A stretch of DNA of 64,000 nucleotides from the NCBI RefSeq assembly GCF_004023665.1, contig NZ_SAUF01000001.1, positions 1,536,501 through 1,600,500 of the forward strand. The letters are read 5' to 3'. Source of the DNA: Afifella aestuarii. Lineage in GTDB: Bacteria; Pseudomonadota; Alphaproteobacteria; Rhizobiales; Afifellaceae. Both the position numbers and the translations under genes were made by a program. The notes under the pieces were generated by a model. That model ran no database searches. It was given only the letters and a program-made list of their open reading frames with translations, and had not been told where the DNA came from. Below are positions 1-64,000 of the stretch, piece after piece. Numbering within the stretch: position 1 is the first letter of the stretch; the number at the start of each line of letters is the position of its first letter.

Positions 1-1674
1 GCCAACCTGACCATCCGCGACATCGTTCTCATTGAACGCCTGTCGATCGACTTTGCCGCCGGTCTCAGCGTCCTGACGGGCGAGACCGGTGCGGGCAAAT
101 CGATCCTGCTCGATTCGCTGGCGCTCGCTCTCGGCGCGCGCGGCGACGCGGCGCTGGTGCGCTCCGGCGCGAACCAGGGGCAGGTGACGGCCGTTTTCGA
201 TCTCGTTCCGACGCATGCCGTCATCCGGACGTGCGAGGAGAACGGCATCGACGTCGACGGTCCCCTCGTTCTTCGCCGCCTGCAGTCGGGCGACGGGCGC
301 AGCCGCGCTTTCATCAACGATCAGCCGGTGTCGGTTTCGCTCTTGCGCGAGATCGGCCATCAGCTCGTGGAAATTCACGGCCAGCACGACGAACGCGCGC
401 TGGTCGCGCCCGAAGAGCACCGCAGGCTCCTCGATGCTTTCGGCGGGCTGGAACGGGAGCGGGCGGAAGTTGCCGGCCACGCCCAGGTGCTGAGAGAGGC
501 GGAGCGGCAGGCCGAAGAGCTGCAAGCCTCCATCGAGGCGGCCGAGCGCGAAGCCGATTTTCTGCGCGCTGCCGTTGAAGAGCTCGAAGCGCTTTCGGCC
601 GAACCCGGCGAAGAGGAACGGCTTGCCGATCGCCGACGGCTTCTCATGCAGGCGGAGAAGGTTGCGGGCGACCTCAACGAGGCGCTGGATATCCTGGGCG
701 GCAACGTCTCGCCCGTGCCGGATCTGGCCGCTCTCATGCGCCGGCTGGAACGCAAGAGCGCGGAGATGCCGGAGGTGATGGACGCGATCGTGGAAGCGAT
801 CGGTCAGGCGCTCGACCGGCTTGAGGATGCCCGTTCGGGCCTTGCTGCGGCGGTCACCGAGCTCGGCCATGATGCGGGCGAGCTCGAGCGCGTCGAGGAG
901 CGGCTTTTCGCCATTCGCGCGGCGGCACGCAAATATCGCTGCGAGGCCGACGCGCTTCCGGGCGTGGCGGCGGATTTTGCGGCGAAGCTCGACGATTTCG
1001 AAAGCGGTCACGACCGGCTGGCGCGGCTGCAGAACGCGGTGCGCGAGGCCGAGGAAAGTTATATCGCGGCGGCGCGCATTCTGTCGGAGCGACGGGAAGA
1101 GGCCGCGCGAGGTCTCGAAGAGGCGGTGACTGCCGAACTGCCCGCTCTGAAGCTCGAAGCCGCGTCCTTCCACGTGCATCTGCAGCGTGACGATGCGCGG
1201 CGGAGTGCGGATGGCTTCGACACGGTGTCCTTCGAGGTTCAAACGAATCCGGGCACGGCGCGCGGGCCCTTGATGAAGGTCGCGTCCGGCGGCGAGCTGG
1301 CCCGTTTTCTTCTGGCGCTCAAGGTGGCGCTCGCCGACCGCGGGTCTGCTCCGACGCTCGTCTTCGATGAGATCGATTCGGGCGTCGGCGGTGCGGTGGC
1401 GGAAGCCATCGGACGGCGGCTCGCACGGCTTTCAGAGCGCGTCCAGGTGATGTCGGTCACGCATGCGCCGCAGGTTGCGGCCCGCGCCAACGGCCATTTC
1501 GTCATCTCCAAGCGCGTGACCGACGAAGGGCGCAAGACGGCGACGGCCGTGACCCGCGTCGAGGCTGAAGATCGGCGCGAGGAGATTGCGCGCATGCTCG
1601 CGGGCGCCACGATCACCGACGAGGCGCGGGCGGCGGCCGAACGGCTCATCGTGGGTGAGACGCAAGCCTCTTGA
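1..1674 (+). CDS. recN: DNA repair protein RecN (5' end cut off)
   Basis: RecN is an SMC-like ATPase that acts at DNA double-strand breaks. The reading frame is open from base 1, and the visible 557 residues are close to the usual full length, so only one or two residues, including the start codon, lie outside the window. Numbered from the first visible residue, Walker A GETGAGKS is at 27-34, a long central coiled coil follows, the ABC signature SGGELARF is near 429 and Walker B LVFDEIDSG near 453. The ATG at 157 is internal, because using it would remove Walker A. ligA follows 30 bp downstream on the same strand, probably in one transcript. Any promoter or LexA box lies upstream of the window. 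Confidence 0.96.
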   Translation, partial: ANLTIRDIVLIERLSIDFAAGLSVLTGETGAGKSILLDSLALALGARGDAALVRSGANQGQVTAVFDLVPTHAVIRTCEENGIDVDGPLVLRRLQSGDGRSRAFINDQPVSVSLLREIGHQLVEIHGQHDERALVAPEEHRRLLDAFGGLERERAEVAGHAQVLREAERQAEELQASIEAAEREADFLRAAVEELEALSAEPGEEERLADRRRLLMQAEKVAGDLNEALDILGGNVSPVPDLAALMRRLERKSAEMPEVMDAIVEAIGQALDRLEDARSGLAAAVTELGHDAGELERVEERLFAIRAAARKYRCEADALPGVAADFAAKLDDFESGHDRLARLQNAVREAEESYIAAARILSERREEAARGLEEAVTAELPALKLEAASFHVHLQRDDARRSADGFDTVSFEVQTNPGTARGPLMKVASGGELARFLLALKVALADRGSAPTLVFDEIDSGVGGAVAEAIGRRLARLSERVQVMSVTHAPQVAARANGHFVISKRVTDEGRKTATAVTRVEAEDRREEIARMLAGATITDEARAAAERLIVGETQAS

Positions 1675-3879
<2,205 letters not shown>

Positions 3880-3972
3880 GAGCGCCAGCGGATAAAAGCG
3901 TCAGCGGGCGGGCGCGGCCCGGATTTTCGTCCGGAGAGTTGCTGCGCCGCCCGCAAAACGTGTTTTGTCGTG

Positions 3973-4230
3973 TCAGGCTGGCCTGCATGTCGGCTGCCTC
4001 GCCGGCACCTGACCCGGCCAGTCGATGGGCAGGAACAGGGCCGTCTTGAAGAGAAGCGCGTGAGGCTGCGATGGCGCCGGCTGGTCGCTCGACAGCATTT
4101 TCGCGGCCACCTTGTCGACGTCGGCCGGATTGATGCCGATATCGTTGAGAAGATCGGGCGAGAGGCCCCGAAGCTCGTGCGCGGCATTCCGCTTGCGGCG
4201 GGCGCGGAGAAGGTGCTGGATGAATCTCAT
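3973..4230 (-). CDS. DUF1127 domain protein
   Basis: This is an 85-residue protein. Its N-terminal half has a basic region and the DUF1127 core pattern, HELRGLSPDLLNDIGINPADV. Small DUF1127 proteins are abundant in Hyphomicrobiales; some bind RNA or influence phosphate and carbon uptake, but no function is assigned here. The C-terminal half (from about residue 50) is low-complexity and family-atypical. The gene is divergent from a LysR regulator starting at 4366, and its start codon lies inside a dyad (4221-4233) that is repeated just before the LysR start. This suggests control by that regulator (inference). Confidence 0.75.
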   Translation of the reverse strand: MRFIQHLLRARRKRNAAHELRGLSPDLLNDIGINPADVDKVAAKMLSSDQPAPSQPHALLFKTALFLPIDWPGQVPARQPTCRPA

Positions 4231-4233
4231 TCA
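4221..4233. promoter_or_regulatory. Operator-like dyad, copy 1 (TGAATCTCATTCA)
   Basis: This is a perfect TGAAT-N3-ATTCA inverted repeat overlapping the start codon of the DUF1127 gene. With one flanking base it is identical, in opposite orientation, to the 14-mer TGAATGAGATTCAT at 4342-4355. The pair brackets the divergent promoter region, as expected for binding sites of a shared regulator, probably the adjacent LysR protein. No binding data exist; this is inferred from sequence. Confidence 0.5.
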
Positions 4234-4341
4234 TTGCCTCCATGAATATTGATCAGCCTTGCCTGCTGGCTGTGCCGATCGACTGGGGCTAAGGTAGTCG
4301 GACTGGCGCGGTTATTCGAACGCGCAGAATGCATGACAGCC

Positions 4342-4354
4342 TGAATGAGATTCA
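4342..4354. promoter_or_regulatory. Operator-like dyad, copy 2 (TGAATGAGATTCA)
   Basis: This second TGAAT-N3-ATTCA dyad lies 11 bp before the LysR-family start codon. It is the reverse complement of copy 1 at 4221-4233. Its position over the LysR ribosome-binding region would suit autorepression. Confidence 0.5.
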
Positions 4355-4365
4355 TGTGAGGCGCT

Positions 4366-5292
4366 ATGGATGAGACGAGGCTCACGGCATTGCCGCCCTT
4401 GCACGCTTTGAGAAGCTTCCATGCGGCGGCCCAGTGCGGACGCTTTCGTGACGCCGCGAGCGCTCTCGGGCTGACGGAATCGGCGATCAGCCACCAGGTG
4501 CGCAAGCTCGAGGATTATCTCGGGGTGCGGCTGTTCGAGAGGCGGGGCAATGCGGTTCAGCTCACTGCTGCCGGCGCAAGTTACTTTGAGGATATCGATC
4601 CGGCCTTTGCCGCTATCCGTCGGGCGACCGAGAGGCTTGCAGGGCCCGGTGGGCGCGTGACGCTCACCTTGCCAACCTCGCTCGTCACGATGTGGCTGAT
4701 CCCACGGCTGATGGAGCTCGAGGCGGCGCTGCCGGAGATCAAGCTGCAGCTTGCGCCCTCCAACCGCATCATCGATCTGAAGCGGGAACAGATCGATCTC
4801 GCCCTGCGGCACGGGAAGGGGAGCTGGCCCGGCATCGCCTCGGTGCATCTGTTCAACGAGCAGACTTTTCCGGTCTGCAAGACCGGCCTTTTGCCGAAGA
4901 ATGCCGATCCGCAGGAGGCGCTGCGATCGGTCCGCCTCATCGTCAACGCCTTCCACAAGGAAGAATGGGTGGAATGGGCGCAGGCGCGTCAGATCGAGCC
5001 GCCCTCACTCGACAATGCGATGGTTTTCGACGGCACCGAACAAATCATCGAGGCGGTGGCGGGCGGCGTCGGGCTCGGCATCGGACGCCGGCCGATGATC
5101 GATCGCTGGATCGATGACGGCCGAGTGGAGGCGCCTTTCGGCACGGCCGATGAAAGCGGCTATGCCTATTATCTCGCCTGGCGCGACGATACCGAGCTCA
5201 GCGTCCCAGCGCGCCAGGTGGCACGCTGGTTCGTTGCTGCCTGCAAGGGCAAAAAGGCCGCTGAGGCGATGTTCACGCCGACCGCCGCTTAG
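4366..5292 (+). CDS. LysR-family transcriptional regulator (GcvA-like)
   Basis: This is a 308-residue LysR-type regulator of standard length. The N-terminal winged HTH (about 12-70) contains the recognisable LALRSFHAAAQCGRF and LTESAISHQVRKLEDYLG segments. A periplasmic-binding-protein-like effector domain fills the rest. The overall pattern (PPLHALRSF start, LFERRG) resembles the GcvA subgroup, but the ligand cannot be told from sequence. It is divergent from the DUF1127 gene, with a matching dyad in front of each start codon, so that gene is the best candidate target. Its 3' end overlaps the convergent aminopeptidase gene by 4 bp. Confidence 0.93.
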   Translation: MDETRLTALPPLHALRSFHAAAQCGRFRDAASALGLTESAISHQVRKLEDYLGVRLFERRGNAVQLTAAGASYFEDIDPAFAAIRRATERLAGPGGRVTLTLPTSLVTMWLIPRLMELEAALPEIKLQLAPSNRIIDLKREQIDLALRHGKGSWPGIASVHLFNEQTFPVCKTGLLPKNADPQEALRSVRLIVNAFHKEEWVEWAQARQIEPPSLDNAMVFDGTEQIIEAVAGGVGLGIGRRPMIDRWIDDGRVEAPFGTADESGYAYYLAWRDDTELSVPARQVARWFVAACKGKKAAEAMFTPTAA

Positions 5293-7136
5293 CGGACGAT
5301 CGGCCGGCAGGAATTCTCCAGGAACTTGCGTTCCGCGTCGGTGTAGTGCGGCCAGAAGGAGAGGCTTGCCCGCACTCGCGCGTGATAGAGATCGAGCCAG
5401 GCGATCTCGGCGGCCGTCAGAAGTGCCGGCGAGATCAGGCGGCGGTCGATCGGCGCGAACGAAATCGTCTCAAAAGAGAGCATCGGCCTGTCGCCGCCGA
5501 CCGGAACTGTCGGTTCGCGCACCACGATCAGGTTTTCGATGCGGATGCCGAAATCGCCCGGACGATAATAGCCCGGCTCGTTGGAGACGATCATGCCCGG
5601 TTCCAGCGCCACATGGCCGCTCTTGGCGATGCGCTGCGGGCCCTCATGGACGGCGAGGAAGGAGCCGATGCCGTGGCCGGTGCCGTGATCGAAGTCGAGA
5701 CCGGCCTGCCAGAGAGGCGTGCGTGCCAGGACGTCGAGCTGGGCGCCTGAGGTGTCCTTCGGAAAGTTCGCCATGGCAAGCGCGATATGGCCCTTGAGGA
5801 CGCGCGTGAAGCGGTCGCGATAGAGTGTCAGGCGATCGGATGACGCCTCGCCCACGAGCACGGTGCGGGTGATGTCGGTGGTGCCGTCGCGATACTGGGC
5901 GCCGGAATCGATGAGATAGAGCTCTCCGGCTTCAAGCGTGCGGTTGCTCTTTTCGGTCACGCGGTAATGGTTCATCGCCGCGTTCGGTCCGGTCGAGGAG
6001 ATAGAATCGAAGGAGACGTCTTCGAGCTTGGAGCCGTCGAGCTCCGCCGTTTCGGTGCGGATCTCTTCGAGCTTCTTCGCCGCGTCGATCTCGCTCACGC
6101 TGCCGGCCGGCTGAAGATCGAGCCAGGCGAGGAAGCGGGTGACGGCGACGCCGTCGCGGATATGCGCGGCGCGGCTGCCGGCGATTTCGGCGGCGTTCTT
6201 GCGGGCCTTGGGAAGCGCGATCGGGTCGGAGGCTTCGACGATCTCGGCGCCGCCTTCCTCGACGAGCAGCGCGACGGCTTCGGCCGAGCCCGCCGCGTCG
6301 TAAAGGACCTTCGTGCCCTTGCCGAGGGCGCGCAGGGCGTCGGCGAATTCGCCCGGCTCGTGCAGGCCGGCGAGATCTGCCAGCGCGTCACGCGCGGCAT
6401 TGGAAAGTTTGCGCCCGTCGATGAAGAGATCCGGCGCCTTGTCCTGGTGGACGATCGCGAAGGAAAGCGCGAGCGGCGTGTGCGGAACGTCGCTGCCGCG
6501 AATGTTGAACAGCCAGGCGATCGAGGAGGGATCGGTCAGGACGACCGCCTGGGCTCGGCGCTTGGCAAGCGCTTCCTTCTGCTCGGCGATCTTCTCAGCC
6601 GCGCTGCGTCCGGCGAGGTCATCGGGGTGCAGACGGACGGCGCCCGTCGGCGTGTCGGGACGATCGCTCCAGGCGAGATCGATCGGGTTTTCTGAGAGGG
6701 CGACGAGTTCGGCGCCGGCGTTTTCGAGCTTCGCCGTCATCGAGCGGCGCTGGCTTCGCGTCGTGAGCCAGGGATCGAAGCCGATGCGGTCGCCTTCCTT
6801 GATCTTTTCGACGAGCCAGTCGGTCGGGCTCTTGTCGCCGATGAAGACGACCTCGAAGGCTGCCTTGTCGACCTGTGCGGCCGCCTGCACGGTGTAGCGG
6901 CCGTCGACGAAGAGCGCCGCTTCGTCGGCCAGCACGATGGCGGTACCGGCCGATCCGGTGAAGCCGGTCAGCCAGGACAGCCGCTCGGCCGAGGGCGGCA
7001 CGTATTCGCTCTGGTGCTCGTCGGCCCGCGGAACGATGAAACCCGCGAGATTCTGCTCTTTGAGAGCGGTGCGCAGCGCTGCCAACCGTTCAGCCGAATG
7101 GGTGGCGTCGCTCTTGTCGTCATAGGTTTGAAACAT
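5289..7136 (-). CDS. Aminopeptidase P family protein (M24B)
   Basis: This is a 615-residue cytosolic metallopeptidase predicted to remove N-terminal residues preceding proline. It has the three-part layout of long Xaa-Pro aminopeptidases: two creatinase-N domains (about 15-320), the pita-bread M24 catalytic domain (about 325-545) and an M24 C-terminal extension. Dinuclear-metal ligands are visible in LIDSGAQYRDGTTDITRT (two Asp), HGTGHGIGSFLAVHEGP (His), SNEPGYY (Glu) and the IRIENL region (Glu). The length and C-terminal extension match the eukaryote-like APP form common in alphaproteobacteria. It is transcribed alone. Confidence 0.93.
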   Translation of the reverse strand: MFQTYDDKSDATHSAERLAALRTALKEQNLAGFIVPRADEHQSEYVPPSAERLSWLTGFTGSAGTAIVLADEAALFVDGRYTVQAAAQVDKAAFEVVFIGDKSPTDWLVEKIKEGDRIGFDPWLTTRSQRRSMTAKLENAGAELVALSENPIDLAWSDRPDTPTGAVRLHPDDLAGRSAAEKIAEQKEALAKRRAQAVVLTDPSSIAWLFNIRGSDVPHTPLALSFAIVHQDKAPDLFIDGRKLSNAARDALADLAGLHEPGEFADALRALGKGTKVLYDAAGSAEAVALLVEEGGAEIVEASDPIALPKARKNAAEIAGSRAAHIRDGVAVTRFLAWLDLQPAGSVSEIDAAKKLEEIRTETAELDGSKLEDVSFDSISSTGPNAAMNHYRVTEKSNRTLEAGELYLIDSGAQYRDGTTDITRTVLVGEASSDRLTLYRDRFTRVLKGHIALAMANFPKDTSGAQLDVLARTPLWQAGLDFDHGTGHGIGSFLAVHEGPQRIAKSGHVALEPGMIVSNEPGYYRPGDFGIRIENLIVVREPTVPVGGDRPMLSFETISFAPIDRRLISPALLTAAEIAWLDLYHARVRASLSFWPHYTDAERKFLENSCRPIVR

Positions 7137-7280
7137 GGCTTTCTTTACCAGCGGGCGCAGTCACGCGCCACTCTCCGCAGAGCTGCGACAGGCGTGGGGC
7201 TGACATGCGGCTGTCGGCATTTTCGATTGCCGCGTCGAGGCGTATTTCGCACCCGAAATCGCAACCGGGACTTGTGCATC

Positions 7281-7496
7281 ATGTCTCTCACCTTCGACCA
7301 GAGCGGTCATCTCGAATATCGGGCCAAACCAGCGCTGTGGCGGCGTCTTCTGGATCGTCTGATGGTGGCGCGGCTTGCCGAAGCGCAGCACGCGGTCAAC
7401 GTCTGCCTGTCGAAGCTCGATGATGACGAGCTTGCACGTCTTGGTTATCGCCGAAGCGACCTTGCGGCGACGCGCGACGGGCCGTCGCGGTTCTGA
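7281..7496 (+). CDS. DUF1127-like small protein
   Basis: This 71-residue protein is divergent from the aminopeptidase gene. The C-terminal part, VCLSKLDDDELARLGYRRSDL, fits the DUF1127 core (L..L.D..L.RLG....D). The ATG at 7281 is chosen because the family start lies close to this position; the frame stays open further upstream without conserved sequence. It is a paralogue-type relative of the gene at 3973-4230. No function is assigned. Confidence 0.65.
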   Translation: MSLTFDQSGHLEYRAKPALWRRLLDRLMVARLAEAQHAVNVCLSKLDDDELARLGYRRSDLAATRDGPSRF

Positions 7497-7527
7497 TTTT
7501 CGTTCCGAGCCTCTTCTTGGGGCTCGA

Positions 7528-8391
7528 TCAGATGCGGTGAGACAGGACGAGTACGCTCCACTCGCCGAAGCGTCGATGTGTTTCCAGAGCAAAGCCCTGA
7601 TTGCGGTAGGCCGCCGTCACGCGTGAGGCCTGTGTGTTGAGAATGCCGGAGAGCACGATGACGCCGTCGGCTTCGCTGGCGCGCGCCATTGCCGGCGCGA
7701 GCGCAATCAGAGGTCCGGCCAGAATATTGGCGACGATCAGATCGTAAGGCGCGCAGGCGGCGATCCTCGGATGGCCGAGCCCTGTGGCGGTCATCGTCTC
7801 GACGAGATGGCCGACGCCGTTGAGACGGGCGTTTTCGGCTGCGATCTCGACGGCGATCGGATCGATGTCGGAGGCGAGGACGGGCTCACGCAAGAGCTTC
7901 GCGAGCGCGATCGCCAGAAGCCCCGTGCCGGTGCCGACGTCGAGCGGACGGTCGAAGCGGCGGACTTTCACCAGTTCGTCCAGCGTCTCCAGGCAGCCGA
8001 GCGTCGTTGCATGATGACCGGTGCCGAAGGCCTGGCCGGCATCGATCTCGATGCCGATCCGTCCGGCCGGCACAGCGCCGCGATCATGGGCCCCATGAAC
8101 GATGAAACGCCCCGCGGGCACGGGCGCCAGACCCTTCAAGGATTGGGCGACCCAGTCGGTCTCAGGCAGGATTTCGATGTCGAATTTCGAAGCGTCCGTG
8201 CCGAGCGCGTCGCTCAACCTCGTTTGAAGGGGGCCGAGCTCGTCTCCTTCCAGATAGAGTTCGACCTGCCAGTTCGGACCGGCCTCGCTCAAGGCGACGA
8301 CGCCGCCTTCCTCTTCAAATGCCGCGTCGAGCCGATCCGAGAGAAGCTCCGCTTCCTCCCGGCTGCCGGTGAAACTGATACGTGCCGTCAT
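7528..8391 (-). CDS. prmA: Ribosomal protein L11 methyltransferase PrmA
   Basis: PrmA trimethylates ribosomal protein L11 using S-adenosylmethionine. The 287 residues include an N-terminal L11-binding domain, the SAM-binding motif I DVGTGTGLLAIALAKLL (about 147-163), the acidic motif ASDIDPIAVEIAAENARLNGV and the catalytic-region motif LIVANILAGPL. The start codon overlaps the stop of the upstream antiporter gene by 4 bp (ATGA type), so the two are translationally coupled. It converges with the DUF1127-like gene ending at 7496. Confidence 0.95.
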   Translation of the reverse strand: MTARISFTGSREEAELLSDRLDAAFEEEGGVVALSEAGPNWQVELYLEGDELGPLQTRLSDALGTDASKFDIEILPETDWVAQSLKGLAPVPAGRFIVHGAHDRGAVPAGRIGIEIDAGQAFGTGHHATTLGCLETLDELVKVRRFDRPLDVGTGTGLLAIALAKLLREPVLASDIDPIAVEIAAENARLNGVGHLVETMTATGLGHPRIAACAPYDLIVANILAGPLIALAPAMARASEADGVIVLSGILNTQASRVTAAYRNQGFALETHRRFGEWSVLVLSHRI

Positions 8392-10253
8392 GTCTTGGCT
8401 TTGTCTGTCTCTCGCTGGACCTTGCGACGCACGGATTTTTCCGTCGTGCGGTCCTGGTTTTCTTTCTCTGGCGGCACCATCGCAAGGATGCGCCCGGAAT
8501 TGGAGGCGGCACGCTCCTGCGCCTGCTCGGCGAAGAAGAGGCTGCCGTCGGCTGCGACATACAACAGAATTTCCAGATCGTCGCCGCGCTCGTTGCGATA
8601 ATCCTCGAAGGTGTATTCCTTCGTGAGGGGGGTCGATTGGATGGTCCAGCCGCTCGACAGGCGTCGCTCGAGCTCCCAGTAGGACGCTCCGGACGCAAGC
8701 AGGGGACGGCCGCCGACGGTGACGGCCATGTTCTTCTTGCTGCCGGAATCCTCGTCGCGCTGACGGTCGATCTGAAAGACGTCGGTGCGGCCGAAATGCG
8801 GGCCAAAGTCCGTGCAGACGAGGGCGTTGTAGGCATCGTTGTCGGTCGCCGCGATGAGATAGTCGTAGCGGTTGAACTCAACGGAGAATTCCGCAGGCTC
8901 TGAGAGGATCTCGCCGTAATAAGTCGGGATTCCCGTCTGGCGCAAAAGGCGCAGGCGCGACCAGTTGCGATCGGCCACCATCGTCGGGATCTTCATCTCC
9001 TTGAGGCGGGCCGTCAGCGCCTTGGTGAAGTTCGATGCGCCGACGACGAGGATTCCCGAGCGCCTGTCTGCTGCAAGACCCAGGTGGCGCGCTACCCAGG
9101 GGAGTGTGAAGCCGTGGACGACGACGGTGACGAAGACGAGCGCGAAGGTGATCGGCACCATTAGCGGGCCGTCGTCGATGCCGATCGCCGCAAGCTCCGT
9201 TCCGAACAAGCCTGCGACCGCCACCGCCACGATACCGCGCGGGGCGATCCAGCCGACGAGCAGCCGCTCGGAGAGTTTGAGGCCGCTGCCGATCGTTGCC
9301 ACGAGCACGGAGAGCGGCCGTACGACGAGAAGGAGAACGACAATGAAGGCGGCGAGGCGCCAGTTGAGCGCGGTGAGATCCGCCCAGGTGAGCGTTGCCG
9401 TCAGCAGCACGAAGACGCCCGAGACGAGGAGGACCGTCATCGTCTCCTTGAAGCGCTTCAGTTCGTCGAGGCTCGCAATGCGGGAATTGCCGAGCGTGAT
9501 GCCGAGCACCGTCACGGCGACGAGGCCGGCTTCGGCCACCAGAAGATCGGTCGCGGCATAGGCGACGAGAACGGCCGCCAGGATGAGCGGGACTTTCAGG
9601 TATTCCGGCACCCAGCCGCGGGAAAAGACGGTGACGAGAACGCGGCCGAGAAGATAAGCGCCGGCGAGCGCCACGACGGCCGCCGCGACGATCGACATGG
9701 CGAAGTCGGAAAAAGCCTGCTCGTGATGGTTGATGAGAATGACTTCGAAGGCCAGAACCGCAAACAGGGCGCCGATCGGGTCGTTGATGATGGCTTCCCA
9801 GCGCAGAAGGGATGCCGGCCGCTGGGCAAGCCGGGCCTGACGCAGCAGCGGCATGATGACGGTCGGACCCGTGACCACGAAGAGGCCGGACAGAACCGTT
9901 GCCGTCGGCCAGCTGAGATCTCCTACGAAATGGGCGGCGAGTGTGCCCAGCAGGAACGCCAGCGGGCCGCCGACCAGCACGAGCCGCCGCACCCCCATCG
10001 AGGTTTCGCGGATTTCGTGGAAATGCAGCGTCAGGCCGCCTTCGAAAAGAATGATGGCGACGGCGACCGCGATGATCGGGCGCAAGAAGTCGCCGAAATC
10101 GGATTCCGGATCGATGAGGCCTAGCCCCGGTCCGATCAAAAGACCGGCGAGCGACAGGACGACGATCGCAGGCAGGCTGAAACGCCAGGACAGCCATTGG
10201 GCGGCAATGCCGGTGGCGCCGATCAGCGCAATCTCGGTGATGATGTCGTGCAT
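8388..10253 (-). CDS. CPA-family sodium or potassium/proton antiporter with C-terminal RCK-like domain
   Basis: This is an inner-membrane monovalent cation/proton antiporter of 621 residues. The first ~400 residues are hydrophobic with about 12 membrane segments, including the exchanger-family stretches LILAAVLVAYAATDLL and VGWIAPRGIVAVAVAGLF. From about 400 a Rossmann-like TrkA-N/RCK domain begins (GILVVGASNFTKALTARLKEMK), followed by an acidic cytoplasmic region. The RCK domain suggests gating by nucleotide or redox state. It forms an overlapping two-gene unit with prmA. Whether Na+ or K+ is transported cannot be read from the sequence. Confidence 0.88.
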   Translation of the reverse strand: MHDIITEIALIGATGIAAQWLSWRFSLPAIVVLSLAGLLIGPGLGLIDPESDFGDFLRPIIAVAVAIILFEGGLTLHFHEIRETSMGVRRLVLVGGPLAFLLGTLAAHFVGDLSWPTATVLSGLFVVTGPTVIMPLLRQARLAQRPASLLRWEAIINDPIGALFAVLAFEVILINHHEQAFSDFAMSIVAAAVVALAGAYLLGRVLVTVFSRGWVPEYLKVPLILAAVLVAYAATDLLVAEAGLVAVTVLGITLGNSRIASLDELKRFKETMTVLLVSGVFVLLTATLTWADLTALNWRLAAFIVVLLLVVRPLSVLVATIGSGLKLSERLLVGWIAPRGIVAVAVAGLFGTELAAIGIDDGPLMVPITFALVFVTVVVHGFTLPWVARHLGLAADRRSGILVVGASNFTKALTARLKEMKIPTMVADRNWSRLRLLRQTGIPTYYGEILSEPAEFSVEFNRYDYLIAATDNDAYNALVCTDFGPHFGRTDVFQIDRQRDEDSGSKKNMAVTVGGRPLLASGASYWELERRLSSGWTIQSTPLTKEYTFEDYRNERGDDLEILLYVAADGSLFFAEQAQERAASNSGRILAMVPPEKENQDRTTEKSVRRKVQRETDKAKT

Positions 10254-10377
10254 GGACCCGCTCTGCGCTGGAAGAGCGGGATTAAAGAGCAGCTGCGGCT
10301 GCTTTCAAGCGCCGTTTGCGCAACTTTCGTCGAAAGTCACTCGCGCAGAGGGTGTCCGGCAGCGTGAGCCAGCCTCC

Positions 10378-12786
10378 TCAGGTCGCCTCGACAAAACTGT
10401 CGACCACGCGCTTGCGGCCGGATTTTTCGAAGTCGATCGTGAGCTTGTTGCCGTCGATCGTGTGGATGGTGCCGTAGCCGAATTTCTGGTGGAAGACGCG
10501 CTCGCCGACCGAATAGCGGCTTTTGCCGCCGATCACCGACTTTGCAACGAGCTCTCCTTCGAGGGTCGTCGGCCCGCGGCCGGTGCGGTTTCTCGGATCG
10601 GCGCGATCGCGGTTCGACTTGGCGCGCTGCCATCCCGGCGTCCGATAGGCGGAATCGAACGGCTCCATCCGCTCGAAGCGTGAGCCGCCATAGCCGCCCG
10701 ACCCATAATGACCGGCGCCGCCATAACCGCCGTAGCTTGCGGGTTCGGCCACTTCGACGTGGTCTTCCGGCAGATCGTCGATGAAGCGCGAGGGCAGGGT
10801 GGACTGCCACAGGCCATGCACGCGGCGATTGCCGACGAACCATATGGTGGCGTGGCGGCGGGCGCGCGTGAGGCCGACATAAGCGAGGCGGCGTTCCTCT
10901 TCGAGGCCGGCCTTGCCGCTCTCGTCGAGGGCGCGTTGGTGCGGGAAGAGGCCTTCCTCCCAGCCGGGCAGATAGACGACGTCGAATTCGAGCCCTTTGG
11001 CCGAATGCAGCGTCATGATGGAGACGGCTTCTTCCGTCTCGCCACCCTCGGTGTCCATGACCAGCGAGACATGCTCCAGGAAGCCGCCGAGGGAATCGTA
11101 TTCACCGAGATTGTTGACGAGTTCCTTGAGGTTTTCGAGCCGGCCCGGAGCTTCCGGCGAGCGGTCGCGCTGCCACATCTCGATGTAGCCGGATTCCTCC
11201 AGGATGATTTCGGCGAGTTCCGGATGCGGCGTGTGTTCCAGCATCTCCGACCAGCGCGCAAAGTTACGAACCAGATCGCCGAGTGCCTGGCGCTGGCGCG
11301 GCTTGATCTCCTCGGTCGCCGCGAGCTCTCCGGCCGCCGCCAGAAGCGGGATGTCACGACTGCGCGCATGAGAGTGGATGAGCTGGATGGTGGCCGCGCC
11401 GAGGCCGCGCTTCGGCGTGTTGACGATGCGCTCGAAGGCGAGCCCGTCGGCCGGATTCTGCGTGACGCGCAGATAGGCGAGCGCATCGCGGATTTCCATG
11501 CGCTCGAAGAAGCGCGGGCCGCCGATGACACGATAGGGCAGGCCGAGCGTGACGAAGCGGTCTTCGAATTCGCGCATCTGGAAGGACGCCCGCACCAGGA
11601 TGGCGATCTCATTGAGAGAGATGCCCTGGCGCTGCTTTCGTTCAATGTCTTCGCCGATCGAGCGGGCCTCTTCGGAGGAATCCCAGCCGGAGGCGACGAG
11701 AACCGGCACGCCCATATCGTCGGTCGCTGGAAACAGTGTCTTACCGAGACGGCTCTCGTTCTGGGCGATGAGGCATGACGCGGCCGCGAGGATATGGCCT
11801 GTCGAACGGTAATTGCGCTCCAGGCGGATTACCTTGGCGCCGGGAAAATCGTGATCGAAGCGCAGGATGTTGGCGACTTCGGCGCCGCGCCAGCCATAGA
11901 TCGACTGATCGTCGTCACCCACGCAGCAGATATTGGCGCGCTCGCCTTCCGGACGCTGGGCGAGGAGGCGCAGCCAGAGATATTGTGCGACGTTGGTATC
12001 CTGATACTCGTCGACGAGAATGTAGCGAAAACGCTGCTGGAAGCTCTCGAGCACATCGGGATGCTCTCGGAAGAGCCGCACGCACTCCGTCAGAAGATCG
12101 CCGAAATCGACCGCATTCAGCGTCTTCAGACGCTCCTGATAGGCGGTGTAGAGCTCGCGCCCGCGCCCGTTGGCAAAAGCGTAAGCGTCGGAATCCGGAA
12201 TCTTGTCAGGCGACAAGCCGCGGTTCTTCCAGCCATCGATGAGATTGGCGAGCTGGCGGGCGGGCCAGCGCTTGTCGTCGAGACCGGCGGCCTGGATCAC
12301 CTGCTTCATCAGCCGGATCTGGTCATCGGTGTCGAGGATGGTGAAATCGGAGTGCAGGCCGACGAGTTCGCCGTGGCGGCGCAGGATCTTGACGCCGATC
12401 GAGTGAAAGGTGCCGAGCCACGGCATGCCTTCCGTCTGCTCACCGCCGATCAAGGCGCCGATCCGCACCTTCATCTCGCGTGCGGCCTTGTTGGTGAAGG
12501 TGACCGCGAGGATCTGCGAGGGAAAGGCGCGGCGCGAGGCGAGGATGTGGGCAATGCGTGTCGTCAGAACCCGCGTCTTACCGGTGCCAGCGCCGGCGAG
12601 CACCAGAAGCGGGCCTTCGGTCGTCTCCACCGCATCGCGCTGCTCGGGATTGAGGCCTTGCAGGTAGCGCGCGGGAGCGGAGACCTGCCCCGCCTGGGCG
12701 CGAGCAGCGATGCCACCCGGCCGCGGTGCGGGTGTTTGCGGGTCGAACAAGGGATCGTCGTGTCGGTCGGCGTTTGAATGGGTCAT
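10378..12786 (-). CDS. uvrD: UvrD/PcrA-family ATP-dependent DNA helicase
   Basis: This is a superfamily 1A 3'-5' helicase of 802 residues acting in nucleotide excision repair, mismatch repair or RecA removal. Walker A GAGTGKT is at 65-71. Walker B DEYQDTN, motif III GDDDQSIYGWRGA and the motif V/VI stretches TLHSAKGLEFDVVYLPG and EERRLAYVGLTRARR are all present. A glycine/tyrosine-rich linker (about 675-700) leads to a C-terminal Tudor-like domain (VGERVFHQKFGYGTIHTID), typical of UvrD/PcrA. A LexA-type SOS box lies about 85 bp upstream at 12870-12884, so DNA-damage induction is predicted. Confidence 0.95.
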   Translation of the reverse strand: MTHSNADRHDDPLFDPQTPAPRPGGIAARAQAGQVSAPARYLQGLNPEQRDAVETTEGPLLVLAGAGTGKTRVLTTRIAHILASRRAFPSQILAVTFTNKAAREMKVRIGALIGGEQTEGMPWLGTFHSIGVKILRRHGELVGLHSDFTILDTDDQIRLMKQVIQAAGLDDKRWPARQLANLIDGWKNRGLSPDKIPDSDAYAFANGRGRELYTAYQERLKTLNAVDFGDLLTECVRLFREHPDVLESFQQRFRYILVDEYQDTNVAQYLWLRLLAQRPEGERANICCVGDDDQSIYGWRGAEVANILRFDHDFPGAKVIRLERNYRSTGHILAAASCLIAQNESRLGKTLFPATDDMGVPVLVASGWDSSEEARSIGEDIERKQRQGISLNEIAILVRASFQMREFEDRFVTLGLPYRVIGGPRFFERMEIRDALAYLRVTQNPADGLAFERIVNTPKRGLGAATIQLIHSHARSRDIPLLAAAGELAATEEIKPRQRQALGDLVRNFARWSEMLEHTPHPELAEIILEESGYIEMWQRDRSPEAPGRLENLKELVNNLGEYDSLGGFLEHVSLVMDTEGGETEEAVSIMTLHSAKGLEFDVVYLPGWEEGLFPHQRALDESGKAGLEEERRLAYVGLTRARRHATIWFVGNRRVHGLWQSTLPSRFIDDLPEDHVEVAEPASYGGYGGAGHYGSGGYGGSRFERMEPFDSAYRTPGWQRAKSNRDRADPRNRTGRGPTTLEGELVAKSVIGGKSRYSVGERVFHQKFGYGTIHTIDGNKLTIDFEKSGRKRVVDSFVEAT

Positions 12787-12869
12787 CAGGTTTCGATTCG
12801 CTTAAGCCCAAGATAGGGCAACGATCCCTGTCTTGCGAGGCGATGGCCTGGCTGCGGGATTGTACTATT

Positions 12870-12884
12870 GTTCTTGTCTCGTTC
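12870..12884. promoter_or_regulatory. LexA (SOS) box GTTC-N7-GTTC upstream of uvrD
   Basis: The sequence GTTCTTGTCTCGTTC exactly fits the direct-repeat LexA operator of alphaproteobacteria (GTTC-N7-GTTC). It lies 84 bp upstream of the minus-strand helicase start. A second box of the same form sits before the RecD-like helicase gene at 45061-45075, which supports its being real. Confidence 0.7.
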
Positions 12885-13045
12885 TCTGCGTCTGCCGACC
12901 AAGTCGCAAGGGGGCTGTGCAAAAAAATGCGTGTTGCTTGCCGCAGCTCATGCTCATGATCGAACCGTGAGGATAGAGCCGACGAAACTTCCGAGCTTCT
13001 TCGTCGGCCCACCTCCTGCGAGGTTGAGGGCTTGGGGGGAAAGAC

Positions 13046-13519
13046 ATGCCTGTGGAACTCGAAGGGGGATGCTCCTGCAAGGAGGTGCGTTACCGGCTGA
13101 CATCGCGGCCGATGTTCGTGCATTGCTGTCATTGCCGGGACTGCCAGCGGGAGACGGGCAGCGCTTTCGTCCTCAACGCGCTCATCGAGCGCGACCGGAT
13201 CGAGCTTTTCAAGGCAGAGCCGGTCGTCGTGACGCTGCCGACGGCGAGCGGGCTTCCTCATGACGTCTATCGCTGCCCGAACTGCCAGATTGCGCTCTGG
13301 AGCGATTACGGACGCCGCGGACTCTTGAGCTTCCTGCGGGTCGGAACGCTCGATAATCCGCATGTGCTCGCGCCGGACGTTCATATCTATACGCGCTCGA
13401 AGGTCCCGTGGCTCGAATTGCCGGCGGATGTCCCGGCTTTTGAGGAATATTACGATCTCGAGGAGGTGTGGCCGACCGCCAGCCTGGCGCGCCGAGATGC
13501 GCTTCTCACGACAGCCTAG
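13046..13519 (+). CDS. GFA-family (CENP-V/Gfa) zinc protein
   Basis: This 157-residue protein shows the three cysteine groups of the GFA fold: GGCSCKEVRY near residue 10, CCHCRDCQRETGSAF near 33 and RCPNCQIALWS near 78. The namesake member was reported to accelerate formaldehyde-glutathione adduct formation, but most family members are uncharacterised, so the true activity is unknown. It is a single gene about 260 bp from the divergent uvrD gene and precedes the cupin gene by 58 bp. Confidence 0.88.
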   Translation: MPVELEGGCSCKEVRYRLTSRPMFVHCCHCRDCQRETGSAFVLNALIERDRIELFKAEPVVVTLPTASGLPHDVYRCPNCQIALWSDYGRRGLLSFLRVGTLDNPHVLAPDVHIYTRSKVPWLELPADVPAFEEYYDLEEVWPTASLARRDALLTTA

Positions 13520-13577
13520 CGAACTGATCTGCCTTCCTCTGCATTGGGATTGAGAAACCCAAGAGCGGAGACATCGC

Positions 13578-14237
13578 ATGGCAACGCACGATCTCGATCT
13601 CAGCGTCGCAGTCGAATCCTATGATTTTGAACCTTCGAGCGGCATTCCCAACAGCAAGCTGCCGACGCTCGTCTATCGCGGAGGTCTCGACGAGCCGGTC
13701 CGTATGGCCGGGGCGGCCGACACGATCCTGAAGCGGAATATGTGGCAGGGCGTGTGGGTCTGGTCGATCTATCCGTTCTGGCATTTCCACACCAAGGGGC
13801 ATGAAGTGCTCGCCTGCGTGTGCGGCTCGGCCCGCGTCGGGCTCGGCGGCGATGACGGCATCGAAACCGATATCAACGCTGGCGACGTGATCGTCATTCC
13901 CGCCGGCGTCGGCCACAAAAAGCTGTCGGCAACGGAGGATTTTTCGGTCGTCGGCGCTTATCCGCCGGGGCAGGAGGGCGACATCACCAAGCCCGAAGAG
14001 ATCGATTTCGAGGAGGCCAGGAAGAAGGCCGCAAGCGTGCCGCTTCCCGACACCGATCCGATCTATGGGCGGGAAGGTCCGCTCTTTCAGTATTGGAAAG
14101 GCGGTGCAGCGGAGATGGGCGCGGACGCCCCTGCGGAGCATGAAGAGCCCGCCGAAGGCGAGGAGGCGAGTCAGGCCTCCGAAACCGATGAAAAGACGCG
14201 CGACACCGACAAGTCCGGCGCGACCAGCGAGAAATAG
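13578..14237 (+). CDS. Cupin domain protein (YjlB-like)
   Basis: This 219-residue protein has one cupin barrel (about 55-135). Motif 1 resembles FWHFHTKGHEVLACVCGSA and motif 2 resembles GDVIVIPAGVGHKKL, with His residues placed to bind a metal. After the barrel comes an unusual acidic, low-complexity tail of about 40 residues (from ~180) rich in Glu, Ala and Ser. A sugar- or hydroxy-acid-related activity is possible but not supported specifically. The terminator-like hairpins at 14300-14353 follow it. Confidence 0.82.
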   Translation: MATHDLDLSVAVESYDFEPSSGIPNSKLPTLVYRGGLDEPVRMAGAADTILKRNMWQGVWVWSIYPFWHFHTKGHEVLACVCGSARVGLGGDDGIETDINAGDVIVIPAGVGHKKLSATEDFSVVGAYPPGQEGDITKPEEIDFEEARKKAASVPLPDTDPIYGREGPLFQYWKGGAAEMGADAPAEHEEPAEGEEASQASETDEKTRDTDKSGATSEK

Positions 14238-14299
14238 AACGAAGCTTGAGCGTCAGCCGTTTGGCGGGGCAACGCTCCGAAAAAAGCCGTGCTCAAAGA

Positions 14300-14353
14300 A
14301 GATGCCGCCCGCAGAGTGCGGACGGCATCTTTCAAACCCGAAGAGGGTTTTTT
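14300..14353. terminator. Paired terminator hairpins between cupin and PRC-barrel genes
   Basis: A nearly perfect 13-bp stem (AGATGCCGCCCGC with GCGGACGGCATCT, one mismatch) is followed at once by AAACCC-GAAGA-GGGTTT and a T run. It lies between convergent genes and probably terminates both. Confidence 0.7.
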
Positions 14354-14356
14354 GGC

Positions 14357-14995
14357 TTAGTTCGACTGGGCCGGTTCGCCGGTCGCCGGGGCACCGCCCG
14401 TGCTGGTGCCCATGCCGCCGCTCTCAGTCTGCGACTGCTGGGCCGCGGCATCAGCCTGCGCCTTCTGGTCGTCGAGGTCGACGAAGTCAGGAGCGGCTTC
14501 AAGCGCCTCCTTCGAGCCGTCGATCACGAGGTGCAGGTCGCCATCTTCATCGGTCTGCACGTCGATTTCACTGAACTTGATCGCGACATCTTTCTCACCG
14601 ATGCCGAGGAAGCCGCCAACGCCGATGATCGCGCCGTCAACTCCGCCGTCCTTCGTGAAGAGGAGGTCGTTGATGTCGCCCACCGCCTCGTCGCTCTGAT
14701 TGTAGACCGTTTGGCCGATATAGCTGCTCGCCTGGATCTGGTCTTCGCTCTGCTCGGTGAGGAAGACGGACGAGTCCATCGGCTTTGCGGGAGCTTCAGC
14801 GGTCTCGCCGGCCGGCGCGCTCATGCTGTCGTTCGGCTGCGCTTCCATCTCGCCAGCAGGCGCCTTGTCCTGGCTTGCCGGCTGTTCCGCCATCGGCTGG
14901 TTGGTGGTGTCAGTGTCATTCGACTGCGCCATCGCGCCGGTCACCATCATCGCCGAGATGGCCGTCGTTGCCAGAAGCTTCTTCAACATTCTCAC
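14357..14995 (-). CDS. Exported PRC-barrel domain protein
   Basis: This 212-residue protein has a clear Sec signal peptide (MLKKLLATTAISAMMVTGAMAQS). A disordered stretch rich in Gln, Asp, Pro and Ala follows, and then a PRC-barrel domain (about 90-165) with the typical pattern IGQTVYNQSDEAVGDINDLLF and IGVGGFLGIGEKDVAI. Periplasmic PRC-barrel proteins of this layout are common in Hyphomicrobiales and often respond to stress, but no ligand is known. The C-terminal tail is again Gln/Ser/Gly-rich. It is preceded by a 367-bp non-coding region shared with the divergent ClC gene. Confidence 0.88.
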   Translation of the reverse strand: MRMLKKLLATTAISAMMVTGAMAQSNDTDTTNQPMAEQPASQDKAPAGEMEAQPNDSMSAPAGETAEAPAKPMDSSVFLTEQSEDQIQASSYIGQTVYNQSDEAVGDINDLLFTKDGGVDGAIIGVGGFLGIGEKDVAIKFSEIDVQTDEDGDLHLVIDGSKEALEAAPDFVDLDDQKAQADAAAQQSQTESGGMGTSTGGAPATGEPAQSN

Positions 14996-15362
14996 TCTCC
15001 CTTTTGGGGGCTTGCCTGGGTGGCGGCTTGCCCCGTGTGTGTAGTGGGATGGGAATGCCGTGACGGCTAAAGGGTTCGTTCAAATAACGTTGCGAAAGCC
15101 GCACAAAATGTGATCGCTATTTCAGGAACCATTTTGGCACCGCCTCTCACTGTCCGGCCGCTTGACCTCCGCTCCGCTGAGGCGGGACATGCCGGAAGAT
15201 ATAGGTCTGCGCTCTGGTCCGCGGACTGATCGCTGTGGCAACGTGCAAACGATGGCGCATGGGAGAAGGCCGGTTCGCAGCCTTGACCTTGCAGCTTGCT
15301 TGGGTGCAGGAGACGGGGGCTTCCCGGTGCCCGCGACAGATTAACCTCTTGTTCTTCTCAGT
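14996..15362. other. Intergenic region between divergent PRC-barrel and ClC genes
   Basis: About 367 bp without a convincing gene. Both flanking genes start outward from it, so it should hold two promoters. I see no clear repeat, riboswitch or EcfG-type (GGAAC-N16/17-CGTT) promoter in it. Confidence 0.5.
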
Positions 15363-17246
15363 GTGACGCTCCGTTCGGAAGCGGCACCCGAGATGGAAAG
15401 AAGCGAGATCGTGACCGACACTTCGGCCGAGGCGAAGCCGACAAATTCAGCGCCAGTTTCCGCGTCCGGTGCGGAAGAAGAGAGCCAGGAGCGTGTCTTG
15501 AGCGCTCCCGCATTGTGTGTGGTCGCGTTCACAATCGGTGTGGTGGCTGCCGTCGGCGCCGTGCTTTTTCGCTACATGATCGCCTTCGTCCACAATCTGG
15601 CTTTCAACGGGCGTATCAGCTTCTTTTATGACGCCAACCATTTCGAGGCGGCGAGCGTCTGGGGCCCGTTCGTTATTCTCGCGCCGATCATCGGCGGCCT
15701 CATCGTCGTCTTTTTGGTGAAGACGTTTGCGCCGGAGGCCAAGGGTCACGGCGTTCCGGAAGTGATGTACGCCGTCTACCACAACAACGGGAATGTGCGC
15801 GGCGTCGTGGCGATCGTGAAATCGATCGCTTCCGCCATCTCCATCGGCAGCGGCGCTTCGGTCGGCCGCGAAGGGCCGATCATTCAGATTGGCGCGTCCT
15901 TCGGCTCGACGATTGCGCGGACGTTGAAGCTGCCGCGCTGGCAGAAGATCACGATGCTCGCCGCCGGCGCCGGGGCCGGCATCGCGGCCACGTTCAACAC
16001 GCCCCTTGGCGGCGTGCTCTTTGCCGTCGAACTCCTGCTGCCGGAGGTGAGCGGGCGCACCTTTCTGCCGGTCGTCGTGGCGACTGCGACGGCAACCTAT
16101 ATCGGCCGGATCGCGCTCGGTCTCGATCCGGCATTCTTCGTGCCGCTTTCGGCCGTCGATCCCCAGCATGCGATCAATCTCGCCGAGCTCGTCGGTTTTG
16201 CGGTTCTCGGTCTCCTTGCGGGCGTCGCCTCCTGGGCGTTCATCCGCTTCCTCGCCTTCTGCGAGGATTTCTTTCCGAAGCTGCCGGGCAACGATTACAC
16301 GCGCAACATCATCGGCATGACGCTGATCGGGCTGCTCGCCTACGGCTTTTTTGTCACCACGGGGCAGTACCACACGGCCGGCGTCGGCTATGCCACGATC
16401 CAGTCGATCGTGAGCGAGAGCAATTACAGCTACACACTCTTCCTTCTCGTCGCCCTGTTGATCGGCAAGCTGGTGGCGACGAGCGTCAGCCTCGGCGCGG
16501 GCGCCTCCGGCGGCGTCTTTTCTCCGTCTCTCTTCATCGGGGCGACGCTCGGCGGCGCCGTCGGCGCGCTCGGTGCGTGGCTCTTCCCGGGCGAGGGCTT
16601 CAACATGGCGGAATTCGCCGTCGTCGGCATGGGCGCACTCGTGGGCGGTGCGACCGGCGCCTCGATGACGGCGATCGTCATGATCTTCGAAATGACGCGC
16701 GACTATAATGTGATCGTCCCGCTGGTCCTGGCGGTGGCGCTGTCGGTCGGCGTGCGGCGCTGGTTCATTGCGGCCGACATTTACACGATCAAGCTGCGCA
16801 ATCGCGGCCGTCCGATTCCGTCGGTGCGGCACACCAATATGTATCTGGTGCAGCAGGCGCGCGATCTGATGAACCGCAATTTCGTCGTCCTGCCTGCGGC
16901 GACAAGCGTGCGGGATGCGATCAAGCTCGTCGGCGAGGAGGGACAGCGCAGGCATGTGGTCGTCAGCGAGGATGGCCGTATCGTCGGGTATGCTCGCTTC
17001 GGCTCGGTGCTCTATGCACCGTCGATCCGAGCCGATCAGACGCTCGCCGACATCATCTCCGACGATTTCGTCGTCGCGCCGGAAAACAACATTCTCAATT
17101 CCATCATCACGCGCATGAACCGGCGTGCGCGCTCCTTCGCGATCGTGGTGCGGGCCGGCGTGGTGGTGCCGCGTCCGGAGGATGTCGTGGGCATCATCGA
17201 TTCCCCGGAGATCGCCGGGGCGGTCATCCGCAACCACTATTCCTGA
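15363..17246 (+). CDS. ClC-family chloride channel or H+/Cl- antiporter with CBS domains
   Basis: This is a 627-residue inner-membrane ClC protein. Selectivity-filter motifs are visible: GSGASVGREGPIIQIG (about 162-177) and LGAGASGGVFSPSLFIGA (about 380), along with roughly 14-18 membrane helices. Two CBS-like regions occupy the C-terminus from about 495 (AGYARFGSVLY..., VVAPENNILNS...), a likely nucleotide-sensing module. The start is uncertain: GTG 15363 and ATG 15393 both lack a strong ribosome-binding site. The variable first ~45 residues are Glu/Ser/Ala-rich. Whether it is a channel or an exchanger is not decided here. Confidence 0.92.
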   Translation: MTLRSEAAPEMERSEIVTDTSAEAKPTNSAPVSASGAEEESQERVLSAPALCVVAFTIGVVAAVGAVLFRYMIAFVHNLAFNGRISFFYDANHFEAASVWGPFVILAPIIGGLIVVFLVKTFAPEAKGHGVPEVMYAVYHNNGNVRGVVAIVKSIASAISIGSGASVGREGPIIQIGASFGSTIARTLKLPRWQKITMLAAGAGAGIAATFNTPLGGVLFAVELLLPEVSGRTFLPVVVATATATYIGRIALGLDPAFFVPLSAVDPQHAINLAELVGFAVLGLLAGVASWAFIRFLAFCEDFFPKLPGNDYTRNIIGMTLIGLLAYGFFVTTGQYHTAGVGYATIQSIVSESNYSYTLFLLVALLIGKLVATSVSLGAGASGGVFSPSLFIGATLGGAVGALGAWLFPGEGFNMAEFAVVGMGALVGGATGASMTAIVMIFEMTRDYNVIVPLVLAVALSVGVRRWFIAADIYTIKLRNRGRPIPSVRHTNMYLVQQARDLMNRNFVVLPAATSVRDAIKLVGEEGQRRHVVVSEDGRIVGYARFGSVLYAPSIRADQTLADIISDDFVVAPENNILNSIITRMNRRARSFAIVVRAGVVVPRPEDVVGIIDSPEIAGAVIRNHYS

Positions 17247-17364
17247 CGATGGAGCGATCCGGTCATCTGACCGTGATCTGAGAGTGTGTTCGTCGGCGTG
17301 ATCCGGCGAACCCCTTACGCCAGATGGAAGATATCGCGTAACGTTCCAGGCGGAGGATCGCGCG

Positions 17365-17778
17365 ATGACCCATGCTTTTGGCCGCCTAGTCGACCACATC
17401 CATTTGCGGGTTTCAAATGTCGAGCGGAGCAAGCGGTTCTATCGCGCCGTCTTCGAGAGCCTCGGAAACCTCGATCTATTTCATGATGCCGGCGACCATT
17501 TTTACGCTGATGAGCTCTATTTCGATGCGGCGACCGATTACGTGTCGCGGGTTCACCTGGCCTTTCAGGCGCGGTCTCAGGACGCGGTCGACCGCTTCTA
17601 TCGCGACGCGATCGCGGCCGGCGGCACCGGCAATGGCGCTCCCGGCTGGCGCGATTATCACGATCGGTATTACTCGGCCTTCGTTCTCGACCCGGACGGC
17701 AACAACATCGAGGCGCTTTGTGAGGAGCCGACGGAACGCTCCGCCGCGGCCGTTTTCGTCAGCGACGGTCGAGGGTGA
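17365..17778 (+). CDS. VOC-family (glyoxalase/dioxygenase fold) protein
   Basis: This 137-residue protein has the vicinal-oxygen-chelate pattern LVDHIHLRVSNVERSKRFYRAVFESLG at the N-terminus and YSAFVLDPDGNNIEALCE near residue 110. The conserved His and Glu are placed as metal ligands. The GGAGG eight bases before ATG 17365 fixes the start. The substrate is unknown. Its last 20 bases overlap the end of the convergent thioesterase gene. Confidence 0.88.
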   Translation: MTHAFGRLVDHIHLRVSNVERSKRFYRAVFESLGNLDLFHDAGDHFYADELYFDAATDYVSRVHLAFQARSQDAVDRFYRDAIAAGGTGNGAPGWRDYHDRYYSAFVLDPDGNNIEALCEEPTERSAAAVFVSDGRG

Positions 17779-18247
17779 TCGCCGCGCCCGCGCTCTCCGG
17801 CCAGGGGAGTTTCTGATGGGCCTCAAACGTGGCTTCGATGTTGTCGCGAATGTGCGGCGGGAAGGCGGCGGCTCGGCGTGCGGCCATGTCCACATGCAGA
17901 TGCAGCTGTTCGCAGGTCGCGGCAAGGAACCCGTCCTCGGCGTGGCGGAGCTCCATGTAACTGCGCAACCTTTTGTCGTCGGCCGACAAGAGTTGCCAGG
18001 TGGCCGCCACCTTTGCGCCGGCTTTCAGTTCGCGCAGATAGCGTACATGCATTTCGACCGCGAAGAAGGAAGCGTCATGAGCCTGCCGGTAATCGGGGCC
18101 GAGGCCGAGAGCTTCGAAGGCTTCGTCGATGCCGCGGTCGAAAAGCAGGACGTAATACGCGACATTCATATGGCCGTTGTAATCGATCCAGGCGTCCTCG
18201 ACGGTCTGTGTCGTCGCCTGGAACGGAGCCTCAATTGTCCTGGACAT
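17759..18247 (-). CDS. Hotdog-fold acyl-CoA thioesterase
   Basis: This 162-residue protein has the 4-hydroxybenzoyl-CoA thioesterase-type hotdog signature DYNGHMNVAYYVLLFDRG with catalytic-region Asp and Asn/His near residues 22-28, followed by EMHVRYLRELKAGAKV. Relatives with this pattern include betainyl-CoA thioesterases of carnitine degradation. No other carnitine genes are nearby, so the substrate stays open. It converges on, and slightly overlaps, the VOC gene. Confidence 0.85.
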   Translation of the reverse strand: MSRTIEAPFQATTQTVEDAWIDYNGHMNVAYYVLLFDRGIDEAFEALGLGPDYRQAHDASFFAVEMHVRYLRELKAGAKVAATWQLLSADDKRLRSYMELRHAEDGFLAATCEQLHLHVDMAARRAAAFPPHIRDNIEATFEAHQKLPWPESAGAAITLDRR

Positions 18248-18359
18248 AAGCCACCTTTTTTCGCATTGCAGGGGATAGTCGCGCCGCCCGAGAGCCAGCG
18301 CGGCGACTTGTTATGCTTTCAACAAGCTTGAGGATTTGCTCCGGCATCGGGAGCCGAAT

Positions 18360-19763
18360 ATGGCCATCGCAGACGCGCTTTCTCGCAACGAAGACGGTAT
18401 TGCTACCGCGCTCGGTATTCTCGCACAGCGTTTCGGGGAGCGCTTTTCCACCTCCGCCGCGGTTCGTGAGCAGCACGGCCACACCACGACGTGGATCACC
18501 AATCAGCCCCCCGACGGCGTGGTCTTCGTGCATTCCACCGAAGAAGTCGCCGAAGTGGTGCGCGTCTGCGCCGAGCACCATGTGCCGATCATCCCGTTCG
18601 GCACCGGATCGTCTCTCGAAGGCCATCTCAACGCCCCGGCGGGCGGCGTCTCGATCGACCTCTCCGCGATGAACCGGATCCTTGCCGTGCATCCCGAAGA
18701 TCTCGACTGCGTCGTCGAGCCAGGCGTCACGCGCAAGCAGTTGAACGAGCATCTGCGCGATACTGGGCTTTTCTTCCCGATCGATCCGGGGGCGGATGCA
18801 AGCCTCGGCGGCATGGCCTCGACGCGCGCCTCCGGCACCAATGCGGTCCGTTACGGTACCATGAAGGACAATGTCCTCAACCTCACGGCGGTCATGCCGG
18901 ATGGTGCAATCGTGCGCACGGCGCAGCGGGCCAAGAAGACCTCGGCCGGTTATGATCTCACCCGGCTTCTGGTGGGGGCGGAGGGCACGCTCGGCGTCAT
19001 CACGGAATTGACGTTGCGGCTGCAGGGAATCCCCGAGGCGATCTCGGCCGGCGTGTGCAGCTTTCCGGATGTGGAATCTGCCTGCAACACCGTCATCGCC
19101 ACCATCCAAAGCGGCATCCCGATGGCGCGGATCGAGCTCCTTGATACGCTGCAGATGCGGGCGTGCAATGCCTATTCCAAGCTCGATTACCCCGAGGCGC
19201 CGACGCTCTTCCTGGAATTCCACGGAACCACGGCCGGTGTGAAGGAGCAGGCGGAGCTCTTTGGCGACATCGCGGAGGAATTCGGCGGTGGAAATTTCTC
19301 CTGGACGACGCGCCAGGAGGACAGAGCCAAGCTCTGGCAGGCACGTCACGACGCCTATTGGGCGGCGATCTCGCTGCGTCCGGGGACAAAGGCCTTTGCA
19401 ACGGACGCCTGCGTTCCGCTTTCGAGGCTGGCCGATTGCGTGCGCGGCACGATGGACGACATCGCCGAACTCGGACTCATCGCGCCCATCGTCGGCCATG
19501 TCGGCGACGGCAATTTCCATGTTTCGGCGCTGATCGACATGGACGATCCGGCGGAACTCGAAAAGGCGCAGCAGCTTTCGGCGCGCATCAGTGCCCGAGC
19601 GATCGGGATGGATGGAACATGCACCGGTGAACACGGGATCGGTCAGGGCAAGCGCGCTTATCTGGAGCAGGAGCTCGGCCCCGCTCTCGATGTCATGCGT
19701 GCCGTCAAACGCGCGATCGATCCGCAGAACATCATGAATCCGGGTAAGATCATCCGTCTGTAG
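18360..19763 (+). CDS. FAD-linked oxidase, D-lactate dehydrogenase / GlcD type
   Basis: This 467-residue flavoprotein belongs to the VAO/PCMH family and is predicted to oxidise a 2-hydroxy acid such as D-lactate and pass electrons to a quinone or cytochrome. FAD-binding motifs are PIIPFGTGSSLEGH (about 73) and DPGADASLGGMASTRASGTNAVRYG (about 140-165). The C-terminal substrate domain ends with GHVGDGNFHVSALID and GEHGIGQGKRAYLE, the metal/flavin-region signature of this group. ATG 18360 gives the expected N-terminus; an in-frame TTG at 18336 is less likely. The AsmA-type gene follows 46 bp downstream. Confidence 0.92.
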   Translation: MAIADALSRNEDGIATALGILAQRFGERFSTSAAVREQHGHTTTWITNQPPDGVVFVHSTEEVAEVVRVCAEHHVPIIPFGTGSSLEGHLNAPAGGVSIDLSAMNRILAVHPEDLDCVVEPGVTRKQLNEHLRDTGLFFPIDPGADASLGGMASTRASGTNAVRYGTMKDNVLNLTAVMPDGAIVRTAQRAKKTSAGYDLTRLLVGAEGTLGVITELTLRLQGIPEAISAGVCSFPDVESACNTVIATIQSGIPMARIELLDTLQMRACNAYSKLDYPEAPTLFLEFHGTTAGVKEQAELFGDIAEEFGGGNFSWTTRQEDRAKLWQARHDAYWAAISLRPGTKAFATDACVPLSRLADCVRGTMDDIAELGLIAPIVGHVGDGNFHVSALIDMDDPAELEKAQQLSARISARAIGMDGTCTGEHGIGQGKRAYLEQELGPALDVMRAVKRAIDPQNIMNPGKIIRL

Positions 19764-19809
19764 GTCGGATCGAGACCGTCGCGGAGACGGGCGGAGAGGG
19801 AGAGTTGTT

Positions 19810-22800
19810 CTGGGAAGGCTTTATGTCGCGATAGGCCTCGCCATCATTGCGGTGCTCTTCACCGCACTGATCGGGCCGTATCTCGTTGATTGGAGCGCCT
19901 ACCGGCAGGATTTCGAGGAAAAGGCCTCGGCGAGCCTGGGCGTGCCGGTCAAGGTGCGTGGCGATGCCGACCTTTCAATCCTGCCGACGCCGAGTTTGCG
20001 CCTCGCGGACGTGCGCATCGGACCTTCCGATGCGCCGATACTGACGTTGGGGCGCCTGCGCGCCAAGGTGGAGCTCACCGGTCTCCTCAAGGGCGAGATC
20101 AACATCATTTCGGTTCAGCTCGATCGGCCGCGATTGATGCTGGACGTTGCCGATCTCGCTCAGACGGGGGGGCGGATGCGGATCGGGCGCTTCGGGCCCG
20201 AGCAGATCTCGCTCGACGAGATGGACATCCGCAATGGGGAGATCGACCTCAAAGACAGCCGGCGCGGCGCCTCCTGGCGCATCGGCGAGATCAATGCGCT
20301 CATGCAGGCGCGCTCGCTCGAAGGGCCCGGGCATTTGCAGGGCGGCTTCCGGCTCGGCGGCGACGCCTACAGCATCGATGTCGGGGTCGGACGGCTGGCC
20401 GATGGCCGTATGCCTTTGAAAGCGAGCCTGATACCGGCAGCAAAACCTTTGGTGCTGACAGTCGCCGGCGATCTCGTCACGGATGGCGAGGATGGGCTCG
20501 CCTTGAAGGGCAGCTTCGATCTTTCCGGCCTCAAGCCGGACACGGAAACTGCGCCCGAGCAACCGCAATCGCCTCTCGCGCTTTTGCGGACGAAGGGCGA
20601 GTTCGAGCTCACAAGCGAAAAGCTCGCCTCGGAAGACTTCACCTTTGCCTACGGGCAGGAAGCGAACGCGGTGCAGGCGACCGGCCATGGCGAACTCGCA
20701 TTCGTGCCGGAACCGCGCTTCGCCATTGCACTCGATGCGCGGCAGATCGATCTCGATAGGGCGCTCGGGGGCGGTGCAGGCAAACCGATCGCTATCGAGA
20801 AAGCAGCCGAGAGGCTTGTCGCCGGACTCACGGATCTGCCGAGGCCCGCGGTTCCCGGCACATTGACCCTCGACGCGCAAGGCGTCGTCGTCGGCGGCAG
20901 CGTCATTCAGGCGGTCGGGACCGATGTGAAGCCGACAAAGAGCGGCTGGAGAGTGGACATCCTGTCCGCGGTGCTGCCTGGGGCGACCCGTATCGATGTG
21001 AGCGGCGACATCGATACGGCGACGCCGACTTTCCACGGCCACGGCCGGATCGCCTCGGAGCGTCCCGCGGCCTTTGCCGCCTGGTGGCGCGGCGATGCCG
21101 GAGACGCGCTGCGCCTCGACCATTTCAAGGTGGAAGCCGATGTCGACCTGTCGCAGCGTCGGCAGACGGCGCAGAATCTGGTCGCGGAGATCAACGACGG
21201 GACGATCGACGGGGCAATTTCCATGCGCCGTTTCGCGCGCACGGGCGAAACCTTTGCGGACGTGACGCTGAGCGCCGAGAATGTGGCGCTGGAGGAGGCG
21301 GAGGCGGTTATGGGCCTTCTCGCCGGAGACGATCTGCGCAACGGCAATTTTGCACGTGTGGCGATGTCGCTTGCGGCGCAGAACCTTTCTGTCGGCGGGG
21401 CGGAGGCGGCCTCCGTCAACCTGGAAGGGGTCTTGACCGGCGACAGCCTGGACATTGCCACCTTGTCGATCGCCGATCTCGCCGGTGCCGATATCAATGC
21501 CTCGGGGCGGATCGAGAACTTCTTCGCAGCGCCGCGCGGCCGGCTCTCCGCCGATATCGTGGCTGAGAACCTTTCAGGCGCGGCGGCTTTCCTGCAGGGG
21601 CTTCTGCCGCAGAACCAGCTTGCGGAGCGTCTGGTCGCGCGCGCGGACGCGCTGTCGCCCGTCGACGCCAGCCTGGTCGCGACCGCGGAGACCGATGGCG
21701 CGCAGACGTTGGAGCTTTCCGGCAACTTTGCCGGAACGCGCCTGACGCTGACGGCCGATGGGCGTGGTGGCTTCAACAATCCGGATGAGCTTTCCGGGCA
21801 GGCCGATCTCCTCGTGCAATCGCAGGATTCGGCATCTCTGCTTGCACAGCTCGGCCTCGACGTCGTGCCGTTGCCCGGCAGTGGCCCGGCTCGGTTGAGC
21901 CTGAAAATGAATGGATCGGCCGGCGAGGGTGCCGATTTCGAGGCGAGGGGACGTGTCGCCGGTATCGATTTCGGCTTCGACGGGCGCGGCGAGTTCGGTG
22001 GCGATACGCCCTCTCTTGCCGGTCCGCTGACGCTTTCGGCGGACGATGTCGATCCCGCACTGCTTCTTGCGGGTGTGGCACTGCCCGGGATCGGCGAAGG
22101 CCACGCTCTGGCGGCGCGAGGACCGTTCAAGCTCTCGGGCGGTACGGCCGAGCTCGATCTCGAGAGCGCATCTTTCGATGGGCAGTCGATTGGCGGTGTC
22201 CTGACCGCTCAAGCGGATGGCGGCCTGGCGATCGGCGGCGATCTTCGTCTGCAGAACGTCTCTTTGCCATTTCTCCTGGCTGCGCCATTCGGGATCACGC
22301 CCACCTATGTGGAGGGGACATGGCCGACCCAGGCTTTCGCCCCGGCTCTGCCCAGTGGGATTTCTCTCGATCTCGCCGTCAAGGCGCAGGAGGGGGCGAC
22401 GGGGCTCGCAATGCCTCTGCGCAATCCGGCCTTCAAGCTTCGTTACGAGGGGGGACGTCTGCGTCTCGATCAACTCACCGGCGGGTTTGCCGGCGGCGAG
22501 CTCAGCGGCGCTCTGTCGGCAGGCGGCGGCGAGGGTGCCCAGCCCCTGACGTTGCAGCTGTCTCTCAAGGATGCGGTTCTCGCCGAACTCGTCTGGCGCG
22601 AAGACGGCCGTCCGGTTGCCTCGGGGCGGCTTTCCACGTCGCTCGAACTGATGGGACGCGGCCGGTCTTTCTCGGGCATGGTCTCCGCCTTGAACGGGAG
22701 CGGTTCCTTCACACTGCGCGACGGCCTCCTGCGGTATTTGAATCCGCAGGCTTTCGGCTCCGTCATTCGCGCCGCCGATGCCGGACTGAAGCTTGAACGT

Positions 22801-23595
22801 GAACCGGTTGCGGCCGCGTTTTCTGGCCATCTCGATGCCGGCACGCTTTCCTTCGATGAGGCGACGGGCTCGTTCTCGGTCACCTCCGGGACGGCACGTC
22901 TGTCGACGCTGCAGGTGGAGGGGAGCGAAAGCGCGACCGTTCTCGGCAACGCTTCGATCGACTTGAACCGGATGCAGCTCGCCTCCGACTGGTCCTTGAA
23001 GGTCGATCCCGGCCAGGATGCGGTGACGGGCGCGCAGCCCGAAGTCGGGATCGTCTTTTCCGGGCCTCTTGCCGATCCGGGCCGTCATATCGACATCACG
23101 CCCTTCCTCGGCTTTCTGACGGTGCGCGCCTTCGAACAGGAGGTGGAGCGGGTCGAGAAGCTTCAGAACGAAATCCTGGAAGGCGAGAGGTTGCGTCGCG
23201 AGCTAAAGCGCCAGCGCGAAGAGGAACAGCGCCAGGAGCGCGAGAAGGCGGCCCAGGCTGCTGCAGAAAGGGCGGCGGAGGAGGCGGCTCAGCGAGCCGA
23301 AGAGGCGGCCGAGAAGACGGCTCCCGGCGTGCAGCAAGGCGAGGCGGACGCGGCCCGGCCCGACGCTCCATCAGGGGATGGAACGCAAGGGGATGGAACC
23401 CAAGGCCGCCCGGAAAAGCCCGACGCGCGGAGTTCGGCGCCGCAGCCGCAGGGCTCAGAAACAGATCAGGAGACGTTCGGGCGTCGGCTCGGCCGCATTC
23501 TGGATGAGCCTGTTCCGGAGGCCCCCACCGTGATCACACCGGAACGTGGCGGCAGCGGCGCGCCGCTCGACCTCCTGCCGTCGCTGTCGGAATAA
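19810..23595 (+). CDS. Large AsmA-family envelope protein
   Basis: AsmA-family proteins are inner-membrane-anchored, periplasm-spanning proteins linked to outer-membrane lipid homeostasis. This one is about 1261 residues. The family N-terminus (LGRLYVAIGLAIIAVLFTAL, then IGPYLVDWSAYR) begins at CTG 19810, preceded by GAGAGGGAGA. The first conventional start in frame, GTG 19852, would cut into the membrane helix, so a rare CTG initiator is proposed. Repeated beta-rich AsmA/DUF748-like segments follow. At about 1095-1160 a charged Arg/Glu/Ala coiled coil appears, then a Pro/Gly/Asp-rich tail with a short tandem duplication (23374-23403). It lies downstream of the flavoprotein gene on the same strand. 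Confidence 0.85.
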   Translation: MGRLYVAIGLAIIAVLFTALIGPYLVDWSAYRQDFEEKASASLGVPVKVRGDADLSILPTPSLRLADVRIGPSDAPILTLGRLRAKVELTGLLKGEINIISVQLDRPRLMLDVADLAQTGGRMRIGRFGPEQISLDEMDIRNGEIDLKDSRRGASWRIGEINALMQARSLEGPGHLQGGFRLGGDAYSIDVGVGRLADGRMPLKASLIPAAKPLVLTVAGDLVTDGEDGLALKGSFDLSGLKPDTETAPEQPQSPLALLRTKGEFELTSEKLASEDFTFAYGQEANAVQATGHGELAFVPEPRFAIALDARQIDLDRALGGGAGKPIAIEKAAERLVAGLTDLPRPAVPGTLTLDAQGVVVGGSVIQAVGTDVKPTKSGWRVDILSAVLPGATRIDVSGDIDTATPTFHGHGRIASERPAAFAAWWRGDAGDALRLDHFKVEADVDLSQRRQTAQNLVAEINDGTIDGAISMRRFARTGETFADVTLSAENVALEEAEAVMGLLAGDDLRNGNFARVAMSLAAQNLSVGGAEAASVNLEGVLTGDSLDIATLSIADLAGADINASGRIENFFAAPRGRLSADIVAENLSGAAAFLQGLLPQNQLAERLVARADALSPVDASLVATAETDGAQTLELSGNFAGTRLTLTADGRGGFNNPDELSGQADLLVQSQDSASLLAQLGLDVVPLPGSGPARLSLKMNGSAGEGADFEARGRVAGIDFGFDGRGEFGGDTPSLAGPLTLSADDVDPALLLAGVALPGIGEGHALAARGPFKLSGGTAELDLESASFDGQSIGGVLTAQADGGLAIGGDLRLQNVSLPFLLAAPFGITPTYVEGTWPTQAFAPALPSGISLDLAVKAQEGATGLAMPLRNPAFKLRYEGGRLRLDQLTGGFAGGELSGALSAGGGEGAQPLTLQLSLKDAVLAELVWREDGRPVASGRLSTSLELMGRGRSFSGMVSALNGSGSFTLRDGLLRYLNPQAFGSVIRAADAGLKLEREPVAAAFSGHLDAGTLSFDEATGSFSVTSGTARLSTLQVEGSESATVLGNASIDLNRMQLASDWSLKVDPGQDAVTGAQPEVGIVFSGPLADPGRHIDITPFLGFLTVRAFEQEVERVEKLQNEILEGERLRRELKRQREEEQRQEREKAAQAAAERAAEEAAQRAEEAAEKTAPGVQQGEADAARPDAPSGDGTQGDGTQGRPEKPDARSSAPQPQGSETDQETFGRRLGRILDEPVPEAPTVITPERGGSGAPLDLLPSLSE
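23374..23403 (+). repeat. 15-bp tandem duplication inside the AsmA-family tail
   Basis: GGGGATGGAACGCAA is followed directly by GGGGATGGAACCCAA, encoding the repeat GDGTQ-GDGTQ. It is in frame within the disordered C-terminal tail and so does not disrupt the gene. Confidence 0.8.
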
Positions 23596-23598
23596 GCT

Positions 23599-23817
23599 TC
23601 AGCCGTTCTCTTCCAGCCGGTGCTGGAGATCCTCAAGAACGGCAATGCGCAGCGCGGAGGAGAGGTTGTCGGTCTCCCGCCGCGCATCGATTTCCTCGAT
23701 CAAAGCGGCAAGCGGCATGTCGCGCGTTGCGGCCATCGCCTTGAGCTCAGCCCAGAAGGGATCTTCCAGGCTGACGCTCGTGCGATGTCCGGCGATGACG
23801 ACGGAGCGCTTTTTCAC
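23599..23817 (-). CDS. Ribbon-helix-helix domain protein
   Basis: This 72-residue protein has the pattern KRSVVIAGHRTSVSLEDPFWAELKAMAATRDMPLAAL, typical of the ribbon-helix-helix family common in alphaproteobacteria (a beta strand with basic and hydroxyl residues followed by two helices). Such proteins are expected to bind DNA as dimers, but no target is known. It is the last gene of the minus-strand cluster beginning at sspB. Confidence 0.8.
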   Translation of the reverse strand: MKKRSVVIAGHRTSVSLEDPFWAELKAMAATRDMPLAALIEEIDARRETDNLSSALRIAVLEDLQHRLEENG

Positions 23818-23847
23818 ATCGTCACGACGGGCAGGGCCGCGCTCCGT

Positions 23848-24630
23848 TCAGTTCCCGGAGCCCGGCAGCGGCAGAAGCGCCTCAGGCGGGGGCGGCGGGG
23901 TGATGCGGATCGTCGGATCGGGCTCCACCGAACTGTCGGGTTGCAGGGGCGCCGGGTCTTCCGAGGACGGCGGCACAGGCGTGGATGCCGGCTTCGTGCA
24001 GGCGGAGCGCATCGTACGCAATGCCGCTGCCGATCCCTTTAAGGTGAGATCGAGGCGCTGTTGACCGACCGCGACGTTGAGGCTGTCGCCGACGGACAGC
24101 GCGTAGAGGAGAGGGTCGCTCTCCTTGATCGTCACTTCCGGGACGAAGCCGCCATAGAGCTCGCTCTGGTGCAGGCGCCCGTCGCGGCGGAAGATATCCC
24201 GATCGACCTCGAACGCGACTTCGACGAGATCGCCTTCCAGCGCGCTCTCGATGGCAATGGTCGGGCGAACGGTAATGTCGCCGCCCGCAAGCGTGCAGCT
24301 GATGTCGAGCGGCACGTCATCGCACTGATCGCAACCCGCGATGAAGGCGGCGGCCCCACTGTCGGTGAGAGAGGAGCGCCAGGAATAGGAACCGCCACTC
24401 GGCTCAGTGGAGTCTGATGCCGTCGGCGCCTGTGTGCCGCTCTGATCCGGGGTTCCGGTCTGAGGCTGCGCTTGCGGCTGCTGCTCTGTCTGCTGGCTGG
24501 GTGAAGGCTGTGTCTGAGGCGGCACCTGCATGGGGATTTGCCGGATGGTGCCGGGCGCCTGATCCTGCGCGAGCGCCATCGACGGCGTGGCGAGAAGCGA
24601 CAAAGCGAGAAGGCGAGACATCATCTGCAT
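23848..24630 (-). CDS. Secreted protein of unknown function
   Basis: This is a 260-residue protein with a signal peptide (MQMMSRLLALSLLATPSMALAQ). A Gln/Pro/Thr-rich segment (about 25-70) follows, then a folded region with a Cys pair (AGCDQCDDV; a further Cys in LDISCTLAGG) that may form disulfides. The tail is Pro-rich. I do not recognise the family. The start ATG at 24630 is chosen because it begins the signal peptide; the open frame upstream is basic and unlike a signal. It lies between DUF4169 (7 bp gap) and the ribbon-helix-helix gene. Confidence 0.75.
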   Translation of the reverse strand: MQMMSRLLALSLLATPSMALAQDQAPGTIRQIPMQVPPQTQPSPSQQTEQQPQAQPQTGTPDQSGTQAPTASDSTEPSGGSYSWRSSLTDSGAAAFIAGCDQCDDVPLDISCTLAGGDITVRPTIAIESALEGDLVEVAFEVDRDIFRRDGRLHQSELYGGFVPEVTIKESDPLLYALSVGDSLNVAVGQQRLDLTLKGSAAALRTMRSACTKPASTPVPPSSEDPAPLQPDSSVEPDPTIRITPPPPPEALLPLPGSGN

Positions 24631-24637
24631 GGCAACC

Positions 24638-24838
24638 TCATGGTTTTTTGTCGCCCTCAGGCGGTCTGCCGCGGAAATGGCCGTCCAGACGATGCGCCTC
24701 CTGGGCGAGCTCGTCACGCTCTCTTTGCCGTTCGGCCGTGCTTAGCCCGTGCCGCCGGCGGTTTTCCGCAGCGTCTTTTTCCTTGGCCTGACGCGCCGCC
24801 CGTTTGCGGGCGGTGCGCAGATTGACGATCTCGGCCAT
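24638..24838 (-). CDS. DUF4169 family protein
   Basis: This 66-residue, highly charged protein (MAEIVNLRTARKRAARQAKE start, then Arg/Glu-rich helices) matches the DUF4169 family, which occurs almost only in alphaproteobacteria and typically directly downstream of fumC, as here (10 bp gap). Its function is unknown. It may form a single long helix. Confidence 0.8.
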   Translation of the reverse strand: MAEIVNLRTARKRAARQAKEKDAAENRRRHGLSTAERQRERDELAQEAHRLDGHFRGRPPEGDKKP

Positions 24839-24848
24839 GGGCTCCTGC

Positions 24849-26243
24849 TCAGCGCGGCCCGATCATGTTTTCCGGGCGGACGATCTGGTCGAATTCCTCC
24901 GGTGTGACGAAGCCAAGGCCGACGGCCTCTTCCTTCAAGGTCGTGCCGTTCTTGTGCGCCGTCTTGGCGACCTTGGTGGCGTTGTCGTAGCCGATCTTCG
25001 GCGCGAGTGCCGTCACCAGCATCAAGGAGCGCTGCATCAATTCCAAAATGCGCTCTTCATTCGCCTGAATGCCCACCACGCATTTGTCGGCGAAGGACCG
25101 GCAGGCGCCGGCGAGGAGATCGATCGACTGCAGCATGTTGTAGGCGAGGACCGGCTTGTAGACGTTGAGCTCGAAATGCCCCTGGCTGCCGGCAATGCCG
25201 ATCGTGGTGTTGTTGCCCATCACCTGAGCGCAGACCATGGTCATCGCTTCACACTGGGTCGGATTGACCTTGCCCGGCATGATCGAGGAGCCCGGCTCAT
25301 TTTCCGGCAGGATCAGTTCGCCAAGACCGGAGCGCGGGCCCGAACCCAGAAAGCGAATGTCGTTGGCGATCTTGAAGAGCGACACGGCGAGGGTGTTGAT
25401 CGCGCCATGGGCCGAGACATAGGCGTCGTGGGTCGCAAGCGCCTCGAATTTGTTGGGCGCCGTGCGGAAGGGCAGGCCCGTCGATTCGGCGACGGCGGCT
25501 GCGAATTTCTCGGCGAATTCCGGCTTGGTGTTGAGCCCGGTGCCGACCGCCGTCCCGCCCTGGGCGAGTTCGAAGAGATAGTCGACGCCTTCGCGCACGC
25601 GGCGCAGACCGTAATCGAGCTGGGCGACGTAACCGGAGAATTCCTGGCCAAGCGTGACGGGCGTCGCGTCCTGCGTATGGGTGCGGCCGATCTTGATGAT
25701 GTCGGCGAAGGCGCGCTTGCGGTCGCGCAGAGCCTCGCGCAGATGTTCGACCGCCGGAATGAGGTGGTGCACGATCTCTTCCGCCGCCGCAATATGCATC
25801 GCCGTCGGGAAGGTGTCGTTGGAGGACTGGCTGCGGTTGACGTGGTCGTTCGGGTGGACCGGGTCTTTCGAGCCGAGCGTGCCGCCGAGCATCTCGATCG
25901 CGCGGTTGGCGATGACCTCGTTGGCGTTCATGTTGCTCTGGGTGCCCGAGCCCGTCTGCCAGACGACGAGCGGGAAATTGTCGTCGAAGTTGCCAGAGGC
26001 GACTTCCTGGCCGGCCGCGGAAATCGCGTCGGCGAGGCGGGGCTCGAGGTTGCCGAGGTCCTTGTTGACCTGCGCGGCCGCGCTCTTGATCAGGCCAAGG
26101 GCGCGGATGAGCGGCTTTGGCATCCGCTCATGGCCGATTTCGAAATTCTTGAGCGAGCGCGCGGTCTGTGCGCCCCAATATTTGTCGGAAGGAACTTCCA
26201 AGGGGCCGAAGGAATCGGTCTCGGTACGCGTGCTCTCTGTCAT
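24849..26243 (-). CDS. fumC: Class II fumarate hydratase
   Basis: This TCA-cycle enzyme interconverts fumarate and L-malate and needs no iron-sulfur cluster. It is 464 residues, the usual length. The superfamily signature [17 protein letters not shown] with the mobile-loop serines is present, with [30 protein letters not shown] and [13 protein letters not shown] as the other conserved regions. The ATG at 26243 ([13 protein letters not shown]) is preferred, since a longer open frame to 26324 adds sequence unlike the family. It lies downstream of sspB and upstream of DUF4169 on the same strand. Confidence 0.97.
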
Positions 26244-26354
26244 GGTCGTGTCCGCCAGTTTTTCGGCCTTTTCCCATTGGCGGGCGCCGCAGGCAAGAGC
26301 CGGCGGCGGGAAAGAGGCTTTCAACCGACGAGGAGCAGAAGAAGACGCGGACGC

Positions 26355-26933
26355 TCAGACGTTTTTCTTGCGGAATGCGTCGAGAGAGACGACTTCGGCG
26401 CCTTCCTTGCCGTCCTCGCCTTCGGCAGATGCCTCTGCAGTCTCCGCACTTCCTTCCTTGCGTTCCAGGACTGCGGGCGGAAGAGGGCTCGGTGCGAGGC
26501 CCGGCTGTTCCTCCTCGCCTGGGAGAAGCCCCGGCATCGCCTCGACTTCCGCGGCGGAGAGATTCTCGCCCTCCGTCTCCGGCACATCGAACTTCAGACC
26601 GAAGCTCGCATGCGGATCGACGAAAGCCTTGATCGCGCGGAAGGGGACGAGAAGACGTTCCGGGACGCCGTTGAAGGAGAGGCCGACCTCGAAGGTCGTC
26701 TCCGTGACGTTGAGGTCCCAGAACTGATGCTGGAGGACGATGGTCATCTCTTCGGGATACTGCGCCCTGAGACGCGAGGAGATGCGCACGCCGGGATGAC
26801 GGGTCTCGAAGGTGACGAAGAAATGGTGCTCGCCGGGCAATCCGGTTTGCGCCACCTCGCCGATCACTTTGCGGATGACCTGCCTCAGCGCGTCCTGAGT
26901 GAGAATGTCGTAACGAATGAGGTCGCTTGCCAT
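26355..26933 (-). CDS. sspB: SspB-type ClpXP adaptor
   Basis: Alpha-type SspB binds ssrA-tagged polypeptides and tethers them to ClpX for degradation. The 192 residues comprise a peptide-binding domain (about 1-130, with LPGEHHFFVTFETRHPGV and EMTIVLQHQFWDL), an acidic linker and a short C-terminal ClpX-docking segment (near AEVVSLDAFRKK). The tmRNA gene that encodes the tag lies immediately upstream on the same strand, beginning about 100 bp away, an apt functional pairing. fumC follows after 111 bp. Confidence 0.93.
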   Translation of the reverse strand: MASDLIRYDILTQDALRQVIRKVIGEVAQTGLPGEHHFFVTFETRHPGVRISSRLRAQYPEEMTIVLQHQFWDLNVTETTFEVGLSFNGVPERLLVPFRAIKAFVDPHASFGLKFDVPETEGENLSAAEVEAMPGLLPGEEEQPGLAPSPLPPAVLERKEGSAETAEASAEGEDGKEGAEVVSLDAFRKKNV

Positions 26934-27029
26934 TGAGCAAAACTAGGTTGGCCGTGCGCAACGGGCAATATGCGCCAGGACGTTTCGGCCCGTCTGACAC
27001 CGATTTGCAACGGCATGGAAAACGAAATG

Positions 27030-27378
27030 AAGGCTTCTGTTGCCAGGTGCCTCCGGACCCCGCCTGACGGGGCTAACCGCCAGGGCTTGAATCGAAGCAG
27101 TCAGGCTGCATTACGCAGCGAGACGAGCCTCAGCATAGTTGTCATTCGCAACTACAAGTTTTGGTCCGATAACGGTGGTACCATACCGAGCGAAAGTTCT
27201 ACCTTTACACCCTCGTCGATCCTATTTCGCCCCCATCAACAGCGGCCCCTTGCAGGGAAACCGGCTTTGCCAGGCACTCTGCCCTGGGCCGTTGATGGTG
27301 GAGGCGCCGGGTACCGCCCCCGGGTCCGATAGGCTTATTCCGTAGACCATTTATCGCCATAGTCGGCTTGCGCCGACG
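27030..27378 (-). ncRNA. ssrA: Circularly permuted two-piece tmRNA (ssrA)
   Basis: tmRNA rescues stalled ribosomes and appends a degradation tag. On the minus strand the acceptor piece comes first: a GTCGGC-GCAA-GCCGAC hairpin, a T-arm with stem CCGGG/CCCGG, and an end in CGCCTCC-A-CCA at 27296. An intervening segment of about 60 nt with ATCAAC/GTTGAT complementary ends follows. The coding piece begins GGGGGCG at 27234 and pairs with CGCCTCC, including the G3-U70 alanine identity pair. The tag frame 27149-27111 encodes ANDNYAEARLAA and then TAA. The 3' end of the coding piece is approximate. This gene order is characteristic of alphaproteobacteria. Confidence 0.93.
27111..27149 (-). other. 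tmRNA tag reading frame (ANDNYAEARLAA)
   Basis: Twelve codons from the GCG resume codon to TAA encode a tag with the ANDNYAEARLAA sequence known for alphaproteobacteria. The final LAA is recognised by ClpX and the N-terminal part by SspB, which is encoded next door at 26355-26933. Confidence 0.93.
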
Positions 27379-27384
27379 CCAGCC

Positions 27385-27412
27385 AATATAAGCGGTCCCT
27401 GCCGAATTTCAA
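27385..27412 (-). promoter_or_regulatory. Predicted housekeeping promoter for tmRNA
   Basis: On the minus strand TTGAAA (27412-27407), a 16-bp spacer and TATATT (27390-27385) lie just before the first hairpin of the acceptor piece. The predicted start is near 27378. The -35/-10 match is good for this GC-rich genome. Confidence 0.6.
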
Positions 27413-27485
27413 AGGCTTGCCTGCACCGACTTTTGAGAGACGACAGGATTTGTCCGGGGCCCGGCCTCGCGATCGCCGAGTCTTC

Positions 27486-28127
27486 TCAGGCGTTTGCGCT
27501 TACCGGCTGCGAAAGAGATTCAGGATCTTCATCCGAAATCTGTGACGGTCTGGAAAGAGCGACGAGACAGCCCGCGAGAAGTCCCGCCACATGCGCGCCG
27601 AGATGCGGGGGCCAGGCGAGACCTGCCGAGAAGATCGGGCCGAAGGCCGCCTCCCACGCGATCTTGGCGATGCTCGCGGCCAGTGCGACAAGCCAGATTT
27701 TCTCGCGCGTTTCTCTCCACAGGCCGAGGGTGAGCGCTGCATAGAGCGTGTTGAGGACGGCCGAGAGGCCGCAATAGCGCAGCGTGTCGGGGAAGACGGC
27801 GAGAAGGGTGGCCGTGACCGCCAGACCGCCGAAGCCGAAAATGTGGAGGGCGAGCCGGCGCGGCCCGCCGAAAGGTGCAAGCTCGTAGGCGGTGCCGAGC
27901 GCCAGGAGGGCACCCAGATTGTAGCCGAGATGGTGCAGGTCGAGATGAACGAGATGGCCGGTGACGAGCCGCCAGACCTCGCCAGCTTCGATCGCAGCCC
28001 GATCATAGACGAGGCTGGATGGCGTGCCGCCGGCGAGGGCGTAGAGAGCAGCGGTCAGGGCTGCGAGGCCGGGGGTGAACCACGGCAGGCGGGGCCTGCC
28101 GTGGAACGCGTTTGCGGGCGCATGCAT
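27486..28127 (-). CDS. rrtA: Rhombosortase-like rhomboid protease
   Basis: This 213-residue inner-membrane protein has six or seven hydrophobic segments. Rhomboid catalytic elements are visible: the TM2 region GHLVHLDLHHLGYN (His58/His65-66, Asn70), catalytic Ser122 in YCGLSAVLN and catalytic His179 in HLGAHVAGLLAG. The small size and the W/RLVTGHxVHxxxxH and Y-GLSAVLN patterns resemble rhombosortases (RrtA), which process GlyGly-CTERM proteins. Its ATG shares one base with the stop of the gene encoding a GlyGly-CTERM-like protein (TGATG), so it is co-translated with its likely substrate. A general-purpose rhomboid remains possible. Confidence 0.82.
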   Translation of the reverse strand: MHAPANAFHGRPRLPWFTPGLAALTAALYALAGGTPSSLVYDRAAIEAGEVWRLVTGHLVHLDLHHLGYNLGALLALGTAYELAPFGGPRRLALHIFGFGGLAVTATLLAVFPDTLRYCGLSAVLNTLYAALTLGLWRETREKIWLVALAASIAKIAWEAAFGPIFSAGLAWPPHLGAHVAGLLAGCLVALSRPSQISDEDPESLSQPVSANA

Positions 28128-30244
28128 CAGGCGGTCTCCCGCCGGCGCAGGCGGAGCGTGCCGCAGAGAACGAGGATTGCGAGGACGAGGCCCGGCAGGC
28201 CAATGGCGCCGGAGCCGCCCGAGCCTCCGCCCGAATGGGAGGGGCGCGGAGCGTCGAACATCGGGGCCTGGGTATCGACCCGGGTCGACGGTGCCGGCGC
28301 GCTCATGCGCTTCTCGCGTGCGGTCTCCTCGACAGCGAGCCGGTCGCGGTTGCTGCGATCGATCGCCAGCTCCTCGAACCGCTCGTCGCGCACCACCAGC
28401 ATGGAGGTGAAGGGGGAGAGGATGCCGTATTCCTTGGAGGTGTCGATGACCGATTGCTTGACGTCGGCGTCGCTGCCCAAGAGGTCGAGCTTGCGAAGTT
28501 CCCGCTCGATTTCGGCAAAGGCCCAAAGCCGCTCCAGCTCGGGGTTGAGGTTCGCCGTCTCCGGAAAGGCGAAGCGGGCTTCATAAGAAACCGGCTTGCC
28601 GGAAATCTCGCCGGAAAGCGTCAGCTCCGCGTCGCCGGCGCCGCGGTAATGGCCGAAGAGGACCATCTGTTCGCCGCGATAGAGGGTGCGGATGCCCTTG
28701 CGGCGGAGATCGTCGATGGTGAGGCCGCTGCCTGACGGGTCGAGATCGAGCTTCACGCCATGAAGCGCCTCGTGGGTCACTTTTGCCGTCGCCTGCAAGA
28801 GGACGCCGATGATGTCGTCGGAATTGGAGACGGCACTGGCGAAGCCGCCCGATTCCAATGTCATCGGCTCAAGCAGCGGGCGGTTGGCGCTGTTGCCCAT
28901 GATGGCGGTGAAGAGACGCACATCCTGCTCTTTCACCAGAGCGAGAAAATCCTTCACCTCCGTGCGGCCGACATTGGCGACGCCGTCGGTGACGAGGACG
29001 AGGGCGCTCGTGCGGTCGGCATCCGCCGCGTCGAGGCCGAGCTTGAGGCCGTCGTAGAGATTGGTGCCACCCTCAGCGTCGACGTTCCGCACCCATTCGA
29101 GAGCCTGCGAAATGCTCTCCTCATTGGCATTCATGAAGCCGTGGGTGAGTTCGCGGGCGCTGTCATTGAAATAGACGATGCGGAAGCGGTCGTCGGGATT
29201 GAGCTGACCGAGGGCGCGCGAGACGCCTTCCGTGAGGCTCGACATCTTGCCGCCCATGGAGCCGGAGCGATCGAGCACGAAGATGAAGTCGCGGCCTTCG
29301 GTGATCGGCTTCAGGTCCATGCCGGGCGTCAGCGTCAGCATGAAGGTGCCGCGGCCATCGCTCTCCGGCTTGTAGGCGAGCATGTCGACGCGGGCCGGCT
29401 CGTTCTCGGCCTGGCGCCAATAGACGACGATGTCGGTGTCGAGTTCGAAGCTTTTTCCGGATTGTGCCGGCGCGTGGCCCTGCGCGTTCTCATCGGCTGA
29501 GGCGTCGTCGTCGACGGGTTCGGAACCGGCTTTGGGGGCGGCGGCCGCGTTGTCGATATGGACGCGCCAGCTGCCATCCGGATCCTTTGAGATGGCGGCG
29601 TCCGGATGGGCCGGGAGGCGCAGGGCCTCGACCGTATAGTCGGTGCGCAGGTGGAGATCGAAGCTGAAGCGGCCCGTGACGGTTTCGTTCGCGGTCCAGA
29701 AGGCGAGCTTATCGTCGTCAACGCCGCCTTCTTCCAGCGGATAGACGAAGCGGCCGATGCCGGTGTCGAGCTTCGCCGGCTGGATGTAGGCGAGGCGGAT
29801 CTTGACGTCATTTCCCGCCCGCACGGGCCAGACGGTCATGTCGAAGGTTTTGTAGGCGTCCTGCTCGGCAATTGCCGTTTCACGACCGGCCGCCTTCTCG
29901 CCCTCGTAAATCTTTCGGGCCTCCTCCTTCTCCAGGACTTCGGCCGTCACCGGCTTGCCGTCGATCCAGTAGGTGAATTCCGACACGGCCGCGCGTTCCG
30001 GAACCGGGAAGGAGTAGATCGCCTCCATGTCTTCGGCGTTCGGATTGGCAAAGGTCTGTTCGACCGTGACGACGGCATAGCCGCCTTCCACCACCACATC
30101 GACCGCCTGGTCGCGCAGATCGAGGGCGGGCGTCCCGTCCTTCGGCGTCATCAGACCGGCCGCATCGACGGCCGGGGCTGTGGCGACGACGCTGAGTGCC
30201 AGGCCGGCCGCGAGCGTGAGCCGTTTCAGGGTTTGCGTGATCAT
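28127..30244 (-). CDS. VIT / von Willebrand A surface protein with GlyGly-CTERM-like tail
   Basis: This 705-residue exported protein is predicted to be a rhombosortase substrate. In order it has a signal peptide (about 1-29, ending PAVDAAG), a VIT domain (about 40-170), a linker rich in Ala/Asp, a vWA domain whose MIDAS motif is Asp325-x-Ser327-x-Ser329 (DRSGSMGGKM), and a C-terminal tail with GGGSGGSG, a hydrophobic helix and LRLRRRETA, which is the Gly-helix-basic layout of GlyGly-CTERM. The body resembles the 'marine proteobacterial sortase target' family. ATG 30244 is chosen for its GGAG and signal peptide. The rhomboid gene overlaps its stop codon. Confidence 0.88.
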   Translation of the reverse strand: MITQTLKRLTLAAGLALSVVATAPAVDAAGLMTPKDGTPALDLRDQAVDVVVEGGYAVVTVEQTFANPNAEDMEAIYSFPVPERAAVSEFTYWIDGKPVTAEVLEKEEARKIYEGEKAAGRETAIAEQDAYKTFDMTVWPVRAGNDVKIRLAYIQPAKLDTGIGRFVYPLEEGGVDDDKLAFWTANETVTGRFSFDLHLRTDYTVEALRLPAHPDAAISKDPDGSWRVHIDNAAAAPKAGSEPVDDDASADENAQGHAPAQSGKSFELDTDIVVYWRQAENEPARVDMLAYKPESDGRGTFMLTLTPGMDLKPITEGRDFIFVLDRSGSMGGKMSSLTEGVSRALGQLNPDDRFRIVYFNDSARELTHGFMNANEESISQALEWVRNVDAEGGTNLYDGLKLGLDAADADRTSALVLVTDGVANVGRTEVKDFLALVKEQDVRLFTAIMGNSANRPLLEPMTLESGGFASAVSNSDDIIGVLLQATAKVTHEALHGVKLDLDPSGSGLTIDDLRRKGIRTLYRGEQMVLFGHYRGAGDAELTLSGEISGKPVSYEARFAFPETANLNPELERLWAFAEIERELRKLDLLGSDADVKQSVIDTSKEYGILSPFTSMLVVRDERFEELAIDRSNRDRLAVEETAREKRMSAPAPSTRVDTQAPMFDAPRPSHSGGGSGGSGAIGLPGLVLAILVLCGTLRLRRRETA

Positions 30245-30259
30245 CCTCGTCTCCATCCT

Positions 30260-30313
30260 TGAACAACGTTCATGAACATTGTTCATCTCTAGCCGATATG
30301 TGAACATTGTTCA
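30260..30313. promoter_or_regulatory. Triple TetR-type operator
   Basis: There are two perfect TGAACA-T-TGTTCA dyads (30273-30285 and 30301-30313) and one degenerate copy, TGAACAACGTTCA (30260-30272). The first two abut directly. They lie between the VIT/vWA gene and the divergent TetR gene, so the regulator probably represses both. The dyads are seen in the sequence; the repressor assignment is inference. Confidence 0.75.
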
Positions 30314-30370
30314 AGCCCGAGTGGCGGCATCGTGCGAACTGCGCTAAGCGGAAGGGCAGGAGGGTCGGAT

Positions 30371-31015
30371 TTGGCCGAGGTTTCTGGGACAAGGCGGCGA
30401 AGCGCCGACATCAGGTCCGCCATGATCGACGCGGCGGAGCGCATCGTCAGCGAGGAAGGCGTGTCGGCCGTCACGGCCCGGCGCGTCGCCTCCGAAGTCG
30501 GTGTGGCCGTCGGCACCACCTACAATGTCTTCGACAATCTCGGCGCGCTGATTGCGGCCGTGAATACCCGCACCTTTGCGGCACTTGCCGAGACGATGTC
30601 GGAGGTGACAGTCGAAGGCCGCGCGACTCGCGAGGTGCTGCTCGATTTTGCCGATCGCTACGCCGACTTCGTCCATCGAAACGAGCGCCGCTGGCTCGCC
30701 GTCTTTGAGACGGAAATGCCTGCCGACGGTGCCGAGCCGCCGAATCAGCCAACGGTCGACCGTCTCTTCGCCACGCTGGAGCGGGCGATTCGTGCGCATG
30801 ACCGGCGCATCGACGACAAGCTTGCCGGGCAATCCGCCCGGGGCCTGTGGGCTGCCGTCCACGGGCTTCTCATTCTTTCCGCCGCCGGCCGTCTCGGAGC
30901 CATCCGCCTCGACAGCGTGCGGCCGACCATCGAGCATCTCGTCCAATGCCACCTTGCCGGGCTCGAAGAGCTGGTGAAGCGGCGCAAGGACGGCGACCAG
31001 CTGCCGATGTTCTGA
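30371..31015 (+). CDS. TetR/AcrR-family transcriptional regulator
   Basis: This 214-residue repressor-type protein has an HTH domain (about 14-60: AMIDAAERIVSEEGVSAVTARRVASEVGVAVGTTYNVFDN). The effector-binding C-terminal half resembles other TetR proteins, with no ligand evident. TTG 30371 is preferred because AGGAGGG ends six bases before it; a GTG at 30332 in the same frame has no such site. Its operators lie at 30260-30313, in the divergent promoter shared with the VIT/vWA-rhomboid pair. It lies upstream of thyA on the same strand but is separated by 88 bp. Confidence 0.9.
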   Translation: MAEVSGTRRRSADIRSAMIDAAERIVSEEGVSAVTARRVASEVGVAVGTTYNVFDNLGALIAAVNTRTFAALAETMSEVTVEGRATREVLLDFADRYADFVHRNERRWLAVFETEMPADGAEPPNQPTVDRLFATLERAIRAHDRRIDDKLAGQSARGLWAAVHGLLILSAAGRLGAIRLDSVRPTIEHLVQCHLAGLEELVKRRKDGDQLPMF

Positions 31016-31103
31016 TCCGCTTTTGGAAACTGCCCTTGTGAAGGCCGGGGAAGATCGGTGCTCGGACGGTGCCGGCACCTCAGAATCGCGCTAGGTAATC
31101 TCG

Positions 31104-31898
31104 ATGCAGCAATATCTCGATCTCCTCCGGCGCGTGCTCGATGAGGGCAGCGTCAAGGGCGACCGCACCGGAACCGGCACGCGCTCCGTCTTCGGCCACC
31201 AAATGCGCTTCGACCTCGCGGACGGCTTTCCGTTGCTCACGACGAAGAAGCTGCATCTGAAATCGATCATCCACGAACTTCTGTGGTTCCTCGCCGGCGA
31301 CACCAACATCCGCTATCTGAATGACAACGGCGTGCGGATCTGGAACGAATGGGCCGACGAGAACGGCGATCTCGGACCGGTCTATGGCCGGCAATGGCGC
31401 TCCTGGGCGACCCCCGACGGGCGGCAGATCGACCAGATTTCTCAAGTGGTTGAGACGATTCGTTCGAATCCTGATTCACGCCGGATGATCGTCACCGCCT
31501 GGAACCCCGCCGATGTCGATCAGATGGCGTTGCCGCCCTGTCATTGCCTGTTCCAGTTCTACGTCGCCGACGGGAAACTTTCCTGTCAGCTCTATCAGCG
31601 CTCGGCCGACGTGTTTCTGGGCGTGCCCTTCAACATCGCCTCCTATGCGCTTCTCACCTTGATGATGGCGCAGGTGACGGGGCTCGAGCCTGGCGACTTC
31701 ATCCACACCTTTGGCGACGCGCATCTCTACGCCAACCATGTGGAGCAGGCGACGCTGCAGCTGTCGCGCACGCCGCGGTCGCTGCCGCGCATGGACCTCA
31801 ATCCCGCCGTCGGCTCGATCTTCGATTTCACCTACGACGATTTTCACCTGGAGGGATACGATCCTCATCCGCATATCGCGGCGAAGGTGGCAGTGTGA
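31104..31898 (+). CDS. thyA: Thymidylate synthase
   Basis: ThyA makes dTMP from dUMP using 5,10-methylenetetrahydrofolate. It is 264 residues, the normal length. The active-site motif [31 protein letters not shown] carries the catalytic Cys in PPCHC (about 146). The N-terminal [16 protein letters not shown] and C-terminal dUMP-binding region are intact. Its stop overlaps the folA start (GTGA), so the two folate-linked genes are coupled. Confidence 0.98.
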
Positions 31899-32407
31899 CG
31901 GCGCCCAAAATCTCTCTCGTCGTTGCGGTGGCGCGCAACGGCATCATCGGACGAGATGGCGGGCTGCCCTGGCGCGTGCGTGGCGACATGAAGCGTTTTC
32001 GCGCCGTCACCGTGGGCAAGCCCATCATCATGGGGCGGCGGACCTGGGAGAGCCTGAAGGGGCCGCTGCCGGGCCGCAGCAACCTCGTCGTCACCCGCCA
32101 GGAAGGTTATGAGGCGCCGGGCGCGACGACGGCGCGCTCCTTCGAGGACGCGCTTGCGCTCGCCCGAGATGCGGCGGAACGGCTCAACGCCGATGAAATC
32201 TGCGTGATCGGCGGGGCCGGGATCTTTGCCGCGGCGCTTCCGCACGCTTCTCTGCTCCACTGGACGGAAATTGCGGCAGAACCCGAGGGAGACGTTGCGT
32301 TTCCGCCTTTTGAGCGCACCGAGTGGCAGGAGATTTCCTGCGATCGGCTGCCCACGCATGAGGGCGACACGGCCGAAGCCGTCTACCGGCTGTTGGAACG
32401 CAGATGA
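31895..32407 (+). CDS. folA: Dihydrofolate reductase
   Basis: FolA reduces dihydrofolate to tetrahydrofolate with NADPH, regenerating the cofactor consumed by ThyA. It is 170 residues starting at GTG 31895, which overlaps the thyA stop by 4 bp. The motifs [21 protein letters not shown] and [29 protein letters not shown] are typical, with the catalytic Asp in the RDGG-LPW region and [15 protein letters not shown] later. Together with thyA it forms the usual two-gene unit. Confidence 0.97.
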
Positions 32408-32630
32408 TGCAATCGCCTCGGCGACGCTTGCGTTGGCTTTCCCGCTATCCCATGTGGCCCGCGGCACCCGCATCTCTTTATGGCAAATCGGTTTCGGCGA
32501 TCGCCCTAGCAGCATGACGGTGGCCAGCGGACTGGCGGTTCGCATCCGCAGACGGGCGGGCGTTGATGGGCGGGCAGGGCTCGCCTATAACCGCGCGCAA
32601 GGCGCGGATGGGGTCAAACGAGGAGGCTAA

Positions 32631-33773
32631 ATGCCCTGGAGTAACAACAATAACGGTGGTGGCCCGTGGGGTAATCCCGGCGGTGGCAACCGTGGCGGAC
32701 CTTGGGGGTCCGGGCCGCAGCCGTCCGGCCCACAGCAGCCGGATCTTGAAGATCTCATTCGACGCGGCCAGGACAAGCTGCGCGGCATGTTTCCGAATGG
32801 CGGCCGCGGCAATCTTGCGATCGCAGCGGTCGTTGCGATCATACTGGTCGCCATCTGGCTGACCAACGCGATCTACACGGTACAGCCGGACGAGCTTGGT
32901 CAGGAATTGGTGTTCGGCAAGCCGAAGCCGCAGGTCGAGGAACCGGGCCTGCATTTCCATCTGTGGCCGTTCGAGACCGTGGAAATCGTCACCATCCGGC
33001 AGCGCCGCGAGACGATCGGCACGAGTTCTGCGCGCAACAACGACCCCAACAGCCTCATGCTGTCGGGCGATCAGAACATCGTCGACGTGGTTTTCACCGT
33101 GATCTGGCGGGTGAGCAGCCCCAAGGATTTCCTCTTCAACGTCGCCGATCCCGAGGGCTTCGTACGCCGCGTCGCCGAGAGCGCCATGCGCGAATATGTC
33201 GGCCGCTCGCGCGCCGAAGAGGTGCGCACGGAACGTCGCGCGGAAGTCGAGGATCAGGTCCGCGCCCTTTTGCAGGGCACGCTCGACAATTACGGCGCCG
33301 GCATCACCATTGTGGGTGTTCAGCTCGAACGCGCCGATCCTCCGTCTGAGGTCGCGGATGCCTTCGAAGAAGTGCAGCGTGCCCAGCAGGATCTCGATCG
33401 CTACCAGCGCGAGGCCGAGCAATACGCGAACAAGCGGCTCGGTGAAGCGCGGGGTGAGGCGTCGAAAACCCGCGAGGCCGGCCGCGCCTTCAAGGAATCG
33501 ACGATCGCCGAAGCTCAGGGTGAGGCTCAACGCTTCATCTCCGTCTTCAACGAATACCGGCTCGCGCCGGAGGTGACGCGCAAGCGCATCTATCTGGAAA
33601 CGCTGGAGGGCGTGCTGCGGGACTCCAACAAGGTCATCATGGAAACGGACGGAAACGGCTCGGGTGTCGTGCCTTATCTGCCGCTGAACGATCTGCCGGC
33701 CAGCAATGCGCGTAGATCCTCATCGTCCAATTCAAGCAGCTCGCGCACGAGCCAGCAGGGGAGCAATCAATGA
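32631..33773 (+). CDS. hflK: FtsH protease modulator HflK
   Basis: HflK forms a membrane complex with HflC that encloses FtsH and limits its degradation of membrane proteins. The 380 residues have a Gly/Asn-rich cytoplasmic N-terminus (NNNGGGPWGNPGGGNRGG), one membrane helix (about 65-85), an SPFH/band-7 domain, a long coiled coil (RYQREAEQYANKRLGEARGE) and a Ser-rich tail. The RBS is AGGAGG. Its stop overlaps the hflC start (ATGA). Confidence 0.96.
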   Translation: MPWSNNNNGGGPWGNPGGGNRGGPWGSGPQPSGPQQPDLEDLIRRGQDKLRGMFPNGGRGNLAIAAVVAIILVAIWLTNAIYTVQPDELGQELVFGKPKPQVEEPGLHFHLWPFETVEIVTIRQRRETIGTSSARNNDPNSLMLSGDQNIVDVVFTVIWRVSSPKDFLFNVADPEGFVRRVAESAMREYVGRSRAEEVRTERRAEVEDQVRALLQGTLDNYGAGITIVGVQLERADPPSEVADAFEEVQRAQQDLDRYQREAEQYANKRLGEARGEASKTREAGRAFKESTIAEAQGEAQRFISVFNEYRLAPEVTRKRIYLETLEGVLRDSNKVIMETDGNGSGVVPYLPLNDLPASNARRSSSSNSSSSRTSQQGSNQ

Positions 33774-34969
33774 GGCGTTTGTGGATTCTCCTCGTCGCAG
33801 CGATCTTGATCCTGATTCTGGTCTATTCCTCCATCTTCGTCGTCAACGAGCGGCAGCAGGCCCTGGTCCTGCGTTTCGGTGAGATCAACCGGGTGATCAA
33901 GGAGCCCGGGCTCTACTTCAAGATCCCGACCAATTTCGTGGAGACGGTGCAGATCATCGAGGATCGGCTCCTGTCGTTCGATCTCGAAAACATCCGCGTG
34001 CAGGTGCGCGATGGCCGGCGCTATCTCGTCGATGCGTTCCTCGCCTACAAGATCGTCGATCCGCGCAAATTCCGGGAAAACGTTTCGGGTTCGCTCGAAG
34101 TCGCCCAGCAGAACCTGCAGACAAGGCTCGATGCCTCTCTGCGGCGGGTCTACGGTCAGCGCTCCTTCGAGGCTGCCCTGTCGGCAGAACGCGTCGCGAT
34201 GATGGTGGAAGTACGTGATCAGCTCCGCCCGCTTGCCGTCGATCTCGGTATCGAAATCGTCGACGTGCGCATCAAGCGGACCGATCTTCTTCCCGAGGTG
34301 TCGCAGCAGACCTTCGATCGGATGAAGGCGGAACGTCTCGCAGAGGCGGCGGAGCTTCGCGCTCGCGGTACGGAGCAGGCGGCCCGCATCAGGGCCGAGG
34401 CCGATCGCGAGGCGCAGGTGACGGTCGCCGAGGCGAGCCGCGATGCCGATATCCTCCGCGGTGAGGGCGAAGCGCAGCGCAACTCAATCTTCGCGAACGC
34501 CTATGGTCAGGACGAAAACTTCTTCGAGTTCTATCGCTCGATGAGGGCCTACCAGAACGCGATCCAGGGCACCGGCACGACGATGCTCTTGAAGCCGGAT
34601 TCGGAGTTCTTCCGCTATTTCCAGGATGCGGTGCCGAGCGGTTCATTGCCCGCACCCCAGCCTGGACCGGCGCAACCCGCCGCCACCCCGAATGGGGCCG
34701 GCGGGGCGGATGCGACCGGAACGGACGGGCCTCAGGATTCGGGGGCTGCCTCGGCTGATGACGAGAGCGGTGCCCAGAGCGAAGGCGAGGGGAGCAACAC
34801 CTCGCCTTCGGGCGCGTCTGCGGGTGCCGCGGATGGGGCGTCTTCGTCTCCGTCCGACGGTACGTCCGGCACCGACGGGACGAGCCCCGCCAGCCCTGAT
34901 TCCAATGGCGACGCCGGCGAGCCGGGTGTGCCGACGGGCGAACCGACGCCGACCGCCATCCCGCAATGA
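33770..34969 (+). CDS. hflC: FtsH protease modulator HflC, with a long C-terminal tail
   Basis: HflC partners HflK. It is 399 residues, about 100 more than usual. An N-terminal membrane helix (about 6-25), an SPFH domain (FRFGEINRVIKEPGLYFKIP) and a coiled coil (EAADREAQVTVAEASRDADILRGEGEAQR) are normal up to about 285. Beyond that lies an unusual low-complexity tail rich in Pro, Gly, Ser, Asp and Ala. The tail starts immediately after the conserved FRYFQDAVP end, with no frameshift signal. It overlaps hflK and the DUF2065 gene by 4 bp each. Confidence 0.95.
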   Translation: MRRLWILLVAAILILILVYSSIFVVNERQQALVLRFGEINRVIKEPGLYFKIPTNFVETVQIIEDRLLSFDLENIRVQVRDGRRYLVDAFLAYKIVDPRKFRENVSGSLEVAQQNLQTRLDASLRRVYGQRSFEAALSAERVAMMVEVRDQLRPLAVDLGIEIVDVRIKRTDLLPEVSQQTFDRMKAERLAEAAELRARGTEQAARIRAEADREAQVTVAEASRDADILRGEGEAQRNSIFANAYGQDENFFEFYRSMRAYQNAIQGTGTTMLLKPDSEFFRYFQDAVPSGSLPAPQPGPAQPAATPNGAGGADATGTDGPQDSGAASADDESGAQSEGEGSNTSPSGASAGAADGASSSPSDGTSGTDGTSPASPDSNGDAGEPGVPTGEPTPTAIPQ

Positions 34970-35151
34970 GCGACCTGTTCGCCGCCTTCGGCCTCGTTCT
35001 TGCCCTGGAAGGTGCGTTATACGCGCTATTTCCTGACTTCATGAAGCGAGTGGCCGAACAGGCGGTGGCTAGTCCGAGCGACATGCTCAGAACCGTCGGC
35101 CTGGTTTCGGCGGGTTTCGGAGTTGCCCTCGTCTGGTTGGCTCGAGGTTGA
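34966..35151 (+). CDS. DUF2065 family membrane protein
   Basis: This is a 61-residue protein with two predicted hydrophobic segments (about 5-22 and 42-58). The DUF2065 family occurs widely downstream of hflC in alphaproteobacteria, and here it overlaps hflC by 4 bp, so it is very likely co-translated. Its function is unknown; an accessory role in the HflKC-DegP envelope quality-control operon is inferred from position only. Confidence 0.85.
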   Translation: MSDLFAAFGLVLALEGALYALFPDFMKRVAEQAVASPSDMLRTVGLVSAGFGVALVWLARG

Positions 35152-35195
35152 GCAAGCGAGGCGGGGGCATAACGTCGGCTTGAGGAGGTTGTTTG

Positions 35196-36716
35196 ATGGG
35201 TGAGCGCAATTCGGTCAGCATGGTCGCGCGGACCGGCATCGGCCTTGTCCTTGCGGCGATGGTGACGCTGACAGCCAGCCTCGCCGCCGCCCGACCCGTG
35301 CCGGAGAGTTTTGCCGATCTGGCGGAAAGCCTCCTCGATTCCGTCGTCAACATATCGACTTCGCAACGGGTGCGCGCCTCACGCGGCATTCCGGTTCCGG
35401 AGGTCCCCGAAGGCTCACCCTTCCAGGAGTTCTTCGAAGATTTCTTCAATCGCAATCAGAGCGAGGGCGAGCAGCCCTCGCGACGGGTGCAGTCTTTGGG
35501 CTCCGGCTTCGTGCTGGATTCCTCGGGGCTCATCGTCACCAACAACCACGTCATCGCCGACGCCGACGAGATCGTCGCGAACTTCGCCGACGGCACGAAG
35601 CTCGAAGCCGAGGTCGTCGGACGTGACACCAAGACCGATCTCGCGCTTCTCAAGGTGAACCCGCCGCATCCGCTCAAGGCGGTCGAATTCGGCGATTCGG
35701 AGCATCTGCGCATCGGTGATTGGGTGATGGCGATCGGCAATCCGTTTGGATTCGGCGGCACCGTCACGGTGGGTATCGTCTCGGCGCTCGAACGCGACAT
35801 CAATTCAGGGCCATACGACAAATTCATTCAGACCGATGCCTCGATCAACCGCGGCAATTCGGGCGGTCCCCTGTTCAACCTCGACGGCAAGGTCGTCGGC
35901 ATCAACACGGCGATCATTTCGCCGACCGGCGGATCGATCGGCATCGGATTTGCCGTTCCGGCCGAAATCGCCATGCCGGTCATCGAGCAGCTTCGCGAAT
36001 TCGGCGAAACGCGCCGCGGCTGGCTCGGCGTGCGGATCCAGGAAGTCACGGACGAAATCGCCGAAAGCCTCGGCATGGACAAGGCCGAAGGTGCGCTGAT
36101 CGCCGGCGTGACCGATGGCGGGCCGGCGGCGGAAGCGGGCATTCAGCCCGGCGACGTCATCATCAATTTCGACGGACGTCAGGTTGCGTCGATGCGCGAA
36201 TTGCCGGGCATCGTGGCCGATACGCCGGTCGGCAAGGACGTTGAGGTCACGCTTCTGCGCAAGGGCGAGAAACTGACGGTCACCGCGCGCCTGGGCCGGC
36301 TCGAGGAAGAGCAGACGGTTTCGACGCTTTCCGGTGACGACACGCCCGGCTCCGATATGGACACCGACGAAGCGGTCCAGACGCTCGGCCTGACGCTCGA
36401 GGTTTTGAGCGACGACGCGCGGAGCGAATACGGGATTGCCGACGATATCGAAGGGGTTCTCATCTCTGCGGTGGAGCCCGGGAGTGTCGCGGAGGAAAAC
36501 CAGATCGCAGCCGGAGACGTCATCGTCGAAGTGAGCCAGGAGGCCGTCACCGAGCCCGAAGACGTTACGGCGCGCATCGAGCGGCTGCGGGCTCAGGACC
36601 GGCAGTCGGCTCTCTTTCTGATCGCCAGTCCAGACGGCGACCTGCGTTTCGTGGCGATCCGGCTCGACGATCAGCCGTCAGAAGATACCCCGGCCGAGGA
36701 GAGCCCTGAGCAATAA
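35196..36716 (+). CDS. degP: DegP/HtrA (Do-family) serine endopeptidase
   Basis: This periplasmic protease/chaperone degrades misfolded envelope proteins. It is 506 residues. A signal peptide (about 1-32, ending LAAAR) precedes a trypsin-like domain with His118 (TNNHVIADADE), Asp148 (DTKTDLALLKV) and Ser222 (GNSGGPLFNLDG). PDZ1 is at about 270-370 and PDZ2 at about 400-490. ATG 35196 is placed 7 bp after GAGGAGG; the TTG one codon earlier is less likely. It is the last gene of the hflK-hflC-DUF2065-degP operon and meets the GNAT gene tail to tail 2 bp beyond. Confidence 0.96.
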   Translation: MGERNSVSMVARTGIGLVLAAMVTLTASLAAARPVPESFADLAESLLDSVVNISTSQRVRASRGIPVPEVPEGSPFQEFFEDFFNRNQSEGEQPSRRVQSLGSGFVLDSSGLIVTNNHVIADADEIVANFADGTKLEAEVVGRDTKTDLALLKVNPPHPLKAVEFGDSEHLRIGDWVMAIGNPFGFGGTVTVGIVSALERDINSGPYDKFIQTDASINRGNSGGPLFNLDGKVVGINTAIISPTGGSIGIGFAVPAEIAMPVIEQLREFGETRRGWLGVRIQEVTDEIAESLGMDKAEGALIAGVTDGGPAAEAGIQPGDVIINFDGRQVASMRELPGIVADTPVGKDVEVTLLRKGEKLTVTARLGRLEEEQTVSTLSGDDTPGSDMDTDEAVQTLGLTLEVLSDDARSEYGIADDIEGVLISAVEPGSVAEENQIAAGDVIVEVSQEAVTEPEDVTARIERLRAQDRQSALFLIASPDGDLRFVAIRLDDQPSEDTPAEESPEQ

Positions 36717-36718
36717 TC

Positions 36719-37285
36719 TCAGGCTCTCTGGCGCTGCCGAGCCTCCCACGCGTCGCGCGTGATCGAATAGGCCACGTGCGGCCGCAGAGCGGAGTTCTCG
36801 CGCAAAAGCGGGTGGTCGAAATCCTTGGCGCGGTCGCGCAACATGCCGATCCGCTCCATGACGCGGCGCGATTTGACATTGGCCGGGACGGTGAAAGAGA
36901 TCACCTCGTTGAGGGCAAGCGGACCGAAGGCATAGGCGAGGCTTTCGGTCGCCGCTTCCGTGGCATAGCCCTTGCCCCATTCGGCGCGTTTCAGCCGCCA
37001 GCCCACTTCCACGGCGGGCGTGAAAGGCGCCTCGAAATCCGTGTGCTGCAGCCCCGCGAAGCCGACCGGCTCTCCGTCCGTCTTCCGCTCCAGCACCCAG
37101 AAGCCGAAGGTATGGACCAAAAAATGGCCCTTCAGGTTCTCGAAGATGGCGTCCGATTCCGCCCGGCTGCGGGTCGTCTCGAAGAAGCGCATCACCTCCG
37201 GGTCGGCGTTGAGATCGGCCCAGAAATCGCGGTCGCTCTCTTGCCAGGGGCGCAGGATCAGGCGTTCTGTTTCAAGTCTGGTCAT
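36719..37285 (-). CDS. GNAT-family N-acetyltransferase (RimJ/RimL-like)
   Basis: This 188-residue protein has the pattern of the acetyltransf_3 group. It starts LETERLILRPWQESDRDFW, contains the acetyl-CoA region EVGWRLKRAEWGKGYATEAA and ends near VPANVKSRRVMERIGM. The substrate is unknown: an amine on a protein or small molecule. It is the second gene after serB on the minus strand, and its start overlaps the serB stop by 4 bp, implying coupling. Confidence 0.88.
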   Translation of the reverse strand: MTRLETERLILRPWQESDRDFWADLNADPEVMRFFETTRSRAESDAIFENLKGHFLVHTFGFWVLERKTDGEPVGFAGLQHTDFEAPFTPAVEVGWRLKRAEWGKGYATEAATESLAYAFGPLALNEVISFTVPANVKSRRVMERIGMLRDRAKDFDHPLLRENSALRPHVAYSITRDAWEARQRQRA

Positions 37286-38196
37286 GCCTCACCCGCCTCT
37301 GCCTCATGGAATTCCTCACGCGTATAGCCCTGGAGATAAAGAAGGGCGGTGAGGTCGCCATGGCGAATGTCGGCATCCGCTTCGCGCACCAGGGCCGGCT
37401 TGCCGTGGAGGGCGACGCCCAGACCTGCGAGCGCGATCATTCCGACATCATTGGCTCCGTCACCGACGGCGATGACATCCCCTGCCGCGAGGTCGTGACG
37501 GGCGAGGGTCGCCTTCAGCGTTTCGACCTTGGCGTTGCGGCCGAGGATCGGTTCGGCGACCTTGCCGGTGAAACGGCCGTCTTCGTGGAGGAGGCGGTTG
37601 GCGTGGAATTCTTGGATGCCGAGCATTTTGGCGATTTTCTCGGCAAAAATGGTGAAGCCGCCGGAGACCAGAACGGTGTGAGCGCCCGCGGCGCGCATGG
37701 TGGCGACCAGCGTCCGCCCGCCTGTCTTCAAAGTGATGCGTTCCGCCAGAACGCGGTCTGCCACGTCGACCGGAAGATTTTTGAGAAGGCCGACCCGCTC
37801 TTTGAGTGCCGGCTCGAAAGCGAGTTCGCCGGCCATCGCGCGGGCCGTGATCTCGGCCACATGTTCTCCAATGCCCGCCTCGGCCGCCAACTCGTCGATG
37901 CATTCCTGGTCGATGAGCGTGGAATCCATGTCGGCGATCAAAAGCCGCTTGCACCGGTTCGCCGCCGGCATGGCGGCCACATCGATGGCGCCCGGGCCGA
38001 TCACCTGCCGTGCCGCGGCGAGGGCCGATGCGCTCATGCCGGCAAACGGCAGGTCGCAGGCTTCGCCTTCACACAGCCATTTCGGGTTGCCCGCCGCAAG
38101 GCCGGCCCGGCCGAGCTCGGCCGTCACTGCGACGATCAGCTCCTCGGTGACAGGCGCTTTCCGTTTCGAGCCGATCAGCGTTAGGACGGACTGCAT
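37282..38196 (-). CDS. serB: Phosphoserine phosphatase
   Basis: SerB performs the last step of serine biosynthesis, removing phosphate from L-phosphoserine. It is 304 residues including an N-terminal ACT-like domain of about 80 residues. The HAD motif ADMDSTLIDQE carries Asp89 and Asp91, motif II is in VLVSGGFTIFAEKIA, and GDGANDVGMIALAGLG holds motif III/IV. The start ATG at 38196 is overlapped on the other strand by the miaA start codon; AGGA lies about 9 bp upstream. The GNAT gene follows, overlapping by 4 bp. Confidence 0.97.
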   Translation of the reverse strand: MQSVLTLIGSKRKAPVTEELIVAVTAELGRAGLAAGNPKWLCEGEACDLPFAGMSASALAAARQVIGPGAIDVAAMPAANRCKRLLIADMDSTLIDQECIDELAAEAGIGEHVAEITARAMAGELAFEPALKERVGLLKNLPVDVADRVLAERITLKTGGRTLVATMRAAGAHTVLVSGGFTIFAEKIAKMLGIQEFHANRLLHEDGRFTGKVAEPILGRNAKVETLKATLARHDLAAGDVIAVGDGANDVGMIALAGLGVALHGKPALVREADADIRHGDLTALLYLQGYTREEFHEAEAGEA

Positions 38197-39109
38197 GAGA
38201 ATTGATCCTGAACATGTGGCGGAAGGCGAGGTCGTGCTGATAGCGGGGCCTACGGCGAGCGGCAAGACACAGCTTGCGCTCGATTTGGCCGAGGGGCTTC
38301 ACGCGCGGGGCCGCCGAGCCGTGGTCGTCAACGCCGATGCCATGCAGGTTTACCGAGATCTCCGGGTGCTGACGGCGCGTCCGCAGGCGTCCGAGATGGG
38401 CGATCTGGAGCATCGACTTTTCGGACATGTCGATGCGGCGGACCGCTATTCTGTCGGTCGCTGGCTGTCGGATGTCGGTGACGTCCTCTCTGCCGTGCAG
38501 GAGGAGGGAGCGACCGCCATATTCGTGGGCGGGACCGGCCTTTATCTAAAGGCTCTGACGGAAGGCCTTTCTCCGGTTCCGGAGATTGCGCCCGAAATTC
38601 GCGACGAGGTGCGGGCGCGCGCCGAGCGGGAAGGCAGCGATGCCATGCTCCGGTGGCTAGAGACGCTCGACCCGCGGGCGGCTGGGACCGTCAGGCCCGG
38701 CGACACCCAAAGGGCCGTGCGGGCGGTCGAAGTGAAGCTATCGACAGGACGCTCGCTCATCGATTGGCAGAACGAGACGCGCGAGCCGGCGCTCGTGAGC
38801 GAGGCGAAACGCTTCATCCTGCTGCCGCAGCGCGAGGCGGTCTACCGGGCGATCGACAGGCGCTTCGGCGTGATGATCGACGAAGGTGCGCTTGAAGAAG
38901 TCCAGGCGTTGATGGCGCGCGACCTTGCGGCCGATCTGCCGGCGATGAAGGCGATCGGCGTGCGGCCGCTTTCCGCCTATCTGCGGGGCGAAATCGCTTT
39001 CACGGCTGCGGTCGAGCGGGGAAAAACGGAAAGCCGTCGCTATGCCAAACGGCAGCTGACCTGGCTGCGCCACCAATGCGGCGAGGGCTGGTGCGAAATC
39101 CACGCCTGA
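38195..39109 (+). CDS. miaA: tRNA dimethylallyltransferase
   Basis: MiaA transfers a dimethylallyl group to A37 of tRNAs reading UNN codons. It is 304 residues. The P-loop LIAGPTASGKTQLALDLA is at about 16-33, NADAMQVYRDLRVLTARP is the substrate-binding segment, and later motifs include VGGTGLYLKAL, PGDTQRAVRAVEV and ESRRYAKRQLTWLRHQ. ATG 38195 has AGGACGG about 8 bp upstream and is chosen over an in-frame GTG at 38216 with no site. Its first codon overlaps the serB start on the opposite strand. Confidence 0.95.
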   Translation: MRIDPEHVAEGEVVLIAGPTASGKTQLALDLAEGLHARGRRAVVVNADAMQVYRDLRVLTARPQASEMGDLEHRLFGHVDAADRYSVGRWLSDVGDVLSAVQEEGATAIFVGGTGLYLKALTEGLSPVPEIAPEIRDEVRARAEREGSDAMLRWLETLDPRAAGTVRPGDTQRAVRAVEVKLSTGRSLIDWQNETREPALVSEAKRFILLPQREAVYRAIDRRFGVMIDEGALEEVQALMARDLAADLPAMKAIGVRPLSAYLRGEIAFTAAVERGKTESRRYAKRQLTWLRHQCGEGWCEIHA

Positions 39110-39136
39110 TGGCGCTCCTCTGGTGGCAGCCGGTGC

Positions 39137-40579
39137 TCAGGCTGTCGCCGGCGGTGTGGCTTTCCGCGGAACGAACAGCCGATGTTTTGCGCCTGGGCGC
39201 GCTTCTCCTGGCGCTGCCGGCGTCGCCTCCGTTTCGGCGCCGAGGCTGCGTGACATCGAGGAAACGATTACACGACCGAGGCCCGGCCCCTCGGTCTCGT
39301 CGAGCGCATAGCCGATGCCGTTGTCGACGATTTCGATCACGCAGCCCTTCGCCGGATCTTCGACCGCATAGGAGCGAATGAGGATTTCGCCGCGCTCGCC
39401 ATCGGGAAACGCGTATTTGATGGCATTGGTGACGAGTTCGTTGACGATGATGCCGATCGACACGGCATCCTTGCTCGGCAATTGGAACGGTTCAGCCTCG
39501 AGTTTCAGCGTGATCGGCTTGCCCGCCGACAATTCCTGGAGGTCTTCCACGAGCGGCTCCAGATAGCCGTCGAGGCGAACCCAGTCGCGGCCGGCGAGAA
39601 GGTGCAGGCGGCGCTGTGCCGAGGCGATGGCACCGATATGCTCGCGTGCGCCGTCGAGCACCGCTTTGGCTTCCTCGTTGTCGCTTTGACGGGCCTGCAA
39701 GGCGAGGATGGAGGACACCATCGACAGGTTGTTGCCGACGCGGTGATTGACGTCGCTCAACAAAGCTTCGGCGCGCTGGCGCTCGATTTCGAGCTCTGCC
39801 GTTCGTTCACGCACACGCGTTTCGAGCGACGCGTTGGTCTGGTTCAATTCGGCGATGTGCAAGCGCTCGACGCGCTGGATGGCGGTGGCAAGCCCCGCGG
39901 TCGCAAGCAGCGAGGCGGTGATGGCGAGCAGGAGCAGATTGCGGTTACGCCGCTGCAGAGCCTGTCGCTGAGCGAGATGGCGGACTTCCTCCGCATCGAG
40001 CTCCCGCAGCTGCTGCGCGATGCCGTTGGAGATGGTGCGCCCCTGCTGTTCCACCTGGGCGCGGGCAGCATCCCGCTGACCAGCCGCAAAAAGCTCGATC
40101 GTCTCATCCATCTGGTCGAGCCGCTGCCGGATAAGAGTGTTCGCGGCGTCGAGACGGGCCGTCTGGGGCGGATTGTCGGAGAGAAGATCGTGCAGTTTCT
40201 GGACCTGATCCGGCAATAACGCCACGGCCGGCCGATAAGGGTTCAGATATGTCTGGTCGCCGGTGAGGAGATAGCCGCGTTGGGCGCCTTCCGCCTCCCG
40301 CAACGAGCCGAGAAGGGATTCGATCTCGCTGCGCACCCGCAAGGTATGTTCGACCCAGTCATCGGTGCGGTCGGCCCGTACGGTCAAAAAGAGAATCGCA
40401 CCCACCGACAAGAGCAGCAGGCCGAAAAGCGCCATACGCGCGAGCATGATGCGGTTGCGGGCTCGGCCGAGTGCTGCGCGCCATTTGGAGTGGCGCTCGG
40501 GCGTCATGGTTACGTCCATCGTTCCGTCGATGCTCATCCGAGCCTGCCATCCCTCATCCTTGTCTGAGGCGGAACTCAT
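39137..40579 (-). CDS. CHASE3 sensor histidine kinase, HisKA_2 type
   Basis: This 480-residue membrane kinase has a transmembrane helix (about 45-67), a CHASE3-like periplasmic helical bundle (about 70-210), a second helix (213-235), a short coiled coil, and a HisKA_2 phosphoacceptor box DVNHRVGNNLSMVSSILALQ with His279. The catalytic domain has NELVTNAIKYAFPDGERGE (N box) and EIVDNGIGYALDE (G1). The G2 area GPGLGRVIVSSMSRSLGAE departs from the usual LGLRLV form. ATG 40579 gives the most plausible N-terminus. It is divergent from a single-domain response regulator starting at 40699, its presumed partner. Confidence 0.9.
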   Translation of the reverse strand: MSSASDKDEGWQARMSIDGTMDVTMTPERHSKWRAALGRARNRIMLARMALFGLLLLSVGAILFLTVRADRTDDWVEHTLRVRSEIESLLGSLREAEGAQRGYLLTGDQTYLNPYRPAVALLPDQVQKLHDLLSDNPPQTARLDAANTLIRQRLDQMDETIELFAAGQRDAARAQVEQQGRTISNGIAQQLRELDAEEVRHLAQRQALQRRNRNLLLLAITASLLATAGLATAIQRVERLHIAELNQTNASLETRVRERTAELEIERQRAEALLSDVNHRVGNNLSMVSSILALQARQSDNEEAKAVLDGAREHIGAIASAQRRLHLLAGRDWVRLDGYLEPLVEDLQELSAGKPITLKLEAEPFQLPSKDAVSIGIIVNELVTNAIKYAFPDGERGEILIRSYAVEDPAKGCVIEIVDNGIGYALDETEGPGLGRVIVSSMSRSLGAETEATPAAPGEARPGAKHRLFVPRKATPPATA

Positions 40580-40698
40580 CACGCATCGCGCCATTGGCAA
40601 TAATGACAAGGAAAGATGACAGGGAAGGGGCGAGACAAATTGCGTTGTTTCCTAATGCTTAACCGCAGCAGGGAGGCAAAGGCAATCTCGCCGGTGTT

Positions 40699-41100
40699 AT
40701 GATGGTGCAACAGGCTCGTATTCTTCTCGCCGAGAACCAGCCGCTGGTGGCACTCGATTTCGAATTCGCTCTTTGCGACGCGGGCTACGAGGTTCTCGGA
40801 CCCGTCGGGGAGCTGACGGAAGGGCTGCGGCTCGCCGAGGAAACGAGGCCCGATGCCGCGGTTCTCGACGTGCAGCTTGCGGATGGGCACGTCTTCCCGC
40901 TGGCACGAGCGCTGATGGCCGCGGGCGTGCCGATTATGTTCGTCACGGCACATGTCGCTGAAGAACGCATCTGGCCGGCTACCTTCCGGAATTGCCCGCG
41001 CCTTGGAAAGCCGGTCGATCCTGAGGTTTTCCGACGCACGGCGGCGGGGCTTCTCGCGGCCCGGGAGGACGAGGCGCCGGCGGGCGTGGCTGTGGCATAA
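40699..41100 (+). CDS. Single-domain response regulator
   Basis: This 133-residue receiver domain has no output domain. Phosphoacceptor Asp57 is in AAVLDVQLADG, the acidic pair is near the N-terminus (AENQPLVALDFE), Thr83 lies in FVTAH and the conserved Lys104 in RLGKPVDPEV. The closest pattern is the CheY-like receivers that partner HWE/HisKA_2 kinases in alphaproteobacteria. It is divergent from the kinase gene, separated by about 120 bp. It probably works in a phosphorelay or by interacting with another protein. Confidence 0.9.
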   Translation: MMVQQARILLAENQPLVALDFEFALCDAGYEVLGPVGELTEGLRLAEETRPDAAVLDVQLADGHVFPLARALMAAGVPIMFVTAHVAEERIWPATFRNCPRLGKPVDPEVFRRTAAGLLAAREDEAPAGVAVA

Positions 41101-41111
41101 GATTCTTCCGC

Positions 41112-41140
41112 TTGACCTTGCGGTCGCATCACCCTAGAAG
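41112..41140 (+). promoter_or_regulatory. Predicted promoter of the ilvB leader
   Basis: TTGACC (41112-41117), a 17-bp spacer and TAGAAG (41135-41140) fit a housekeeping promoter. The predicted start, about 7 bp downstream, coincides with the leader-peptide ATG at 41148, so the leader message is likely leaderless, as reported for the trp leader of Sinorhizobium. Confidence 0.55.
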
Positions 41141-41147
41141 CCGCTTC

Positions 41148-41201
41148 ATGTATATCTCGTCGCTTATCGTAATGTTGCGCGCCACCGGGGCGACCTCCTA
41201 G
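41148..41201 (+). CDS. Leader peptide of the ilvB attenuator (MYISSLIVMLRATGATS)
   Basis: This 17-codon frame is rich in Ile, Leu and Val (I3, L5-L6, I7, V8, L10 region: ISSLIVML). It lies between a promoter-like sequence and a terminator hairpin in front of ilvB. Ribosome stalling at these codons under branched-chain amino acid shortage would favour readthrough. The product acts in cis and needs no function of its own. No ribosome-binding site precedes it. Confidence 0.75.
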   Translation: MYISSLIVMLRATGATS

Positions 41202-41252
41202 GTCGCCGCGATTACGGTGGTGCGTGCCAAGGCTCCTTCGGGGGCCTTTTTT
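41181..41252 (+). promoter_or_regulatory. ilvB attenuator: alternative hairpins and terminator
   Basis: Candidate structures are GCGCCACCG pairing with CGGTGGTGC further down, GGCGACC-TCCTA-GGTCGCC just after the leader frame, and a terminator AAGGCTCC-TTCG-GGGGCCTT with a T run at 41229-41252. The first two arms overlap the leader codons, as required for stalling to change the fold. This regulates ilvBH by transcription attenuation (inferred). Confidence 0.75.
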
Positions 41253-41307
41253 ATTGCCTCAAGACACGAGATAACGGTGAGCCCGAGCGGCCAGGCGGAG
41301 AGGATTG

Positions 41308-43065
41308 ATGGGCAAGGAAATGACCGGCGCGGAGATGGTCCTGCAGGCGATGAAGGACCACGGGGTCAAGCATATCTTCGGCTACCCCGGCGGCGCTGCG
41401 CTACCGATCTACGACGAGATCTTCCAGCAGGAGGACATCCAGCACATCCTCGTTCGCCATGAGCAGGGCGCAGGCCATGCGGCGGAAGGCTATGCGCGTT
41501 CCTCCGGCAAGCCCGGCGTCGTTCTGGTGACCTCCGGGCCGGGGGCGACCAATATGGTGACGGCGCTGACCGATGCGATGATGGATTCCATCCCGCTCGT
41601 GTGCATCACCGCGCAGGTCCCCACCCATCTCATCGGCTCCGACGGGTTTCAGGAATGCGATACTGTCGGCATCACGCGGCCTTGCACCAAGTACAATTGG
41701 CTGGTGCGCGATGTGAACGATCTCTCGCGTGTCCTGCATGATGCCTTTCATGTCGCGACGACGGGCCGTCCGGGCCCGGTGGTCGTCGACATCCCGAAGG
41801 ACGTGCAGTTTGCGACCGGCACTTATCACACGCCCGATCCGGCCGGACGGTCGAGCTATCAGGGCTACGAGCCGTGCATGAAGGGCGACGAGAACGCGAT
41901 CGCGCATGCCGTCGAACTGATGGCGCATGCCAAGCGCCCGATCCTCTATACGGGCGGTGGCGTCATCAATTCCGGTCCGGAGGCGAGCCAGCTCTTGCGT
42001 GAGCTGGTGGCGGCGACGGGCTTTCCCATCACCTCAACCCTGATGGGGCTCGGCGCCTATCCGGCATCGGGGCGAAACTGGCTCGGCATGCTCGGCATGC
42101 ACGGCACCTACGAAGCTAATATGGCGATGCACGATTGCGACGTGATGGTGTGCATCGGCGCGCGCTTCGACGACCGGATCACCGGGCGCACAGACGCCTT
42201 CTCGCCCGGCTCGAAGAAGATCCATGTCGATATCGACCCGTCCTCGGTCAACAAGAACATCCGCGTGGACGTGCCGATCATCGGCGATGTCACCCATGTT
42301 CTGAAAGACATGCTCGCCATGTGGACGGCGCGTGCGCCCGAGCCCGATCTCAAGGCCTGGTGGACGCAGATCGAAACCTGGAAGGGGCGGCGTTCGCTGG
42401 CCTATCGGACGAACCGTGACGTGATCATGCCGCAATATGCGATCGAGCGGCTCTATCAGGCGACGAAGGACCGCGACACCTACATCACGACGGAGGTCGG
42501 CCAGCACCAGATGTGGGCGGCGCAGTTCTATCACTTCGACGCGCCCAATCGCTGGATGACCTCCGGCGGGCTCGGCACGATGGGCTACGGTCTGCCGGCC
42601 GCCCTCGGCGTGCAGGTCGCGCATCCCGACAGTCTCGTCGTCGATATCGCCGGCGATGCGTCCGTGCTGATGACCATGCAGGAGATGTCGACGGCGGTGC
42701 AGCACGACCTGCCGATCAAGATCTTCATCTTGAACAATTGCTATATGGGCATGGTGAGACAGTGGCAGCAGCTTCTGCACGGCAATCGCCTGTCGAACTC
42801 GTACAATGAATCGCTGCCCGATTTCGTGAAGCTCGCCGAGGCCTATGGCTGCGTCGGGCTGCGCGCGGACAAGCCTGACGAGCTCGACGACGCGATCGAA
42901 GAGATGATTTCCGTGCGCCGGCCCGTCCTGTTCGACTGTCGCGTGGCCAATCTCGAAAATTGCTTCCCGATGATTCCATCCGGCAAGGCGCACAACGAGA
43001 TGATCCTGCCAGCTGAATCTGAGGGGGCCGAAGAGGCTTTCGCCGGCGGCAAAGCGCTGGTTTGA
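41308..43065 (+). CDS. ilvB: Acetolactate synthase, large catalytic subunit
   Basis: IlvB (acetohydroxyacid synthase) condenses pyruvate with pyruvate or 2-ketobutyrate, the first common step to valine, leucine and isoleucine. It is 585 residues, thiamine-diphosphate dependent. GYPGGAALPIYDE contains the catalytic Glu region, HEQGAGHAAEGYARSSGK and SGPGATNMVTALTDAMMDS follow, and the ThDP motif GDASVLMTMQEMSTAVQHDLPIKIFILNN sits near 455-485. ATG 41308 follows GGAGAGGA. Its leader (41148-41252) should make it sensitive to branched-chain amino acids, and ilvH follows after 142 bp. Confidence 0.98.
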   Translation: MGKEMTGAEMVLQAMKDHGVKHIFGYPGGAALPIYDEIFQQEDIQHILVRHEQGAGHAAEGYARSSGKPGVVLVTSGPGATNMVTALTDAMMDSIPLVCITAQVPTHLIGSDGFQECDTVGITRPCTKYNWLVRDVNDLSRVLHDAFHVATTGRPGPVVVDIPKDVQFATGTYHTPDPAGRSSYQGYEPCMKGDENAIAHAVELMAHAKRPILYTGGGVINSGPEASQLLRELVAATGFPITSTLMGLGAYPASGRNWLGMLGMHGTYEANMAMHDCDVMVCIGARFDDRITGRTDAFSPGSKKIHVDIDPSSVNKNIRVDVPIIGDVTHVLKDMLAMWTARAPEPDLKAWWTQIETWKGRRSLAYRTNRDVIMPQYAIERLYQATKDRDTYITTEVGQHQMWAAQFYHFDAPNRWMTSGGLGTMGYGLPAALGVQVAHPDSLVVDIAGDASVLMTMQEMSTAVQHDLPIKIFILNNCYMGMVRQWQQLLHGNRLSNSYNESLPDFVKLAEAYGCVGLRADKPDELDDAIEEMISVRRPVLFDCRVANLENCFPMIPSGKAHNEMILPAESEGAEEAFAGGKALV

Positions 43066-43207
43066 TGGTGTTGGTTGGAGGGGCCCAGCTTCAAAGGCCC
43101 CTGGTTTGAGGTGACGGCGGCCCGTCCGCGGACCGCCAGGCGGATACCATTCGGCAGGTGCTTTCGCGAGAAGTGCCTTCGCCGTTCGATGAAGGATACG
43201 AAGGACA

Positions 43208-43804
43208 ATGAACGATTCCTCGACCATGACCGGCAAGGCCGCCATGACGCCGCCGGCCTCGACCTATTTCATCGAGGATCGCCAGGACCCGGAGGAGGCG
43301 CATACCCTTTCCGTTCTCGTCGACAACGAGCCGGGCGTTCTGGCGCGTGTCATCGGGCTCTTCTCCGGGCGTGGCTACAATATCGAAAGTCTCACCGTCT
43401 CGGAGACGGAGCATGAGAAGCACCTGTCGCGCATTACCATCGTGACGCGCGGCAGCGTCACCGTTCTGGAGCAGATCAAGAACCAGCTTGGCCGGCTCGT
43501 GCCGGTCCATCGGGTGACGGATCTCACCGACGTGGCGGTGGCGCGCAATCAGGAAAAGCCGCTGGAGCGCGAGCTGGCGCTGGTGAAGGTTGCCGGTCAC
43601 GGCGAGATGCGGGTGGAGGCTTTGCGCCTCGCCGACGCCTTCAAGGCCGAGGTGATCGATGCGACCCGCGAGCATTTCGTCTTCCAGATGACGGGACGGT
43701 CCGCCAAAGTGGAGCAATTCATCTCCATCATGCAGCCGATGGGCCTCATCGAAGTCTGCCGCACGGGGCTTGCCGCGCTGTCGCGCGGACCTGAATCCTC
43801 TTAA
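43208..43804 (+). CDS. ilvH: Acetolactate synthase, small regulatory subunit
   Basis: IlvH (IlvN) is the regulatory subunit of acetolactate synthase, conferring valine feedback and boosting activity. It is 198 residues with an N-terminal ACT domain (TLSVLVDNEPGVLARVIGLFSGRGYNIESLTV, near 38) and a C-terminal ALS_ss_C domain (RELALVKVAGHGEMRVEALRLADAFKAEVID). Start ATG has GAAGGA five bases upstream. It is the second gene of the ilvB-ilvH operon and is followed by a terminator-like hairpin at 43808-43839. Confidence 0.97.
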   Translation: MNDSSTMTGKAAMTPPASTYFIEDRQDPEEAHTLSVLVDNEPGVLARVIGLFSGRGYNIESLTVSETEHEKHLSRITIVTRGSVTVLEQIKNQLGRLVPVHRVTDLTDVAVARNQEKPLERELALVKVAGHGEMRVEALRLADAFKAEVIDATREHFVFQMTGRSAKVEQFISIMQPMGLIEVCRTGLAALSRGPESS

Positions 43805-43807
43805 TAT

Positions 43808-43839
43808 TGCCCGCGGGCGTAAGGCCCCGGGCACCTTTT
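43808..43839 (+). terminator. Terminator after ilvH
   Basis: TGCCCG / CGGGCA outer stem with an inner GGGC-GTAAG-GCCC hairpin is followed by CCTTTT directly after the ilvH stop codon. Confidence 0.7.
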
Positions 43840-43862
43840 GAAATCTGCTCGGGATCTGCGCC

Positions 43863-44456
43863 ATGTCGACGGAAGTCGTCTCCGCCCTCATCGTCTTCGC
43901 CGTCGTTGCCTCGGTGACGCCGGGGCCGAACAACCTGATGCTTCTGGCCTCGGGCGTGAATTTCGGCTTCCGCCGGACGCTCCCGCATCTTCTCGGCGTT
44001 CTCGTCGGCTTTGCCATTCTTCTGACGGCCGTCGGGCTCGGTGTCGGCGCACTGGTGGAGCGCTTTCCCGCGCTCCACACGCTGCTCAAGGTCGTGGGCG
44101 GTGCCTACCTCCTCTATCTCGCCTGGAAGATCGCGATGTCGCGTGCGCTGCACGAGGAGAGCGCCGGGCAGGGGCCTCTCACCTTTCTCGAAGCGGCGCT
44201 CTTCCAATGGGTCAATCCGAAGGCCTGGATGATGGGGCTCGCGGCCATGGCCGCGTACACAGACCCTGACCATTATGCGCTGACGCTCGCCATCGTCGTT
44301 TCCGTCTTCTGCCTCGTGGGCATTCCTTCGGCGTCGATCTGGGCAGGTTTCGGGTCAGCCTTGAAAGATTGGCTCAACCATCCCGTCCGCATCAAATGGT
44401 TCAACATCGCCATGGGGCTCGCGCTCGTCGCCTCGCTCTGGCCGATGCTGAAGTGA
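43863..44456 (+). CDS. LysE-family amino acid exporter
   Basis: This 197-residue inner-membrane protein has the family start SVTPGPNNLMLLASGVNFG and about six hydrophobic segments (RTLPHLLGVLVGFAILLTAVGLGVGAL, YLLYLAWKIAMS). It is likely an exporter of an amino acid or derivative; the neighbouring ilvBH suggests, but does not prove, a branched-chain or related substrate. It starts 24 bp beyond the ilvH terminator, so it probably has its own promoter. Confidence 0.9.
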   Translation: MSTEVVSALIVFAVVASVTPGPNNLMLLASGVNFGFRRTLPHLLGVLVGFAILLTAVGLGVGALVERFPALHTLLKVVGGAYLLYLAWKIAMSRALHEESAGQGPLTFLEAALFQWVNPKAWMMGLAAMAAYTDPDHYALTLAIVVSVFCLVGIPSASIWAGFGSALKDWLNHPVRIKWFNIAMGLALVASLWPMLK

Positions 44457-44585
44457 GTGCGGTCATATCACTCTGCAATTAAGTGTCATCCTGCACGCAC
44501 GTGTCATCTTGAAAGCGGATTTCTTCGGCATCACCCTTGCCGCGATCGGCGCGCCCGACAGGGGCGGTGGCTGTGGGGGAATGAG

Positions 44586-45035
44586 ATGCGCAGTTCTTTC
44601 GGCAAGATCCTTTCGTCGGTCATGATCACAGGCGCGGTTGCGGCTGGCAGCATCGTTGCTGCCGCTCCCGCGCTCGCGGGCGATCCCTGCCTCGACATCG
44701 CTTTCACCTGCCGCGGCGCGGAGCCTTTCTGGAGTTTTACGACGGGTATCGACGCCGGGGGGCGCGAAGTGGTGCGCTTCTCCGATCCGGAGAATCCGGA
44801 CCACCAGGAGAGCCCGCTGGTGATCGACGGCTGCGTGGAGCAAGGCGCGCCGAACGATTTCGAGCTGACGACGGAGGCGCCTCTCGACCTCATCGCCAGC
44901 ATCGTCGGCCAGAGCTGCACCGAACCGAGCGGCGAGAAGACGGACTTTTCCGTGATGGTGTCGTTCAAGCAGGGGGCGCAGACGGCGACGCCGCGAGAGG
45001 TGACCGGCAAGGGCTGTTGCGTCCGTGAGAAGTGA
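44586..45035 (+). CDS. Secreted small protein, COG3650-like
   Basis: This 149-residue protein has a signal peptide (MRSSFGKILSSVMITGAVAA... ending ALAG) and four or more Cys residues (CLDIAFTCRG, DGCVEQ, GQSCTEP, KGCCVRE) that probably form disulfides in the periplasm. The segment CRGAEPFWSF resembles the xRGNEPFW motif of COG3650 proteins, whose function is unknown. The ATG at 44586 is chosen because it begins the signal peptide; the open frame upstream has no such character. Confidence 0.75.
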   Translation: MRSSFGKILSSVMITGAVAAGSIVAAAPALAGDPCLDIAFTCRGAEPFWSFTTGIDAGGREVVRFSDPENPDHQESPLVIDGCVEQGAPNDFELTTEAPLDLIASIVGQSCTEPSGEKTDFSVMVSFKQGAQTATPREVTGKGCCVREK

Positions 45036-45060
45036 GGCGCCGGTCTCTCGTGCCTTGCGT

Positions 45061-45075
45061 GTTCTTATTGTGTTC
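45061..45075. promoter_or_regulatory. LexA (SOS) box GTTC-N7-GTTC upstream of RecD-like helicase
   Basis: GTTCTTATTGTGTTC exactly matches the alphaproteobacterial LexA operator. It lies 54 bp upstream of the first possible start of the RecD-like helicase gene (45129) and 105 bp upstream of the next (45180). It matches the box before uvrD (12870-12884). Confidence 0.7.
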
Positions 45076-45128
45076 TTGTTGATGTCGGGCTAGCGTCTCG
45101 CCGTTGGGGTCGTTTTCTGTCCGATGGC

Positions 45129-46316
45129 ATGCGAGTGTCCGCGGCAGAATCCCCCGAGAGCCGCGATACCCGAAGGACGATGCAGTTTTCCCCGCAGCAG
45201 GAACAGGCGCTGAAGGCCGTTTCGAAATGGCTGAAGAAGCCCGACCAGCAGATTTACCGGCTGTTCGGCTATGCCGGCACCGGCAAGACGACGCTCGCCC
45301 AGCATCTCGCCGAAGGCGTCGATGGTGAGGTGCTGTTCGGCGCCTTCACCGGCAAGGCGGCGCAGGTTCTGCGCGCCAAGGGCGCGGAGAATGCGCGCAC
45401 CATCCATTCGCTGATCTATCGGCCGCGCGGCGAAGAGACGGTCGAGGACGAGGAGAGCGGCAAGACGAAGATCTCGCCGACCTTTTCGTTGAACCGCGGC
45501 AGTCCGGTGGCGCAGGCGGCGCTCGTCGTCATCGATGAATGTTCCATGGTCGACGAGGCGCTCGGCCGCGATCTTCTCTCCTTCGGCACGCCGATTCTGG
45601 TGCTCGGCGATCCGGGGCAGTTGCCGCCGGTCAAGGCGGGCGAGGGAGGCGGCGGCTTCTTCACCGAGGCGGAGCCGGACATGCTCCTCACCGAGGTGCA
45701 TCGCCAGGCGCGTGACAATCCGATCATCGATCTCGCGATGCGGGTGCGCGAGGGCGAGCGCATCGATTACGGCTCCTATGGCGAAAGCCGCGTCATCTCC
45801 AAAAACGATGTCGATCAGGACATCGTCATGTCGGCCGATCAGGTGCTCGTCGGGCGCAACCGCACGCGCCGCCTCTACAATCATCGCCTGCGGACGCTGA
45901 AAGGCTTTGACGGCGCGTTGCCGGAGGCGGGGGACCGGCTCGTCTGTCTCAGGAACGATCCGAAGAAGGGTCTGTTGAATGGCTCGCTGTGGGACGTCGC
46001 CTCCGTCGGCACGCCGCGCGGCCCCGGCCTGCAATTGATGGTGAAGGCAGTCGATGAAGTGCCGCGCTCGCCGACGGCGAAGATCAAGGTCTTGAAATCG
46101 GCTTTCGAAGATCCCGATTCCGATCCCGGCTGGGCTGTGAAGCGGCGTTTCGACGATTTCGATTACGGCTATGTCCTGACCGTGCACAAGGCGCAGGGCT
46201 CGCAATGGGACGAGCTCGTGCTCTTCGACGAGAGTTTTGCCTTTCCCGATACGCGCGAGCGCTGGCTCTACACCGCGATCACCCGCGCGGCGGAGAAAAT
46301 CACCATCGTGAAGTGA
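45129..46316 (+). CDS. RecD-like ATP-dependent DNA helicase (SF1B)
   Basis: This 395-residue protein (378 if the ATG at 45180 is used) has the core SF1B helicase motifs: GYAGTGKTTLAQHLAEG (Walker A, about 48), AALVVIDECSMVDEALGRDLL (Walker B), PILVLGDPGQLPPVKAGEGGGG (motif III) and, at the end, the UvrD_C_2 stretch GYVLTVHKAQGSQWDELVLFDE with YTAITRAAEKITIV. It lacks the N-terminal RecD2 domain and so resembles Dda-type or short RecD-like helicases. An SOS box lies just upstream at 45061, implying DNA-damage induction. A role in repair or recombination is inferred. Confidence 0.9.
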   Translation: MRVSAAESPESRDTRRTMQFSPQQEQALKAVSKWLKKPDQQIYRLFGYAGTGKTTLAQHLAEGVDGEVLFGAFTGKAAQVLRAKGAENARTIHSLIYRPRGEETVEDEESGKTKISPTFSLNRGSPVAQAALVVIDECSMVDEALGRDLLSFGTPILVLGDPGQLPPVKAGEGGGGFFTEAEPDMLLTEVHRQARDNPIIDLAMRVREGERIDYGSYGESRVISKNDVDQDIVMSADQVLVGRNRTRRLYNHRLRTLKGFDGALPEAGDRLVCLRNDPKKGLLNGSLWDVASVGTPRGPGLQLMVKAVDEVPRSPTAKIKVLKSAFEDPDSDPGWAVKRRFDDFDYGYVLTVHKAQGSQWDELVLFDESFAFPDTRERWLYTAITRAAEKITIVK

Positions 46317-46379
46317 CGGTGGCGGAAAGGGGACGGTGCCCGCCGGTGTGAGAGCTGTCGGCGGGGCGAGGGGTCGCTG

Positions 46380-46622
46380 CTATTGCGGCACTTTCTCCGA
46401 GCATGGCGGCAGACAGAAGCTCGTTTCCTTGTCCACCTTCTGGACGCCTTCGACCTTGGCAAGGCTCGCCAGCAGCGTCTCGTCGCCCGAGCCGTAGATG
46501 ACGCCGATCTCAGGGACGATCGATTCCACGCGCATGCCCGCCTTGACGGCCGACCGGCTCACCACATCGGTCTTGCCGATATGCGCCTCGTCGACAACGA
46601 CTTTCAAGGCAATGTCCGCCAT
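46380..46622 (-). CDS. Small propeptide (inhibitor I9)-like protein
   Basis: This 80-residue protein, 70 bp downstream of the subtilase gene on the same strand, has a beta/alpha pattern (IALKVVVDEAHIGKTDVVSRSAVKAGMRVESIVPEIGVIYGS...LLASLAKVEGVQKVDKETSF) resembling subtilisin propeptides and I9 inhibitors, which fold as small ferredoxin-like domains. It lacks a signal peptide, as does the protease. It may serve as an inhibitor, chaperone or immunity partner of the protease. The family match is by eye and moderate. Confidence 0.6.
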   Translation of the reverse strand: MADIALKVVVDEAHIGKTDVVSRSAVKAGMRVESIVPEIGVIYGSGDETLLASLAKVEGVQKVDKETSFCLPPCSEKVPQ

Positions 46623-46692
46623 GGCGACCTCGCATCAGATGGCCGTCTCGCCACTTGTCTTTCGCTACGCGCTAACATAGGGCGGCGGCAGC

Positions 46693-47934
46693 TCAAACGC
46701 CAGCTTGGCCCTGCGGCGCCTGAACGAGGCCCGCACCGACGTCGCGCGCCGGAGCGTCGAGCCCGCGGGCTGTCCCCGTCAGCTTGTCCCACAAGGCTCT
46801 GCCGCGCAGTTCCGGGGCTGTCTCAGCCCATAGGGCCGCAACGCCTGCCACATGCGGGCAAGCCATGCTGGTTCCCTGCATCTTCCTGTAGAGCTCGGGC
46901 TGCGGAGCCGCGGACAGGATGCCGACGCCAGGGGCAGCGATGTCGACCTCGCCGCCACCCGGGTTGATGGCGCCGCTGGAGAATTCCGCCACGTCCAACG
47001 ACTGGTCGACGGCTCCCACGGCCATGATCGATGGCGCGTTCGCCGGGGCGCCGACAGGTGCGATGAAGCCATAGCGGCGCGAACTTTCATTGCCCGCCGC
47101 GGCGATGAGGAGCGAGCCCTGCTGAAGCGCCAGCCGGCCGATGCGCTCGTATTCGGGGGCCGGTTCTTCTCCGGGCTGGACGGGACGGCCGAGCGACATG
47201 GAAACGACGGCGCAGCGCTGCTGAATGGCCCAGATCATGCCGGCGATGATGTCGCGCTCGCGTCCCGAACCGGCATTGCTGAGCACCTTGCCGACATAGA
47301 GTTCGGCATCGGAGGCAAGGCCATAGCGAAACTGGCTCTGTGCGGCCCGACCACCCGCAGCCGTGCCGGCGCAATGCGTGCCGTGGCCATGGCCGTCCTG
47401 CACGTCCTGTCCCGGGACGAAACTCCGCTGGACGATGTTGCGGCCGGCAAAGTCCGGATGCGTCAGATCAAGGCCGGTGTCGAGGACCGCGAGGCGGATA
47501 CCTTCGCCTCTCTCTTCGATCCTCTGCGGGCTGTCGAGGGCACCGACCGCGCGAACACCCCAGGTCGCTTCGGCCGTGTCCCCAAAGCTCTCGATTGCGA
47601 ACATATAGAATTCCGGTCGCACGCTCTGCACGCATTCGGTGTCCATCAGCTTGGCCCGGATCGAGCTCGTCGCCTCCAGTCCGAAGCGCTCGGAGACGAA
47701 GGCGACACCGAGCTCCTCGAAGACAAGGGCAGGCTCGCCGTCGAGTGCTTTGATCTCGGCTGCCTCCGACAGCCCGACGGAACGCACACCGGAGCCGACG
47801 GCATTCTCCAGGGCGGTCACCTCCTCGCGGCCGGCGCGCTCGGCAAAGGAGACGACGAGACCGCCCGTCGCCTTCGGTCGCAGAAGTTCGAGGACGGAGT
47901 TGCCATCGGTTGCGGGTTCATCCGTAGCTGCCAT
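46693..47934 (-). CDS. Subtilisin-family serine protease (S8) without a signal peptide
   Basis: This 413-residue S8 peptidase has the full triad: Asp152 (LAVLDTGLDLTHPDF), His187 (GHGHGTHCAGT), Ser356 (QGTSMACPHVAG), and oxyanion Asn282 (AAAGNESS). The first ~130 residues form an N-terminal domain that may be a built-in propeptide. No signal peptide or membrane helix is visible at the N-terminus, so the protein is predicted to be cytosolic or exported by an atypical route. The small I9-like gene follows 70 bp downstream. The target is unknown. Confidence 0.92.
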   Translation of the reverse strand: MAATDEPATDGNSVLELLRPKATGGLVVSFAERAGREEVTALENAVGSGVRSVGLSEAAEIKALDGEPALVFEELGVAFVSERFGLEATSSIRAKLMDTECVQSVRPEFYMFAIESFGDTAEATWGVRAVGALDSPQRIEERGEGIRLAVLDTGLDLTHPDFAGRNIVQRSFVPGQDVQDGHGHGTHCAGTAAGGRAAQSQFRYGLASDAELYVGKVLSNAGSGRERDIIAGMIWAIQQRCAVVSMSLGRPVQPGEEPAPEYERIGRLALQQGSLLIAAAGNESSRRYGFIAPVGAPANAPSIMAVGAVDQSLDVAEFSSGAINPGGGEVDIAAPGVGILSAAPQPELYRKMQGTSMACPHVAGVAALWAETAPELRGRALWDKLTGTARGLDAPARDVGAGLVQAPQGQAGV

Positions 47935-48412
47935 GTCTGCCCCCCTGCGTCATGGTTCGCGCTTGCTGCGCACAGGTTCACTGAGAGAAGTTTAGGATTA
48001 TTCAAGCTCCGGTCAAAGGATGAATAAAATAAATCCGACTCCGAGAAGTGTCTTGTTGGGCCGGATATTGTATTTATTGCTATGCTTCGTGCGTGGTTGG
48101 TTCGCCTGTTGGGAACGTCGCTGAAGGGAAGATCTTCGGCCTGGGGTAAGGAAAGGCAGTCTCCGATCGGCTCTCCGCGCACCTGGACGTCAAACCCCTT
48201 TCACGCCGCCGCAAGGTTGCGATCCGCATGGTCTGAGCCGACCGATGCCGAGAAGGCACGCCGCTTTTTTTTCGGGGCGCTTTGTTCTATCCGGGGAGGG
48301 GGCGGTCGTTGGGCCGTCGCCGGTTCCAGACTCCATCACCGGGCCCCGTCTTGCCTTCGTCCTTTCTGCCAATCCCCCGGATGTCTTTGCCTGCCCTGAG
48401 AGGGCAGTGGCC
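47935..48412. other. Long intergenic region between subtilase and crcB genes
   Basis: About 480 bp with no convincing gene. The part near 47990-48060 is AT-rich for this genome and probably holds the divergent subtilase promoter. No fluoride riboswitch consensus was found in front of crcB. There is a run of eight T at 48267-48274 without a convincing stem before it. Confidence 0.5.
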
Positions 48413-48817
48413 GTGACGACTTTTCTCTTGTCCTGCGTTCTCGTCTTTCTGGGGGGCGCTATCGGCGGCATCGGCCGTTTTTTCGTGTCGGGCCTCGTTG
48501 CCCGCCGTTTTGGCGAGACCTTTCCGTGGGGCACGCTCACCGTCAACGTGATCGGCTGCGGGGCGATCGGCATCCTCGCCGCGGTCATGTTGGATTCGGC
48601 GACACAGGGCCCGTCGAACCTGCCGCTCTGGGCGTTCTTCGTCACCGGCGGGCTAGGCAGCTTTACGACCGTTTCTTCCTTCGCGCTGCAGACCCTGGCG
48701 CTGGCGCGGGCGGGCGAGCCGCTCGATGCCGTCCTCAACATCGCGGTATCTCTTGCCGCCTGTCTTCTCGCGGTCGCCTCCGGCTTTGGTGCAGCGCATG
48801 CGCTCCTGGGGGCTTGA
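48413..48817 (+). CDS. crcB1: Fluoride channel CrcB/Fluc, subunit 1
   Basis: Fluc proteins are dual-topology dimeric fluoride channels that relieve fluoride toxicity. This copy is about 134 residues with four membrane segments and the signature GGAIGGIGRFFVSG, WGTLTVNVIGCGAIGI and TGGLGSFTTVSSF (the phenylalanine-box region). GTG 48413, with AGGG eight bases upstream, is preferred. Together with the following crcB2 it can form a heterodimeric pair, as in other bacteria with tandem crcB genes. DUF190 completes the unit. Confidence 0.9.
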   Translation: MTTFLLSCVLVFLGGAIGGIGRFFVSGLVARRFGETFPWGTLTVNVIGCGAIGILAAVMLDSATQGPSNLPLWAFFVTGGLGSFTTVSSFALQTLALARAGEPLDAVLNIAVSLAACLLAVASGFGAAHALLGA

Positions 48818-48821
48818 GACC

Positions 48822-49232
48822 ATGCCGCGGCAGGCGCGTCTCCTCATGGCCGTTGCGCTTGGAGCCGCCAGCGGCTCGCTCCTGCGCTATCTCTCATCCT
48901 TGGCCGCGCTCGCGCTTCTCGGCTCCGGCTTTGCCTGGGGCACGCTTTTCGTCAACGTCGCCGGCTCTTTTCTGATCGGGCTTTATTCCACGCTGACGGA
49001 GCCTGATGGGCGCATCATGGCGGGGCCGATCCTGCGCCAGGGCGTGCTCACCGGTTTTTGCGGCGGCTTTACCACTTTTTCCGTTTTCAGCCTGGAGACG
49101 TTCCTCCTGCTTCAGGCGCATGCTTTCGGAGCTGCCGCGCTCAATGTTGCTGCGTCTGTCCTTCTCTGGCTCGTGGCCGTTTGGGTCGGCTACCGCATCG
49201 GCACGCGCCTCAACCGTCTGAAAGGAAGCTGA
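48822..49232 (+). CDS. crcB2: Fluoride channel CrcB/Fluc, subunit 2
   Basis: This second Fluc subunit of about 136 residues has ALGAASGSLLRYL, WGTLFVNVAGSFLIGLYS and LTGFCGGFTTFSVFSLE, with Asn and Phe residues in the pore positions. It begins 4 bp after crcB1 and ends 3 bp before the DUF190 gene, a tight three-gene operon. A start at ATG 48798 inside the crcB1 end is also possible. Confidence 0.9.
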   Translation: MPRQARLLMAVALGAASGSLLRYLSSLAALALLGSGFAWGTLFVNVAGSFLIGLYSTLTEPDGRIMAGPILRQGVLTGFCGGFTTFSVFSLETFLLLQAHAFGAAALNVAASVLLWLVAVWVGYRIGTRLNRLKGS

Positions 49233-49235
49233 GCC

Positions 49236-49580
49236 ATGCCTGACACGAAGGATGCGCGCCTCCTGCGCCTTTTCATCGGCGAAAGCGACGAGCATGAAGG
49301 CCGCCCGCTCTATGAGGCGATCGTTCTGAAGGCTCGCGAGATGGGGCTCGCCGGCGCGACGGTTCTGCGTGGGCCGATGGGGTTCGGCCGGTCGAGCCGT
49401 CTGCACACCTCGAAGATCCTCCGTCTCTCGGAAGATCTTCCGCTCATCATCGAAATCGTCGACACGGCTGAGAAGATCGAAAGCTTCGTTCGGGCTGCGG
49501 AGCCGATGCTGGGCAGCGGTCTCGTCACGCTGGAGAAGGTCGAGGTCGTGCGCTACGGCCACGACGCAGGGCTCGAATAA
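49236..49580 (+). CDS. DUF190 family protein
   Basis: This 114-residue protein has the DUF190 pattern RLRLFIGESDEHEGRPLYEAIVLKAREMGLAGATVLRGPMGFG. This small alpha/beta family typically occurs beside crcB and is thought to be cytosolic with a PII-like fold, perhaps regulating the fluoride channel. It is the last gene of the crcB1-crcB2-DUF190 operon; its function is unproven. Confidence 0.9.
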   Translation: MPDTKDARLLRLFIGESDEHEGRPLYEAIVLKAREMGLAGATVLRGPMGFGRSSRLHTSKILRLSEDLPLIIEIVDTAEKIESFVRAAEPMLGSGLVTLEKVEVVRYGHDAGLE

Positions 49581-49748
49581 GCCTCTTCTTTCCGTCATTT
49601 TCGGTTTGGCTCGAGCGCCCTTGCGACGTAAGGGAATGCTGGTTCCGCGGGGCTCTTCGCCGGTTTATTCGGCGCAGACCCGGCATCGGGCGCGCGCGTG
49701 GTTGCCCGCCGCCCTTCTGCCCGCTAGAACGCCGCGATTATCTTTTTG

Positions 49749-50817
<1,069 letters not shown>

Positions 50818-50862
50818 GGCTGCGGCGAGGGGGATACTCCTCGCCTTGCGTCACGGTTTCGA

Positions 50863-50888
50863 GGGGGTCGGCATGCCGGCCCCCTTTT
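50863..50888. terminator. Terminator between ilvC and PilZ gene
   Basis: GGGGGTCGGC pairs with GCCGGCCCCC (one G-T pair) and is followed by TTTT on the plus strand. It lies between two convergent genes and probably ends ilvC transcripts. Confidence 0.75.
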
Positions 50889-50906
50889 GCTTTGGTCTCT
50901 CGTGCC

Positions 50907-51173
50907 TCAGTCGGCCTGTTCGCGGATGAACTGCACGCCAACCTGGTCGCCCTTGCGCCAGATCACTTCGGCCTTCAGCATCACATTGTCCGATTCCAGG
51001 AGAAGCTCGAAGCTCTCCGGGACGGCGACCGGGTTGGTCACTTTGAGTTTTGCCCCGCCTTTCGACAGGTCCCGCACCACACAATCGATCGTGGAGTGGC
51101 GGTCGTTCAGTACGATTTTCGCGGATTTGAGGGCCCGTGCGCGGTGCTCGGACCGCTTTTCCTGATCTTCCAT
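50907..51173 (-). CDS. PilZ-domain protein
   Basis: This 88-residue protein has the PilZ pattern KRSEHRARALKSAKIVLNDRHSTIDCVVRDLSKGGAKLKVTN. Arg residues in RSEHRAR and the DLSKGGA motif match the c-di-GMP-binding residues of PilZ (RxxxR and D/NxSxxG). The start at ATG 51173 is preferred; an open frame to 51215 adds sequence unlike the family. It is a stand-alone small PilZ protein, so its effector target is not indicated. Confidence 0.88.
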   Translation of the reverse strand: MEDQEKRSEHRARALKSAKIVLNDRHSTIDCVVRDLSKGGAKLKVTNPVAVPESFELLLESDNVMLKAEVIWRKGDQVGVQFIREQAD

Positions 51174-51307
51174 CCTTGTCAACCCAGGGTTTCTCCGGCC
51201 AAAAATACCTTTCACCCGTTCATCAGGCGTAACGCAAGCCCTCTCGCATGACGGTCGGAAAGGGATCTGACTGACCGGACCGGGGGGCGCGACTGCCAGG
51301 AAAGCCG

Positions 51308-52552
51308 ATGCTCAGCCTTTTTGATATTTCTGCCCTTCTGCTCGTTCTGTCGGCCCTCTTCGGGTGGGTCAATGTGCGCTTCATTCGCTTGCCGCATACG
51401 ATCGGAATGCTGCTGATGGCGTTGTTCGCCTCGCTCGCCATCGTCGCCTTCGACATCGTGATGCCCGGCTCGCATGTGCGCGAAGCCTTTACGGAGACGA
51501 TCCGGCAGATCGATTTCTTCGACACGCTGATGCACGGCATGCTGGCGTTCCTGCTTTTCGCTGGTGCCCTGCATGTCGATTTCGGGCTTTTGAAGTCGGA
51601 ACGCTGGGCCGTCGGCCTGATGGCGAGCCTCGGCGTCCTCATCTCAACTGCCATCATCGGCTTCGGCTTCTATTTCGGGGCGAATTTCCTGGGGGTGGAC
51701 CTTTCGCTTTCCTGGGCGTTGGTCTTCGGCGCGCTCATTAGTCCGACCGATCCGGTCGCGGTTCTCTCGTTGTTGAAATCCGTGCGCGTGCCTGAATCTC
51801 TCGAAGTCAAAATCGCCGGCGAGAGCCTCTTCAACGACGGCGTCGGCATCGTCGTCTTTACCGTGCTTCTCGCGATCGCGGCGGGGGGAGGCGAGATCGA
51901 GCCGCTCCATATCGGCGAAATCTTCCTTCTGGAGGCGGGCGGGGGCGCGCTTCTCGGCTTCGTCGGCGGATGGATCGCCGTCCGGCTGATGCAGTCGATC
52001 GACCATTATCCGGTCGAGATCCTCTTAAGTCTCGCTCTCGTAACCGGTCTTTATGCCGTCGCGCTCGCGCTTCACATGTCGGGACCGATCGCCGTCGTCG
52101 TGGCCGGTCTTCTCGTCGGCAATCGCGGTCAGCGCACGGCGATGAGCGAGGAGACGAAGACCTATCTGTTTCATTTTTGGGAGGTGATCGACGAGCTCTT
52201 GAACTCGGTCCTGTTCCTCCTCATCGGGCTCGAGGTTCTCATCGTCGCGATCGATCCGGGGCTTGCGCTTTTCGCCGTGGCCACGATCCCGCTCGTGCTT
52301 GTGGCGCGCTTCGTCGCCGTGTTTCTGCCGATCACGCTCCTTGCCCTGAAACGGACTTTCACCTCCGGGTCGATTGCGGTGCTCACCTGGGGCGGTGTGC
52401 GCGGCGGCATTTCCGTCGCGCTTGCGCTGTCATTGCCGGACGTGCCCGCCAAACAGCCGATTCTCCTGACCACTTATGCGGTGGTGATTTTCTCCATCGT
52501 GGTGCAGGGTCTGACGATCAGAAGCCTCATACGTCGTGTCGTGTTCACTTAG
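51308..52552 (+). CDS. CPA1-family Na+/H+ antiporter (NhaP type)
   Basis: This 414-residue antiporter has 12-13 predicted membrane segments. The ND motif region GALISPTDPVAVLSLLKSVRVP and LFNDGVGIVVFTVLL, and the later TWGGVRGGISVALALSLPDVP, are conserved in NhaP-type exchangers. It differs from the RCK-linked antiporter at 8388 in lacking a C-terminal regulatory domain. The PhzF-family gene follows 8 bp downstream. Confidence 0.92.
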   Translation: MLSLFDISALLLVLSALFGWVNVRFIRLPHTIGMLLMALFASLAIVAFDIVMPGSHVREAFTETIRQIDFFDTLMHGMLAFLLFAGALHVDFGLLKSERWAVGLMASLGVLISTAIIGFGFYFGANFLGVDLSLSWALVFGALISPTDPVAVLSLLKSVRVPESLEVKIAGESLFNDGVGIVVFTVLLAIAAGGGEIEPLHIGEIFLLEAGGGALLGFVGGWIAVRLMQSIDHYPVEILLSLALVTGLYAVALALHMSGPIAVVVAGLLVGNRGQRTAMSEETKTYLFHFWEVIDELLNSVLFLLIGLEVLIVAIDPGLALFAVATIPLVLVARFVAVFLPITLLALKRTFTSGSIAVLTWGGVRGGISVALALSLPDVPAKQPILLTTYAVVIFSIVVQGLTIRSLIRRVVFT

Positions 52553-52560
52553 GAGGGGAT

Positions 52561-53460
52561 GTGGAACGCCGTTATCAGATCTACGACGTCTTTACCGACA
52601 AGGCCTTGGCCGGAAATCCGCTGGCGATCGTTATGGATGCAGACGGGCTGGAGACCAGCCAGATGCAGGCGATCGCGCGCGAATTCAATTTGTCGGAGAC
52701 GGTCTTCATTCTCTCCGCGGACAATCCGGCGCATTCGGCGCGGGCTCGCATTTTTACGCCTTTCAGCGAATTGCCCTTCGCAGGCCATCCGACCGTCGGC
52801 GCGGCCGTCTGCCTCGCCTCGGCGCGTTTCGGGGAACAGCCTGCCGGCCAGGATGCCGTCGTGGTTCTGGAAGAGGGGATCGGGCCGGTGCGGTGCGGCG
52901 TGAAGCTTTCCGAGCAGGCAGGCTTCGCCGAGTTCGATTGTCCGAAGCTTCCCGTGGAAATGGGGCCTGCCCGTGAGATCGACGAAATCGCTGCGGCCTG
53001 CGGGCTGACGACCGCTGAATTGCTGTTCGAAAACCACAAGCCGATGGTGTGGTCGGCGGGACTGCCGTTTCATTTCGTGCCGGTGCAGGACCGCGCTGCG
53101 CTCGCTGCCATCGATCCGGCGCATCCTGCCTGGGCCGAAACCTTCAGCCAGGACGGCGTCTATCTCTATTGCCGCGATCCGGAGGGGCGGGACAACCAAT
53201 TTCGGGCCCGCATGCTCGCGCCCTCGCTCGGGATTGCGGAAGATCCGGCGACTGGCTCGGCCGCAGCGGCCTTTGCCGGCCAGCTTCTGAAGTTCGACCA
53301 ACTGCCGGATGGCGATCATGCCGTGCGCATCGAGCAGGGTTTCGAGATGAGCCGGCCTTCGATCATTCGCCTCGAAGTCAGCGTCACGCGTTCCACCATC
53401 ACGGCGGTGCGAATCGGCGGGGCGGCCGTGCAGGTAATGGAAGGCGTGCTCCAGGTTTGA
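52561..53460 (+). CDS. PhzF-family isomerase/epimerase-like protein
   Basis: This 299-residue protein shows the two-domain PhzF fold signatures: YDVFTDKALAGNPLAIV at the start, EFNLSETVFIL (catalytic Glu), FTPFSELPFAGHPTVGAA and GIAEDPATGSAAAAFAGQL. PhzF members isomerise diverse compounds; no phenazine genes are near, so the substrate is unknown. The start GTG 52561 follows AGGAGGGG. It forms a unit with the antiporter gene that ends 8 bp upstream. Confidence 0.9.
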   Translation: MERRYQIYDVFTDKALAGNPLAIVMDADGLETSQMQAIAREFNLSETVFILSADNPAHSARARIFTPFSELPFAGHPTVGAAVCLASARFGEQPAGQDAVVVLEEGIGPVRCGVKLSEQAGFAEFDCPKLPVEMGPAREIDEIAAACGLTTAELLFENHKPMVWSAGLPFHFVPVQDRAALAAIDPAHPAWAETFSQDGVYLYCRDPEGRDNQFRARMLAPSLGIAEDPATGSAAAAFAGQLLKFDQLPDGDHAVRIEQGFEMSRPSIIRLEVSVTRSTITAVRIGGAAVQVMEGVLQV

Positions 53461-53837
53461 GAGGCCTCGCTTGTCTTACCGAATGCGTGGCCGCATGTCC
53501 GGCTTTGATGTGGGTGGCGCCCGGCGGCGTCACCGGCATTTGCTTTTGCGGCGCGCCGAGGTTAAAAGGCGTGACGTGTTGACGTTGTGGAACGCCGCTC
53601 GAATGCGCTCGCCGACGAAGCATTGCGACATTTCTTTCTCCCGTGCCCCTTTGGGCGCGGCGCTGTCGCTTACCCTTCTTCCCCTCGATCTTCTTCTCCT
53701 TAGGCGCCCCTGAGCGTCGACAGCCCGGGCCGGTTTCGACCGAGCCGCACAGGGCGGGCACTCAGGGGAGACGCGAACAAGCCGAAACGTTCAGCGCCTC
53801 GATGAGGCCAGCCGGGAGACCGGCAAGGAGAATTCAA
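53461..53837 (+). promoter_or_regulatory. leuA leader region with leucine-rich leader peptide
   Basis: This 377-bp region holds a hairpin GGTGGCGCC-CGGC-GGCGTCACC near 53514-53535 (possible terminator of the upstream gene) and a frame from ATG 53603 to TGA 53713. Its last 20 codons contain ten Leu (end LTLLPLDLLLLRRP). CCCCTGAG over its stop codon (53707-53714) pairs with CTCAGGGG at 53761-53768. Leucine-dependent attenuation of leuA is likely. No T-run terminator is obvious, so the mechanism is unclear. Confidence 0.6.
53603..53713 (+). CDS. Candidate leader peptide of leuA
   Basis: A 36-codon frame ending with ten Leu codons in the last twenty, immediately upstream of leuA. Starts at ATG 53603 or later (TTG 53651 would give 20 codons). 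The Leu run, its position and the overlap of its stop with a long-range stem suggest a leucine-sensing leader. No ribosome-binding site is evident; the exact start is uncertain. Confidence 0.55.
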   Translation: MRSPTKHCDISFSRAPLGAALSLTLLPLDLLLLRRP

Positions 53838-55400
53838 ATGACCATTACCGACGAAGTCCGATCCGAAGGCGACCGCGTCGTCATTTTCGACACCACTTTG
53901 CGCGACGGCGAGCAATGTCCCGGCGCGACCATGACGTTTGAGGAAAAGCTCGAAGTCGCTGCCTTCCTCGACCAGATGGGTGTCGACATCATCGAAGCGG
54001 GCTTTCCGATCGCCTCGCCCGGTGATTTCGAGGCGGTCTCGGAAATCGCCCGCCGCTCGAAGAATTCCGTCATTGCTGGTCTCGCAAGGGCCAATCCGGG
54101 CGACATCGACCGGGCGGGCGAGGCCGTGCGGCACGCGAAGCGCGGGCGGATCCACACCTTCATCTCCACCTCGCCGGTGCATATGAAATTCAAGCTGCAG
54201 AAGGAGCCGGAGCAGGTTCTGCAGCTCGTCACCGATTCCGTCGCCCGTGCGCGCAACCTGGTCGACGATGTGGAATGGTCGGCCGAGGACGGCACGCGCA
54301 CGGAGTTCGATTTCCTGTGCCGCTGCGTCGAAGCGGCGATCCGCTCTGGCGCCGGGACGATCAACATTCCCGATACCGTCGGTTACACCACGCCTGACGA
54401 ATATCGCGATCTCTTCATGCGCCTGCGTGAGGCGGTGCCCAATTCCGATCAGGCGGTCTTCTCCGTCCATTGCCACAACGACCTCGGCATGGCGGTGGCG
54501 AATTCTCTCGCCGGCGTCACCGGCGGCTGCCGCCAGATCGAATGCACCGTCAACGGCATCGGCGAACGGGCCGGCAATGCGGCGCTGGAAGAAATCGTCA
54601 TGGCGATCGAAACGCGCCGGGACGTTCTGCCCTATCACACCGGCATCGATACGAAGATGCTGACGCGCGCCTCGAAGATGGTGTCTTCGGCGACCTCCTT
54701 CCCGGTGCAGTTCAACAAGGCGATCGTCGGTCGCAATGCCTTCGCGCATGAAAGCGGCATCCACCAGGACGGCATGCTGAAGCATACCCAGACGTATGAG
54801 ATCATGACGCCGGAATCCGTCGGCGTTCAGAAGACCTCCCTCGTCATGGGCAAGCATTCCGGCCGCAATGCCTTCCGCTCCAAGCTGAAGGAGCTCGGCT
54901 ACGATCTGGGCGACAATGCGTTCGAGGATGCCTTCAACCGCTTCAAGGCGCTGGCCGATCGCAAGAAGCATGTCTTTGACGAGGACATCGAGGCGCTGGT
55001 CGACGAGAAGCTGGCGAATGCGGCCGATCGTATCCGGCTGGAAGCGCTGACGATCATTGCCGGCACGATGGGCCCGCAGGCCGCGACCCTGACTGTCAGT
55101 CAGGACGGCCAGCATCGCACCTTCCAGGCGACGGGCAACGGCCCGGTCGATGCCGCCTTCAATGCGATCAAATCGCTCGTTCCGCATGAGGCGACCCTGG
55201 CGCTCTATCAGGTGCATGCGGTGACCGGCGGCACGGACGCGCAGGCGGAGGTTTCTGTGCGCGTCGAAGATCGCGAGGGCCGGGCGGTGACCGGCCGTGC
55301 CTCCGATCCCGACACGCTCGTGGCCTCCGCAAAAGCCTATCTCGCCGCGGTCAACAAGCTGATCGCGCGCGGCGAACGGCTGCACGCGCAGGCCGGCTGA
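53838..55400 (+). CDS. leuA: 2-isopropylmalate synthase
   Basis: LeuA condenses acetyl-CoA and 2-ketoisovalerate, the first committed step of leucine synthesis. It is 520 residues. The catalytic motif [16 protein letters not shown] (about 18-34), the zinc-binding [17 protein letters not shown] and [18 protein letters not shown] are present, then the C-terminal LeuA dimerisation domain giving leucine feedback inhibition (from about 390). ATG 53838 follows AAGGAG by 7 bp. The leucine-rich leader before it should add transcriptional control; DUF1624 follows downstream. Confidence 0.97.
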
Positions 55401-55411
55401 CGCGGCTGCCC

Positions 55412-56266
55412 TTGGCACACGAACAAACGCACGACAGCATCACCGGTCCGGCGGAAACGCCAGGCCGGAATGTTTTGGACGGGACGGGCGCCTCGTTCGG
55501 CGAAAAGGCCGGGCGTCTCGATCCGCCGGCCGCCGGCGCGCGGCTGCCGCGGCTCATCTGGATCGATGTCTTTCGCGGCATCGCGCTCGTGGCGATGGCC
55601 GTCTACCACTGCTCCTGGGATCTCGCCTTCTTCGGGTTTTCCGATGCGGGCGTGGCGAGTGCACCGGGCTGGATTCTGTTCGCGCGCATGATCGCCGGAT
55701 CGTTTCTGTTCCTCGTCGGCGTCAGTCTCGCGCTCGCCCATCATTCCGGGCTTCGCTTGCGGCCCTTCCTCAAACGTCTTGCGATGGTCGCGGGCGGCGC
55801 GGCGGCGATTACCGTCGTCACCTATCTGGTCTTCCCGGAGGCCTATATCTTCTTCGGCATTCTGCACGAGATCGCACTGGCGAGCGTGCTCGGCCTCCTC
55901 TTCCTGCGGGCGCCGTTATGGCTCGTCGCAGCTGCGGCAGCGTTCTTCCTGTTCGGGGCGGGTTTCCTCGCAGGCCCTGCTTTCAACGGCCGCTATCTGC
56001 AGTTTCTCGGGCTGATGACCTACCGCCCGTTCACCAACGATTATGTGCCGCTCTTTCCGTGGTTCGGCGTCGTCCTGTCAGGCCTCGTCGGTGGGCGTCT
56101 GCTTCTGAAAAATCAGCAAGTTTTGAGACTGCTGGCAAAGCCCGTGCGCGATCCGATCTCGCAGGCGCTCGCCTTCGGCGGACGCCATTCGCTGGCCTTC
56201 TACCTCATCCATCAGCCGGTGCTGTTCGGCCTCGTCTATGCGGCGGCATGGCTGATGATGCGCTGA
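55412..56266 (+). CDS. DUF1624 (heparan-alpha-glucosaminide acetyltransferase-like) membrane protein
   Basis: This 284-residue protein has about seven membrane segments. The sequence RLIWIDVFRGIALVAMAVYHCSWDLAFFG near 46 and FGGRHSLAFYLIHQPVLFGLVYAA near 255 match DUF1624/HGSNAT-like acyltransferases, which move acetyl groups across a membrane. The function of bacterial members is unknown. The disordered first ~45 residues and a TTG start at 55412 are uncertain. It begins 11 bp after leuA and may be co-transcribed with it. Confidence 0.8.
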   Translation: MAHEQTHDSITGPAETPGRNVLDGTGASFGEKAGRLDPPAAGARLPRLIWIDVFRGIALVAMAVYHCSWDLAFFGFSDAGVASAPGWILFARMIAGSFLFLVGVSLALAHHSGLRLRPFLKRLAMVAGGAAAITVVTYLVFPEAYIFFGILHEIALASVLGLLFLRAPLWLVAAAAAFFLFGAGFLAGPAFNGRYLQFLGLMTYRPFTNDYVPLFPWFGVVLSGLVGGRLLLKNQQVLRLLAKPVRDPISQALAFGGRHSLAFYLIHQPVLFGLVYAAAWLMMR

Positions 56267-56390
56267 GCTCTTGGCCCTGCGCCCTAAGACCTGCGCGCGA
56301 AGGGGAGCCGAGGCTCGCTTCGGTTTCGCCATCGGTAGCGGCATGAAGGGAGTCGGACGAAGAGCATTCGTCTGCGCTCGCGTCCGAGGC

Positions 56391-58202
56391 TTAAGAAGAA
56401 CGCCCTGAAAAATCGGCGATCACCGCCACGAAGGCGCTGCCGTAGCGATCGAGCTTGGCCTCGCCGACCCCGGGAACATGGGCCATCTCGGCGCGCGAGC
56501 GGGGGCGCGCCGCCGCGAGCTCGATCAGCGTCTTGTCGTGAAAGATCACATAGGGTGGCACGTTCTGTTGCCGTGCGATCTCGAGACGTTTTTCTCTGAG
56601 CGCCTGAAAGAGATCCCGATCGGCTTCCGGCACGACGGACTGGGTGGTGCTTTGCCCGCCCTTGCCGCGCCGGCTTCGGCGAGGGGGCGGCACGCGCAAC
56701 TTGAGCGTCGGCTTGTCGCGAAGGAAGTCGCGACCGGCGGGCGAGATCGACAGGCCCCCGTGGCCCGCAAGGTCGACGTCGACGAGGCGCAGCGCGATCA
56801 GCTGGCGCAGGATCGCACGCCACAGGCGGCTGTCGTGCTCCTTGCCGATGCCGAAGGTGGAGATGCGGTCATGGCCGAACTGCGCGATGCGCTCGCTCTC
56901 CACGCCGAGAAGAACATCGACGATATAGGCCTGCCCGAAGCGCTCGCCGGTGCGGTAGATGCAGGAGAGCGCCTTCTGCGCCGCGATCGTCCCGTCGAAG
57001 AGCTGTGGTGGCGCGGTGCAGGTGTCGCAATTGCCGCAAGGCTCGCAATGATCGCCGAAATAGGCGAGCAGCACCTGGCGGCGGCAACCCGCCGTCTCGG
57101 CGAGACCCAGGAGCGCGTCGAGCTTCTGCCGCTCCGTCCGCTTGCGCTCGTCCGGGGCATCCGATTCCTCGATGAAGCGGTTGCGCAGCGCGACGTCTTC
57201 AGGACCGTAGAGCATCAGCGTCTCGGCGGGCAGGCCGTCCCGCCCGGCGCGGCCGGTCTCCTGATAATAGGCCTCCAGACTGCCCGGCAGATCGATATGG
57301 GCGACGAAGCGCACGTCCGGTTTGTCGATGCCCATGCCGAAAGCGATCGTGGCGACCATGACGACCGCCTCGCCATGCTGGAAACGCTGCTGGTTCGCCT
57401 CGCGATCGGCCTTATCCATGCCCGCGTGATAGGCGAGGGCGTCGTAACCCTCGCCCCGCAGCCAGGCGGCCGTCTCCTCGCATTTGCGCTTGGAGAGGCA
57501 GTAGACGATGCCGCTCTCGCCTCGATGGCGCTTGAGAAAATCCTTCAACTGAGCGCGGGGATTATCTTTTTCGGCTATGGCGTAGCGGATGTTGGGTCGG
57601 TCGAAACCGGCGATGAAGGCGTCGGCTTCGGCGATCTCCAGATGCGACAGGATCTCGGCGCGCGTCGGCGCATCGGCCGTTGCCGTCAGGGCCATGCGCG
57701 GCGTCTTCGGGAACTGGCGCACGAGCACGTCGAGCTGGCGGTAGGAGGGGCGGAAGTCGTGACCCCATTGCGACAGGCAGTGGGCTTCATCGATCGCGAT
57801 CAGCGACAATCTTGTCCGACCCAGGCGCTCCAGAACCCCACCGCGCAAGAGCGTTTCGGGCGCGACATAGAGGAGATCGAGTGCGCCGGCCTCGATATCG
57901 CTCCACAAGGCGCGCCGCTCTTCCGGCGGAAGATCGGAGTTTAGCGCGGCGGCTTTCACCCCTGCCTGGCGCAAGGCCGCGACCTGATCGGCCATCAGCG
58001 CCAGAAGCGGGGAGACGATCAACGCCATGCCGGGTCGGGCGATCGCCGGGATCTGGTAGCAGAGCGATTTTCCGCCGCCGGTCGGCATCAGCACGAAGGC
58101 GTTATGGCCGGCGATCACATGCTCGATGATGCGCGCCTGCGGGCCACGGAACGCATCATAGCCATAGACGGCCTTGAGGATTTCGACGGCTTTCGTGGGC
58201 AT
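56391..58202 (-). CDS. recQ: ATP-dependent DNA helicase RecQ
   Basis: This 3'-5' helicase resolves recombination and replication intermediates. It is 603 residues. Walker A LMPTGGGKSLCYQIPA (about 37-53), DEAH box AIDEAHCLSQWGHDFRP and QETGRAGRDGLPA (motif VI) are present, followed by a RecQ-CT with zinc-binding Cys residues (CRRQVLLAYFGDHCEPCGNCDTC), a winged-helix and a C-terminal HRDC domain (LFQALREKRLEIARQQNVPPYVIFHDKTLIELA). ATG 58202 is preferred over a start at 58265 that adds basic sequence. No LexA box is seen nearby. Confidence 0.96.
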   Translation of the reverse strand: MPTKAVEILKAVYGYDAFRGPQARIIEHVIAGHNAFVLMPTGGGKSLCYQIPAIARPGMALIVSPLLALMADQVAALRQAGVKAAALNSDLPPEERRALWSDIEAGALDLLYVAPETLLRGGVLERLGRTRLSLIAIDEAHCLSQWGHDFRPSYRQLDVLVRQFPKTPRMALTATADAPTRAEILSHLEIAEADAFIAGFDRPNIRYAIAEKDNPRAQLKDFLKRHRGESGIVYCLSKRKCEETAAWLRGEGYDALAYHAGMDKADREANQQRFQHGEAVVMVATIAFGMGIDKPDVRFVAHIDLPGSLEAYYQETGRAGRDGLPAETLMLYGPEDVALRNRFIEESDAPDERKRTERQKLDALLGLAETAGCRRQVLLAYFGDHCEPCGNCDTCTAPPQLFDGTIAAQKALSCIYRTGERFGQAYIVDVLLGVESERIAQFGHDRISTFGIGKEHDSRLWRAILRQLIALRLVDVDLAGHGGLSISPAGRDFLRDKPTLKLRVPPPRRSRRGKGGQSTTQSVVPEADRDLFQALREKRLEIARQQNVPPYVIFHDKTLIELAAARPRSRAEMAHVPGVGEAKLDRYGSAFVAVIADFSGRSS

Positions 58203-58291
58203 GTGAGGTCGCGTGGAGAATCGTGGGAGCGCTCTCCATAGCAGTTTCGCCCGGGTCACGATCAATGGGCCGTGTCGACGGCGGAGGATTC

Positions 58292-59776
58292 CTAGTAGGG
58301 CGCCTCGACCTTTCCGAGATTCACGTAGACGCTTTTCCGCTCGGTGTAGAAATCGAGCGCGGCGAGGCCGTTCTCGCGGCCAATGCCGGACTGCTTGGTG
58401 CCGCCGAAGGGCATGGCGATCGGCGTCAGATTGTAAGAATTGACCCAGATCGTGCCCGCCTGCAGCGCGGCCGCGACGCGGTGGGCGCGCGCAAGGTTCT
58501 GCGTCATCAGTCCTGCCGCGAGGCCGAAGGGCGTCGCATTGGCGCGGGCGACGACGTCTGCCTCCTCGGAGAACGAGAGGACGCTCATGACGGGGCCGAA
58601 AATCTCTTCGCAGACGATCGTCATGTCGTCGCGTGTCTCGGCGAAGATCGCCGGGCTCATGAAGAAGCCGTCCTTGAAGGCGTCCGTCGTCAGCCGCTCG
58701 CCGCCGGTGACGAGCTTTGCACCTTCCGCGACGCCCTTTTCGACATAGGCGAGGACTTTTTGAAGATGCGCTTCGGAGATGAGCGGGCCCATCTGTGTGT
58801 CCGGATCGAGCGGATCGCCGAGACGGATTTTTTCCGTGCGCTCCGTGAGCCTTGCGAGGAATTCCTCGCGAACTGATTCATGTACGAAGACGCGCGTGCC
58901 ATTGGAGCAGATTTCGCCCTGCGTGTAGAAGTTTGCAAGCAGCGCCGCAGAAACCGAATCATCGATGTCGGCGTCCTCGAAGACGATGAGTGCCGACTTG
59001 CCGCCGAGCTCCATCGTGACGTGTTTGAGCGTCTCGGCCGCGGCCGCCATGATGCGCTTTCCCGTAGGTACGGAGCCGGTCAGCGACACTTTTGCGATGC
59101 CGGGATGGGCCGTCATGGCGGCGCCTGTTTCGCCGGCGCCGAGGACGACATTGAAGAGACCTTTCGGGGCGCCGGCCTCTTCGACGATCTCGGCCAGTTT
59201 GAGCGCGGTGATCGGCGTCAGCTCGCTCGGTTTGAAGATCATGGCATTGCCGGCGGCAAGCGCCGGCGCCGTCTTCCAGGAGGCGATCTGGATCGGATAG
59301 TTCCAGGCGCCGATGCCGGCGCAGACGCCGAGCGGCTCGCGGCGCGTATAGGCGAAGGCATCCTCGCCAAGCGGCATATGCTCGCCATGGACGATCTGGG
59401 TGAGGCCTGCGAAGAACTCGAAACAATCGGCGGCTGAGCCGATATCGGCCTCCGGGGCCTCCTGGATGGGCTTGCCGGTGTCGAGGACTTCGAGACGCGC
59501 GAGTTCGTCCGTACGGGCGCGCAGGAGATGGGCGACGCGGTTGAGGACGCGGCCGCGTTCGGCCGGCGCCATTGCCTGCCATTCGCGCTGTGCGGTCTGG
59601 GCTGCGGCGACGGCGCGGTCGATTGTCGCGCTGTCGGCGGCCGCGAAGCGGGCGAGGATCGTGCCGTTCGCGGGATTGATCGTGGCGATCTTCTCGCCAC
59701 CGCCGGCCACCTTTTCTCCGGCGATATGGGAGGCGAGGTCGGGCATAAGCGTATCGGGCGCGGTCATCGGCATCAC
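58292..59776 (-). CDS. betB: Betaine-aldehyde dehydrogenase-like aldehyde dehydrogenase
   Basis: This 494-residue NAD(P)-dependent aldehyde dehydrogenase has the catalytic Glu in [13 protein letters not shown] and catalytic Cys in [12 protein letters not shown], plus the cofactor motif [31 protein letters not shown] and [14 protein letters not shown]. The overall pattern fits BetB, which makes the osmoprotectant glycine betaine. betA and betI are not in the window, so specificity is uncertain. Possible starts are GTG 59776, ATG 59773 and ATG 59767. Confidence 0.85.
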
Positions 59777-59944
59777 ATGGTCTTGGGGGTGGAAGGGCGC
59801 GAGCCGGCGCCGTCATCGTTCGGGCGGGTACCGGCAGGGGACGAATATCCTGACGAAAATCGATGCGTTGTGCAATTCTGCACCGATGCCGCGTCTGATG
59901 GCTTGCACAGCGCGTCTGGCGCCACTATACAGCGCCCACGCTTC

Positions 59945-60020
<76 letters not shown>

Positions 60021-60082
60021 ATCTTTCAAAAACGACAGAGCGCGCTGTGGAGAGCCTTCTCCGGCTGGCGCGCCTCGGCACA

Positions 60083-60109
60083 AAAAACCCGGCCTTGCGG
60101 CCGGGTTTT
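60083..60109. terminator. Terminator between tRNA-Lys and BASS transporter
   Basis: AAAACCCGGCC-TTGC-GGCCGGGTTTT is a strong symmetrical stem with A/T runs on both sides. It can end transcripts from both converging units. Confidence 0.85.
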
Positions 60110-60136
60110 CGCTTTTTGGGGTGTGAGCGACGCCGA

Positions 60137-61105
60137 TCAGCTTGAGCGGACAGGCGCCATCTCGCTGCGCAGCGCGCGTCCGTCGTCGAGCTTTTTGTAG
60201 ATATTTGCCACGATCGCGCCGGCGATGTTGTGCCAGACGCTGAAGATCGCGCTCGGCACGGCGGCGAGGGGCGAGAAATGGGCGCTGGCGAGCGCCGCCC
60301 CCAGGCCGGAATTCTGCATGCCGACCTCGATTGAGATCGCCTTGCGCTTGGCCACCGGCATGCCGCTCATGCGCGCGAGCCAATAGCCGAGCGCCAGTCC
60401 GATGCCGTTGTGGAGGGCGACGACGGCGAAGATGAGAAGACCGGTCGTGGCGATTTTCTCCTGATTGACCGCAACCACGGCCGCGATGATGAGAACGATG
60501 CCGGTGACGCTGACGAGCGGCAGCGCGGGAATCGCGGCGCGCACCAGCGAGGGCGCCAGCTTCTGCATGACGAAGCCGAGGCCGAGCGGCAGAAGAATCA
60601 TCTTCACGATCGAGATGAACATGCTCACGGCATCGACCGGCAGATACTGGCTGGCGAAAAGCCAGACGAGGAAGGGCGTGACGATCGGTGCTGCCAAGGT
60701 CGTGACGCTGGTGCAGGCGACGCTCAACGCCACGTCGCCGCGGCACAGATACGTCATCACGTTGCTGGCCGTGCCGCCCGGGCAGCAGCCGACCAGGATG
60801 ACGCCGGCCGCCACTTCCGGCGACATCGGAATGATCGATGTGAGGGCGACCGCAACGAGCGGCATGATGAGGAATTGCGCGCCGACCCCGATCGCCACGT
60901 CCTTCGGCCGGCGGACGACCTCGCGGAAATCCTTCAGCGAGATCGTCAGCCCCATGCCGAACATGATCATGCCGAGGAGCGGGACGATATAGGGGACAAG
61001 GGTTCGGAATACGTCGGGAAGGACGAATCCGAGGACCGCGAAGGCAATGACCCACAAGGCAAAGGTGCGCCCAAAGAACGCGGACACAAGCGCAATAGCT
61101 CTCAC
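60137..61105 (-). CDS. Bile acid:sodium symporter (BASS) family transporter
   Basis: This 322-residue membrane protein has about ten segments. BASS-family motifs are MFGMGLTISLKDF, VGCCPGGTASNVMTYLCRGDVALSVACTSVTTLAAP and SIEVGMQNSGLGAALASAHF, the last two bearing the sodium-site residues. It resembles PanS-like bacterial members, which transport organic anions such as pantothenate precursors. GTG 61105 is preceded by AGGAGG at 6 bp. Its substrate is unknown. Confidence 0.92.
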   Translation of the reverse strand: MRAIALVSAFFGRTFALWVIAFAVLGFVLPDVFRTLVPYIVPLLGMIMFGMGLTISLKDFREVVRRPKDVAIGVGAQFLIMPLVAVALTSIIPMSPEVAAGVILVGCCPGGTASNVMTYLCRGDVALSVACTSVTTLAAPIVTPFLVWLFASQYLPVDAVSMFISIVKMILLPLGLGFVMQKLAPSLVRAAIPALPLVSVTGIVLIIAAVVAVNQEKIATTGLLIFAVVALHNGIGLALGYWLARMSGMPVAKRKAISIEVGMQNSGLGAALASAHFSPLAAVPSAIFSVWHNIAGAIVANIYKKLDDGRALRSEMAPVRSS

Positions 61106-61419
61106 TTTTTCCTCCTGATGGCAGCGAATGCTGCGGGAGCTGCCAATGGCTTGCTTCTAAAAGCAAAATCCGGTGAGGAGCGGTCATGCACCCGCGCATG
61201 TGGTGCTGTCTACCGACGGGGCGAATTAGGCCGGATTCTGCCTGATCTCCGAAAAATCTGTTCTCCTGATGCCTGCAATTCCGCTCGCGACGGTGAAAAT
61301 TTTTACAGATTGATGTCCTTCAGAAAAAGAATTGTCTTCGCCTTCGTCTCAGTGCGTGCGTTTCGGCCTCTCTGCAGAAAAACGCCTCTCTACAGGGGCT
61401 TCTGAAGTCTTCCTGCGTC

Positions 61420-61435
61420 TGGCACGGAATATGCA
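61420..61435 (+). promoter_or_regulatory. Sigma-54 (RpoN) promoter for nifA
   Basis: TGGCACGGAATATGCA fits TGGCAC-N5-TTGCA with correct GG/GC spacing and one deviation (A for the first T of TTGC). It lies about 230 bp before the nifA start, giving a long leader of about 215 nt. Confidence 0.65.
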
Positions 61436-61621
61436 AAGAAGATCTGTAGAATGGCTCTATGGAAGACGCATGGCTCTTATGCAAAGCCTGTTTTCGCGGT
61501 TTTCTTTAGGGTCCGACAAAAGTCGAACCTGTGCGAGCCTTCGCATTGGTCTAACTATTTAGCAGATGCAACATAGGTAGGCTGAATCTTGGAAGGTTTG
61601 GGGGCCTTTCAGCCTGCGTAT

Positions 61622-61639
61622 TCGATGCATGCGCATCGA
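61622..61639 (+). repeat. Perfect hairpin TCGATGC-ATGC-GCATCGA before nifA
   Basis: A 7-bp inverted repeat with a 4-bp loop, ending 23 bp before the nifA GTG. In RNA it would fold just upstream of the ribosome-binding site. It could also be a DNA operator. Confidence 0.5.
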
Positions 61640-61662
61640 GATCGTCATGGAGGGCGGAGACC

Positions 61663-63381
61663 GTGACAGTGCACAGCCCCGGCAACGGTACACATGGGCG
61701 GACAAGCCGCGCCGATATCGAGCTTATTGGGATCTATGAGATCTCAAAGCTCCTCAGCGCGCCGAACCGGCTGGAGACGACGCTCGCTGGCGTGCTCACG
61801 CTGCTCTCCAGCTTTCTCGATATGCGCCATGGTTTGATTGCGCTTCTGGACGGCGATGGGGAGCCGGAGATCGTCGTCGGTTCGGGATGGAGCGAGGAAA
61901 ACGCCAAGCGCTATTTCAAGCGCCTGCCTGAGCAGGCGATCGGTCAGATCGTGGCCACCTGCATGCCCCTCGTGGTGCCGGATGTGCGCAGCGACCAGCT
62001 ATTCGCCGGGACGGATCTCGACGGCTGGGGGTCGGAGGATGGAAAGCCGTTTTCGCTGATCGGTGTGCCGATCAAAAACGGCGAGGCGGTCGTCGGCACG
62101 CTGACGATCGACCGCAGCTACGAATTCGCCGATCAGACACCGTTCGATCAGGATGTCCGTTTTCTGACACTTGTCGCCAATCTCCTCGGCCAGACGTTGC
62201 GGTTGCACAAGGCGGTGGCGCGCGACCGCGAGCGACTGATGGCCGAACAACGGCGGCTCGAAAAGCAATTGTCGGCGGGGCGAGACGACGGCGTGGCCTC
62301 CGGCAAGATCGAAGGCATCGTCGGCGAGAGCCCGGCCTTGCGTGCGGCCCTCGACAAGGTGCGGATCGTGGCGCGCAGTCGTTCGACCGTGCTGCTGCGT
62401 GGGGAATCGGGCACCGGCAAAGAGCTCTTCGCCTCGGCGATCCACGATCTGTCGCCGCGCAGTTCCGGCCCTTTCGTCAAACTCAATTGTGCGGCACTGC
62501 CGGAAAGCGTGCTCGAATCGGAGCTCTTCGGCCATGAGAAGGGGGCCTTCACCGGGGCCATCCAGCAGCGCAAGGGGCGCTTCGAACTCGCCCATGGCGG
62601 CACGCTCTTTCTCGACGAAATCGGCGAGATTTCCGCCGCCTTTCAAGCGAAGCTCTTGCGGGTGCTGCAGGAGGGCGAGTTTGAACGTGTCGGTGGCACG
62701 CGCTCGCTCAAGGTCGATGTGCGGCTCGTATGTGCTACCAACCGGGATCTGGAGGCCGCCGTCAGCAAGGGCGAATTTCGTGCGGATCTCTACTACCGGA
62801 TCAGCGTGGTACCGATTTTCCTGCCGCCATTGCGCGAGCGGACCGGCGATATCCCGCTTCTCGCGCAGGAGATCCTGCAGCGCTTCAACAAGGAGCACAG
62901 CACCGATCTCACCCTGACGAGCGAAGCGCTTCGCGCGCTCTCCGGCTGCTTCTTCCCCGGCAATGTGCGGGAATTGGAAAACTGCATCCGGCGCACGGCG
63001 ACGCTGGCGCGCGACCAGCAGATCGTGGCGCATGATCTTGCCTGTCAGAATGACGGATGCCTTTCCTCCGTTCTCTGGCAGGGAAGCCAGAGGGCTGCCC
63101 CTTCGCCCGGATTCCAGCCGCTGCCGGTCATCCAACCGCAGCCGCAGATGGGCGGGACGGTTTTTGCCGAGGGGGAAAGCCCTGCTTCGCCGCAAGCCTG
63201 CCCGTCGCCCGGCGCCTGCCCGGTGCCCGGAGGAGATACGCGCTCGGAGCGTGACCGGCTGGTCGAGGCGATGGAGACGGCGGGCTGGGTGCAGGCGAAG
63301 GCGGCGCGCATTCTCGGCATGACGCCGCGCCAGATCGGCTACGCCCTTCGCAAGCATTCGATTCCGATCAAGCGCTTCTGA
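61663..63381 (+). CDS. nifA: Nif-specific sigma-54-dependent activator NifA
   Basis: NifA activates nif promoters as a bacterial enhancer-binding protein. The 572 residues comprise a GAF domain (about 35-185), the AAA+ domain (about 205-440) with Walker A GESGTGKE at 247, GAFTGA at 293 and Walker B GGTLFLDEIGEIS, and a C-terminal HTH (AKAARILGMTPRQIGYALRKH). Cys429-X11-Cys441-X19-Cys461-X4-Cys466 is the motif of oxygen-sensitive NifA in alphaproteobacteria. A Pro/Gln-rich linker (about 470-540) precedes the HTH. Start GTG 61663 follows GGAGG. Two NifA sites lie immediately after the gene, ahead of nifB. Confidence 0.97.
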   Translation: MTVHSPGNGTHGRTSRADIELIGIYEISKLLSAPNRLETTLAGVLTLLSSFLDMRHGLIALLDGDGEPEIVVGSGWSEENAKRYFKRLPEQAIGQIVATCMPLVVPDVRSDQLFAGTDLDGWGSEDGKPFSLIGVPIKNGEAVVGTLTIDRSYEFADQTPFDQDVRFLTLVANLLGQTLRLHKAVARDRERLMAEQRRLEKQLSAGRDDGVASGKIEGIVGESPALRAALDKVRIVARSRSTVLLRGESGTGKELFASAIHDLSPRSSGPFVKLNCAALPESVLESELFGHEKGAFTGAIQQRKGRFELAHGGTLFLDEIGEISAAFQAKLLRVLQEGEFERVGGTRSLKVDVRLVCATNRDLEAAVSKGEFRADLYYRISVVPIFLPPLRERTGDIPLLAQEILQRFNKEHSTDLTLTSEALRALSGCFFPGNVRELENCIRRTATLARDQQIVAHDLACQNDGCLSSVLWQGSQRAAPSPGFQPLPVIQPQPQMGGTVFAEGESPASPQACPSPGACPVPGGDTRSERDRLVEAMETAGWVQAKAARILGMTPRQIGYALRKHSIPIKRF

Positions 63382-63402
63382 GTAGGACGGCAGGCCCGCC
63401 AA

Positions 63403-63437
63403 TGTCGGAGACCCGACACGATGTCGGAGCCGCGACA
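63403..63437 (+). promoter_or_regulatory. Two NifA upstream activator sequences (TGT-N10-ACA)
   Basis: TGT-CGGAGACCCG-ACA at 63403-63418 and TGT-CGGAGCCGCG-ACA at 63422-63437 are perfect consensus copies, 19 bp apart, about two helical turns. They lie about 90 bp upstream of the nifB sigma-54 promoter. Confidence 0.9.
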
Positions 63438-63493
63438 GGGTTTTGTCTCTGGCTGGGTGATGCCAACCCCTTGTAAATACGCCATTTTCGTTT

Positions 63494-63509
63494 TGGCATG
63501 GGGCTTGCT
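63494..63509 (+). promoter_or_regulatory. Sigma-54 promoter of nifB
   Basis: TGGCATGGGGCTTGCT matches TGGCAC-N5-TTGCT with one change. It sits 48 bp before the nifB start codon and downstream of two NifA sites. Confidence 0.85.
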
Positions 63510-63556
63510 GCACGGTTCCTGAAAGACGCTTTGGATGTGTGTCGCGGAGGGATCGA

Positions 63557-64000
63557 TTGGCTCAGCTCATCTCGCTTGGCAGCCTGAAGGCGCCGACATC
63601 TGCCGCCAAAATGCGGGCCTCGCTGGCCAAGTCCGGCTGCGCCTCATCGAGCTGCGGCTCTTCTGACGGACCCGCCGATATGTCTCCGGAATTGTGGGAG
63701 CGGGTGAAGGATCACCCCTGCTATTCGGAAGAGGCGCATCATTATTTCGCGCGCATGCATGTCGCCGTCGCGCCCGCCTGCAACATCCAGTGCAATTACT
63801 GCAATCGGAAGTACGATTGCGCCAATGAAAGCCGGCCGGGCGTCGTCTCCGAGCGGCTCGACCCCGATCAGGCGGTCAAGAAAGTCATCGCGGTCGCCAA
63901 CGAGGTGCCGCAGCTTTCCGTCCTCGGCATCGCCGGCCCCGGCGACGCCTGCTACGATTGGCGCAAGACGAAAGAGACGTTTGAGCGGGTTTCCAAGGAA
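63557..64000 (+). CDS. nifB: FeMo-cofactor biosynthesis protein NifB (3' end cut off)
   Basis: NifB is a radical SAM enzyme that makes NifB-co, the iron-sulfur-carbide precursor of FeMo-co. Only the first 148 residues are present. The Ser/Ala/Cys-rich N-terminal segment ([13 protein letters not shown]) is typical and is followed by [17 protein letters not shown] and the SAM cluster motif Cys75-X3-Cys79-X2-Cys82 (ACNIQCNYC). TTG 63557 follows GGAGG by about 7 bp and gives the family N-terminus. Its promoter and NifA sites are immediately upstream. Confidence 0.95.

Follow-up and report, generated by a model that had tools for sequence, protein, structure and literature searches.

A probable leaderless attenuator upstream of ilvB-ilvH in Afifella aestuarii, with a hairpin that may act by its position beside the terminator

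The 64 kb of Afifella aestuarii DNA analysed here (the window) carries, directly upstream of the acetolactate synthase genes ilvB and ilvH, a short leader (ilvL) which is almost certainly a cis-acting, ribosome-mediated transcription attenuator of the two genes, as judged from its sequence and from that of its relatives. The best explanation of the element as a whole, to which we assign a probability of roughly 0.55, is a leaderless attenuator in which the hairpin between the control codons and the terminator would be the ON element and would act by adjacency. An initial annotation had described a branched-chain attenuator of ilvBH at this locus, which is borne out by control-codon bias, conservation and covariation, and all of the parts it named (promoter, leader, hairpin, UUCG-capped terminator and T run) were recovered where it had placed them (Table 1). 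The short leader open-reading frame carries codons for the amino acids whose synthesis the operon serves, an intrinsic terminator sits between this frame and the first structural gene, and in Alphaproteobacteria homologous leaders immediately precede the acetolactate synthase genes.

Table 1 Features of the ilvL-ilvB-ilvH region, in window coordinates.
Feature	Position	Strand	Basis or remark
-35 box, TTGACC	41112..41117	+	Sequence; TTGAC and a 17-18 nt spacer kept in all same-family members
-10 box, TAGAAG	41135..41140	+	17-nt spacer from -35; 7 nt to ATG
Leader ORF ilvL, MYISSLIVMLRATGATS, 17 codons	41148..41201	+	Predicted leaderless; homologous leaders in the order; ATG 41148-41150, stop TAG 41199-41201
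Control codons CUU AUC GUA (Leu-Ile-Val)	41163..41171	+	Codon bias, leader run against ilvB
Switch hairpin	41177..41225	+	Enclosing helix in 130/130 leaders; covariation
Switch hairpin, outer helix	41177-41187/41215-41225	+	Encloses the stop codon
Switch hairpin, inner helix	41188-41196/41200-41209	+	Apical loop holds the stop codon (41199-41201)
Linker between hairpin and terminator, 3 nt	41226..41228	+	Median 4 nt, IQR 2-6, in 130 leaders
Intrinsic terminator, AAGGCUCC-UUCG-GGGGCCUU and U-tract	41229..41252	+	Arms coevolve, own pair stronger in 94%; stem 41229-41248, UUCG loop, T6 at 41247-41252
ATTGCC directly after the U-tract, conserved	41253..41258	+	Column counts, 133 leaders
SD-like GGAGAGG of ilvB	41297..41303	+	Sequence
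ilvB, acetolactate synthase large subunit	41308..43065	+	NF006581, 1149 bits (cut-off 974)
ilvH/ilvN, acetolactate synthase small subunit	43208..43804	+	NF008864, 218 bits (cut-off 119)

Directly 3' of ilvH lies a LysE/RhtB-type amino acid exporter gene (43863-44456), which could belong to the same attenuated operon. On the other side of the leader lies a MiaA reading frame (37697-39109). In several relatives the gene immediately before ilvB has a MiaA-like C terminus (YAKRQLTW), as seen at the upstream ends of three loci; in the window, a histidine kinase (39137-40609, minus strand) and a response regulator (40699-41100) are inserted between the MiaA-like gene and ilvB.

We collected 195 ilvB upstream sequences, of which 80 came from named loci and the others were taken from complete genome sets for the same family and order. 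A short open-reading frame with at least three consecutive Ile, Leu or Val codons, followed by a terminator, was present in 160 of the 195, against 5 of 195 dinucleotide-shuffled sequences; named carriers include Sinorhizobium, Rhizobium, Agrobacterium, Mesorhizobium, Bradyrhizobium, Stappia and Pannonibacter. With 68 of these leaders as its basis, a covariance model matched 146 of 199 Hyphomicrobiales genomes (E ≤ 1e-4), and within the Rhizobiaceae-type family it matched 96 of 101. The window's own genome gave one match (E 1e-24); the next best (E 6e-4) was without leader anatomy and was rejected as a second copy. Rfam holds no family which covers the ilvL element.

Several matches elsewhere are recorded here as observations in their own right. 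Second copies of the leader, hairpin and terminator precede MFS transporters in three genomes of different families (L302:239, L305:200 and L293/L300), with VVVGRRMG-type leaders and leaderless-class spacing; the L300 transporter is of the Bcr/CflA family by TIGR00710, those of L302 and L305 are alike by eye, and the L293/L300 element lies ~170 nt before ORF 5083. In the family of L302 the ilvB copy is SD-led, unlike the leaderless-class transporter copy, which hints at transfer of the module. In one genome the attenuator and ilvB are duplicated in tandem, giving two copies of each within 3 kb. Outside the order, a match before leuA has a different leader ORF containing LLL (MKMNITAIKLPMHKNGQLLLTQALKAGRL) and is apparently a separate leucine attenuator. 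Two records titled Mucilaginibacter (a MAG) and Lysobacter contain an alphaproteobacterial-type ilvB, the former being probably a mis-binned contig.

Codon usage in the control run differs sharply from that of the gene it precedes. Across 133 leaders, GTA accounts for 55% of the Val codons in the run vs. 2.1% in ilvB (1.2% in the window genes), CTT for 51% of the Leu codons vs. 7%, and ATT for 54% of the Ile codons vs. 17%; this synonymous bias is strong evidence that the control codons have been selected as sensors. The number of Ile, Leu and Val codons per leader ranges from three to seven (130 leaders), the run in the window being LIV. The leader peptide is variable both ahead of its control run and at its C-terminal end, with the control codons and the CGC/Gly region encoded within the hairpin spared from this variation.

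Transcription of ilvL is predicted to start at 41147/41148, and the window sequence has no SD motif before the ilvL ATG. A generic sigma-70 scan left the leader promoter of ilvB-ilvH unscored, its sequence and spacing are nevertheless kept within the family. The distance from the -10 box to the ATG of ilvL leaders is bimodal, either 5-9 nt, the class to which the window belongs, or 23-40 nt, a class in which the leader ATG often follows an SD-like motif such as GGAG. The few spacings of 11-18 nt arise where a downstream in-frame ATG was chosen as the start, and the upstream ATG falls in the short class in six loci. The trpL leader of Sinorhizobium provides a calibration: its RNA begins at the AUG and is leaderless by experiment (PMC10117765, PMC7298713), and at the homologous locus in our dataset the -10-to-AUG spacing is 8 nt, with 6-8 nt in all 22 scoreable trpL leaders from several families. 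The leaderless start suggested by the initial annotation is thus well supported by the spacing class and by this calibration, and it is likely that transcription of ilvL begins at the AUG or one base before it. No Trp-rich leader was seen upstream of trpE in the window's genome.

The mode of initiation has changed repeatedly among relatives. On an IlvB tree (a quick tree of 97 rows), the leaderless and SD-led states require at least eight changes, three of which are forced by well supported branches. In several families a leaderless trpL occurs alongside an SD-led ilvL, so the start mode is a property of the leader and not of the genome. This exchange within one homologous leader makes the effect of leaderless initiation on attenuation testable.

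The leader as a whole folds at -48.8 kcal/mol vs. -39.4 kcal/mol for shuffled sequences (z -2.8). In the ilvL leaders, the outer helix has a median of 9.5 bp (18 pairs in all) and encloses the stop codon in 130/130; it begins 4-5 nt past the last control codon in 96 of the 130, with the stop codon at the apex. When strands were exchanged between leaders, the hairpin strands paired better with their own partner than with a swapped one in 97% of the 130 leaders, and the terminator arms did so in 94%, which demonstrates that this swap test detects real pairing. In a structure-guided alignment, 93.9% of cells pair (71.2% when shuffled) and two-sided changes occur in 27 of 28 base pairs, with 350 changed cells vs. 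85 in the shuffled control; such an alignment leans towards the structure, the swap test is independent of it. The covariance-model alignment was used here in place of a MAFFT alignment, which did not align the hairpin correctly. ATTGCC (or GTTGCC/TATGCC) is kept directly after the U-tract in most of 133 leaders, although transcription is expected to terminate before it, and within the window TTTTTTRTTG occurs only at the U-tract of the ilvL terminator. The window also contains an imperfect inverted repeat of 13 nt (41153-41165/41261-41273), through which the 5' end of the leader might pair with sequence past the terminator; this pairing was rejected, as it showed no coevolution (z -0.16 ± 0.10).

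The mechanism we favour would run as follows. Ribosomes would start on the leaderless ilvL RNA, as the promoter spacing suggests. With Leu, Ile and Val plentiful, the ribosome would reach the stop codon in the hairpin loop and unfold the hairpin, the terminator would form, and transcription would end near 41252 with a leader RNA of ~105 nt as its product. Under a shortage of Leu, Ile or Val, the ribosome would stall on CUU-AUC-GUA and the hairpin, 5 nt downstream, would form wholly or mostly; folded at the mouth of the RNA exit channel, it would hinder completion of the terminator stem and the polymerase would read on into ilvB. We infer the ribosome-position logic, the direction of regulation and the steric antitermination from the arrangement of the parts. 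That the switch hairpin is the ON element, the simplest scheme by which starvation would turn on the operon, has about an even chance of being correct, and action by adjacency across the 3-nt linker is put forward more tentatively. The hairpin would have to act by its position, as it neither shares bases with the terminator nor pairs with them, and we know of no documented mechanism of steric inhibition by a neighbouring hairpin. Two further points weigh against an ON hairpin: when the last control codon occupies the A site, ~5 nt of the helix would lie beneath the ribosome, so that the hairpin could fold in full only for stalls further upstream, and untranslated RNA would read through, unlike in trp.

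The main rival to an ON hairpin, itself unlikely, turns the sign of the hairpin around. As a pause hairpin or NusA-type enhancer it would promote termination, and a stall at the last control codon would weaken it and cut termination. The fixed gap of 4-5 nt fits such a role, since a ribosome halted at the last codon, most often GTA, would sit on the lower half of the helix. However, a ribosome that has reached the stop codon would disrupt the hairpin as well and, unless it were released quickly, cause readthrough even with ample amino acids, and stalls at earlier codons would leave the helix free.

A weak classical antiterminator is less likely again. In a four-segment, trp-type leader the stalled ribosome masks strand 1, and strand 2 acts as antiterminator by pairing with the terminator's left arm; candidates for such pairing are a weak partial match of GGGGC with GCUCC (41187-41191 with 41232-41236) and an interrupted pairing of CGGUGGUGC with GGCUCCUUCG in nascent-transcript folds. 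The ilvL leaders, however, have no detectable strand complementary to the left arm of the terminator, and their helix usually starts 4-5 nt after the control codons, downstream of them with no overlap. In 130 ilvL leaders compared with shuffles, the best complementarity between the post-stop strand and the terminator arm was below chance (z -0.53 ± 0.08, 6% above one SD), whereas the same code applied to 25 trpL leaders of the same order gave z +2.15 ± 0.25 with 84% above one SD; the leaders are related and the quoted standard errors are therefore too small, but the contrast with trpL is large. In the trpL leaders a GGCGGCC-type strand is visible by eye, as expected. Nor did the two segments coevolve in ilvL: pairing of the post-stop strand was weaker with the terminator arm of the same leader than with arms exchanged from other leaders (z +0.32 ± 0.08), and none of the remaining ilvL strands paired better with the arm than the post-stop strand did. 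Every candidate source of an antiterminator gave a negative result, whether the ORF, its control-codon region, the post-stop strand or the terminator base. Thermodynamic folding with the ribosome's footprint masked favoured the terminator in all states, in the trpL example too, and is hence non-discriminating.

The initial annotation had spoken of a complete attenuator with alternative stems; its parts are present, but stems that would be alternatives to the terminator find no support, as no competing strand was detected by tests which trpL passes. Returning to the adjacency-acting ON hairpin, the avoidance of terminator pairing by the post-stop strand fits this mechanism, because the strand is free when the ribosome stands at the stop codon and must not disturb termination. 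Likewise, the positions of the helices differ relative to the control codons, so that under a stalled ribosome the trpL helix would be blocked and the ilvL helix largely free. A Hyphomicrobiales-wide switch of two hairpins, without an antiterminator, acting by adjacency and with a leader that alternates between leaderless and SD initiation, is a possible generalisation from these comparisons, which we offer with some reserve. Textbook attenuation relies on mutually exclusive hairpins; ilvL, apparently without a competing strand and conserved in many families, model rhizobia among them, offers a clean system in which to ask how a hairpin beside a terminator can prevent termination.

By analogy with Sinorhizobium rnTrpL and peTrpL, the element might instead mainly make a trans-acting leader RNA or peptide, which we regard as very improbable. 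The ~105-nt terminated RNA with its leaderless ORF would be expected, and the precedent is experimental (PMC7298713), but the control codons and RNA pairing account for the conservation, and the residues flanking them vary. Trp leader peptides vary too, with peTrpL peptides keeping a role in spite of it (PMC7298713), so the low conservation of the ilvL peptide speaks neither for nor against a peptide function in trans, which the initial annotation had raised as a possibility. A constitutive terminator behind a chance ORF, with no regulation, can be practically discounted given the codon bias and the 160 of 195 upstream sequences against 5 shuffled ones, although all of the folded states are predicted to terminate.

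Branched-chain attenuators are already known for the acetolactate synthase operons of Alphaproteobacteria, and the abstract of Vitreschak 2004 reportedly predicts branched-chain attenuators for alphaproteobacterial ilvIH. PMC2573895 lists an attenuator prediction for S. meliloti ilvIH, referring to Vitreschak 2004, and PMC4117421 cites a Caulobacter ilvBN attenuator, referring to Tarleton 1994. The window element resembles these in its operon, its branched-chain control codons and its Rho-independent terminator, and the leaders at Sinorhizobium, Rhizobium and Agrobacterium loci are homologous to ilvL. The leaderless start, the exchange with SD initiation and the missing antiterminator are unstated in the literature examined; Vitreschak 2004 and Tarleton 1994, which lie outside it, may propose an antiterminator.

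Rhizobial trpL (rnTrpL, peTrpL) has a leaderless leader ORF, as predicted for ilvL from the close -10-to-AUG spacing given above, and shares with it an intrinsic terminator. In trpL the post-stop strand is complementary to the terminator arm and the helix overlaps the Trp codons, neither of which was detected in ilvL; the enclosing helices of trpL are mostly 4-6 bp and begin 10-43 nt ahead of the point where the Trp run ends (median -26 nt), with a median linker of 10 nt between helix and terminator. The C. glutamicum ilvBNC attenuator gave no sign of homology to ilvL by any test made, and it has a third hairpin before its antiterminator and terminator, which share the trinucleotide GCC (a 3-nt overlap), whereas no shared or complementary segment was detected in ilvL. 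In mechanism it is nonetheless the nearest known system, with a start like that predicted for ilvL, similar control codons and similar hairpin placement: its start codon lies one nucleotide from the transcription start, its control codons include CUU and GUA, and its antiterminator hairpin follows close after them and adjoins the terminator (PMC11857589).
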